Origin: Alphaproteobacteria bacterium
Lineage (GTDB): Bacteria; Pseudomonadota; Alphaproteobacteria; CAAHEQ01; UBA3637
Length of the DNA stretch: 32,907 bases
Assembly (NCBI GenBank): GCA_017533325.1
Contig: JAFXIF010000005.1
Coordinates: forward strand, 1-32,907
Direction: 5' to 3'
The notes under the pieces were generated by a model, which saw nothing but the letters and a program-made list of their open reading frames with translations, did not search any database and was not told the DNA's origin. Made by a program: the position numbers and the translations under genes. Positions 1 to 32,907 of this stretch are shown here, piece after piece. The first letter of the stretch is position 1; every line of letters begins with the position of its first letter.

Positions 1-1
1 T

Positions 2-778
2 GAAAAAGCTTCTGAAGATATTGGATTGACGGAAAAAGAAGCGTCAAGTCAAGAGGTTGAGGCTTCTGAAGCAGCAAAAGAAGTCAGTGCTTCGGATTTA
101 ATTAAGCAACAGGCTTTACAGTCTGAATATATTGAAAAAATGAATTCTTTATTAAATAAAGAAGACATAACTTTAGAGGATATTCAAACAGTTGAGTATG
201 TGAAATCCGAATTGTTATCTCAGCTTGTCGGGGTTGCCGTTTTTTCAAGTACACTTGGAATGGATGATTCAAAAATGAAAGGGGCGGATGCTCTTTCCAC
301 GCATTTAACAAATGTGTATGTTAAAGCGGCATTGTTGCGTGAAAAAATGGAAAGAAAACGTTTGGCTCAGCTTGAAAAAATGGATGTTGCGGATGCCTTT
401 TTTGGCCCGAATCAGCGTGGGGCGAATAATTCTTCTATCCCAATGGTTGTTACGGATATGATGTTAATGCCAAATGATCATCATCAGTTAAAAGTGGGGT
501 TAGTCAATGCATCACCGAAAGTAAAACAAGCTTTAATGATTTCTGAGTTAATAAATAGTCCCAAAGAAAGACTAACGGCAATGATGCCTGATTTGATTCA
601 AGAGTTTATGGGTAAGACCACTCCAGAAGAACAAAAAGGCTTTTCAAATTGGGCCGAAAAATTGGTGACGGGTTTAACCGGTATGAGTTCAAAAGGCGCG
701 ATGATGCAAGCATTGCAAGGAACGTCGGTTGGAAAAACATTGGCTCGTATGTCTGCTTTAAACGAGGTTGCCGGATAA
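2..778 (+). CDS. Unknown protein, 5'-truncated by window edge
   Basis: The frame is open back to base 2 with no stop, so the true start is probably outside the window; a TTG at 26 is only the first possible start inside it. The visible part is about 258 residues: an acidic Glu/Ala/Ser-rich N-terminal stretch, a predicted helical middle and a Met-rich C-terminal half. I see no signal peptide, membrane segment or catalytic motif. The helical middle resembles part of the next gene product (shared pattern ADALSTHLTNVYVK against AAERLLTHLYRCFV, ending in a basic R-rich segment). The next gene starts 10 bases downstream with its own Shine-Dalgarno sequence, so the two are probably co-transcribed. 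The family is not recognised. Confidence 0.7.
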   Translation, partial: EKASEDIGLTEKEASSQEVEASEAAKEVSASDLIKQQALQSEYIEKMNSLLNKEDITLEDIQTVEYVKSELLSQLVGVAVFSSTLGMDDSKMKGADALSTHLTNVYVKAALLREKMERKRLAQLEKMDVADAFFGPNQRGANNSSIPMVVTDMMLMPNDHHQLKVGLVNASPKVKQALMISELINSPKERLTAMMPDLIQEFMGKTTPEEQKGFSNWAEKLVTGLTGMSSKGAMMQALQGTSVGKTLARMSALNEVAG

Positions 779-788
779 GGAGGATAAA

Positions 789-1436
789 ATGGCTGAAGAA
801 TCATTTTATACCGATAAAGTTACAGAATATCGAAAAAATTCAAGATTCCCGACATTAAGTCGTTATCGTGATTTGATTAATTTTTTAAAAAATGTTTTTT
901 CTGATGGGATTGTAACTAAAGAAGAATTAGATATTGTTACAAAAGTTGAAAGAGATATCTTGCTTGAATATGAACTGGCAGCAGATATATGTGCAAAACT
1001 TTCGGATGATTCGGAAAGAAAAACGGCTGCAGAGAGGTTGCTTACGCATTTATATCGGTGTTTTGTTGTTGTTAGTTTTGCAAAAGACAGGGCACGACTT
1101 CAACATGCCAATCAATCTTCTCGTTCAAAAGAAGAGCGCGTGATTCGTCCGCCTGAAATTAATAAAAAATTATTTGTTAAACCAACGGTTGCACAGCGTA
1201 TTTTACTCGAAGGTTTGGGGGATGAGAGGGCCCGTATTGAAGCGGATTTGCCACGTATTCGAAGGGATTTGGCTAAATTAACACCGGAAGAGAGAATTGA
1301 ATACGAGGGGATGATTAATGCAGCATTGGATCATTTGGAACGCGTAAATCTTGAAAATTTAAACGTTCAGGAAATGAATCGACTGTTAGGTTTTGAAAGA
1401 TATCTGAAGGACGAAAAAGCGCGTCTTCATGAATAA
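789..1436 (+). CDS. Unknown protein, possible paralogue of the preceding gene
   Basis: This 215-residue soluble, charged, helix-rich protein has no recognised domain. I chose the ATG at 789 because AAGGAGGA lies just upstream; a TTG at 768 in the same frame has no such site and would overlap the previous gene. Residues around 40-110 (VTKEELDIVTKVERDILL, then a THLYRCFVVV segment and basic residues) follow the same layout as the middle of the upstream protein. The C-terminal half is Arg/Glu-rich and probably coiled or helical. It ends about 25 bases before the rpmH promoter. Function is unknown; pairing with the upstream gene suggests a shared role. Confidence 0.75.
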   Translation: MAEESFYTDKVTEYRKNSRFPTLSRYRDLINFLKNVFSDGIVTKEELDIVTKVERDILLEYELAADICAKLSDDSERKTAAERLLTHLYRCFVVVSFAKDRARLQHANQSSRSKEERVIRPPEINKKLFVKPTVAQRILLEGLGDERARIEADLPRIRRDLAKLTPEERIEYEGMINAALDHLERVNLENLNVQEMNRLLGFERYLKDEKARLHE

Positions 1437-1460
1437 TTTTTAACTTTTATAAAAAAATGC

Positions 1461-1489
1461 TTGACTTTATTGTCTAAAAACTGTATAAA
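1461..1489 (+). promoter_or_regulatory. Promoter of rpmH operon
   Basis: TTGACT (1461-1466), 17 bp, TATAAA (1484-1489). Transcription should start near 1496, leaving a leader of about 70 bases before rpmH. Confidence 0.8.
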
Positions 1490-1568
1490 GAAGAACACTT
1501 TAATTAAAACAGGCCCGAAACAGGCGGTCTGATAATGCCATAATGATGTTAATTTAAGGAGAAATAAG

Positions 1569-1703
1569 ATGAAACGCACATATCAACCAAGTAAGCTGGT
1601 TCGGACACGTCGTCATGGGTTTAGAGCAAGAATGGCCACATTAGGCGGTCGTAAAGTTTTGAACGCTCGTCGTCGTAAAGGTCGTAAAGTTTTAAGCGCT
1701 TAA
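1569..1703 (+). CDS. rpmH: 50S ribosomal protein L34
   Basis: This 44-residue basic protein begins [20 protein letters not shown] and contains the [18 protein letters not shown] segment typical of bL34 across its whole length. It is part of the large ribosomal subunit. The start is preceded by AAGGAG (about 1557-1562). It heads the rpmH-rnpA-yidD-yidC-engB cluster, an arrangement common in Proteobacteria, where it links ribosome, RNase P and membrane-insertion genes. No dnaA lies upstream here; an unknown gene does. Confidence 0.97.
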
Positions 1704-1790
1704 GTTTAGCCTGAAAAGACGAATATCAGTTTAAATTATAATGAAAAGGAGCGATGCGATATTGTTCCTTTTTTTATTTGAAAGAGAAAA

Positions 1791-2186
1791 ATGTTAACAA
1801 TCACAAACGAACAACCGTTAAGAATGAAAAAACGCCGTATGTTTGTAAAAGCAACGCATAACGGTAAAAAGTTTGTTGCAAAAACAATGATTTTGCAAGT
1901 GGTTTCTCAACAAGAATTTCAAGGTGCCCGATTGGGTTTTACGGTTACAAAAAAAATGGGCAATGCGGTAACGAGAAATCGCATTCGGCGTCGGTTAAAA
2001 GAAGCTGCGCGTCTTGTTTTTAAAGAGTATGCTTGTGAAGGATTTGATTATGTGATTATTTCCAGATTGCCGGCTTTAGATGAAGATTTTTCAGTTTTAA
2101 AAAAAGATTTAAAATATTTATTAAAATCGTTTATTAAGCGTTATCAAGAAGAGGAACAAAAAAAAGAAAATGAAACTCTTGCATAA
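1791..2186 (+). CDS. rnpA: Ribonuclease P protein component
   Basis: This 131-residue basic protein is the protein subunit of RNase P, which helps the catalytic RNA remove tRNA 5' leaders. The diagnostic RNR motif is present as [18 protein letters not shown] (about residues 61-78), preceded by [11 protein letters not shown]. Usual length is 110-130 residues. I kept the ATG at 1791, preceded by a purine-rich GAAAGAG; an internal ATG at 1824 would also leave the core intact. It follows rpmH after 87 bases, with a weak AAAAGGA/TCCTTTT hairpin possible in between, and overlaps yidD by 17 bases, so coupled translation is likely. The C-terminal tail is Glu/Lys-rich. Confidence 0.96.
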
Positions 2187-2415
2187 AGTTTTGCTTTTTG
2201 TGTGTTTGGGCTTGATTCGCCTGTATCAGCTTTTGTTATCACCCATCAAAGGACATATATGCCGATTTCAGCCGACTTGCTCTGACTATGCAAAAGAAGC
2301 TTTTTTGTTGCATGGGGTTGTAAAAGGTGCTATTTTAACAGCCAAACGAATTTTAAAATGTCATCCATGGGGTGGGTCTGGATATGATCCCGTCCCCAAA
2401 AAAATATCAAAATAA
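2170..2415 (+). CDS. yidD: Membrane protein insertion efficiency factor YidD
   Basis: This 81-residue protein carries both family signatures: [14 protein letters not shown] (near residues 31-44) and [13 protein letters not shown] near the C terminus. A short hydrophobic N-terminal helix ([18 protein letters not shown]) probably places it at the inner face of the inner membrane. The family is thought to assist YidC-dependent membrane insertion. It begins inside the end of rnpA and ends 10 bases before yidC, so all three are likely made from one transcript. Confidence 0.95.
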
Positions 2416-2425
2416 GGGAAAATAA

Positions 2426-4075
2426 ATGAGTAAAATAGAAAATCCGCAAAAAGAAGAAGTTAAAAATATGATGATTGCCATGATATTGGTAACATTAATA
2501 TTTTTTGGATTTAATTATATGAAAGAACCGACACAGCAAACGCTCGAAAATCAACCGGCTATGGTTACCAGTGGGCAAATTGAAAAAGAGGGCGAGCTTG
2601 TTCAATCAGTTATTGAAGCGGTTCAAATTCAAAAAGCAGAACCGGTCACTCTTGAAAATGAATATGTTAAAGCTTCTTTTGATCCTGCATTGGGCGGTGT
2701 AACGGATTTATCATTGTTAAAATATAAAGAAACAGTTGATGAAGATGCTAAAAAAGTTCAGTTGTTTAGTTCTGATTATTTCACGAGTTTGATGTGGCAA
2801 AGTAAAGATGTGAATCTTCCGCATTTGAATTCTTTTTGGGCATTAGATGAAAGTCGGTCCGCTCCAAAAGAAAAGGTTTTTGTTTTTGAAAATAGTGATG
2901 TTAAAATTGAAAGAACGGTATCTTTAGATGATAAATATATGCTTACTGTTTCTGATAAAATTTATAATTTAAAAGATCAAGCCATTAAAGTTTATCAACA
3001 AGGCTCATTTGAGAGAGTTATGAAAGAAATGCCGCCGGTTTCAACGGTTCATCAAGGATTTGTCGGGTTTTTAAATGATGAATTGGTTGAAGAAAAATAT
3101 GAGGATAAGCCGGTCATTTATTCCTCAAGAACACAATCTGGTTGGTTTGGATTAACAGATAAATATTGGCAAGGATTAATGATTTTTGACGGAAAAGATT
3201 CTGTCAGTGTCACTTTTTCATCTGATAAAGATAAAAAGTATGATGCCTTGTTTGAAACGGATAATATTATGATTCCGGCTCAAGGAAGCATTGAAAAAAA
3301 AGTGATGCTTTTTGCTGGAGCCAAAGATATAGATGTTATTAATGCTTATCAAAAAGATTTAAATATCAAACATTTTGATTTGAGCATTGATTTTGGGTGG
3401 TTCCGTTTCTTAACTCAACCGTTTTTAAGCTTTTTGAATTATCTTTATTCGTTAATTGGAAATATGGGTGTTGCAATTATTGTTTTTGCAACGATTATCC
3501 GCCTTGCAATGTTGCCGATTGCAACTAAATCTTATGAAAGTATGGCGAAAATGCGCAAGGTTCAACCTAAATTAAAGCAAATACAAACGCGCTTTAAAAA
3601 TGATCCTCGCCGTCTTCAAGTTGAAATGGCTAACCTTTATAAAAGAGAAAAAATTAATCCGGCATCAGGATGTTTGCCTCTTTTGTTGCAAATACCTGTT
3701 TTCTTTGCATTATATAAAGTTCTTTCCATTTCAATTAATATGCGTCAAGCGCCGTTTTTTGGGTGGATTGAAGATTTATCAATGCCGGATCCGTTAACGA
3801 TTTTTAATGGATTTGGATATTTTGATTGGGAAGTGCCGGCGTTTTTTTGCATTGGCGTTTGGCCGATTTTAATGGGATTAACAATGTATATTCAACAAAA
3901 ACTTTCTCCTGCTCCAAGTGATAATGCTCAAGCCAAAATGATGCAGTTTTTACCTGTTATTTTCACGTTAATGATGGCGTCATTTGCTTCAGGATTAATC
4001 ATTTATTGGACATGGAGTAATGTTCTTTCCATTATGCAACAAAAATATATTATGAAAAAAGTAGGAGTTGAATAA
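2426..4075 (+). CDS. yidC: Membrane protein insertase YidC
   Basis: This 549-residue inner-membrane insertase (Oxa1/Alb3/YidC family) has the layout of Gram-negative YidC. There is an N-terminal membrane helix (about residues 14-32), a periplasmic P1 domain of about 280 residues, then the conserved C-terminal core. The core includes the LTQPFLSFLNYLYSLIGNMG and MGVAIIVFATIIRLAMLPIA segments. A basic loop follows (KMRKVQPKLKQIQTRFKNDPRR), then INPASGCLPLLLQIPVFFALY and two more helices. The conserved Arg of the hydrophilic groove lies in the FATIIRLAMLP segment. AAGGGAA precedes the ATG. Its TAA overlaps the engB ATG (TAATG), indicating translational coupling. Confidence 0.97.
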   Translation: MSKIENPQKEEVKNMMIAMILVTLIFFGFNYMKEPTQQTLENQPAMVTSGQIEKEGELVQSVIEAVQIQKAEPVTLENEYVKASFDPALGGVTDLSLLKYKETVDEDAKKVQLFSSDYFTSLMWQSKDVNLPHLNSFWALDESRSAPKEKVFVFENSDVKIERTVSLDDKYMLTVSDKIYNLKDQAIKVYQQGSFERVMKEMPPVSTVHQGFVGFLNDELVEEKYEDKPVIYSSRTQSGWFGLTDKYWQGLMIFDGKDSVSVTFSSDKDKKYDALFETDNIMIPAQGSIEKKVMLFAGAKDIDVINAYQKDLNIKHFDLSIDFGWFRFLTQPFLSFLNYLYSLIGNMGVAIIVFATIIRLAMLPIATKSYESMAKMRKVQPKLKQIQTRFKNDPRRLQVEMANLYKREKINPASGCLPLLLQIPVFFALYKVLSISINMRQAPFFGWIEDLSMPDPLTIFNGFGYFDWEVPAFFCIGVWPILMGLTMYIQQKLSPAPSDNAQAKMMQFLPVIFTLMMASFASGLIIYWTWSNVLSIMQQKYIMKKVGVE

Positions 4076-4728
4076 TGACAATCCTAACTCTTGAAGAACA
4101 AACAGAAAAACTTAAAAAAGAGGGGAATGAATTATTCAAAAAAAGCCCAACTTTTTTAAGAGGTGTTGCAAGCGTTGACCAATTACCCATAAGTCAATTA
4201 CCGGAATTTGCATTTGCCGGTCGCTCTAATGTCGGTAAATCATCATTGATTAATGCTGTGACCATGACAAGAGGTTTGGCACGGGCTTCAAATACGCCGG
4301 GAAGAACTCAAGAACTTAATTTTTTTGATGCAAATGGACAATTTTATATTGTTGATTTACCGGGTTATGGATATGCGGCTGCGCCTGAAAAAATGGTTCA
4401 AGCATGGACTCGTTTAATTCATGATTATTTGCGCGGACGAGTGCAATTAAAAAGAGTTTTTTTACTTATTGATTCGCGTCACGGAATTAAAGAAGTTGAT
4501 GTTAAAATTATGAAAATGTTAGATGCGGCAGCAGTCAGCTATCAGATAATTTTAACAAAAATTGATAAAATTTCAAAAACAGCTTGCGAAAAAGTTTTGA
4601 CTGACACGATTGAAAAAGCAAAAATGCATGTTGCGGCTTATCCTGAAATTTTGGTAACGAGTTCGGAAAAAAATATTAATATTGAATCTGTTCGTTCTCA
4701 ATTTGTGAAGGTTTTGAAAGGGATTTAA
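4075..4728 (+). CDS. engB: Ribosome biogenesis GTPase EngB (YsxC/YihA)
   Basis: This 217-residue TRAFAC-class GTPase is needed for late assembly of the large ribosomal subunit. The GTPase motifs appear in order: G1 GRSNVGKSSL, G2 TPGRTQELNFF, G3 DLPGYGYA, G4 TKIDK and G5 TSS. The N-terminal FLRGVASVDQLP and the central ERVFLLIDSRHGIK-like segment are typical of the family. It shares one base with yidC and is followed after one base by mnmE, so it belongs to the same operon. Many alphaproteobacteria have argB next; here mnmE follows instead. Confidence 0.96.
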   Translation: MTILTLEEQTEKLKKEGNELFKKSPTFLRGVASVDQLPISQLPEFAFAGRSNVGKSSLINAVTMTRGLARASNTPGRTQELNFFDANGQFYIVDLPGYGYAAAPEKMVQAWTRLIHDYLRGRVQLKRVFLLIDSRHGIKEVDVKIMKMLDAAAVSYQIILTKIDKISKTACEKVLTDTIEKAKMHVAAYPEILVTSSEKNINIESVRSQFVKVLKGI

Positions 4729-4729
4729 T

Positions 4730-6055
4730 ATGGCCTATTCCATGAATGAAACGATTTACGCTCTTTCTTCCGGTGCCGGTAAAGGCGGGGTTGCCGTTAT
4801 CAGGCTGTCCGGTGCCGAGGCGTTAACTGTTTTTAAAAGTATGACAAAAATTGAAAATCCAAAACCTCGTTACGCTTATTTTTCAAAACTTGTTAATCAA
4901 GAAGGAATTGAAATTGATCAAGCTCTTTGCCTTTATTTTAAAGGTCCAAATAGTTTCACCGGTGAAGATACGGTTGAATTTCAAGTGCATGGTGGGCAAG
5001 GAGTCATTTCTGCTGTTTTTAAAGCTTTATCACGATTTAAAAATTTGCGTCCGGCAGAAGCTGGTGAATTTTCAAGACGAGCGGTGGTTTATGGTAAAAT
5101 GGATTTAACTGCTGCTGAAGGTTTAATGGATTTAATTGATGCTCAAACCGAATTGCAACGAAAACAAGCCTTATCTCAAATGCAAGGAGTTTTGGGTTCG
5201 TTATATGAAAATTGGCGCAAAGCCTTAATTCATGATATGGCATACCTTGAAGCTTTTATTGATTTTCCGGAAGAGGATATTCCCCTTGAAAAAATGCAAG
5301 TGATTGACAAAGGAATTCAAGAATTAATTAAAAAAATTGAAGTCCATTTATCGGATAATCAAAAGGGCGAGCGATTAAGAAACGGATTTCAAATTGCTAT
5401 TATCGGAGAACCGAATGTCGGTAAATCCTCTCTTATAAATTTACTTTCAAAAAGAGATGTTGCTATTGTGTCTGATATTGCAGGGACAACAAGAGATGTT
5501 GTTGAAAGTTATTTGGATATTGATGGATTTCCGGTTTGTTTGGCCGATACGGCGGGTCTTCGCGAAAGCTTAGAAGCAATTGAAGCTGAAGGGATTAAAC
5601 GAGCTGTAAGAAAAGCCTAATCATCGGATTTGATTTTGCATATTTTGGATATTGCTTCTTATCCGAACAAAGAACCATTACCTAAAGAGCTTGAAAATAT
5701 ACCGGTTATTACCGTTTGGAATAAGATTGATATTATCCATAAAAAACCACAAAACGGTGAAATTTTTATGAGTGCTAAAACAAAGGAAGGGTTTGACGAA
5801 TTGCAAACGGCCATTTCTTCCTTTTTGAAAGAAAATTTTTCACCGGATAGCAATGGCGCGATTACGCGTGAAAGATATCGTGTGGCTTTACAAGATTGTT
5901 TAAGGTCATTAAAAAGCGCTTTATTGGCACCTGAGATAGAACTAAAGGCTGAAGATTTACGCTTAAGTGCGAGAGCATTGGGACGGATTGTCGGTAAAAT
6001 TGAAACGGATGAACTTTTAGATGTTGTATTCCGTGATTTTTGCATTGGGAAATAG
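4730..6055 (+). pseudogene. mnmE: tRNA modification GTPase MnmE, interrupted by in-frame TAA
   Basis: MnmE works with MnmG and FAD to place the 5-(carboxymethyl)aminomethyl group on wobble uridine 34 of certain tRNAs. Read through the stop, the frame gives about 441 residues, the usual length. In order there is an N-terminal folate-binding domain (TIYALSSGAGKGGVAVIRLSG), the inserted G domain (G1 GEPNVGKSS, G2 AGTTRDVV, G3 DTAGLRE, G4 NKID) and the helical C terminus ending FRDFCIGK. A TAA at 5618-5620 splits it after residue 296. A product stopped there lacks G4, G5 and the catalytic-Cys tail. The frame is otherwise unbroken and well conserved, so the lesion is recent, a sequence error, or read through. 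ATG 4730 could be replaced by ATG 4742, which gives the classical MNETIYA start. Confidence 0.88.
5618..5620 (+). other. In-frame stop codon inside mnmE
   Basis: This TAA lies between RAVRKA and SSDLILHILD in a single continuous frame, where homologues carry a sense codon. One base change (from GAA, CAA or AAA) would account for it. The downstream part has no ribosome binding site at its first possible start, a TTG at 5630. Confidence 0.9.
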
Positions 6056-6081
6056 ATTTATTTAAGAAATAAATAAAAATA

Positions 6082-6110
6082 TTGACATAATACCCCTTTT
6101 GTGCTACTAT
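6082..6110 (+). promoter_or_regulatory. Promoter of ankyrin gene
   Basis: TTGACA (6082-6087), 17 bp, TACTAT (6105-6110). The start of transcription would fall at about 6117, exactly where the leader hairpin begins. Confidence 0.65.
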
Positions 6111-6116
6111 AAAAGT

Positions 6117-6158
6117 GCCCGTTTTTTTTGGAGGAAGGAAAAGCGGGCCTGTTTTTTT
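6117..6158 (+). terminator. Leader hairpin with U-tract (attenuator or mnmE terminator)
   Basis: GCCCG (6117-6121) pairs with CGGGC (6144-6148). The stem can extend through a T-run (6122-6129) pairing with AAGGAAAA, and CTGTTTTTTT follows to 6158. It lies between the promoter at 6082-6110 and the ankyrin start codon, so it could act as a transcription attenuator. It could equally end mnmE transcripts. Confidence 0.6.
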
Positions 6159-6182
6159 AATTGGCATAAGGAGTTTTTTTAT

Positions 6183-6911
6183 ATGTCTTTTTTAAAAGAA
6201 AATATCGAACAGGGATTTTGGAAAGCCGTTTCACAAGGAAATGATGGTGCAGTTCGGATGTTTTTGGAGAGAATACCTGAGATCCGTCCGAACATTAATA
6301 ATCTTAATCCTCATAATAATTGGTCCAGCTTATTTGTGGCGGTTTATGAAGGACATACAAAAGTTGTTAAAACATTGTTGGATTGGGGAGCACACATTGA
6401 TCAACCTTGTGCTTTTAATGAAACACCATTGCAATTGGCCGCCTCTATGGGGCATATTGAAATTATGAAACTCTTTTTGCAAAAAAAAGATACAATTAAT
6501 TTAAATGGGTGTAATCACCGAGGGAGAACGGCTCTTCATGGGGCGGTTTTAAAGGATACTGGTATAACGGAGCTTTTGATTGAAGCTGGTGCTGATTTAA
6601 ATGTGAAAGAAAACTCTTGGGGACAAACGCCATTGCATCAGGCGGTGTCGTTTAATAATATAAATGCGGTAAAAGCGCTTCTTCAAGCAGGGGCGGATAA
6701 AACTGTAAGGGATAATAAAAATAGAACACCACTTGATATGATTGAAGACTTTTTTAAAGAAGAGGATAAAGAGACTCTTCGCCAACTTTTCAATGAGTAT
6801 CCCAAAAAAGAAAACGAAGGGGTGCATACTAAAAAAGTGATAAGTAAACAACAAAACAAACCTTCTTTTTGGAGGCTACTTGTGCGTTCTTTTTCCTATA
6901 CCAAAAATTGA
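6183..6911 (+). CDS. Ankyrin-repeat protein
   Basis: This 242-residue protein is mostly ankyrin repeats, which form protein-binding surfaces. Repeats are visible at about residues 46-75 (NNWSSLFVAVYEGHTKVVKT), 79-110 (NETPLQLAASMGHIEIMKLF), 114-142 (GRTALHGAV then LLIEAGADLN) and 147-177 (GQTPLHQAVSFNNINAVKAL). Degenerate flanking repeats lie at about 10-38 and from 181. The C-terminal tail (about 205-242) is basic and ends in an aromatic/Arg-rich segment. No signal peptide is seen. The ATG at 6183 has AAGGAG nine bases upstream; an earlier GTG at 6099 in frame would lie within the promoter. Ankyrin proteins are often effectors in host-associated bacteria, but secretion is not shown here. Confidence 0.9.
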   Translation: MSFLKENIEQGFWKAVSQGNDGAVRMFLERIPEIRPNINNLNPHNNWSSLFVAVYEGHTKVVKTLLDWGAHIDQPCAFNETPLQLAASMGHIEIMKLFLQKKDTINLNGCNHRGRTALHGAVLKDTGITELLIEAGADLNVKENSWGQTPLHQAVSFNNINAVKALLQAGADKTVRDNKNRTPLDMIEDFFKEEDKETLRQLFNEYPKKENEGVHTKKVISKQQNKPSFWRLLVRSFSYTKN

Positions 6912-6931
6912 TTTTTAGTGGTTTTGAAAAC

Positions 6932-6960
6932 TTTACTTTGTTTCAAAATTTTGATATGAT
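6932..6960 (+). promoter_or_regulatory. Promoter of mnmG
   Basis: TTTACT (6932-6937), 17 bp, TATGAT (6955-6960). It has the same boxes and spacing as the rnhA promoter in this window. Confidence 0.55.
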
Positions 6961-6993
6961 GAAAAGAAAAAATTTTTTTTAAAGGAAGCAAAA

Positions 6994-8838
6994 ATGACAT
7001 ATGATGTGATAGTGATTGGTGGCGGACATGCAGGGTGCGAAGCAGCAGCAGCTTCGGCCAGAGTTGGGGCCAAAACGCTTTTAGTGACTCATCATATTGA
7101 CACGATTGCTGATATGTCATGTAATCCGGCTATCGGTGGATTGGGAAAGGGAACACTTGTTCGTGAAATTGATGCTCTTGATGGATTGATGGGGCGTGTG
7201 ATTGATAAAACAGGTATCCAATTTCGTATATTGAACCGTTCAAAGGGCCCAGCCGTTCAAGGGCCGAGAGCGCAAGCTGATAAAGAAGCATATAAAAAAT
7301 ATATGCAAGAAATTTTACTTTCTTATCCGAATTTAAAGATTAAGGAAGGGGATGCTGCCGGTTTGATTTTTGAGGAAAATCAAATTAAAGGGGTTCAAGT
7401 GGCAGATGAAGAAATTTTTGCTTCAAGTGTTGTTGTAACAACCGGAACTTTTTTAAATGGATTAATGCATATCGGTCCTGAAAAACAAGAGGGAGGACGT
7501 TTTGGAGAAGAAGCCTCAAAAGGAATTACACCGTCTTTAAAAGCTATGGGTTTTCAAATGGGGCGTTTAAAAACAGGGACGCCTGCGCGTTTGGATAAAG
7601 ATTCAATTCATTGGGAATTAACTGAAGAACAAGAAGGTGATTATCCACCTAAACCGTTTTCTTTTATGACAAAAGATTTTGAGCCTAAACAAGTTTCTTG
7701 TTTTATTACGCATACAACGCCAAAGACACATAAAATTATTTTAGATAATTTAGATAGAGCGCCACTTTATTCCGGTCAAATTAATTCGATTGGCCCGAGA
7801 TATTGCCCGAGTATTGAAGATAAATTGGTTCGTTTTCAAGGGCGCGATTCGCATCATATATTTTTAGAGCCGGAAACAAGAGAGGGGATAAGTATTTATC
7901 CGAACGGAATTTCAACTTCTTTACCTAAAGATGTTCAAGAAGCATTTTTAAGAAGTATACCGGGGCTTGAAAATGTTAAAATTTTAAGATATGCATATGC
8001 GATTGAATATGATTATGTTGATCCGAGAGAGCTTAAATTAACGCTTGAAACAAGAAAGGTAAAAGGTCTTTATTTAGCGGGTCAAATTAATGGAACGACA
8101 GGTTATGAAGAAGCAGCCGGACAAGGGCTGTTAGCTGGTGTGAATGCGGCGCACTTTGCATTAAAAACCGGCAAAGAGTTAACTTTTGACAGATCGGATT
8201 CATATTTGGGCGTGATGATTGATGATATTACAACGCATGGAATTGATGAGCCGTATAGATTATTTACCTCCAGAGCTGAATATCGTTTAACGATGCGGGC
8301 TGATAATGCGGATTTAAGATTGACAAGATTGGGTATTGAATTTGGTTGTGTTTCTAAAGAAAGAAAAGAAGCCTTTCTTGAAAAAGAAGCATTAATGAAC
8401 AAATCAAGGGATTTGGTTTTAACTCTTTTTAGAACCCCAAAGGAACTCAATCAAATGGGGTATTTTGTAAATTCAGATGGGCAAAAAAGAACACCTTTTG
8501 ACTTACTTTCTTGTCAAGGGATTACATGGAAAGATGTTGTTACCGTTTGGCCGATTTTAAAAGATATCAGAGAAGATATTGCCGAACAATTAGAAATTGA
8601 AGGACGCTATCAAGGATATTTAATCAGGCAAAGAACAGATATTGATTCATTTAAAAAAGATGAAGCTCTTAAAATTCCGGAGGATATAAATTATTCTCTG
8701 GTCGGCGGTTTATCAAATGAAATCCAAATGCGTTTAAATCGGCACAGACCGTTGACGGTTGGAGCGATGAGCCGTTTAATGGGGATAACACCGGCAGCTG
8801 TTACGGCGGTGATTGCCTATTTGAAAAAAAATAAATAA
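6994..8838 (+). CDS. mnmG: tRNA uridine-5-carboxymethylaminomethyl modification enzyme MnmG (GidA)
   Basis: This 614-residue FAD- and NADH-dependent enzyme is the partner of MnmE in modifying U34 of tRNAs. The N-terminal dinucleotide-binding motif is [12 protein letters not shown] (residues 5-16). Family blocks include [36 protein letters not shown]-like and [11 protein letters not shown]. Near residues 365-375 there is [17 protein letters not shown], and [18 protein letters not shown] follows. The C-terminal tRNA/MnmE-binding domain is complete. AAAGGAAG precedes the ATG. It has its own promoter, separated from the broken mnmE by the ankyrin gene. The rsmG-parA-parB genes that usually follow mnmG are absent. 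Confidence 0.97.
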
Positions 8839-8864
8839 TCAAATTTAATTGTTTTTTAATTCTC

Positions 8865-8897
8865 TTGACAAATCTTGTTTCAAAACACACCTATAAA
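8865..8897 (+). promoter_or_regulatory. Possible promoter and leader of 8965-9487 unit
   Basis: A perfect TTGACA (8865-8870) is followed by TATAAA (8892-8897), but the 21-bp gap is too long for a normal sigma-70 promoter. The leader also holds a short hairpin, AGGCTT-AA-AAGCCT (8909-8922). Confidence 0.3.
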
Positions 8898-8964
8898 AGT
8901 GATTAAAAAGGCTTAAAAGCCTCTGTAACCAATGCTTTTAACGAATTACTTTTTGGGGGTTTAA

Positions 8965-9228
8965 ATGAAACAGGAAATAAATAAAGATTTACGATTATCA
9001 CAAGAAGAAAGACAAATTTTAAAACAAGAAATTGATGTGGCTTGGGACGAATTGCCGTTTGAATTAAAGCAATTTATTGCCGAATCCTATCAACAAAATT
9101 TAAAGACGCTTTATATGTTGCAAGATTGGGCAAGAAAAAACAATCATGAAACAATGTTGGAATTATTGTCCAGAAAAATAGCTTATAAAGAAGAAAAGAT
9201 TCGCAAAATGGAATCTTTTTTGGTGTAA
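8965..9228 (+). CDS. Small unknown charged protein, upstream of LuxR-type regulator
   Basis: This 87-residue protein is rich in Lys, Glu, Gln and Leu and is predicted to be almost wholly helical, with no membrane segment or signal peptide. The C-terminal part (residues about 60-85, MLELLSRKIAYKEEKIRKMES) has heptad-like hydrophobic spacing. The start follows a G-rich TTGGGGGTT, an atypical Shine-Dalgarno. It lies 13 bases before the LuxR-type gene, with which it is probably co-transcribed. The family is not recognised; a role with the regulator is an inference from position only. Confidence 0.75.
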   Translation: MKQEINKDLRLSQEERQILKQEIDVAWDELPFELKQFIAESYQQNLKTLYMLQDWARKNNHETMLELLSRKIAYKEEKIRKMESFLV

Positions 9229-9241
9229 CAGGAGATTAAAA

Positions 9242-9487
9242 ATGACGCAAAGTATCAGACCATATCAAAAAGAAGCGTATGCTTTAGGTGACGGAACTTT
9301 TTTATCCGAAAGGCAAGTTGCTGTTTTAAATCAGTTGGCTCAAGGTTTTTCAAACAAACAGATTGCACATATATTAGGCGTTGCGGAACCAACAATAAAA
9401 ATGCATGTCAGCTCTTTATTAAGAGCTTTTAAAGTTCAAAATCGTGTGCAAATTTTATTAAAAGCTAAAGAAAAAAATTTTGTTTAA
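9242..9487 (+). CDS. Stand-alone LuxR-type HTH DNA-binding protein
   Basis: This 81-residue protein is essentially a single GerE/LuxR helix-turn-helix domain: LSERQVAVLNQLAQGFSNKQ, then IAHILGVAEPTIKMHVSSLL with the recognition helix, then FKVQNRVQILLKA (about residues 21-77). There is no receiver or ligand-binding domain, unlike typical NarL/FixJ or LuxR proteins, so its activity would depend on abundance, a partner or dimerisation. AGGAG precedes the ATG. It follows the 87-residue gene after 13 bases and is followed by a strong terminator. Targets cannot be named from the sequence. Confidence 0.93.
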   Translation: MTQSIRPYQKEAYALGDGTFLSERQVAVLNQLAQGFSNKQIAHILGVAEPTIKMHVSSLLRAFKVQNRVQILLKAKEKNFV

Positions 9488-9509
9488 AATAAATAACGAT
9501 AAATTTTTA

Positions 9510-9540
9510 TATCCGACTTTTTTAAGCCGGATATTTTTTT
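9510..9540 (+). terminator. Rho-independent terminator after LuxR-type gene
   Basis: TATCCGACTT (9510-9519) pairs with AAGCCGGATA (9524-9533) with one mismatch around a TTTT loop, followed by seven T. Confidence 0.88.
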
Positions 9541-9560
9541 ATCATTATATTAAAATAAGT

Positions 9561-9589
9561 TTGATTTTAAAACAAAAGTTTGATAGTGT
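9561..9589 (+). promoter_or_regulatory. Possible promoter of MORN_2 protein gene
   Basis: TTGATT (9561-9566), 17 bp, TAGTGT (9584-9589). The -10 box is weak. Confidence 0.35.
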
Positions 9590-9626
9590 TTTAACAGGTT
9601 TTAACTTATTTTTATTAGAGGATTAA

Positions 9627-11201
9627 ATGAAAAAGTCACATTTGTTTTTATTCACAGCCTTAAGTTTTTGTTTTGTTTTAACAACGGGAAAATCTCTTCA
9701 GGCAACAGAAGTGAAAGCTCCTGAAAAAAATAAAGCCGAAGCAAAAAAAACAATAGAAGTTCCTGTGTATACAAAGGATGATGTGATTTTTCAACAGCCA
9801 TTTATGTTGAAAAAAGCAGATAAGACTCCTGTAAACGGTATTTTGCAACGAACCTATCCGAATGGGAAAATAGAGGCAAAAGCATTCTTTTTTAACGGGT
9901 TGCCTCATGGTGAAAGCGTTACATTCTATGAAAACGGTCAAACAAAAACAATTGAAAAATATAATCAAGGCCGTTTGCATGGTAAATCTGTTTCTTACTA
10001 TGATAATGGTAAAATATTAAATGAATCCTATTTTAACATGGGGTTACCTGAAGGTTTATCAAAAATTTATTATCAAAGTGGCAGTGTTCAATATGCAACA
10101 ATGTATAAAAACGGGAAACGCAACGGTGAAGATAAAGCATATTTTGATGGGGATAAGTTACAACGTGTGCGTGTTTATACCGATGGACATTTGGACGGCG
10201 AAGTAAAGGAATATTATGAAAACGGAAAGTTAAAAGGGGAAGGGGTCTTTAAAAAAGAGGGGCCTGAAGGATTGGTTAAAACCTATTATGAAAATGGGAA
10301 ATTGCGCACGGAAGAAAGTTATAAATCAGGAAAGAAAAACGGTTTTTCAAAATCTTATTATGATTTTGGGCAATTAATGCAAGAAGAAGAATATAAAGAT
10401 GATTTGTTGACAGGTGTTTCTAAAACCTATTATGAGGATGGGTCAATTGAAAAAGAAGTTTTCTATAAAGATGGACGTCAACATGGAACGGCAAAAGTCT
10501 TTTATAATACCGGTCAATTAAAACTTGAAGGTAATTATATTGATGATAAAATTGAAGGGAAACTCATCACTTATTATTTAGATGGGAATGTTCAATCAAG
10601 TGTTGAAATGAAAAAGGGTGTTTTAGATGGTAAGCTTGTTGAATATTATGAAAACGGGCAAGTTGCACTTGAAAAAAATTATAAAAACGGTTCAGAAGAA
10701 GGTGCAGTTATTGCCTATTATCCGACTGGAAAGGTTAAAATGACAACTCTTTTTAAATCGGGTAAAAAAGAAGGTGAGTTTTCAAATTATTATGAAGATG
10801 GAACGTTAAGCACAAGAACTATGTTTAAAAATGATGTCCCTCACGGTGAATTTAAACAATATTTCCCCAATGGGAAAATTAATGTTGAAGGTTTTTATGA
10901 AAATGGGAAATTAACCGGAAAACAAACAATTTATTATAATAATGGTGTTGTTCAAAGTATTGATTTTTATAAAAATGATAAATTAGATGGTGAAAGTAAA
11001 ACATTCTTTGATAATGGCATCTTAAGAAGCGTTTCTTTATTTAAAGATGGTAAAAAAGATGGTGTTGCCAAAATTTATGATGAAGAAGGGACTCTTATTT
11101 TAGATATGGAATTTAAAATGGATGAATTGATTCAAGCAAAAACAAAGAAAATTTTGGAAGAAGAGGCAAAAAAAGCTCAGTCTGGGCAACAGGTTAAATA
11201 A
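9627..11201 (+). CDS. Exported MORN_2 (YwqK-type) repeat protein
   Basis: This 524-residue protein starts with a signal peptide (MKKSHLFLFTALSFCFVLTT, cleavage probably after SLQA near residue 27). A Lys/Glu-rich linker follows. From about residue 65 to 500 it is a run of about 18 repeats of 24 residues with the pattern G-x3-x-YYxNGxLxxExxYKxGKxxG, for example GEVKEYYENGKLKGEGVFKK. This is the MORN_2 variant seen in YwqK-like proteins, which form elongated beta structures. The C-terminal 25 residues are Lys/Glu-rich. AGAGGA precedes the ATG. The protein is probably periplasmic or surface-located; its ligand is unknown. The family label 'antitoxin' sometimes given to YwqK-like proteins has no support here, as no partner toxin is seen. 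Confidence 0.9.
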   Translation: MKKSHLFLFTALSFCFVLTTGKSLQATEVKAPEKNKAEAKKTIEVPVYTKDDVIFQQPFMLKKADKTPVNGILQRTYPNGKIEAKAFFFNGLPHGESVTFYENGQTKTIEKYNQGRLHGKSVSYYDNGKILNESYFNMGLPEGLSKIYYQSGSVQYATMYKNGKRNGEDKAYFDGDKLQRVRVYTDGHLDGEVKEYYENGKLKGEGVFKKEGPEGLVKTYYENGKLRTEESYKSGKKNGFSKSYYDFGQLMQEEEYKDDLLTGVSKTYYEDGSIEKEVFYKDGRQHGTAKVFYNTGQLKLEGNYIDDKIEGKLITYYLDGNVQSSVEMKKGVLDGKLVEYYENGQVALEKNYKNGSEEGAVIAYYPTGKVKMTTLFKSGKKEGEFSNYYEDGTLSTRTMFKNDVPHGEFKQYFPNGKINVEGFYENGKLTGKQTIYYNNGVVQSIDFYKNDKLDGESKTFFDNGILRSVSLFKDGKKDGVAKIYDEEGTLILDMEFKMDELIQAKTKKILEEEAKKAQSGQQVK

Positions 11202-11235
11202 TAAAAAGATAATTCTTTTAAAGTAAATGATTAAA

Positions 11236-11264
11236 ATAAAAGTTCTTTACAAAAGAACTTTTAT
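11236..11264 (+). terminator. Perfect 12-bp hairpin between MORN_2 and barrel genes
   Basis: ATAAAAGTTCTT (11236-11247) pairs fully with AAGAACTTTTAT (11253-11264) around TACAA. The T-run lies in the 3' arm, so it can act as a terminator, though only a short CCTTT follows. Confidence 0.65.
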
Positions 11265-11321
11265 CCTTTATCAAATAGAAGACATATTTTTGTATGAAAC
11301 AACAAAAAAAGGATTTAAACG

Positions 11322-12206
11322 ATGTTAAATTCAATGAAAAAAATAAGTGCTTTGTCTTTTGTTGCGGTGGGTTTACTTTCGGTTTCTGCCCAAGCGCAGG
11401 AAAACCCTCTTCATCAACCGGAATGGCGTTTGAATTTCAGAAGAGTCGGTTTGGAACTTTCTTCAACAAAAGTTTCGAATGCAAAAGAATATGAAAATTC
11501 GCCTGTAACACAACTTAACGCTGATAACCAAAGTTTGATTAAGGGTGTTTTTGATGCTGTTTTAGAATATGAAAACGATAAATATCGTTGGGATAATTCC
11601 GTTTTCTTAAATTACGGCAGAACGAAAATTAAAGGGCACCAAGAAGGTGATGTTTCCGAAACAAGTGAAAATGAAGATAAGATTTTGCTTTCAACGGATT
11701 ATACCTATAAGACATGGAAATACCGTGGGATGGATTTGGGTCCCTTTGCAAACCTTGCCTATCAAACTGAATTTACAAGAAATGAAGATGCGCCAAGAAT
11801 GAAAGTTTTTCGTGGCAAAAGCGGTCTTAAGCTGTTAAGCGGAAAAGTTATTGAGGAATTATATGTTGCAGGTGTTGGCGAATATGATATCACATATAGT
11901 GATCATGTGAGTAAATTTGCGCTTGAAACAGGATGGCGTTTAGGTCATGTTTTACGTGAAGGTGTAAAATTATCCACAGATGGGTATTTTAGAAAATATC
12001 TTTCTTATAGCCAATATATCGGGACGGATCTTAAATACGATTTAAATTTAACGGCAAGAATGGATGTTGATATTACGGATACATTAACATTCGGTCCATA
12101 TATTTCTTATCGTTTAGCTCAATCCAGAGAAGCTTCTTCTCATGCAAGTAATTTGATGATTGGTGTTTCTCTTTCATATAAAAATTTGTTTCAATTGTTT
12201 AAATAA
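11322..12206 (+). CDS. Outer-membrane beta-barrel-like protein
   Basis: This 294-residue protein has a signal peptide ending SVSAQAQ (about residue 26). The mature part is made of alternating hydrophobic/polar strands rich in Tyr, Trp and Thr, such as YRWDNSVFLNYGRTKIKG, TFGPYISYRL and NLMIGVSLSYKNLF. It lacks long hydrophobic helices, which fits an outer-membrane barrel. The WDNSxxLNYG segment recalls DUF3078-type proteins, but I cannot confirm the family. The chain ends FQLFK rather than in a terminal Phe, a mild deviation from classical porins. AAAAGGA precedes ATG 11322. mscL begins 14 bases downstream, so the two may share a transcript. Confidence 0.75.
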   Translation: MLNSMKKISALSFVAVGLLSVSAQAQENPLHQPEWRLNFRRVGLELSSTKVSNAKEYENSPVTQLNADNQSLIKGVFDAVLEYENDKYRWDNSVFLNYGRTKIKGHQEGDVSETSENEDKILLSTDYTYKTWKYRGMDLGPFANLAYQTEFTRNEDAPRMKVFRGKSGLKLLSGKVIEELYVAGVGEYDITYSDHVSKFALETGWRLGHVLREGVKLSTDGYFRKYLSYSQYIGTDLKYDLNLTARMDVDITDTLTFGPYISYRLAQSREASSHASNLMIGVSLSYKNLFQLFK

Positions 12207-12220
12207 GAGGAGTATTTAAA

Positions 12221-12697
12221 ATGAAATTATTAACGGAATTTAAAAAATTTGCAATGCGCGGTAACGTGCTTGATATGGCTGTCGGTATTATCATTGGGGC
12301 AGCATTTGGAAAAATTGTTGATTCTCTTGTTAAAGATATGATTATGCCTCCACTTGGAATTTTACTTGGGAAAATTGATTTTGCCAATTTATTCTTTGTG
12401 TTAAAAGAAGGTGCTGGTGCAGAAGCTCCATATCCGTCCTTATCGGCCGCACAAGCCGCGGGTGCAGTTACGTTAAATCTGGGTATGTTTTTAAACACGA
12501 TTATCAGCTTTACCATCGTTGCTTTTGCAGTGTTTATGCTTATCAAAGCCGTAAACACTTTGCAAGCTAAATTAGATGCTGATGAAAAAGAAGCCGAAGC
12601 TTCTGCTCCGACAACAAAAGATTGCCCGCATTGTTTTTCAAAAATTGACATTCGTGCAAAAAAATGTCCGCATTGTACAGGGGATATTAAAAAATAA
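12221..12697 (+). CDS. mscL: Large-conductance mechanosensitive channel MscL
   Basis: This inner-membrane channel opens under membrane tension to release solutes during hypo-osmotic shock. The first amphipathic/transmembrane segment is classical: EFKKFAMRGNVLDMAVGIII then GAAFGKIVDSLVKDMIMPPLG. The second helix is NTIISFTIVAFAVFMLIKAVN. At 158 residues it is longer than the usual 136-145. The extra C-terminal part (about residues 126-158) is a small Cys-rich ribbon with two CPHC pairs (DCPHCFSKIDIRAKKCPHCT), an extension also known from other MscL proteins and probably zinc-binding. GAGGAG lies upstream. A strong bidirectional terminator follows. Confidence 0.96.
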   Translation: MKLLTEFKKFAMRGNVLDMAVGIIIGAAFGKIVDSLVKDMIMPPLGILLGKIDFANLFFVLKEGAGAEAPYPSLSAAQAAGAVTLNLGMFLNTIISFTIVAFAVFMLIKAVNTLQAKLDADEKEAEASAPTTKDCPHCFSKIDIRAKKCPHCTGDIKK

Positions 12698-12720
12698 TAA
12701 GACTGATAAAAAAAGAAAAA

Positions 12721-12746
12721 AGCGTTCAATTTTGAACGCTTTTTTT
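12721..12746 (+). terminator. Bidirectional terminator between mscL and nitroreductase gene
   Basis: AGCGTTCAA (12721-12729) pairs with TTGAACGCT (12732-12740), with an A-run before and a T-run after. It serves the convergent genes on both sides. Confidence 0.9.
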
Positions 12747-12758
12747 CTTAAAAAAAGA

Positions 12759-13355
12759 TTAATTAAAGATTTTTATTCGCTTTTTTAAATCTAAAAAAGT
12801 TTTTTCATCAGGCTCTTTTTGGATGCCTCCGAAATTCATTTGGGCAACGAGTTTCCAAGAGGCGGGTGTGTTGAATTCTTGATGAACATATTCATCCATT
12901 AAGGGGTTATAATGCTGTAAATTAGCACCTAAATCCAGTTCGGTTAAGGCAAGCCAAACAGCATATTGTAACATTCCTGAAGCTTGATTTGACCACAGCT
13001 GAAAATTATCTTTGTAAAGAGGGAATTTTTCTTCTAATGCAGCAATAGTGTTTTGTTCTTCAAAAAATAAAATAGTGCCAATCCCTTGTTTAAACGAATC
13101 GATTTTTTCTTTTGTTTGCTCAAATTTTTCATCTGGGGTTATTTTTTTTAAAGTTTTTTTTGTGGACGACCAAAAGGAAAGATAAGGTTCATTAAATAAA
13201 ATGACAATTCTTCCGGTTTGGGAATTAAAAGCTGTTGGAGAATATTTTAAACAGGATTGAACAGTGTTAATAATTTCTGAGGGAGTTATATTTGTTTTTT
13301 TATTCAAGTGATAAACAGATCGGCGTTTTTGAATTAAATCAAGAAATTTTGTCAT
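12759..13355 (-). CDS. Nitroreductase family protein
   Basis: This 198-residue protein resembles the FMN-dependent nitroreductase superfamily, which uses NAD(P)H to reduce nitro compounds, quinones or other acceptors. Family features are an N-terminal LIQKRRSVYHL with the FMN-phosphate-binding RRS, the SPTAFNSQTGRIVIL segment (about residues 40-55), SNQASGMLQYAVWLALTELD with helix-forming residues, and GANLQHYNP. The size and the ITPSEI-INTV and SFKQGIGTILFFE layout suggest the group related to yeast Hbn1/Frm2. I chose ATG 13355 because AGGAGG lies just upstream; an earlier in-frame ATG at 13379 lacks one. It has its own minus-strand promoter. Confidence 0.85.
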   Translation of the reverse strand: MTKFLDLIQKRRSVYHLNKKTNITPSEIINTVQSCLKYSPTAFNSQTGRIVILFNEPYLSFWSSTKKTLKKITPDEKFEQTKEKIDSFKQGIGTILFFEEQNTIAALEEKFPLYKDNFQLWSNQASGMLQYAVWLALTELDLGANLQHYNPLMDEYVHQEFNTPASWKLVAQMNFGGIQKEPDEKTFLDLKKRIKIFN

Positions 13356-13384
13356 TTTTCCTCCTAAAAAAATCTTCATCTGTT

Positions 13385-13413
13385 ATATTAAAAAATAAAT
13401 GGAGTAAAATCAA
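13385..13413 (-). promoter_or_regulatory. Promoter of nitroreductase-like gene
   Basis: On the minus strand, TTGATT (13413-13408), 17 bp, TAATAT (13390-13385). Confidence 0.5.
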
Positions 13414-13496
13414 TGAATTTTCAAGTCTTAAAAAATGAATAAAATATAATAAAATCAAATAGAAATAAAAAAAATAAAAAATACATAAAAAAGTTC

Positions 13497-13525
13497 TTGC
13501 AATTTTTATAATAAAAGTGTATAAA
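13497..13525 (+). promoter_or_regulatory. Promoter of tRNA-Glu
   Basis: TTGCAA (13497-13502), 17 bp, TATAAA (13520-13525), ending 16 bases before the tRNA. Confidence 0.65.
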
Positions 13526-13541
13526 ATACACATCTTACGAT

Positions 13542-13617
13542 GACCCCATCGTCTAGAGGCCTAGGACATCGCCCTTTCACGGCGGTAACCGGGGTTCGAA
13601 TCCCCGTGGGGTCGCCA
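13542..13617 (+). tRNA. tRNA-Glu (TTC anticodon)
   Basis: The acceptor stem GACCCCA/TGGGGTC, D arm GTC/GAC, anticodon arm TCGCC-CTTTCAC-GGCGG with anticodon TTC at 13576-13578, and T arm with GGTTCGAATCC are all present. The 3' CCA is encoded (13615-13617). It is followed at once by a GAAA-loop terminator, so it is a single-tRNA unit. Confidence 0.97.
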
Positions 13618-13620
13618 TTA

Positions 13621-13644
13621 AAACCGCCGAAAGGCGGTTTTTTT
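13621..13644 (+). terminator. Terminator of tRNA-Glu
   Basis: AAACCGCC (13621-13628), GAAA tetraloop, GGCGGTTT (13633-13640), then a T-run. Confidence 0.93.
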
Positions 13645-13852
13645 ATGGCGAAATTCAACGGGGGGAGAGAACACCGGAGGGGTTCGGTCGCGACTAAAAG
13701 GAGCGGACGGCGAACAAAGGAAAAAAGATTTCAAACAGAATTGATTAATGAATAAGTGTCCTCAATTCAAAGTGTGTGAAAGAATCTGTTTATTTTCTTT
13801 AATTAGAAGGTGTTGATAATGTTTTTTTTAGGATAAGTAAAAGTTAAAAAAT
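13645..13852. other. Gene-free stretch with GC-rich purine-rich start
   Basis: No supported gene lies here. The first 75-80 bases (about 13645-13722) are G-rich and clearly richer in GC than the rest of the window. A GTTCG...CGAAC inverted pair (about 13681-13716) suggests RNA structure. The remaining 130 bases are AT-rich and show nothing. An open frame of 36 codons from ATG 13645 exists but has no ribosome binding site apart from the terminator, so I do not call it. Confidence 0.4.
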
Positions 13853-13880
13853 AAAAAAAAGCACCATAAAGGTGCTTTTT
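13853..13880 (-). terminator. Terminator of tRNA-Phe
   Basis: GCACC (13861-13865) pairs with GGTGC (13871-13875) around ATAAA. The A-run at 13853-13860 is the U-tract on the minus strand. Confidence 0.85.
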
Positions 13881-13883
13881 TAA

Positions 13884-13959
13884 TGGTGCCTGGGGACGGA
13901 ATCGAACCGCCGACACAGGGATTTTCAGTCCCTTGCTCTACCAACTGAGCTACCCAGGC
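13884..13959 (-). tRNA. tRNA-Phe (GAA anticodon)
   Basis: Read on the minus strand, the acceptor arms GCCTGGG/CCCAGGC close the cloverleaf. The D arm has AGCTCAGTTGGTAGAGC, the anticodon loop is CTGAAAA with GAA at 13926-13924, and the T arm has GGTTCGATTCC. CCA is encoded at 13886-13884. It has its own promoter and terminator. Confidence 0.97.
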
Positions 13960-13976
13960 GAACCTAAAGTAAGATC

Positions 13977-14005
13977 TTTATACACGACTTTTTTTGAAAT
14001 GTCCA
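13977..14005 (-). promoter_or_regulatory. Promoter of tRNA-Phe
   Basis: On the minus strand, TGGACA (14005-14000), 17 bp, TATAAA (13982-13977), 17 bases before the tRNA. Confidence 0.75.
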
Positions 14006-14047
14006 GTAATTTTTTTAAAAAAAAGAATTTTTTTTGTTTTTTTTCTT

Positions 14048-14233
14048 TTACTCGGCGTCTTCCATCTGTTTTAAAAGGTCTTCAGGTTCCGGTTTTTCAT
14101 CTGTGTGCACAACATAAGACCCTTTAAGCCAACGACCTAAATCAACGTCTGCACATTTTTTTGAACAAAATGGAGCATATCTTGTTTCCGGTTCTTTTCC
14201 GCAAATTGGACATTTTACTTTTATATCTTTCAT
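14048..14233 (-). CDS. yacG: Zinc-binding protein YacG (gyrase inhibitor family)
   Basis: This 61-residue protein carries the YacG four-cysteine zinc site, CPIC at residues 8-11 and CSKKC at about 23-27. The typical RYAPFCSKKCADVDLGRWL segment follows. YacG of E. coli binds GyrB and inhibits gyrase; that activity is known for the family and is not shown here. The C terminus is acidic (EKPEPEDLLKQMEDAE). It is the last gene of the dksA-maf-RNase E/G-yacG operon, starting one base after the stop of the RNase gene, as in many alphaproteobacteria. Confidence 0.95.
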   Translation of the reverse strand: MKDIKVKCPICGKEPETRYAPFCSKKCADVDLGRWLKGSYVVHTDEKPEPEDLLKQMEDAE

Positions 14234-14234
14234 G

Positions 14235-15182
14235 TTAATTTTCCTTTAATTCAAAATAATCTTGAGGGATATTAAGGTTAAATTTAATTGTAACCTGATT
14301 TTTTATTGTTGTAGACAAGTATTGTTCTTGCGATGGGTGAATGGTTAATTTTATATTTCCGCTTTTTGATGAAAAAACGGCACGCTCAATTAGATAGGAT
14401 ACATAAAGTGGGTGTTTTAATCCGGTTTTGGTAAGAAATAAATCATAAATATCAGAGCGCTCACTTTTTCTCTTAAGCTCTAAAAGACGTAAAGCGCTAA
14501 ATCCATATATTTTTGTGCGATTATCATTATGAAATGCTTTTTTAATTTCTTTAAGAAGATTTTCTTGTTCTTCTTTTTTCTTGGTGCCAGCAAAATCAAT
14601 TAAAATCATGCCGGACATATTTTTAAGCTTCACTTGTTTTTGAATTAGCGTTACGGCTTTTTTATTAATTTCTTCAAAAGAAGCTTCGCTGTTTCCCGAA
14701 TCGATATCAATGCTCCAAAGAGCCTCTGTTTTTTGAATGGTAATATGGGCCCCGTTTAAAAAAGAAAGTTTTTCTTCCATAGCTTCATTAATTAAAAATT
14801 CTAATGAAGGTAATTCTTTTTGTTCAAAAGGGAACTTTTGTTTTATTGTTTCAATAAAAGAAGGGTTGACAGAGATTGCGTCAATTAACTCTGCGGTTGC
14901 TTGCTTTTCTCTTCGGGCTTCTTTTTTGATTTTGATATAAACTTTTTCTCCGGTTGAAAATTTTTTACTTGAGGGAAGAAAAGCATTAATCCCTTTTTCG
15001 GTTTCAACAAAATATCCTTTTAGCTTGGCATGATAAGAAATGATTTTACCACTATAAGTTTCATCAAGGTTTAAAGCGGCTTCTCTTGAAACAAAGATTT
15101 CATTCAAATCTTCATTTTCATCTAATATGGCTATCAAAGTTTGATTTTCGGATTGATGACAAACAAGGAATTTTGAGTTCAT
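14235..15182 (-). CDS. Ribonuclease E/G family protein
   Basis: This 315-residue endoribonuclease-like protein has an N-terminal S1-like region (GKIISYHAKLKGYFVETEKG, then INAFLPSS). The catalytic DNase I-like part contains two acidic clusters: ALWSIDIDSG (Asp159/Asp161) and GMILIDFAGT (Asp196), matching the magnesium-binding Asp303 and Asp346 of RNase E. It is shorter than E. coli RNase G (about 490) and lacks the CPxC zinc-link and small domain. This compact form is usual for the copy next to maf and yacG in alphaproteobacteria. Start and stop lie within three bases of the neighbours, so the operon is tightly coupled. Substrates are unknown. Confidence 0.9.
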   Translation of the reverse strand: MNSKFLVCHQSENQTLIAILDENEDLNEIFVSREAALNLDETYSGKIISYHAKLKGYFVETEKGINAFLPSSKKFSTGEKVYIKIKKEARREKQATAELIDAISVNPSFIETIKQKFPFEQKELPSLEFLINEAMEEKLSFLNGAHITIQKTEALWSIDIDSGNSEASFEEINKKAVTLIQKQVKLKNMSGMILIDFAGTKKKEEQENLLKEIKKAFHNDNRTKIYGFSALRLLELKRKSERSDIYDLFLTKTGLKHPLYVSYLIERAVFSSKSGNIKLTIHPSQEQYLSTTIKNQVTIKFNLNIPQDYFELKEN

Positions 15183-15184
15183 TC

Positions 15185-15772
15185 TTATAAAATGCCTCTT
15201 AAAATTTGAATTGTTTCATAAACAGGAAGCCCGACAATGCTTGAATAAGAGCCGGAAATATGTTTAACAAAGGCGGATAATACCCCTTCAATTTGATAAC
15301 CGGCGACGCCTTTCCATTCATTTGAATTTAAAATGAATCGAATATCCGTTTCATCTAATTTCTTCATAGCGACAACACTGGTGTTGACTTTTGAAATGAT
15401 TTTTCCGCTGGGAGAAATAACACAAATGCCGGTCAAAACCTTGTGTTTTCTTCCGGATAAAAGATTTAAATTGGCTCTGGCTTCCTCTTCGGTATATGCT
15501 TTTCTGATAAATCTTCTTCCAACGGCTAAAATGGTATCGGCCGCCAAAATGGTTTCTCCCGGATGCTCTTTTGCCACTGCCTTTGCTTTTTGGATAGCAA
15601 TACGTTTAACATAACGCGCAGGTAATTCTGCATCAAATTGAGCTTCATCTATTTGTGGAGAAACAATTTTAGAAGGAACAAGACGAACACTTTCAAGAAG
15701 TGCTCGTCTGTTTACTGAAGCTGAGGCTAAAATAAAGCCTGATTTTAAATTCCAAAAATTTGAATTATTCAT
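15185..15772 (-). CDS. maf: Maf-like nucleoside triphosphate pyrophosphatase
   Basis: This 195-residue protein hydrolyses non-canonical or excess nucleoside triphosphates to monophosphates (Maf/YhdE/YceF family). Motifs are LASASVNRRALLE near residue 15, ILAADTILAVGRR with the catalytic Asp near residue 78, LSGRKHKVLTGICV, GVAGYQIEG and HISGSYSSIVGLPV. Sub-specificity (dTTP/UTP or others) cannot be settled by eye. It overlaps the dksA-like gene by eight bases and is followed two bases later by the RNase E/G gene. Family length is about 190-200, so it is complete. Confidence 0.95.
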   Translation of the reverse strand: MNNSNFWNLKSGFILASASVNRRALLESVRLVPSKIVSPQIDEAQFDAELPARYVKRIAIQKAKAVAKEHPGETILAADTILAVGRRFIRKAYTEEEARANLNLLSGRKHKVLTGICVISPSGKIISKVNTSVVAMKKLDETDIRFILNSNEWKGVAGYQIEGVLSAFVKHISGSYSSIVGLPVYETIQILRGIL

Positions 15773-16184
15773 CTGATTGCATTTTTTCTTTACGTTCGTG
15801 ACGTTCTTGAGCTTCGATGGATAATGTTGTAACCGGACGAGCCTCCAAACGGCCTAAACCGATTGGTTCGCCTGTTTCTTCGCAATATCCGTATGTGCCG
15901 TTTTCAATTCTGTCAAGAGCGGCATTAATTTTTTTGATGAGCTTACGCATTCTATCTCTGGTCCGTAATTCCAAAAATTGATCGGTTTCGCTACTGGCTC
16001 TATCGTTCATATCGGCTTCTTGTAAGCTTGTTTCTTTTAAATCTTGCAAAGTGAATTCAGAGTTTTTCACAAGTTCGGTGCGCCAGTCGATGAGTTTTTG
16101 ACGAAAATATTCGAGTTGACGTTCGTTCATATATTCTTCATCTTGAGTTGGTTTGTAATCTGGCGGTAATGTTACGATAGTCAT
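15765..16184 (-). CDS. dksA: DksA/TraR family RNA polymerase-binding factor
   Basis: This 139-residue protein has the DksA layout: an N-terminal segment, a long coiled coil (about residues 20-105) with acidic tip residues DMNDRASSETDQF, and a C-terminal globular part. DksA binds in the RNA polymerase secondary channel and, with ppGpp, adjusts rRNA and biosynthetic promoters. The zinc ribbon is degenerate: only one Cys remains (GYCEETGEPIGLGRLEARP). This cysteine-poor form is known in alphaproteobacteria. AAGGAG precedes the ATG. It is the first gene of the operon with maf, RNase E/G and yacG. Confidence 0.95.
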   Translation of the reverse strand: MTIVTLPPDYKPTQDEEYMNERQLEYFRQKLIDWRTELVKNSEFTLQDLKETSLQEADMNDRASSETDQFLELRTRDRMRKLIKKINAALDRIENGTYGYCEETGEPIGLGRLEARPVTTLSIEAQERHERKEKMQSDE

Positions 16185-16217
16185 AAGAAACTCCTTTTTG
16201 TTAAATTAATTTTTTTT

Positions 16218-16246
16218 AAAGTAACGTTTTTTTTTTGAAAAGTCAA
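16218..16246 (-). promoter_or_regulatory. Promoter of dksA-maf-RNase-yacG operon
   Basis: On the minus strand, TTGACT (16246-16241), 17 bp, TACTTT (16223-16218). It lies back to back with the promoter of the gene at 16312. Confidence 0.5.
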
Positions 16247-16259
16247 GCATTGAATTTGC

Positions 16260-16288
16260 TTGATAAGAGGAGTAATATTTGGTATAAA
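16260..16288 (+). promoter_or_regulatory. Promoter of Sel1-like exported protein gene
   Basis: TTGATA (16260-16265), 17 bp, TATAAA (16283-16288). The transcript would begin near 16295 with a very short leader. Confidence 0.7.
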
Positions 16289-16311
16289 AGAAAAAAACAA
16301 TGGAGAGACAT

Positions 16312-17688
16312 ATGAAACATTTTTTTTCAAAAACATTCTTACTTGCAAGTTGCTTTTTTTCTTGTGTAGCATTGGCGCAAGATGATTTTTCTTCAAATTG
16401 TGAAAAATTGTTGGATGGTCTTGAAACGGGTGAAATTCAAGATTCTTCCTATTATGATAAATGTGGGTTTGCAAATGAAGAATTGGCTTGGACAAAATGG
16501 GCCGGTTATGTTTCTTCAAAAAAAATGAAACGGGCAATTTATGAATTGTGTGTGCGGTATCCGGAACATGAATATCATGATCTTTATTGTGAAAAAGCAT
16601 TGTTACTCGGACATCCGGCGGCTTACATTCAAAAAGGGCGTTCTTTGTTGGAAAAGGACGATTTTCAAGGCGGATATGAATATTTAACAAAAGCATTGGC
16701 CACTAATCAGTTAACACAAAAAGAAGAAGCTGAAGTTTTGGAGGTTCTGGGTCTTTATTATATGCGGACAAATAATCCGAAAGCTTTTTCATATTTAAGC
16801 GCCGCAGCTGAGAAAGGATCAGCGGTTGCTCATAATGTTTTGGGATATTCTTTTTTTGTGAAAAAAGATGAGAGGCTGGGAAATGAGGAACTGGCAACAG
16901 ATCATTTTTGGTATGCGATTTTAATCGGTTGTAAAACAGCTGAAGAGAATTATGGTTTAATGCAGTTGGCAAAACAAGGAAAGATTTCCGTTCAAAAAGC
17001 AGAAGCCGAAATGCGCAAAAATTTAAAATCTTGCGTGCCGATGTCTGAAAAAAAACGTTTAGCTGATAATAAGTTATATAATTGTCGATGTGGTTTTTCA
17101 TTGGAACAGGAAAAACGATATAAACAAAAGCCCTATCTCTTGTTAAGAACAGAATCAAAAATGGCCGTTTTAAAAGATAATCAAACGGGTGAAGAGATAA
17201 GCGTAACAGAACAACGAAATTTGCCAAATGGTGCTAATGTTTTAGAAGTAAGACGAACAGCCGTTATTTTAAGATATCCGGATGATGTGCGCGAAATTTT
17301 AAATCTTTATAAAAAAGATGATTGTGTTGACTTTTGTAAAGGAAATAACATTACAACAAATCTTTCACAAGAAGAAATGCGCCTTAAAATTGAAGGGGTA
17401 AAAGAAACGGTCCGGATTAAACCGTATCATATTACTTACACTCCCCAAGAGTGTGCCTTTTTAGCTTATTATGCCGAAAAATTGTTTCCAAACGGTATTG
17501 AGTATAAAGGGAAAGAAGAATGCCAAAATTTAGCGCCGAGCGAAGATGCTATTTTAAAGAATATGGCTGTGCCTGGAAAAGAAGTTGTTATGCCGGCTCC
17601 TAAAAAAGAAGCGATAGAGGATACTTTGTCATCCAGAGAGAAAAAAAGATTGATAAAATCAGCAAGTGACGCTTTAAATTTTGAATAA
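16312..17688 (+). CDS. Exported Cys-rich protein with Sel1/TPR-like repeats
   Basis: This 458-residue protein has a signal peptide (MKHFFSKTFLLASCFFSCVA, cleavage near ALAQ, residue 23). Residues about 95-225 form paired helices resembling Sel1/TPR repeats (HPAAYIQKGRSLLEKDDFQG, SYLSAAAEKGSAVAHNVLGY, NYGLMQLAKQGKIS). The C-terminal half (about 255-430) is a separate part starting with CRCGF and containing further cysteines (DDCVDFC, EECQ), so disulfides are likely in the periplasm. I chose ATG 16312 because GGAGAG lies five bases upstream; ATG 16300 overlaps that site. Sel1 repeats usually mediate protein contacts. No enzyme motif is seen. Confidence 0.82.
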   Translation: MKHFFSKTFLLASCFFSCVALAQDDFSSNCEKLLDGLETGEIQDSSYYDKCGFANEELAWTKWAGYVSSKKMKRAIYELCVRYPEHEYHDLYCEKALLLGHPAAYIQKGRSLLEKDDFQGGYEYLTKALATNQLTQKEEAEVLEVLGLYYMRTNNPKAFSYLSAAAEKGSAVAHNVLGYSFFVKKDERLGNEELATDHFWYAILIGCKTAEENYGLMQLAKQGKISVQKAEAEMRKNLKSCVPMSEKKRLADNKLYNCRCGFSLEQEKRYKQKPYLLLRTESKMAVLKDNQTGEEISVTEQRNLPNGANVLEVRRTAVILRYPDDVREILNLYKKDDCVDFCKGNNITTNLSQEEMRLKIEGVKETVRIKPYHITYTPQECAFLAYYAEKLFPNGIEYKGKEECQNLAPSEDAILKNMAVPGKEVVMPAPKKEAIEDTLSSREKKRLIKSASDALNFE

Positions 17689-17700
17689 TTAATAAATTAT

Positions 17701-17724
17701 CTAGACTTGAGTCTGGTTTTATTC
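17701..17724 (+). terminator. Weak terminator after Sel1-like gene
   Basis: CTAGACT (17701-17707) pairs with AGTCTGG (17710-17716, one G-T pair), followed by TTTTATTC. Confidence 0.55.
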
Positions 17725-17745
17725 TTAATTTTTCTTCAAAGAAAT

Positions 17746-17773
17746 AAAAAAAGCGCTCTTTTTAGAGCGCTTT
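17746..17773 (-). terminator. Terminator of lipoprotein-like gene
   Basis: AAAGCGCTCT (17750-17759) pairs with AGAGCGCTTT (17764-17773) around TTTT. The A-run at 17746-17752 gives the minus-strand U-tract. Confidence 0.85.
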
Positions 17774-17792
17774 AAATTTTGTTTATTTTTTA

Positions 17793-18257
17793 TTATTTCA
17801 TTTTACCAAAAGCTCTTCTCCAAGCTTCAATTCCGCGACCGACTTCTCTAAAACCTTGAGCGGATGTTCTGAATGCTCTGGCATTTTCGCTGTTAGCTCT
17901 GGCGTATTCTCTTTCAACTTTTGCTTCATCTAATGCGCTGTATTCAGAGTATTGAGTTGACCTGGAAGTAAGTTTACCACTTGCATTATAGGTAAAATAT
18001 GTTTGCGTTGTTCCTTGACGTGTCACTAAATTATTTCTTCCCATTGTCGTTGATGTTGCACAGGAAGATAAAAACAATCCTGAGCCACCAATGGCTAAGA
18101 CAAGAGCTGCATTTTTGGCAACTTTTAATTTGCCTTTGATTTGGCCAACCAAATATCCAAAACCAGATGGTGTTGTTGCATTTAAAACGGCCTTTGCTTT
18201 TTTATTAGCAGCTTTTTTAGCTTTAATTGAACCTTTAACTGTTTCAAAATTTTTCAT
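17793..18257 (-). CDS. Lipoprotein-like protein with long basic N-terminal extension
   Basis: This 154-residue protein contains a hydrophobic segment NAALVLAIGGSGLFLSSCAT (residues 49-68) that ends in a lipobox-like LFLSSC with Cys66. The segment is preceded by about 48 residues, unusually long and Lys/Ala-rich (GSIKAKKAANKKAKAVLNAT). The ATG at 18257 has AAGGAGGG just upstream, so this start is well supported and the extension appears real. After the Cys come a Thr/Ser-rich stretch and a charged Arg/Glu/Ala-rich helical part. It has a strong promoter and its own terminator. The family is not recognised; lipid attachment is an inference. Confidence 0.75.
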   Translation of the reverse strand: MKNFETVKGSIKAKKAANKKAKAVLNATTPSGFGYLVGQIKGKLKVAKNAALVLAIGGSGLFLSSCATSTTMGRNNLVTRQGTTQTYFTYNASGKLTSRSTQYSEYSALDEAKVEREYARANSENARAFRTSAQGFREVGRGIEAWRRAFGKMK

Positions 18258-18289
18258 GATATCCCTCCTTAAAATCAATCATTATATAT

Positions 18290-18318
18290 ATAATAACAGA
18301 TTTTTGTTTTTTTGTCAA
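18290..18318 (-). promoter_or_regulatory. Promoter of lipoprotein-like gene
   Basis: On the minus strand, TTGACA (18318-18313), 17 bp, TATTAT (18295-18290). It is close to consensus. Confidence 0.8.
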
Positions 18319-18326
18319 CAGTTTTT

Positions 18327-19133
18327 TTAATAAAATTTTACATAGTCTTTATTTCTTATAACAGAACGATATTGCCAACCATAAATAACGCTGGGATATA
18401 AGCTTTCGCGTTCAATGTGGGGGCCGTTATATCTGGCCATGTGATCTAAAAATGCATCTTCTCGTTGAGTAAACATACCCTCACTGGCGCCAGGTATGTA
18501 TTTTCTGATTAATTTCGGATTTTTTTCAACGCGAAGAGCCATTCGAATTAATTCTTTTGAAAAGCAGAGAGTGGGTCCAGTTAAATCGGTGAAATTTTTT
18601 CGAAGTTGTGTGTGAGAGATATCTTCTGTTAAAATCAATCCCCAATGATATGCTGTTGAAGAGATTCGTTGTTCTTCTTTTGACAGATGGGATAAACTTT
18701 GATTTAATTCTTCTAAATAATCAGGAGCATACCAGTCGTCATCGTCAATTTTGCAAAAATAATCATAATTATTAATGTCAAGATGTCTGACGGTATCTAA
18801 TAAGTTAGAAAGTTGTTTGCCGTTATGGTCAAAACGGATGAAAACTTTGCCTGTTTTTTTCAATTCTTCAAATTCTCTTGAAAAGGTAGAGGCAAAGCCA
18901 TAATCATTCGGGCTTCCTTTAATTGAAACACTGATATCAAAGTTTTGATAGGATTGGTTAAGAAGTCTGTAAATTTGACCGGAAAGAAAAATGGGACGTT
19001 TAAAAGAAGAAAGCATTAATAAATACTTGTATTTCTTTTGAAAAAATTGGGTTTGCGGTGGAACAAAAAAGCTTGCGAAAGCAAAACAAGTTAAGCAAAA
19101 TAAAAGGGATAGTTTTAAGATGAGTTTGTTCAT
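18327..19133 (-). CDS. Membrane-anchored GT2-like glycosyltransferase
   Basis: This 268-residue protein has an N-terminal hydrophobic segment (LILKLSLLFCLTCFAFASFF) and then a GT-A fold. YKYLLMLSSFKRPIFLSGQI gives the first nucleotide-binding strand with the SFKRP turn, and FDISVSIKGSPNDYG follows. YFCKIDDDDWYAPDYLEELN is the metal-binding DXD region (about residue 127). The C-terminal half includes TLCFSKELIRMAL and GMFTQREDAFLDH, where the acidic ED could be catalytic. The sugar donor is unknown. It lies 11 bases downstream of slyX on the same strand and shares its promoter. Together with the GT6 genes it may modify surface glycans. Confidence 0.8.
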   Translation of the reverse strand: MNKLILKLSLLFCLTCFAFASFFVPPQTQFFQKKYKYLLMLSSFKRPIFLSGQIYRLLNQSYQNFDISVSIKGSPNDYGFASTFSREFEELKKTGKVFIRFDHNGKQLSNLLDTVRHLDINNYDYFCKIDDDDWYAPDYLEELNQSLSHLSKEEQRISSTAYHWGLILTEDISHTQLRKNFTDLTGPTLCFSKELIRMALRVEKNPKLIRKYIPGASEGMFTQREDAFLDHMARYNGPHIERESLYPSVIYGWQYRSVIRNKDYVKFY

Positions 19134-19144
19134 TTTTTTACCGA

Positions 19145-19348
19145 TTAATAATGAGGTGGGCGCGTTTCTTCGGAAAGAGGCTTAATATTGGCATCTTTTA
19201 ATTGTTCAGATAATAATTTGACCTGCTTAACAAGAGCGTCAATCGTTTTATTCATCCGGATACATTCGTCATTTAATTCATTAATGGTTTTTTCATGCTC
19301 CGTTAATGTTATTTCTATATCAATTAACTTTTCTTCTTGTGTTTTCAT
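19145..19348 (-). CDS. slyX: SlyX family protein
   Basis: This 67-residue coiled-coil protein begins MKTQEEKLIDIEITLTEHEK and ends ETRPPHY, the PPHY tail being the SlyX hallmark. Heptad hydrophobics run through most of the chain. The family's molecular role is not established. I chose ATG 19348 because GAAAGG lies upstream and because SlyX starts there; an upstream in-frame ATG at 19387 would add a basic stretch that is not family-like and would overlap the promoter. The glycosyltransferase gene follows 11 bases later. Confidence 0.9.
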   Translation of the reverse strand: MKTQEEKLIDIEITLTEHEKTINELNDECIRMNKTIDALVKQVKLLSEQLKDANIKPLSEETRPPHY

Positions 19349-19374
19349 TTTTTTGCCTTTCTTTTTTATGAAAG

Positions 19375-19403
19375 ATACTATCCGCAAATAAATAAATAAT
19401 CAA
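19375..19403 (-). promoter_or_regulatory. Promoter of slyX-glycosyltransferase unit
   Basis: On the minus strand, TTGATT (19403-19398), 17 bp, TAGTAT (19380-19375). Confidence 0.55.
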
Positions 19404-19422
19404 CACTTTTCTTAAAAAACGA

Positions 19423-19451
19423 TTGACAAATAATATTTTTTTTGATATAAT
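19423..19451 (+). promoter_or_regulatory. Consensus promoter of rpmI-rplT
   Basis: TTGACA (19423-19428), exactly 17 bp, TATAAT (19446-19451). This is a perfect sigma-70 match, fitting strong ribosomal protein expression. Confidence 0.92.
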
Positions 19452-19456
19452 TCCCG

Positions 19457-19517
19457 CCGATTGGCTAAAAAGGCTACAGGCTGCCTTCTGGCCGTTATTT
19501 AAAACATTTTATTTAGT
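19457..19517 (+). promoter_or_regulatory. Structured 5' leader of rpmI-rplT, possible L20 autoregulatory site
   Basis: The leader contains AAGGC (19471-19475) paired with GCCTT (19484-19488) and an outer GGC/GCC extension (19462-19464 with 19492-19494). L20 represses its own operon by binding leader RNA in several bacteria, so this is a candidate site. I cannot confirm the class by eye. Confidence 0.4.
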
Positions 19518-19531
19518 AAAGGGAAATGAAA

Positions 19532-19726
19532 ATGCCTAAATTGAAAACAAAAAGCGCTGTTAAAAAGCGTTTTTCCTTAACAGGAACAGGAAAAATCAAA
19601 GGAACTCAATCCTTTAAACGTCACAACTTGCTTTGTAAAACTTCTAAAATGAAAAGAAAAGCAAAAGGCTGCACAATTATGAGTGAAGCTGCTTCAAAAG
19701 TCATTAAGAAATTTTTGATCGGATAA
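19532..19726 (+). CDS. rpmI: 50S ribosomal protein L35
   Basis: This 64-residue basic protein begins MPKLKTKSAVKKRFSLTGTG and matches bL35 through GKIKGTQSFKRHNLLCKTSK to the end. I chose ATG 19532 because AAAGGG lies eight bases upstream and because L35 starts MPK; an ATG two codons earlier is too close to that site. rplT follows 12 bases downstream. infC, normally the first gene of this operon, lies 6 kb away on the other strand. Confidence 0.97.
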   Translation: MPKLKTKSAVKKRFSLTGTGKIKGTQSFKRHNLLCKTSKMKRKAKGCTIMSEAASKVIKKFLIG

Positions 19727-19738
19727 GGAGGTTTACAA

Positions 19739-20092
19739 ATGGCTAGAGTTAAACGCGGCACGACAGTTCGTGCAAAACACAACAAAATTTTAAAAATGGC
19801 AAAAGGTTACCGTGGACGTAACTCCAAGGTTTATACCGTTGCAAAACAAAAAGTTGAAAAAGGTTTGCAATATGCCTACCGTGACCGTCGCAAGAAAAAA
19901 ACAGAAATCCGCCAATTGTGGATTGTTCGCATCAATGCGGCTGTTCGTGCAAACGGCATGGTTTATTCCCGCTTTATGAATGGTTTGGCAAAAGCTGGTA
20001 TTGCTTTAGACCGTAAAATGTTGGCTGATATTGCCTTGAATGATTCAAAAGCATTTGCCACATTGGTTGAAAAAGCAAAAGCTGCTTTATAA
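19739..20092 (+). CDS. rplT: 50S ribosomal protein L20
   Basis: This 117-residue basic protein is a complete bL20: [20 protein letters not shown], then [17 protein letters not shown] and [20 protein letters not shown]. It is a primary 23S rRNA-binding protein needed for early 50S assembly. AAGGAGG precedes the ATG. A UUCG-loop terminator follows, closing a two-gene operon. Confidence 0.98.
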
Positions 20093-20112
20093 TAAAAACC
20101 ATCAAAATGAAT

Positions 20113-20141
20113 AAACCGCTTCTTCGGAGGCGGTTTTTTTT
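20113..20141 (+). terminator. Terminator of rpmI-rplT
   Basis: AAACCGCTTC (20113-20122), TTCG tetraloop, GAGGCGGTTT (20127-20136), then a T-run. Confidence 0.93.
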
Positions 20142-20156
20142 GTGGAATAAAAAAGA

Positions 20157-20192
20157 TTTGACTTAAGGTGAAAAAAGTAAAATCAAGTCAAA
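20157..20192. repeat. Inverted repeat upstream of fused GT6 gene
   Basis: TTTGACTT and AAGTCAAA are perfect inverted copies 20 bases apart. A third direct copy forms the -35 box at 20225-20232. This could be an operator or relic promoters. Confidence 0.45.
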
Positions 20193-20225
20193 GAATCAGA
20201 TTAAAAGCGTTTTTTTTAAGAGTCT

Positions 20226-20254
20226 TTGACTTTTGTTTGTTTTTTGTGTATTAC
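20226..20254 (+). promoter_or_regulatory. Promoter of fused GT6 gene
   Basis: TTGACT (20226-20231), 17 bp, TATTAC (20249-20254). Confidence 0.55.
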
Positions 20255-20287
20255 TAAAAACATTGAGTTTTATTAATAGGATTGTTT

Positions 20288-22204
20288 ATGAAAAAAATAT
20301 TATTTGGTTTGATTCTTTTTGTTGTGTTAAGCATTTTTTTTATTTCCTTGCCACGTGAAAAAACAGAAGAGATTTATGTTGATATAAGAGGGTGGTCTGA
20401 ACCTTTTCAATATTATCCAAAATCTAAAAAGTTAAAGGGAGAAAATGATAATTTTAATGTTTTAAAAAGAACAAAAAATGCATTCTCAATCCAACAAGAA
20501 AATGAATTGAATCTTTATTATCGTCTTCATTATACAGAAGATGAATATGAGTTATTATCAAAATCACAATTGCTTGATGAAAAAAATAAAAAAATTGCAG
20601 TTTTGACTTTTAGTTTGGATTCAGACGAATCAAAATGGAAAAATTTTTATGAAACAATGGAAAATAATTTTTTACCCAATCATTCGAAAAATTATTTTGT
20701 TTTCACAAATAGCCATGAATTAAAGGTTGAAGATAATGTGTTAAAAATAGCACAATATGATATAAGAGCTGAAACTTTAACCTTGAAAAAATTTCATATT
20801 TTTGACAAAGTCAAACATCTTTTAAAATTATTTGATTATGTCTATTTCGTTGATATGGAATTTCTTGCAAAATCACCTGTTCATGAAGAAATTTTGCCGA
20901 CAAGAGAGCAAGGATTCGTTACTGTTTTACACCCTTGTTATTATGACTGGAAAGAGGGTGGGTTTCCTTATGAAAAAAATGAACACTCAAAGGCCTATGT
21001 CCCATCTAGGGAGGGGAAATTTTATGTGCAAAACTCTTTTTTCGGAGGAACTAAAGATGACTTTTTTGAATTAACGGATACGATAAAAAAATGGGTTGAT
21101 TGGGATTTAAAAAAAGACATTAGAGCTCCTTTAGCTGATGAAAGTTTTTTAAATAAATATGTTTTTTTGAAAATGAGACAATTTGAAGAGCCGTTGATTT
21201 TGTTGCCGGAATTTCTTCCTATTGATAATTTTTGCGCTATGAAAGAAGAAAAAAAGATTGACCCTGATGAAATAGTTTTGTTTGAAAACGGGCAAAATCA
21301 AATTTATAAATTTGATTCAAAAACATCTGTTTTAAAAGGAGAAAATAAGGATTTGCCTGTTGCAAGACGAACGTTAAGCACGATTTCAATTCCAAACGAA
21401 AAAGGGGTAACCGTTTATCATCGGGTTTATTATTCAAAAAATGAATATGAACCGTTGACAAGTTCTCAAGTTGTATCTGAAACTCCCAAAAATATAGCCA
21501 TTATAACATTTGTGGATAAAAATAATGTTTCTGAATGGAATAAATTTTATCAAACGTCAAAGGGTAATTTTTTACCAAATCACCAAAAGAAATATTTTGT
21601 GTTTACGAACCAAAAAAAATTGAAAGTTCCTACACGCGATGTGAAAAAAATTCTGATGGGGATTAATGATTTTGAATTAAAAAAATTTCATCTTATTAAC
21701 AAGATAAAAGATGAATTATCCTCATTTGATTATGTTTACTTTATGGATGCAAATATTGATGTTGTAACAAAAATTGGAAATGAAGTTTTACCGACGCCAT
21801 GGCAAGAAATGGTATATGCCATACATCCATGGCATTATCGTTGGCCGGTTAAAAATTTTCCTTATGAACGTAATTATGAATCCGAAGCTTATATTCAAGA
21901 TTTAGATGGTAAATTTTACGTCGAAAATGCCTTTTTTGGCGGAAATAAAGACTCATTTTTAAATTTGGCACAGACGATTCAGAAATGGATTGATTTTGAT
22001 TTAAAAAGGGATATTGTTCCCCAATGGAAGGATGAAAGTTATATAAATAAATATTTGGTTGAAAGACAAAAAGAAGCGAAAAAACCTTTGATTTTAACTC
22101 CTGAATACGTTTATCCAAGTGTTAAATGTGATATTTCAAGTGAATTTAAACCATATAAAAAAATGATTTTAAAAACAATAGTAAAGGATTCTAAATCAAA
22201 ATAA
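20288..22204 (+). CDS. Tandem-fused double GT6 glycosyltransferase (ABO-like)
   Basis: This 638-residue protein has an N-terminal membrane anchor (residues 4-21) and then two copies of the same unit. Each unit is a module of about 75 residues (about 28-100 and 328-399) followed by a GT6 domain (about 102-310 and 401-610). GT6 includes the ABO blood-group and alpha-1,3-galactosyl enzymes. Shared blocks are FLPNH with KYFVFTN, DYVYF, HPWHYRWP, FPYERNYESEAYI, GKFYVENAFFGG and DESYINKYL. The catalytic Glu is kept (E285, E583). The DXD site is altered: D189-M-E191 in copy 1 and D487-A-N489 in copy 2. ATG 20288 is preferred over TTG 20282 because AGG lies upstream. Sugar donor and acceptor are unknown. 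Confidence 0.88.
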   Translation: MKKILFGLILFVVLSIFFISLPREKTEEIYVDIRGWSEPFQYYPKSKKLKGENDNFNVLKRTKNAFSIQQENELNLYYRLHYTEDEYELLSKSQLLDEKNKKIAVLTFSLDSDESKWKNFYETMENNFLPNHSKNYFVFTNSHELKVEDNVLKIAQYDIRAETLTLKKFHIFDKVKHLLKLFDYVYFVDMEFLAKSPVHEEILPTREQGFVTVLHPCYYDWKEGGFPYEKNEHSKAYVPSREGKFYVQNSFFGGTKDDFFELTDTIKKWVDWDLKKDIRAPLADESFLNKYVFLKMRQFEEPLILLPEFLPIDNFCAMKEEKKIDPDEIVLFENGQNQIYKFDSKTSVLKGENKDLPVARRTLSTISIPNEKGVTVYHRVYYSKNEYEPLTSSQVVSETPKNIAIITFVDKNNVSEWNKFYQTSKGNFLPNHQKKYFVFTNQKKLKVPTRDVKKILMGINDFELKKFHLINKIKDELSSFDYVYFMDANIDVVTKIGNEVLPTPWQEMVYAIHPWHYRWPVKNFPYERNYESEAYIQDLDGKFYVENAFFGGNKDSFLNLAQTIQKWIDFDLKRDIVPQWKDESYINKYLVERQKEAKKPLILTPEYVYPSVKCDISSEFKPYKKMILKTIVKDSKSK

Positions 22205-22246
22205 AGTTTTTTTGGTGAAAAATTATAACCTTGTAACAGAGAATCT

Positions 22247-22275
22247 TTGACTTTTTTGTTGTTTTAAACTATAAA
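22247..22275 (+). promoter_or_regulatory. Promoter of ffh
   Basis: TTGACT (22247-22252), 17 bp, TATAAA (22270-22275). Confidence 0.75.
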
Positions 22276-22303
22276 TAAACAAAAGAAAATGAAAGGATTT
22301 ATA

Positions 22304-23809
22304 ATGTTTCAAGGATTAGCTGACAGATTATCAAAAGCTTTTGATAAATTAACAAAACGTGGGATTTTAACAGAAACAGCCGTTGAAGAAACAATGCGTG
22401 AAATCAAAATTGCGCTTTTAGAGGCGGATGTTGCATTGCCGGTTGTGAAAACTTTTATTCAAAAAGTAAAAGAAAAGGCTGTTGGTGAACAAGTTGTTAA
22501 ATCAATTTCTCCTTCACAAATGGTGGTTAAAATCGTTCATGATGAATTGGTTCAATTATTGGGAACATCTTCTGCGTTGAATTTAGTTGATTATCAACAA
22601 AATGTTATTTTGATGGTCGGGCTTCAAGGTTCCGGAAAAACCTCTTCTTCAGCAAAATTAGCAAGACGATTGAAAAAAGAGGGTAAAAAAGTTTTGTTGG
22701 CAAGTTTGGATACATATCGTCCGGCCGCTCAAGAACAATTAACGGAATTAGGCGAAAAAAATGATTTACCGGTTTTGCCGATTATAAAAAAAGAAAATCC
22801 GATTGAAATAACAAAAAGAGCCTTAAAAACTGCAAAAGAAGAGCTTTATGATGTCTTAATTTTAGATACAGCCGGCCGTTTGCATATCGATGATGAAATG
22901 ATGCTTGAAGTTCAAAAAATCAGAGATCTTTCAAATCCGAAAGAAACGCTTTTGGTTGTTGACTCTTTGATGGGGCAAGATGCTGTTACTGTTGCAAAAG
23001 AATTTAATGAAAAAATCGGTGTTACCGGTCTTATTTTAACCAGAATTGACGGGGATTCCAGAGGTGGTGCCGCTCTTTCTATGCGAGAAGTGACCGGCGT
23101 TCCTATTCAATATTTGGGGGTTGGCGAAAAGGCTGAAGCTTTAGAAGTTTTTGATGCTAATCGTATTGCCGAGCGGATTTTGGGGATGGGAGATGTTGTC
23201 GGTCTTGTTGAAACGGCAATGGAAAAAATTAATCAAGAAGAAGCGATGAACACGGCTGAACGAATGATGAGCGGTCGGTTTGATTTGAATGATATGCTTT
23301 CTCAAATGCGCCAAATTTCCAATATGGGGGATATTAAAGGCGTGATGAAAATGATACCGGGTTTGAGCAAAATGCAAGATAAAATTGAAGCTGCCGGTAT
23401 TGATAACAAAATGATTTTGCGCCAACAGGCAATTATTCTTTCAATGACTGAGAAAGAACGCAAAAATCCGGATATTTTAAAAGCCGCCAGAAAAATCAGA
23501 ATTGCAAACGGTGCCGGTGTGAGTGTCAATGATGTGAACAGGCTATTAAAACAATATGAACAAATGGCCGGTGTGATGAAAAAGATGAAAAAAATGAACC
23601 CGTTTGGGATGATGGGAATGCTTAAAAAAATGGGTGGAATGTCTGCGTTAAAAGGGATGATGGGTGGTTCCTCAATGCCGGATATGAGTGCCCTGCAAGG
23701 GATGATGGGAAAAAATAAAATGCCGGATATGAGTGAATTAAACCGCCTGATGAGTCAATCGGGTGCACCGGATATGAAAGCGCTTCAAGAAATGTTGAAG
23801 AAAAAATAA
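22304..23809 (+). CDS. ffh: Signal recognition particle protein Ffh
   Basis: This 501-residue SRP54-type GTPase binds signal sequences of nascent membrane proteins and delivers them with FtsY. Order: N domain (1-85), G domain with G1 GLQGSGKTSSSAKLA (106-120), then DTYRPAAQEQL, DTAGRLHID and TRIDGDSRGGAAL. The Met-rich M domain (about 310-430) contains the RNA-binding helix-turn-helix (ILSMTEKERKNPDILKAARK, then RIANGAGVSVNDVNRLLKQY). A Met/Gly/Lys-rich tail of about 70 residues follows. I chose ATG 22304 because AAAGGA lies seven bases upstream and the protein then starts MFQGLADRLS as usual; ATG 22289 overlaps that site. The usual rpsP-rimM-trmD neighbours are absent. Confidence 0.97.
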   Translation: MFQGLADRLSKAFDKLTKRGILTETAVEETMREIKIALLEADVALPVVKTFIQKVKEKAVGEQVVKSISPSQMVVKIVHDELVQLLGTSSALNLVDYQQNVILMVGLQGSGKTSSSAKLARRLKKEGKKVLLASLDTYRPAAQEQLTELGEKNDLPVLPIIKKENPIEITKRALKTAKEELYDVLILDTAGRLHIDDEMMLEVQKIRDLSNPKETLLVVDSLMGQDAVTVAKEFNEKIGVTGLILTRIDGDSRGGAALSMREVTGVPIQYLGVGEKAEALEVFDANRIAERILGMGDVVGLVETAMEKINQEEAMNTAERMMSGRFDLNDMLSQMRQISNMGDIKGVMKMIPGLSKMQDKIEAAGIDNKMILRQQAIILSMTEKERKNPDILKAARKIRIANGAGVSVNDVNRLLKQYEQMAGVMKKMKKMNPFGMMGMLKKMGGMSALKGMMGGSSMPDMSALQGMMGKNKMPDMSELNRLMSQSGAPDMKALQEMLKKK

Positions 23810-23818
23810 AGGATTTTA

Positions 23819-25012
23819 ATGGAGTTAATCAGCTATACGAATCAAACGTTTTCGGCAACGGATTTAGCCGGAATTTTAGGAGCACGGTTGAATAGAACTT
23901 GTTCTTTAAATGTGGATTATAAGAAGGTGATTCAGGAACAAAAAGTTTCTTTATTTAACAGTCCCTATGATAAAGATGATGATTTGTGTGCCATGGAAAT
24001 CAAAAATCCGGATGGGAGCAGGGCTTATGTTTTAAATACAAGCAAAAATTTGGGGCTTGCTCCTGTTTTATCTTTAAGCGTTTTACCAAAAGATTTGAAA
24101 CAATTATTAACGGATAAAAAAGAACAATTAAAATCGGGATTAACCTTGTCTTTTGGCGAATATCCCCAGTGGGTTGCGGATGAAAAAACAGCTGAAGAGT
24201 TAAATAAAATTGAGAAGTTATATCCGACGGGGAAAACATATACGTTTAATACGATTGTAAGCCCTTATTATGAAGAAAGGAACAGACATCATAATGCAGG
24301 ATGTGTTGATTCAGACCAACACCATAGATGGCGTTTAGATGTATCGGCTCAGCTTTGCTATCAAAACCGGCCGGAAGTGATGTATCATGGGGAAAAGTAT
24401 GTGTGTGTAACAGCTCGCTATGTTTTGGATCATGATTTGCCAAATTATTGGAAAACCAGAGTGGATAACAAAAGAATAAGTATCGGTCATGAGTTTATTC
24501 TTTCAAATGGAAGCCTTGTTGGGTGGGGTAAGCCTTATTGGGTTAAAGTTGGGGAAGTTGAATGGAAAACAGGAGAGTACGTATTAATCCCATCAAAAGT
24601 TTTACTAGGGGGCATTCCACTTGGTGCGCATTATGATTGGACAACTAAATATACAGATGAATTTGTTGAAAAATATTTTTATAAAGATATTATCCCTTCT
24701 GATGCAAGAGAGGTTGCCAAAATTCAATTTAAAGATGAAGTAAGAGAATCCATTAACATAAAAAATGCTCAAGATACGAAAGAATTAAGTTCTTGCGTTA
24801 GACGGGCTCTTAAACCATACCTGAATGTGAAAACAAAAGAAGCCTTATATGTTGTGGGGTATGCTTCTTGGCTTTTTGATATGATTCAAAAAGGAAATTT
24901 AAATCAAGATACGATTCAAGAAGAATTAAAAACACCTTGTTTGAAAAAAAAGCCAAATGGTTGTTTGTTCTTTTTTAAAGATATTTTTTTATCTTCAAAA
25001 GTCAGATATTAA
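23819..25012 (+). CDS. Unknown protein with FGEYPQ motif
   Basis: This 397-residue protein has no signal peptide or clear membrane segment. A central block from about residue 115 starts LSFGEYPQWV and continues with strand-rich sequence: KTYTFNTIV, EVMYHGEKYVCVTARYV and GWGKPYWVKVGEVEWKTGEY. The FGxYPQ...Y..V.W motif recalls DUF6273-like domains, which I cannot confirm. The segment around residues 150-170 is rich in His, Cys and Asp (RHHNAGCVDSDQHHRW), which might bind metal. The C-terminal part is helical. It begins nine bases after ffh behind AAAGGA, so it is likely co-transcribed. A role in protein targeting is not implied by position alone. Confidence 0.75.
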   Translation: MELISYTNQTFSATDLAGILGARLNRTCSLNVDYKKVIQEQKVSLFNSPYDKDDDLCAMEIKNPDGSRAYVLNTSKNLGLAPVLSLSVLPKDLKQLLTDKKEQLKSGLTLSFGEYPQWVADEKTAEELNKIEKLYPTGKTYTFNTIVSPYYEERNRHHNAGCVDSDQHHRWRLDVSAQLCYQNRPEVMYHGEKYVCVTARYVLDHDLPNYWKTRVDNKRISIGHEFILSNGSLVGWGKPYWVKVGEVEWKTGEYVLIPSKVLLGGIPLGAHYDWTTKYTDEFVEKYFYKDIIPSDAREVAKIQFKDEVRESINIKNAQDTKELSSCVRRALKPYLNVKTKEALYVVGYASWLFDMIQKGNLNQDTIQEELKTPCLKKKPNGCLFFFKDIFLSSKVRY

Positions 25013-25079
25013 AAAAGGCCTTATTTTTCTTGTTTATTAATCTGTTTTTGCTTTGTTTTCAATGAGCAGTTCGCAAATT

Positions 25080-25670
25080 TTATCCTCTTTCTTTTGATTT
25101 AGCAATAAAGCAATCTGTTTTTGCATCATATCTGGCTTCAAATCCGTTTGATTGAAACTTTTTAACCCACCATTCTTGGCGTTTTATAAGCCGAGGTTTA
25201 GTTGGTTTAGGATCGCGGTATTCGGGGCCACCTGCTTTTTCATCATCTTCAATCGTGTTATGAATCGCAATAACAAGACCGGCATTTTTAAATTTTTGAA
25301 GCGCAACATCAACTTCATTTTCGCTTAAATAAGTGAGTGTGCCATTTAAAAAAACAATATCATAATCAATGGGCTTTTGATAATTTAAAATAGAAACAAT
25401 TTCAATATTCGGATGAAGCGGTTTAAAAAGAGAAGGGTATTTTTTGATGTCAATTCCCTGAACGCGCATATTCATACTTTCCGCTTGTTTTAAAAGTTCC
25501 CCTGTTGCGCATCCGCAATCGAAAAATGAAGTTGGTTTTTTCCCCGTTTCATTTTCATATATTTTTGCAATATCTTTAACAGGAAGAGTGCAAAACACCC
25601 AAAACCCATCCCATCTGAAAACAGGATAAGTAAAGCTGTATTTTTGATCGTAATAATGTTTTGGTCGCAT
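25080..25670 (-). CDS. SAM-dependent methyltransferase-like protein
   Basis: This 196-residue protein has class I methyltransferase features: motif I FFDCGCATGELLKQA (about residues 49-63), motif II VQGIDIKKYP with the ribose-binding Asp, a DIVFLNGTLTYLSENEV block (motif IV region) and a C-terminal WWVKKFQSNGFEARYD segment. The motif I DxGCATG form is typical of small-molecule or sugar methyltransferases (Methyltransf_11/25 type), but the substrate is unknown. The Shine-Dalgarno is weak: AAAAGG lies about 13 bases before the ATG, and the nearby AAAAAGGCCTTTTT can self-pair. It has its own perfect-consensus promoter downstream of the infC terminator. Confidence 0.82.
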   Translation of the reverse strand: MRPKHYYDQKYSFTYPVFRWDGFWVFCTLPVKDIAKIYENETGKKPTSFFDCGCATGELLKQAESMNMRVQGIDIKKYPSLFKPLHPNIEIVSILNYQKPIDYDIVFLNGTLTYLSENEVDVALQKFKNAGLVIAIHNTIEDDEKAGGPEYRDPKPTKPRLIKRQEWWVKKFQSNGFEARYDAKTDCFIAKSKERG

Positions 25671-25723
25671 ATCAAAAAAGGCCTTTTCTATAAATAGGTT
25701 TATCTTCGCCCTTTTTTTTGGTA

Positions 25724-25752
25724 ATTATAGCAAAAAAAGTTATAAATGTCAA
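25724..25752 (-). promoter_or_regulatory. Consensus promoter of methyltransferase-like gene
   Basis: On the minus strand, TTGACA (25752-25747), 17 bp, TATAAT (25729-25724). It is a perfect match, with a leader of about 47 bases. Confidence 0.88.
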
Positions 25753-25758
25753 TGTATT

Positions 25759-25786
25759 AAAAAAGCCCGACTGAATAAGACGGGCT
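25759..25786 (-). terminator. Terminator of infC
   Basis: AGCCCG (25764-25769 on plus) pairs with CGGGCT (25781-25786). The A-run at 25759-25764 gives the minus-strand U-tract. It lies just ahead of the methyltransferase promoter. Confidence 0.82.
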
Positions 25787-25808
25787 AAATAACATGGTTT
25801 AAAAAAAA

Positions 25809-26351
25809 CTATTTGTTCGGTGCCATCATCATACCCATTTGACGGCCTTCTAATTTTGGTTCAGATTCAACTTTACCAACGCCCTCTAAATCGGAAATAG
25901 CTCTTTTTAAAACCTCTGTTCCAAGGTCAACATAAGACATTTCACGGCCACGGAAACGAAGGGTAAATTTTACTTTATTGCCGCTCTCTAAAAAGCGTTT
26001 AGCAGCGCGCATTTTGACCAAATAATCATTTTCTCCGATATTGGAAGTAAATTTAATTTCTTTAACTTCAATCGTTTTTTGTTTTTTTCTGGCATCGGCT
26101 TTTCGTTTTTGCATCTCGTATTTATACTTGCCGAAATCTAAAATTTTGCAAACCGGACATGAATCGTTTGGTGCAATTTCAATTAAATCCAAACCGGCTT
26201 CTTCTGCCTTTTTAAGTGCTTCTTTTGTTGATATAATTCCGATATTTTCACCGGTAGATAAAATTAATCGAACTTGCGGATTTGTAATTTGCTCATTGAT
26301 TCTTGGATTATTCTTATCATCATGTTGAGCGTTTGACATATTCGGTTTAAT
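25809..26351 (-). CDS. infC: Translation initiation factor IF-3 (probable ATT start)
   Basis: IF-3 binds the 30S subunit and discriminates against non-standard start codons. The sequence matches along its length: NPRINEQITNPQVRLI, ALKKAEEAGLDLIEIAPN, KILDFGKYKYEMQKR, VKEIKFTSNIGENDYLVK and KFTLRFRGREMSY. The best start is ATT at 26351-26349: GGAGG lies five bases upstream (26361-26357) and the codon is followed by AAA, as in the AUU-started infC genes of other bacteria. The ATG at 26363 overlaps the Shine-Dalgarno, and the ATG at 26339 lies 17 bases beyond it. The ATT start gives 180 residues. infC is not followed by rpmI-rplT here. Confidence 0.95.
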   Translation of the reverse strand: MKPNMSNAQHDDKNNPRINEQITNPQVRLILSTGENIGIISTKEALKKAEEAGLDLIEIAPNDSCPVCKILDFGKYKYEMQKRKADARKKQKTIEVKEIKFTSNIGENDYLVKMRAAKRFLESGNKVKFTLRFRGREMSYVDLGTEVLKRAISDLEGVGKVESEPKLEGRQMGMMMAPNK

Positions 26352-26356
26352 ACGAG

Positions 26357-26361
26357 CCTCC
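26357..26361 (-). promoter_or_regulatory. Shine-Dalgarno that sets the infC ATT start
   Basis: GGAGG on the minus strand ends five bases before ATT 26351. No comparable site precedes either ATG candidate. Confidence 0.75.
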
Positions 26362-26387
26362 ATTAATTGTTAATAAAAATCCCTTAT

Positions 26388-26416
26388 AATTTACACATTT
26401 TTTTAAAGACAATCAA
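26388..26416 (-). promoter_or_regulatory. Promoter of infC
   Basis: On the minus strand, TTGATT (26416-26411), 17 bp, TAAATT (26393-26388). An overlapping alternative uses TTGTCT with TATAAG at 18 bp. Confidence 0.5.
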
Positions 26417-26441
26417 GTTTTTTTTTGTTATAGTGACTTTT

Positions 26442-28211
26442 ATGAGGTATTTTTTAATCTTTTTTTGCTTTTTATTTCAATTTTGTATGCCGTTTGCCCA
26501 TGCAAATGAGCCGGTTTTAACTTCAAATATAAATATTTTTGATGAAGATACAACTATCGAACAAGGCATTTTTACCGGAAGAAAAGGACTGGGAGAATAT
26601 CAAAAAACTGAATTTGGTCGTTTTAGATTGATTTCTTGCAGTGGTGGAATTCCAAAAGATAATGCCTTATTTTTAATGGTTGAAGGATTGCTTTTTGATG
26701 GCTGGGTATTGCAAAAACCCGTTATTCCATATTCAGTTGATGAAAAAATTTTAAAAGAAGATATTTCTTATCCGATTGCTGATTTAAATGAAAAGCATTT
26801 TTCTGGATATAAAAACGAAGCTTATTTTTCTTTGGTTTATTTTTTGAAAGAGGGCGTGACGGAATTTAATCTGGATAAAAAAATACCGGTTAAAGCCTGT
26901 AAAGATAATATTTGTAAAGAAGATTTGTTGGATTTATCTCTTATTCTTAAAAATGATTCAAAATATCCGACAGATATTTGCGCTAAAATGCATCGCAAAT
27001 TTCAACTTATTGCCAGAAAACCGCAAAAAAAAGAAATTGAAGCGGTATTAAACATTATTGATAATAATCACGTGCAATTAATTGCTTCATTTAATCAAAA
27101 TGTTTCATTTTTAAATTTTCAAACGGAAAATTTAGAGGACTTTGAAATCATTAAAAAAGATTTTAACGAGAATCAAGCCTCTTTATTGATTAAAACGAAT
27201 ACGAAAAAAATGCCGAAATCTCTTTTGGTCACGTTAATTTCTTCAGCCGGAATTTTTGAAACAAATATTGAGGCTAAAAAAGCGCCATATATGTTTTTAA
27301 AAGAAAATTTAAATTGGTTTAATGTTTTTTGTTCCGGTATATGGTTGTTTTTCCTTTCTCCATTATTTTATTTATTTTTATCGTTGCCGGATAAAAAGGC
27401 GGAGCTTTTGCAAAGAGTAAGGAAAATTAAAATAATATATGGATTGTTATTTTTAACTTTAGCGATTCTTTTTTATTTTATGCCACAACTGGCCAATCTT
27501 TTGGAAATTTCCGGTCCTTTAATCGTTGTTTCATTTTTAACACTTTGCTGGCTTTTATATAAACCGATGTTTGGTTTGGGTATGGGGGTGTTATTTTTTG
27601 TTTTACTTCCAAAACCCTATATGACAGAAGCTGTTTTAACGTTTTCATCTATTAAAGGATATATTTTTATTTTATTTTTAATATGGTATGTTATTTCAAT
27701 GTTCCCATTTGAGGCTTTGAAAAAATATCCGGCCTTATTTGGTGCTTTAAGAAATTTAAAACAATATCCGATTTTAATTCGATTACCTCAAATCATTTTG
27801 TTTTTTTGGTTGATTATTTCATTCAGCGCAAATTTTTCTGTTAAAGTTGAGCCTGAAACAATTAACACTTTAAGAAAAACAAATCAGCCTATGTATATTT
27901 CTGTTGAAAGAGGGTTATGCTTGTCTTGTTATTTAAATAAACTTTCGCTTGCTTATTATTTAAAACATTTTACAGATTACGATAAAAACAAATTTTTAAT
28001 TTTAACATTGGATGCAACAAAAGATAATTCAAAAGAGTTTTTAAAAAAGAATAAATTTGCTCTTAAAACGCAAGGACTCTTTTTTGGACTAAATCAAATA
28101 TATCCCGAACGGATAAAAGGATTTATTCCGATTGAAGAGTGGTATCCGTTTTTTTATAAAGTAACGCCAAAAGAAAAGGAAAATGTTCCTTCTATTTATG
28201 GTGCAAAGTAA
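26442..28211 (+). CDS. Divergent ScsB/DsbD-like thiol-disulfide transmembrane protein
   Basis: This 589-residue protein has a signal peptide (MRYFLIFFCFLFQFCMPFAH, cleavage near AHA). The periplasmic part (about 24-285) resembles ScsB: FDGWVLQKPVIPYSVDE, SGYKNEAYFSLVYFLK and PVKACKDNICKEDLLDL with C153/C158. About six membrane helices follow (290-465), then a thioredoxin-like C-terminal domain (about 470-585) with a CLSC pair (C493/C496). DsbD-type proteins carry electrons from cytoplasm to periplasm through such cysteines. The usual PC motif of the membrane domain is not visible; only C297 and C369 lie in helices. The chosen ATG follows no clear Shine-Dalgarno. It is divergent from infC. Confidence 0.75.
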   Translation: MRYFLIFFCFLFQFCMPFAHANEPVLTSNINIFDEDTTIEQGIFTGRKGLGEYQKTEFGRFRLISCSGGIPKDNALFLMVEGLLFDGWVLQKPVIPYSVDEKILKEDISYPIADLNEKHFSGYKNEAYFSLVYFLKEGVTEFNLDKKIPVKACKDNICKEDLLDLSLILKNDSKYPTDICAKMHRKFQLIARKPQKKEIEAVLNIIDNNHVQLIASFNQNVSFLNFQTENLEDFEIIKKDFNENQASLLIKTNTKKMPKSLLVTLISSAGIFETNIEAKKAPYMFLKENLNWFNVFCSGIWLFFLSPLFYLFLSLPDKKAELLQRVRKIKIIYGLLFLTLAILFYFMPQLANLLEISGPLIVVSFLTLCWLLYKPMFGLGMGVLFFVLLPKPYMTEAVLTFSSIKGYIFILFLIWYVISMFPFEALKKYPALFGALRNLKQYPILIRLPQIILFFWLIISFSANFSVKVEPETINTLRKTNQPMYISVERGLCLSCYLNKLSLAYYLKHFTDYDKNKFLILTLDATKDNSKEFLKKNKFALKTQGLFFGLNQIYPERIKGFIPIEEWYPFFYKVTPKEKENVPSIYGAK

Positions 28212-28216
28212 AAGGA

Positions 28217-28657
28217 TTAATCCTTGGAATAAAAATCTCGTTGTTCACAGGCTAATTTATCAACCAGTTCATTTTGTTCATGTCCGGCATGGCCTTTGAC
28301 CCATGTCCATTCTATTTTATGTTTTGAAAGCTCATTTTCTAATTCTTGCCAAAGTTCTTGATTGAGAACGGCTTTTTTATCTGCTTTTTTCCAATTATTT
28401 TTTTTCCAAGAGAAAATCCATTTGGTTGCGCCGTCTAACACATATTTGCTGTCCGTATAAATATGAACATGGCAACTTACTTTTAATTTTTTTAAACCCT
28501 CAATAACGGCTGTTAATTCCATTTGATTATTTGTTGTTTCTTTTGCGCCGCCTGAAAATGTTTTTTGTGTATCCCCATATATCAGTAACACACCCCAACC
28601 CCCGGGGCCGGGATTGCCGGAGCATGCTCCGTCAGTATATAATTCAACATATTTCAT
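28217..28657 (-). CDS. rnhA: Ribonuclease HI
   Basis: This 146-residue enzyme degrades the RNA strand of RNA-DNA hybrids. The active-site residues stand out: Asp in YTDGACSGNPGPGGWGV (near residue 8), Glu in NNQMELTAVIEGL, Asp in IYTDSKYVLDG, and the late His and Asp in KGHAGHEQNELVDKLA. Length is normal for the family (about 150). AAAGGGA precedes the ATG. It has its own promoter and lies convergent to the ScsB-like gene, whose stop is six bases away, with no terminator hairpin between them. Confidence 0.97.
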   Translation of the reverse strand: MKYVELYTDGACSGNPGPGGWGVLLIYGDTQKTFSGGAKETTNNQMELTAVIEGLKKLKVSCHVHIYTDSKYVLDGATKWIFSWKKNNWKKADKKAVLNQELWQELENELSKHKIEWTWVKGHAGHEQNELVDKLACEQRDFYSKD

Positions 28658-28686
28658 CTATTATCCCTTTCGTTTAAAAATGAGAT

Positions 28687-28715
28687 ATCATACTTTAATT
28701 TTTTTTTCCAGTAAA
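28687..28715 (-). promoter_or_regulatory. Promoter of rnhA
   Basis: On the minus strand, TTTACT (28715-28710), 17 bp, TATGAT (28692-28687). Confidence 0.55.
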
Positions 28716-28743
28716 AATGAAAATTTTCTCTTTAGATTTTGAT

Positions 28744-28772
28744 TTGACAAAGAAAATCATAAAATATATGAT
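28744..28772 (+). promoter_or_regulatory. Promoter of single GT6 gene
   Basis: TTGACA (28744-28749), 17 bp, TATGAT (28767-28772). Confidence 0.8.
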
Positions 28773-28806
28773 AACATAGTATTTTAATCTAGTTTTGGGA
28801 AACTAT

Positions 28807-29895
28807 ATGAAAAAAGGGGTTTTGTTTTATTCAGCGGTTATTTTTTTGCCGTTTTTAGCAATTATTATTTGTTTGCAATGGTTGCTTGTTTCGCCTTATG
28901 AACCGATTTATCTCTTTGAAAAAGGAAAGCTTAAATCATATATTTGGGATAAAAAAACGGATATTTTGGTTCCTCAATTAAATGTAGCCGAAACTTATTT
29001 AAAAATGCCTGTTCTTCGAAAAACGGATAAAACAATTTCCGTTGCCTCTATTGATGGATATAAACAATATTTATATGATAAGAATTTGTCAACATATAGA
29101 CTGGTTCAAGAATCCAAAGTGAAATATACAACCCCTAAAAACATTGCCGTTCTTTATATCGCAACCGGAAAATATATAGTGTTTTGGGAGAATTTTTATA
29201 AGCAAACGGAAAAATACTTTTTACCCCGTCACAAAAAGACATATTTTTTGTTTACGGATCATGATGATTTAAAGGTTCCTGAAAATGTGGTGAAAATTCA
29301 TCAAGATCAATTGCCTTGGCCGTATGTGACTTTTAAACGGTTCCATTTTTTTGAAGGAATTGAAAAGGAACTTAAAAAGTTTGATTATGTTTATTTCCTA
29401 AATGGAACAATGTTGCCCACAAAAGAAATTCATGAAGAAATTTTCCCAACACCAGAACAACAAATTATGGTGACGTTGCATCCTTCTTTTTGGTCGGCTA
29501 AAAACAAGCGATTCCCTTATGATCGAAATCCAAAATCTAAAGCATATATCCCAAACGGTCAAGGTGTTCATTATTTTATGGGTGGATTTAATGGAGGAAC
29601 TGCAGAAGGATTTTTAAAGCTTATTAAAACTTGTCGTAAATGGTCTGACATTGATATGAAAAATAATCAAATGCCAGCTTGGCATGATGAGTCTATGTTA
29701 AATTCTTATATTTTAAAGGAAATTTATGAACGGGGGGGGTATCCTTTGATCCTCTTTCCTGAATATGCGATACCACAAGATTCGGGTGGTTGGGGCTTGG
29801 ATGAATTGTATCCGTATGAAAAAATGATTATTATAAATAAACAAAAACATGGTGGTCATGCTTTTTTAAGAGGGCAGAGTGATGACAAAAAATAA
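28807..29895 (+). CDS. GT6 glycosyltransferase (ABO-like), single domain
   Basis: This 362-residue protein has an N-terminal membrane anchor (about residues 5-28), then the same accessory module as in the fused gene at 20288 (about 33-108), then one GT6 domain (about 111-325). GT6 blocks are NFYKQTEKYFLPRHKKTYFL, FTDHDDLKVP, LPWPYVTFKRFHFF, DYVYFLNGTML, LHPSFW, FPYDRNPKSKAYIPN, YFMGGFNGG and WHDESMLNSYI (catalytic Glu295). The DXD site reads N199-G-T201. The C-terminal tail (DELYPYEKMIIINKQKHGGH) resembles the end of the fused protein. ATG 28807 follows GGGA by six bases; a TTG at 28795 is the alternative. Products may be alpha-linked Gal or GalNAc on surface glycans, by family analogy only. 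Confidence 0.88.
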   Translation: MKKGVLFYSAVIFLPFLAIIICLQWLLVSPYEPIYLFEKGKLKSYIWDKKTDILVPQLNVAETYLKMPVLRKTDKTISVASIDGYKQYLYDKNLSTYRLVQESKVKYTTPKNIAVLYIATGKYIVFWENFYKQTEKYFLPRHKKTYFLFTDHDDLKVPENVVKIHQDQLPWPYVTFKRFHFFEGIEKELKKFDYVYFLNGTMLPTKEIHEEIFPTPEQQIMVTLHPSFWSAKNKRFPYDRNPKSKAYIPNGQGVHYFMGGFNGGTAEGFLKLIKTCRKWSDIDMKNNQMPAWHDESMLNSYILKEIYERGGYPLILFPEYAIPQDSGGWGLDELYPYEKMIIINKQKHGGHAFLRGQSDDKK

Positions 29896-29896
29896 A

Positions 29897-29918
29897 AGCG
29901 CTTTCAAGCGCTTTTTTT
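29897..29918 (+). terminator. Terminator of single GT6 gene
   Basis: AGCGCTT (29897-29903) pairs with AAGCGCT (29906-29912), followed by TTTTTT. It may also serve the convergent gene ending at 29917. Confidence 0.85.
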
Positions 29919-30699
29919 ATGATCGAACATTTTGATTTAATTTTAAACATAGTAACCGTTGTTGAGAGGAAAAACGTTGTAAAGCTTTTGCTAATTCCAA
30001 TCGGACTTTGGTAAATAAAACTTCGTTTTTCCAGGAAGATAAATTTGGTTTTCCTTTTTTAAGAAAAGCACCATAAAGAGGAGCCATATTTTCCGCAAAT
30101 TTTGAAGTGTTTTCAGCATTTGAAAGATATTCCAATAAACAACCGGTTTCTTCAATGGTTATCGGCGTGCTCTTTGTAAGCGAAAGTTTCCAAAATCCTT
30201 CTTTACCTTTTTCAGTGGAAATATAATAGTATTCATTATTTAATTTTGCGCAAATTCCAATTTCATTTTCATTTGCATCTTTTAAAATCACCGGATGGAT
30301 TGATGTATATTTATTTAATTCTTTTTCGCGTTGGCGCAATTTCCGCTGCATTTCCTTTTCGTTATTACGAGAAGTGGTAAAGACTTTATTGTTTTTAAGA
30401 GTGTCAACTGTTTGAGTGGTTTTTCTTTTGGAATATTCCGTTTCAAATTTAAATTGAATCATGCGGACCATTGGCTTAAATGCATCATCAATTTCGGTCA
30501 TAACAACATTTAAAAGATGCCGAATTTCATCATTTGTCATGGGAACTTTTGCTGATTCTTTGTTGACTTTGGATTTATAAAAAAACATATCGTTCAGTTT
30601 TGCGGAAAAGACGTAATAATATGAACTTGTCGCCCCGAAAATAAGGTTTTTTTTCGGGAAATAATGTGGCTGTATTGGGGTTATTTTTGTTTCTTTCAT
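29917..30699 (-). CDS. Unknown basic protein
   Basis: This 260-residue cytoplasmic-looking protein has no signal peptide or membrane helix. An N-terminal part with Tyr/Phe-rich strands (SSYYYVFSAKLNDMFFYKSK) is followed by a helical, highly charged middle (about residues 85-135, with NNEKEMQRKLRQREKELNKY). Then comes a segment of strands (EIGICAKLNNEYYYISTEKG) and a helical C terminus. ATG 30699 has GGAG eight bases upstream; ATG 30735 is an unsupported alternative that overlaps the -10 region. The family is not recognised. It is convergent with the GT6 gene and has its own promoter. Confidence 0.75.
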   Translation of the reverse strand: MKETKITPIQPHYFPKKNLIFGATSSYYYVFSAKLNDMFFYKSKVNKESAKVPMTNDEIRHLLNVVMTEIDDAFKPMVRMIQFKFETEYSKRKTTQTVDTLKNNKVFTTSRNNEKEMQRKLRQREKELNKYTSIHPVILKDANENEIGICAKLNNEYYYISTEKGKEGFWKLSLTKSTPITIEETGCLLEYLSNAENTSKFAENMAPLYGAFLKKGKPNLSSWKNEVLFTKVRLELAKALQRFSSQQRLLCLKLNQNVRS

Positions 30700-30725
30700 T
30701 GATTTTCTCCGGTTGAATGGAGGGA

Positions 30726-30754
30726 ATTTTATCATATTTCTTTCTTTGTGTCAA
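30726..30754 (-). promoter_or_regulatory. Promoter of unknown gene 29917-30699
   Basis: On the minus strand, TTGACA (30754-30749), 17 bp, TAAAAT (30731-30726). Confidence 0.75.
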
Positions 30755-30784
30755 TATTTTTATATAATATTAAAATATTTTTGC

Positions 30785-30813
30785 TTGACATTTTGTGCTG
30801 TATTCTATAAAAT
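30785..30813 (+). promoter_or_regulatory. Promoter of small exported protein gene
   Basis: TTGACA (30785-30790), 17 bp, TAAAAT (30808-30813). Confidence 0.75.
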
Positions 30814-30846
30814 ATGCAAAATTTAAAAAAAAGAAAGGAACGAAAA

Positions 30847-31110
30847 ATGAAAAAAACAATGCTTGGAATGTGTGCGGTTGCTGTTTTGTCTCCGTTTGTT
30901 TTGGGAGCTGAAAATGAAAGTGCTCAACCTAAAAAAGAACAATCATGGTCTGAAAAATATAATGAAGCTATTCAAAAACAAATGGCTGAAAGACGAAAAG
31001 CTTTTAATGAAGATCAAATTCAAAAAAATCCACAAGAGCTTGCCCGTTTTATTGCTGCGCAACGTGAAAGAATTATGGCTCTTGAAGAAGAAAGATCAAG
31101 AACTCGTTAA
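30847..31110 (+). CDS. Small exported charged protein
   Basis: This 87-residue protein begins with a signal peptide (MKKTMLGMCAVAVLSPFVLG, cleavage near GA-E, residue 21). The mature part of about 65 residues is highly charged and helical (SWSEKYNEAIQKQMAERRKA, then QELARFIAAQRERIMALEEE), fitting a small periplasmic helical protein. AAAGGA lies seven bases before ATG 30847; an earlier in-frame ATG at 30814 lies next to the -10 box. It has its own promoter and a strong terminator, so it is a single-gene unit. The family is not recognised. Confidence 0.8.
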   Translation: MKKTMLGMCAVAVLSPFVLGAENESAQPKKEQSWSEKYNEAIQKQMAERRKAFNEDQIQKNPQELARFIAAQRERIMALEEERSRTR

Positions 31111-31128
31111 TTAAAAAATTTTTTTAGG

Positions 31129-31155
31129 AAAGGTCGGTTTATCCGGCCTTTTTTT
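31129..31155 (+). terminator. Terminator of small exported protein gene
   Basis: AAAGGTCGG (31129-31137) pairs with CCGGCCTTT (31143-31151, one G-T pair) around TTTAT, followed by a T-run. Confidence 0.88.
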
Positions 31156-31170
31156 GTTGTTACTTTATTA

Positions 31171-31203
31171 TCTCTTGCGCGAGAGAATAAATTTTGCTAT
31201 ACA
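31171..31203 (+). promoter_or_regulatory. Promoter with overlapping palindrome before flavin reductase-like gene
   Basis: TTGCGC (31175-31180), 17 bp, TATACA (31198-31203). A near-perfect palindrome, TCTCTTGCGCGAGAGA (31171-31186), covers the -35 box and may be an operator. Confidence 0.5.
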
Positions 31204-31222
31204 AAAAGAAAAAGGAGGGACT

Positions 31223-31789
31223 ATGAAAAAAAATATCTCAAAAAGTTTAATTATGGCACCCATGCCCGTGTTGATTATTGCAACTTATGATGAAAATGGT
31301 GTGCCGAATGCCATGAATGCCGCGTGGGGTATGCAATGCGATAGAGATGCGATAACAATTTCTCTTGGAAACCATAAAACGACTGAAAATTTGAAAATTA
31401 AAAAGGCTTTTACCGTCTCATTTGCAACAAAAGAAACGGTGATTGAATCTGATTATTTTGGAATTGAAACGGGTGCAAATGTGAATAAAATCGAAAAGGC
31501 CGGATTTCATGCGGTTAAATCCGAATTTGTGGATGCACCTGTTATTCAAGAGTATCCTGTAACAATTGAATGCGAAGTAATTGAACTGGCCGATGATGAA
31601 GGGGATTATCGTTTAACCGGTAGGGTTAAAAATGTTTTAGCTGATGAAACAGTTTTGAATGAAAAGGGGAATGTTGATTTATCTAAATTACATTTGATTT
31701 GCTATGATAGCTCTGAACATGTTTACAGAGAAGTTGCTTTAGTTGTCGGTCAAGCATTTCATGATGGTTTGCAAATTAAAAGACGGTAA
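31223..31789 (+). CDS. Flavin reductase-like (flavoredoxin) FMN-binding protein
   Basis: This 188-residue protein has the split-barrel FMN-binding fold of the flavin reductase-like family: MAPMPVLIIATYDENGVPNA, NAAWGMQCDRDAITISLG, KTTENLKIKKAFTVSFATKE and FGIETGANVNKIEKAGF. The GNHKTTENL and VNKIEKAGF patterns are close to flavoredoxin-type proteins. Such proteins bind FMN and pass electrons from NAD(P)H or a partner; the partner here is unknown. AGGAGGG lies just upstream of ATG 31223, which decides the start over an earlier in-frame ATG at 31154 that lies inside the terminator. The next gene starts 17 bases later. Confidence 0.88.
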   Translation: MKKNISKSLIMAPMPVLIIATYDENGVPNAMNAAWGMQCDRDAITISLGNHKTTENLKIKKAFTVSFATKETVIESDYFGIETGANVNKIEKAGFHAVKSEFVDAPVIQEYPVTIECEVIELADDEGDYRLTGRVKNVLADETVLNEKGNVDLSKLHLICYDSSEHVYREVALVVGQAFHDGLQIKRR

Positions 31790-31806
31790 GAATAGAAGGA
31801 GGTTTT

Positions 31807-32259
31807 ATGCAAAAGATATTTTATTATCCGTTTAAAAAAATTGATGTTTGTTTGCTTTGTTGGGTTGCAGAACTTGTTTTTATTTTATATACAAAATTAT
31901 GTTCTCCGTTAATTTTAACTTTATTTTTCTTAACCGGTGCGGTGTGGGGATATAAAACGCTTGTGAAACATTTAGCTGTTGAAATAACGGATGATTATGT
32001 GAAAATTGATAGATCTGAGCCGCTTTATTTTAAAGATATCAAAGGAGCTGAGATAAAAGAAGTTCGTTTGTGTGGTAAGGATAAAAAAATTCTGTCATTG
32101 ATTCCTAAAAAGAATATTAAATATAACTATTCCTATCTTCAAAAAAATAATGGGGATTTTGGACCGTTTCCGATACCGCTCTATGGGATTTTAACGAAAC
32201 AAGATGAAGAGGAAATTGTTTCATTAATAGGGCAAAAAATAAAAATTAAAAAGAAATAA
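31807..32259 (+). CDS. Small membrane protein, bacterial PH-like
   Basis: This 150-residue protein has two N-terminal hydrophobic helices (about residues 12-50: VCLLCWVAELVFILYTKLCS, then PLILTLFFLTGAVWGYK). A cytoplasmic domain of strands follows (VEITDDYVKIDRSEPLYFKD, then IKGAEIKEVRLCGKDKKILS). The arrangement of two helices plus a DxVxIDRxxPLxFKDIxxAEI pattern resembles small bacterial PH-domain membrane proteins, but no family is certain. AAGGAGG with ideal spacing precedes the ATG. It is probably co-transcribed with the flavin reductase-like gene. No terminator is seen before the convergent gene. Confidence 0.75.
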   Translation: MQKIFYYPFKKIDVCLLCWVAELVFILYTKLCSPLILTLFFLTGAVWGYKTLVKHLAVEITDDYVKIDRSEPLYFKDIKGAEIKEVRLCGKDKKILSLIPKKNIKYNYSYLQKNNGDFGPFPIPLYGILTKQDEEEIVSLIGQKIKIKKK

Positions 32260-32264
32260 TTTTT

Positions 32265-32789
32265 TTATTCTCGAACATGTTGAGTTGAGGGAAGGGGATG
32301 AGAGCTTTTTGTTTTAAGCTCAGGTTTTGCTTTTTCAGGATGGTTAGATGGATTGCTGTCAATCATGGCAAGTCCGGCAAGTAAGGCTAAAATGGTAACC
32401 ACGACAATGGGAAGGGTTATTTTTTCAATTTTATCTTCTTTTTGTTGAATAAAATAGGAAAAAGCAAACATTCTTTTTTGATCTTCAGAAGAGTTTTTAA
32501 GGTTAAACTCAAGATGAAGAATTTTTTCCGGATCTTTATATTGATAAGAATGTTCAATTCCCGTTTTTTCGGCCAGTGATTGGAGATAATTTAAATTTTT
32601 TGTGTTTAGACAGGAAAAAACAACTTTGTCTTCAGAAATAAAACTTGGACTATTTTGAGTTAAAATATCATTAAAGGATTGAAGAGAAATTTGATCAAAA
32701 TCTTTTTTAAATCTGAGCGCCATTATTTTGTTTATGCGATTGATTTCTTCTAATTCAGATTTGCTGAAAATATAATTTACCTGCTTCAT
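32265..32789 (-). CDS. Unknown C-terminally membrane-anchored protein
   Basis: This 174-residue protein has a charged, helical N-terminal domain of about 120 residues (FSKSELEEINRINKIMALRF, later NTKNLNYLQSLAEKTGIEHS). One membrane helix near the C terminus (about residues 126-143, TLPIVVVTILALLAGLAMID) follows. A short Pro/Lys/Ser-rich tail ends the chain. There is no signal peptide, so a tail-anchored topology with the N-terminal domain in the cytoplasm is likely. AAGGAG lies about nine bases before the ATG. It has its own promoter at 32811-32839. The family is not recognised. Confidence 0.75.
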   Translation of the reverse strand: MKQVNYIFSKSELEEINRINKIMALRFKKDFDQISLQSFNDILTQNSPSFISEDKVVFSCLNTKNLNYLQSLAEKTGIEHSYQYKDPEKILHLEFNLKNSSEDQKRMFAFSYFIQQKEDKIEKITLPIVVVTILALLAGLAMIDSNPSNHPEKAKPELKTKSSHPLPSTQHVRE

Positions 32790-32810
32790 CTTGCTCTTCT
32801 CCTTGCGTTG

Positions 32811-32839
32811 TTTATATGAAAAATAAAAAGCTTCGTCAA
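32811..32839 (-). promoter_or_regulatory. Promoter of gene 32265-32789
   Basis: On the minus strand, TTGACG (32839-32834), 17 bp, TATAAA (32816-32811). The remaining bases to the window end are AT-rich and show no gene. Confidence 0.75.
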
Positions 32840-32907
32840 GCGTAATTTTAAACAGAAGATGCCCTATTTAAATTGGATAATTTATAATAGCTGTTTTTAG
32901 CATAAAA

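Follow-up and report, generated by a model that had tools for sequence, protein, structure and literature searches.

A tandem GT6 protein with eroded donor sites in gut Alphaproteobacteria

We describe a protein of 638 residues (dGT6) in which two GT6 glycosyltransferase domains follow each other in one chain, both having lost most of the residues that contact the UDP-sugar donor. Its gene lies in a window of 32,907 nucleotides (the whole stretch of DNA analysed) from a 1.44 Mb metagenome genome of an alphaproteobacterium. It is conserved in a second species, known from a yak rectum genome (G005), and both of its domains are under purifying selection. We think, with a probability of about one half, that dGT6 is a tandem pseudo-GT6, exported and membrane-anchored, whose role is either to bind glycans or to assist the intact single GT6s found in the same organism. 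The more general proposal, that an ABO-type fold was duplicated and exported and gave up its UDP-sugar chemistry for a glycan-binding or enzyme-assisting role, is put forward tentatively.

Two GT6 domains in one chain

The dGT6 frame runs from an ATG at 20288 to a stop codon at 22202-22204 and is uninterrupted over 638 residues (Table 1). The profile PF03414 matches the whole protein twice above its curated cut-off (171 bits, E 3e-50). Each half is also matched when scanned alone, the first at residues 98-295 with 85.7 bits (E 3e-24) and the second with 97.8 bits (E 7e-28), against a cut-off of 25. The NCBIfam model NF041524 ('family 6 glucosyltransferase') likewise matches two stretches, with 312 bits against a cut-off of 250. 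No competing glycosyltransferase family was found for either half, and a phmmer search of solved structures returned BoGT6a as the top match of both (E about 1e-29), with the ABO transferases ranking behind it.

Table 1. Features of the window discussed in the text
Feature	Position	Strand	Basis
Tandem GT6 gene (dGT6), 638 aa	20288..22204	+	Open frame; two PF03414 matches; orthologue in G005
N-terminal hydrophobic helix (signal anchor or signal peptide), residues 2-20	20291..20347	+	Hydropathy; helix in model
First beta stem module, residues 29-94	20372..20569	+	AlphaFold2 strands; aligns with second stem and single-GT6 stems
D1, first GT6 domain, residues 98-305; donor site more eroded	20579..21202	+	PF03414 E 3e-24; residue map
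Second beta stem module, residues 328-394	21269..21469	+	AlphaFold2 strands; pLDDT 79 alone
D2, second GT6 domain, residues 402-628	21491..22171	+	PF03414 E 7e-28; Z 31.7 to BoGT6a; residue map
Single-domain anchored GT6, complete donor site	28807..29895	+	PF03414 E 5e-29; BoGT6a E 1e-50, contacts kept
Terminator-like hairpin between rplT and dGT6	20113..20136	+	Consensus scan
ffh, conserved neighbour in G000 (source genome) and G005	22289..23809	+	90% identity to G005 copy; same order

An AlphaFold2 model of dGT6, built from an 18-row alignment, has a mean pLDDT of 84 and contains two GT-A domains. Its elements follow in the order helix, beta module, GT-A (residues 102-305), beta module and GT-A, with the remaining boundaries as in Table 1; the relative placement of the domains is unreliable (pTM 0.56). 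The nearest solved structures found by Foldseek with this model are BoGT6a and then the ABO transferases. D2, which alone was aligned structurally with BoGT6a, superposes on it with a Z of 31.7 and 1.4 Å over 222 residues. From the domain order in the model, the repeated unit is a stem together with a GT6 domain. The first stem can be aligned with the second, and both with the stems of single GT6s from the same organisms; the second keeps a pLDDT of 79 when modelled alone. Against solved folds, Foldseek gave no match for the stem at E 0.001, and the best Z (5.6) lies within the range of chance arrangements.

An earlier note on this DNA, made from its letters, had proposed two full GT6 domains in one chain, each with a set of conserved sequence blocks and the catalytic Glu. 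Both proposals stand: PF03414 is found in each half, the model contains two GT-A folds, and the blocks and the Glu are present in both halves. GT6 is the best family for D1 and for D2, which disposes of an assignment to some other family. The loss of donor residues, the beta module of each copy, the N-terminal helix and the additional GT6 of the window had gone unmentioned there.

The chain begins with MKK, followed by a hydrophobic helix with a hydropathy of 2.79 over 19 residues, which is also present in the model. A hydrophobic N-terminal helix after positive residues is what is expected of a signal anchor, with an orientation that is predicted, and by the positive-inside rule dGT6 would be exported outside the inner membrane. 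Anchors were called here by simple hydropathy alone. Such a helix is found in nearly all GT6s of this order that have a complete N-terminus, several of them resembling cleavable signal peptides, and it is absent from the tested GT6s of Akkermansia, Olivibacter, Lachnospiraceae and Paraflavisolibacter. If the intact GT6s are also exported, this raises the question of how UDP-sugars are supplied outside the cytoplasm.

Donor-site residues

Table 2 of PMC3961637 lists which BoGT6a residues touch UDP-GalNAc or its products, at the uracil, the diphosphate or the GalNAc. We mapped them by a MAFFT alignment onto the four domains of the two double proteins and onto 27 single GT6s, from this order, Akkermansia, Olivibacter, Lachnospiraceae, a Clostridiales bin and Bacteroides. 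Thr10, Tyr13, Arg73, Asn95 and His190 are identical in every single GT6 that covers them, and Trp66, Lys231 and Arg243 are identical in most. All of the first five, together with Arg243, are changed in each of the four double-protein domains. Thr10 becomes L/D/M/V, Tyr13 becomes D/N/D/E and His190 becomes A/K/E/K, while Arg73 is uniformly Lys and Asn95 uniformly Asp. Trp66 is lost, and the C-terminal GGHxxLR lid (His239/Arg243) is absent. In BoGT6a a single lid residue, Lys231, accounts for more than 200-fold in kcat. D1 has no counterpart of it, and for D2 its presence is uncertain; the D2 copy in G005 does have a Lys in that column.

This loss is concentrated at the donor site. Across the 45 columns conserved at 90% or more in the 27 single GT6s, the double-protein domains keep 14 of 44 contact cells against 103 of 136 cells elsewhere (Fisher p 3e-7, for cells that are not independent and domains that are related; p 0.014 in a column-wise test). 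Pairwise alignments to three references repeat the pattern. Erosion has gone further in D1, which lacks Trp189 and, in G005, has Ser in place of Asp191. The donor site of D2 is also eroded but retains Asp191, Glu192 and Trp189. Other features persist: all four domains retain the catalytic Glu192, His122, the DES-x-x-NKY block and the fold core, three retain Asp191 and both D2s retain Trp189. Trp128 is newly fixed in all four. In the human ABO enzymes, Arg188 and Asp302 bind the donor galactose (PMC4692239). Our alignment places Arg188 at Arg73, and Asp302 corresponds to Asp191, so these positions matter beyond the bacterial branch.

Judged by sequence, both halves and the orthologue have thus lost or altered most of the UDP-sugar contacts expected of a competent GT6, and the chain does not appear to hold two competent active sites. 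This weakens the function suggested in the earlier note, a bifunctional or processive enzyme. Such an enzyme would add two alpha-linked sugars of the Gal/GalNAc type, from UDP donors, to a surface glycan. Two PF03414 domains, a catalytic Glu in each and the presence of galE and GDP-fucose genes in the genome would all suit it. However, it needs two working donor sites, whereas the donor-contact residues are lost in both domains and both species and the lid is absent, and we regard it as improbable.

Conservation, origin and genomic setting

Among ten genomes of the genus, G005 (RGIG9879) encodes the same two-domain protein, with 640 residues and 51% identity, and in both genomes the gene lies directly upstream of ffh. 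Since an independent genome has the same architecture, an assembly artefact joining two genes, a possibility raised in the earlier note, is ruled out for the two-domain frame.

The frame is intact in both species (638-640 codons). Between them dN is about 0.38 and dS about 1.09 (NG86, with dS near saturation), which gives a dN/dS of about 0.35, similar in D1, D2 and both stems. Both domains are therefore under purifying selection, and dGT6 is maintained despite the lost donor site. It diverges faster than other genes compared between the two genomes, with 51% identity against 90% for ffh, 58% for a GT6 on another contig of the source genome (C20) and 91% for the single GT6 of the window. This fast divergence and the loss of site residues are what one would expect of a duplicated GT6 whose function is disappearing with no new one to replace it. 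Nevertheless, intact codons in both species, the dN/dS in each domain and stem, and the uniformity of Glu192, His122, Trp128 and Lys73 in four domains make a gene in decay very improbable.

In a tree of 32 GT6 cores, D1 groups with D1 of G005 (99/93) and D2 with D2 of G005 (100/99), and a moderately supported branch (91/71) places all four domains together on the same side. On these sequences, the simplest history would be one in-frame duplication predating the split of the two species. A related genome (G002) carries two separate adjacent GT6 genes near ffh. Because they lie on the opposite side of ffh and form their own pair in the tree, fusion of such a pair was rejected as the direct source of dGT6, and G002 serves only as a model for that step. 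A phage origin was also rejected, as the phage matches listed cover at most 66% of the query, at 26-33% identity, and none reaches 80%. On viral contigs, 22 loci matched as single GT6 domains, judged by the reported ranges.

Of the order's 43 genomes, which form one family, 17 (about 40%) have a PF03414 match, as against none of about 380 other Alphaproteobacteria sampled, so that acquisition of GT6 from outside is likely. The named relatives include gut bins of yak, roe deer, sheep and rabbit ('Lapin'). Looking for the double layout elsewhere, as the earlier note had advised, we found it in 2 of these 43 genomes and, among the sampled genomes, in this order only. It was absent from the same sample of about 380 other Alphaproteobacteria (by PF03414), from a sample of 395 genomes of the class of Olivibacter (3 of which had any GT6 match), and from the sampled 7 other GT6-bearing genomes and genome-contig GT6 loci besides that of G005.

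Other members of the order carry different fusions. In one genome (G041; L054:888-2573, the same record as L036 and L088) a single chain of 561 residues joins GT11 (PF01531, E 1e-31) to GT6 (PF03414, E 7e-26), with an N-terminal hydrophobic helix and an intact GT6 donor site. Of its close copies, one (G042, L058) comprises the start only, at a contig end, and another (G003, L055) has a broken frame (501 + 112 aa). GT11 is the alpha-1,2-fucosyltransferase family. In human A/B antigen synthesis, H is made first and A or B afterwards. The GT11-GT6 chain suits this order of reactions far better than a double GT6, and the G041 protein is a candidate for making a blood-group A/B-like epitope in a single chain. 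A further anchored chain of the same order (L099:2123-4744, 874 aa) combines GT10, GT11 and a degenerate GT6-like domain, which shares the changes of Tyr13 to Asp and Asn95 to Asp with the tandem protein. Two Akkermansia GT6s (L083:2393-4750 and L084:2384-4744) are about 786 residues long, their N-terminal 500 or so residues having no Pfam match above cut-off. A search of the open literature for fused GT6-GT11 proteins, inactive GT6s or gut Alphaproteobacteria of this kind found nothing relevant.

Within the window, the single GT6 downstream has NGT where BoGT6a has its NXN motif and, judging from its sequence, is a possible active partner of dGT6. No sigma-70 promoter was found upstream of dGT6 at the scan threshold. 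Between 20092 and 20288, rplT is followed by dGT6, whereas in G005 and G002 it is followed by pheS/pheT-like genes; this junction is either a rearrangement or a contig misjoin. Beside rplT, 18327-19133 on the minus strand is a small glycosyltransferase-like gene with an N-terminal hydrophobic stretch; its GT2 match is weak and falls below cut-off. An intact copy is present in G005, together with two similar open reading frames in a row, and G002 has one copy. The window also encodes a 524-residue repeat protein with a signal-peptide-like start (9627-11201), whose match to NF033566 (LIC20035 family adhesin) is below cut-off, and an ankyrin-repeat protein confirmed by Pfam (6099-6911). Two further ankyrin-repeat proteins, judged by eye, lie near the C20 GT6 (L153:1033-3183 and 4878-6230). 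Elsewhere the source genome carries galE, adjacent gmd and fcl-like GDP-fucose genes and a NeuB-family gene, the fcl and NeuB matches falling below the NCBIfam cut-offs. A PF04488 (glycosyltransferase-sugar-binding) gene with an N-terminal hydrophobic helix (L155:4685-9042, contig C1) adjoins gmd and the GDP-L-fucose-synthase-like gene, with the NeuB-family gene nearby. A search for an ATP/ADP translocase, a sign of intracellular life, gave no match, and the control likewise gave none.

Function and comparison with known systems

A fold kept under selection around a donor pocket that has gone points to a pseudoenzyme. The lost residues suggest that dGT6 has no catalytic activity, and the retained acceptor-side residues, with the newly fixed Trp128, suggest glycan binding. 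We hypothesize that a GT6 gene of the neighbouring type, with signal anchor, beta stem and GT6 domain, was duplicated in frame and that the second copy then lost its anchor. The UDP-sugar pocket and the C-terminal lid would have disappeared at about the same stage, probably in the ancestor that the two copies share. Both domains would be held outside the inner membrane and would most likely bind glycan chains through the retained acceptor side, consisting of His122, Glu192 and the HPxxYxW loop with Trp128. The protein could thus bind glycans at the cell surface or in the periplasm or, alternatively, serve the two intact GT6s (that of the window and that of C20) as a non-catalytic partner. A caution comes from BoGT6a, whose affinity for its acceptor is weak when UDP is absent (Kd 1.2 mM): a GT6 fold with an empty donor site need not make a good lectin.

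The main rival is a transferase with a changed donor, in which D2, and perhaps D1, would be catalytic with a different donor or binding mode. Asp95, Lys73, Asp191 and Glu192 would then form a re-tuned site, and D1 would be acceptor-binding or structural. The retention of Glu192, His122 and DES-x-x-NKY in all four domains, of Asp191 in three and of Trp189 in both D2s could indicate a live active site. The uniform Lys73 and Asp95 could reflect re-tuning and not decay, and the purifying selection agrees with this. Moreover, if dGT6 is exported, it would have no access to cytoplasmic UDP-sugars, and another donor would be sensible. The Lys at the Lys231 column of G005 D2 also speaks against a pseudo-GT6, a reading drawn from two orthologues. 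On the other hand, each copy has its own replacements of Thr10, Tyr13, Trp66 and the lid, a pattern that resembles relaxed constraint rather than a new shared pocket, and we know of no GT6 that uses another donor class. On balance, a changed donor is possible but rather unlikely, and we prefer the tandem pseudo-GT6.

The ABO, alpha-Gal and Forssman epitopes, against which people carry natural antibodies, are products of GT6 enzymes, and GT6-bearing gut bacteria are of interest for this reason. A donor-less tandem GT6 in two species would, if true, represent a pseudoenzyme branch of the GT6 family, and would show that a protein annotated as GT6-like here does not necessarily make an antigen. 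The broader context may be more important: an order of herbivore-gut bacteria has gathered anchored transferases of the blood-group type, nearly all GT6s bearing a Golgi-enzyme-like N-terminal anchor and some being fused to GT11 or to GT10 and GT11. Here the GT11-GT6 fusion with its intact GT6 site would be the direct candidate for an enzyme that builds an epitope of the blood-group A/B type in one chain, and host-antigen mimicry by this fusion and by the single GT6s of the order is possible.

Among known systems, dGT6 shares with BoGT6a of Bacteroides ovatus (PDB 4ayj, 4cj8, 4cjb) the GT6 family, the GT-A fold and the HP, YExxxxSxAYI, GG and DES-x-x-NKY motifs. Unlike dGT6, BoGT6a is single-domain, has no N-terminal anchor, and keeps its NXN motif and a complete UDP-GalNAc site with the C-terminal lid. 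The dGT6 halves, 28-32% identical to it, have DxE, DxN or DxS in place of NXN and have lost the site. The single anchored GT6s of the order (that of the window, that of C20 and the G002 pair) are closer, with the same anchor, stem and GT6 domain and 35-43% core identity, but their donor site is complete. Vertebrate GT6s also consist of an N-terminal transmembrane helix, a stem and a GT6 domain (PMC3961637). This layout of ABO and alpha-1,3-galactosyltransferase, found in nearly all GT6s of the order, is likely convergent, since the bacterial sequences are closer to BoGT6a. The vertebrate enzymes differ in having a single catalytic domain, a DXD motif and Mn2+. The two domains of LARGE belong to different glycosyltransferase families and are both active. 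Like dGT6, LARGE1/2 carry two tandem GT-A domains in one chain (PMC7185993). The dGT6 copies, by contrast, are both GT6 and both look non-standard. Inactive glycosyltransferase homologues of the COSMC type, which are eukaryotic, keep the fold without the donor chemistry and help an active paralogue. Although they belong to an unrelated family, dGT6 resembles them in keeping a glycosyltransferase fold without donor chemistry, and by analogy it may have a similar helper role.
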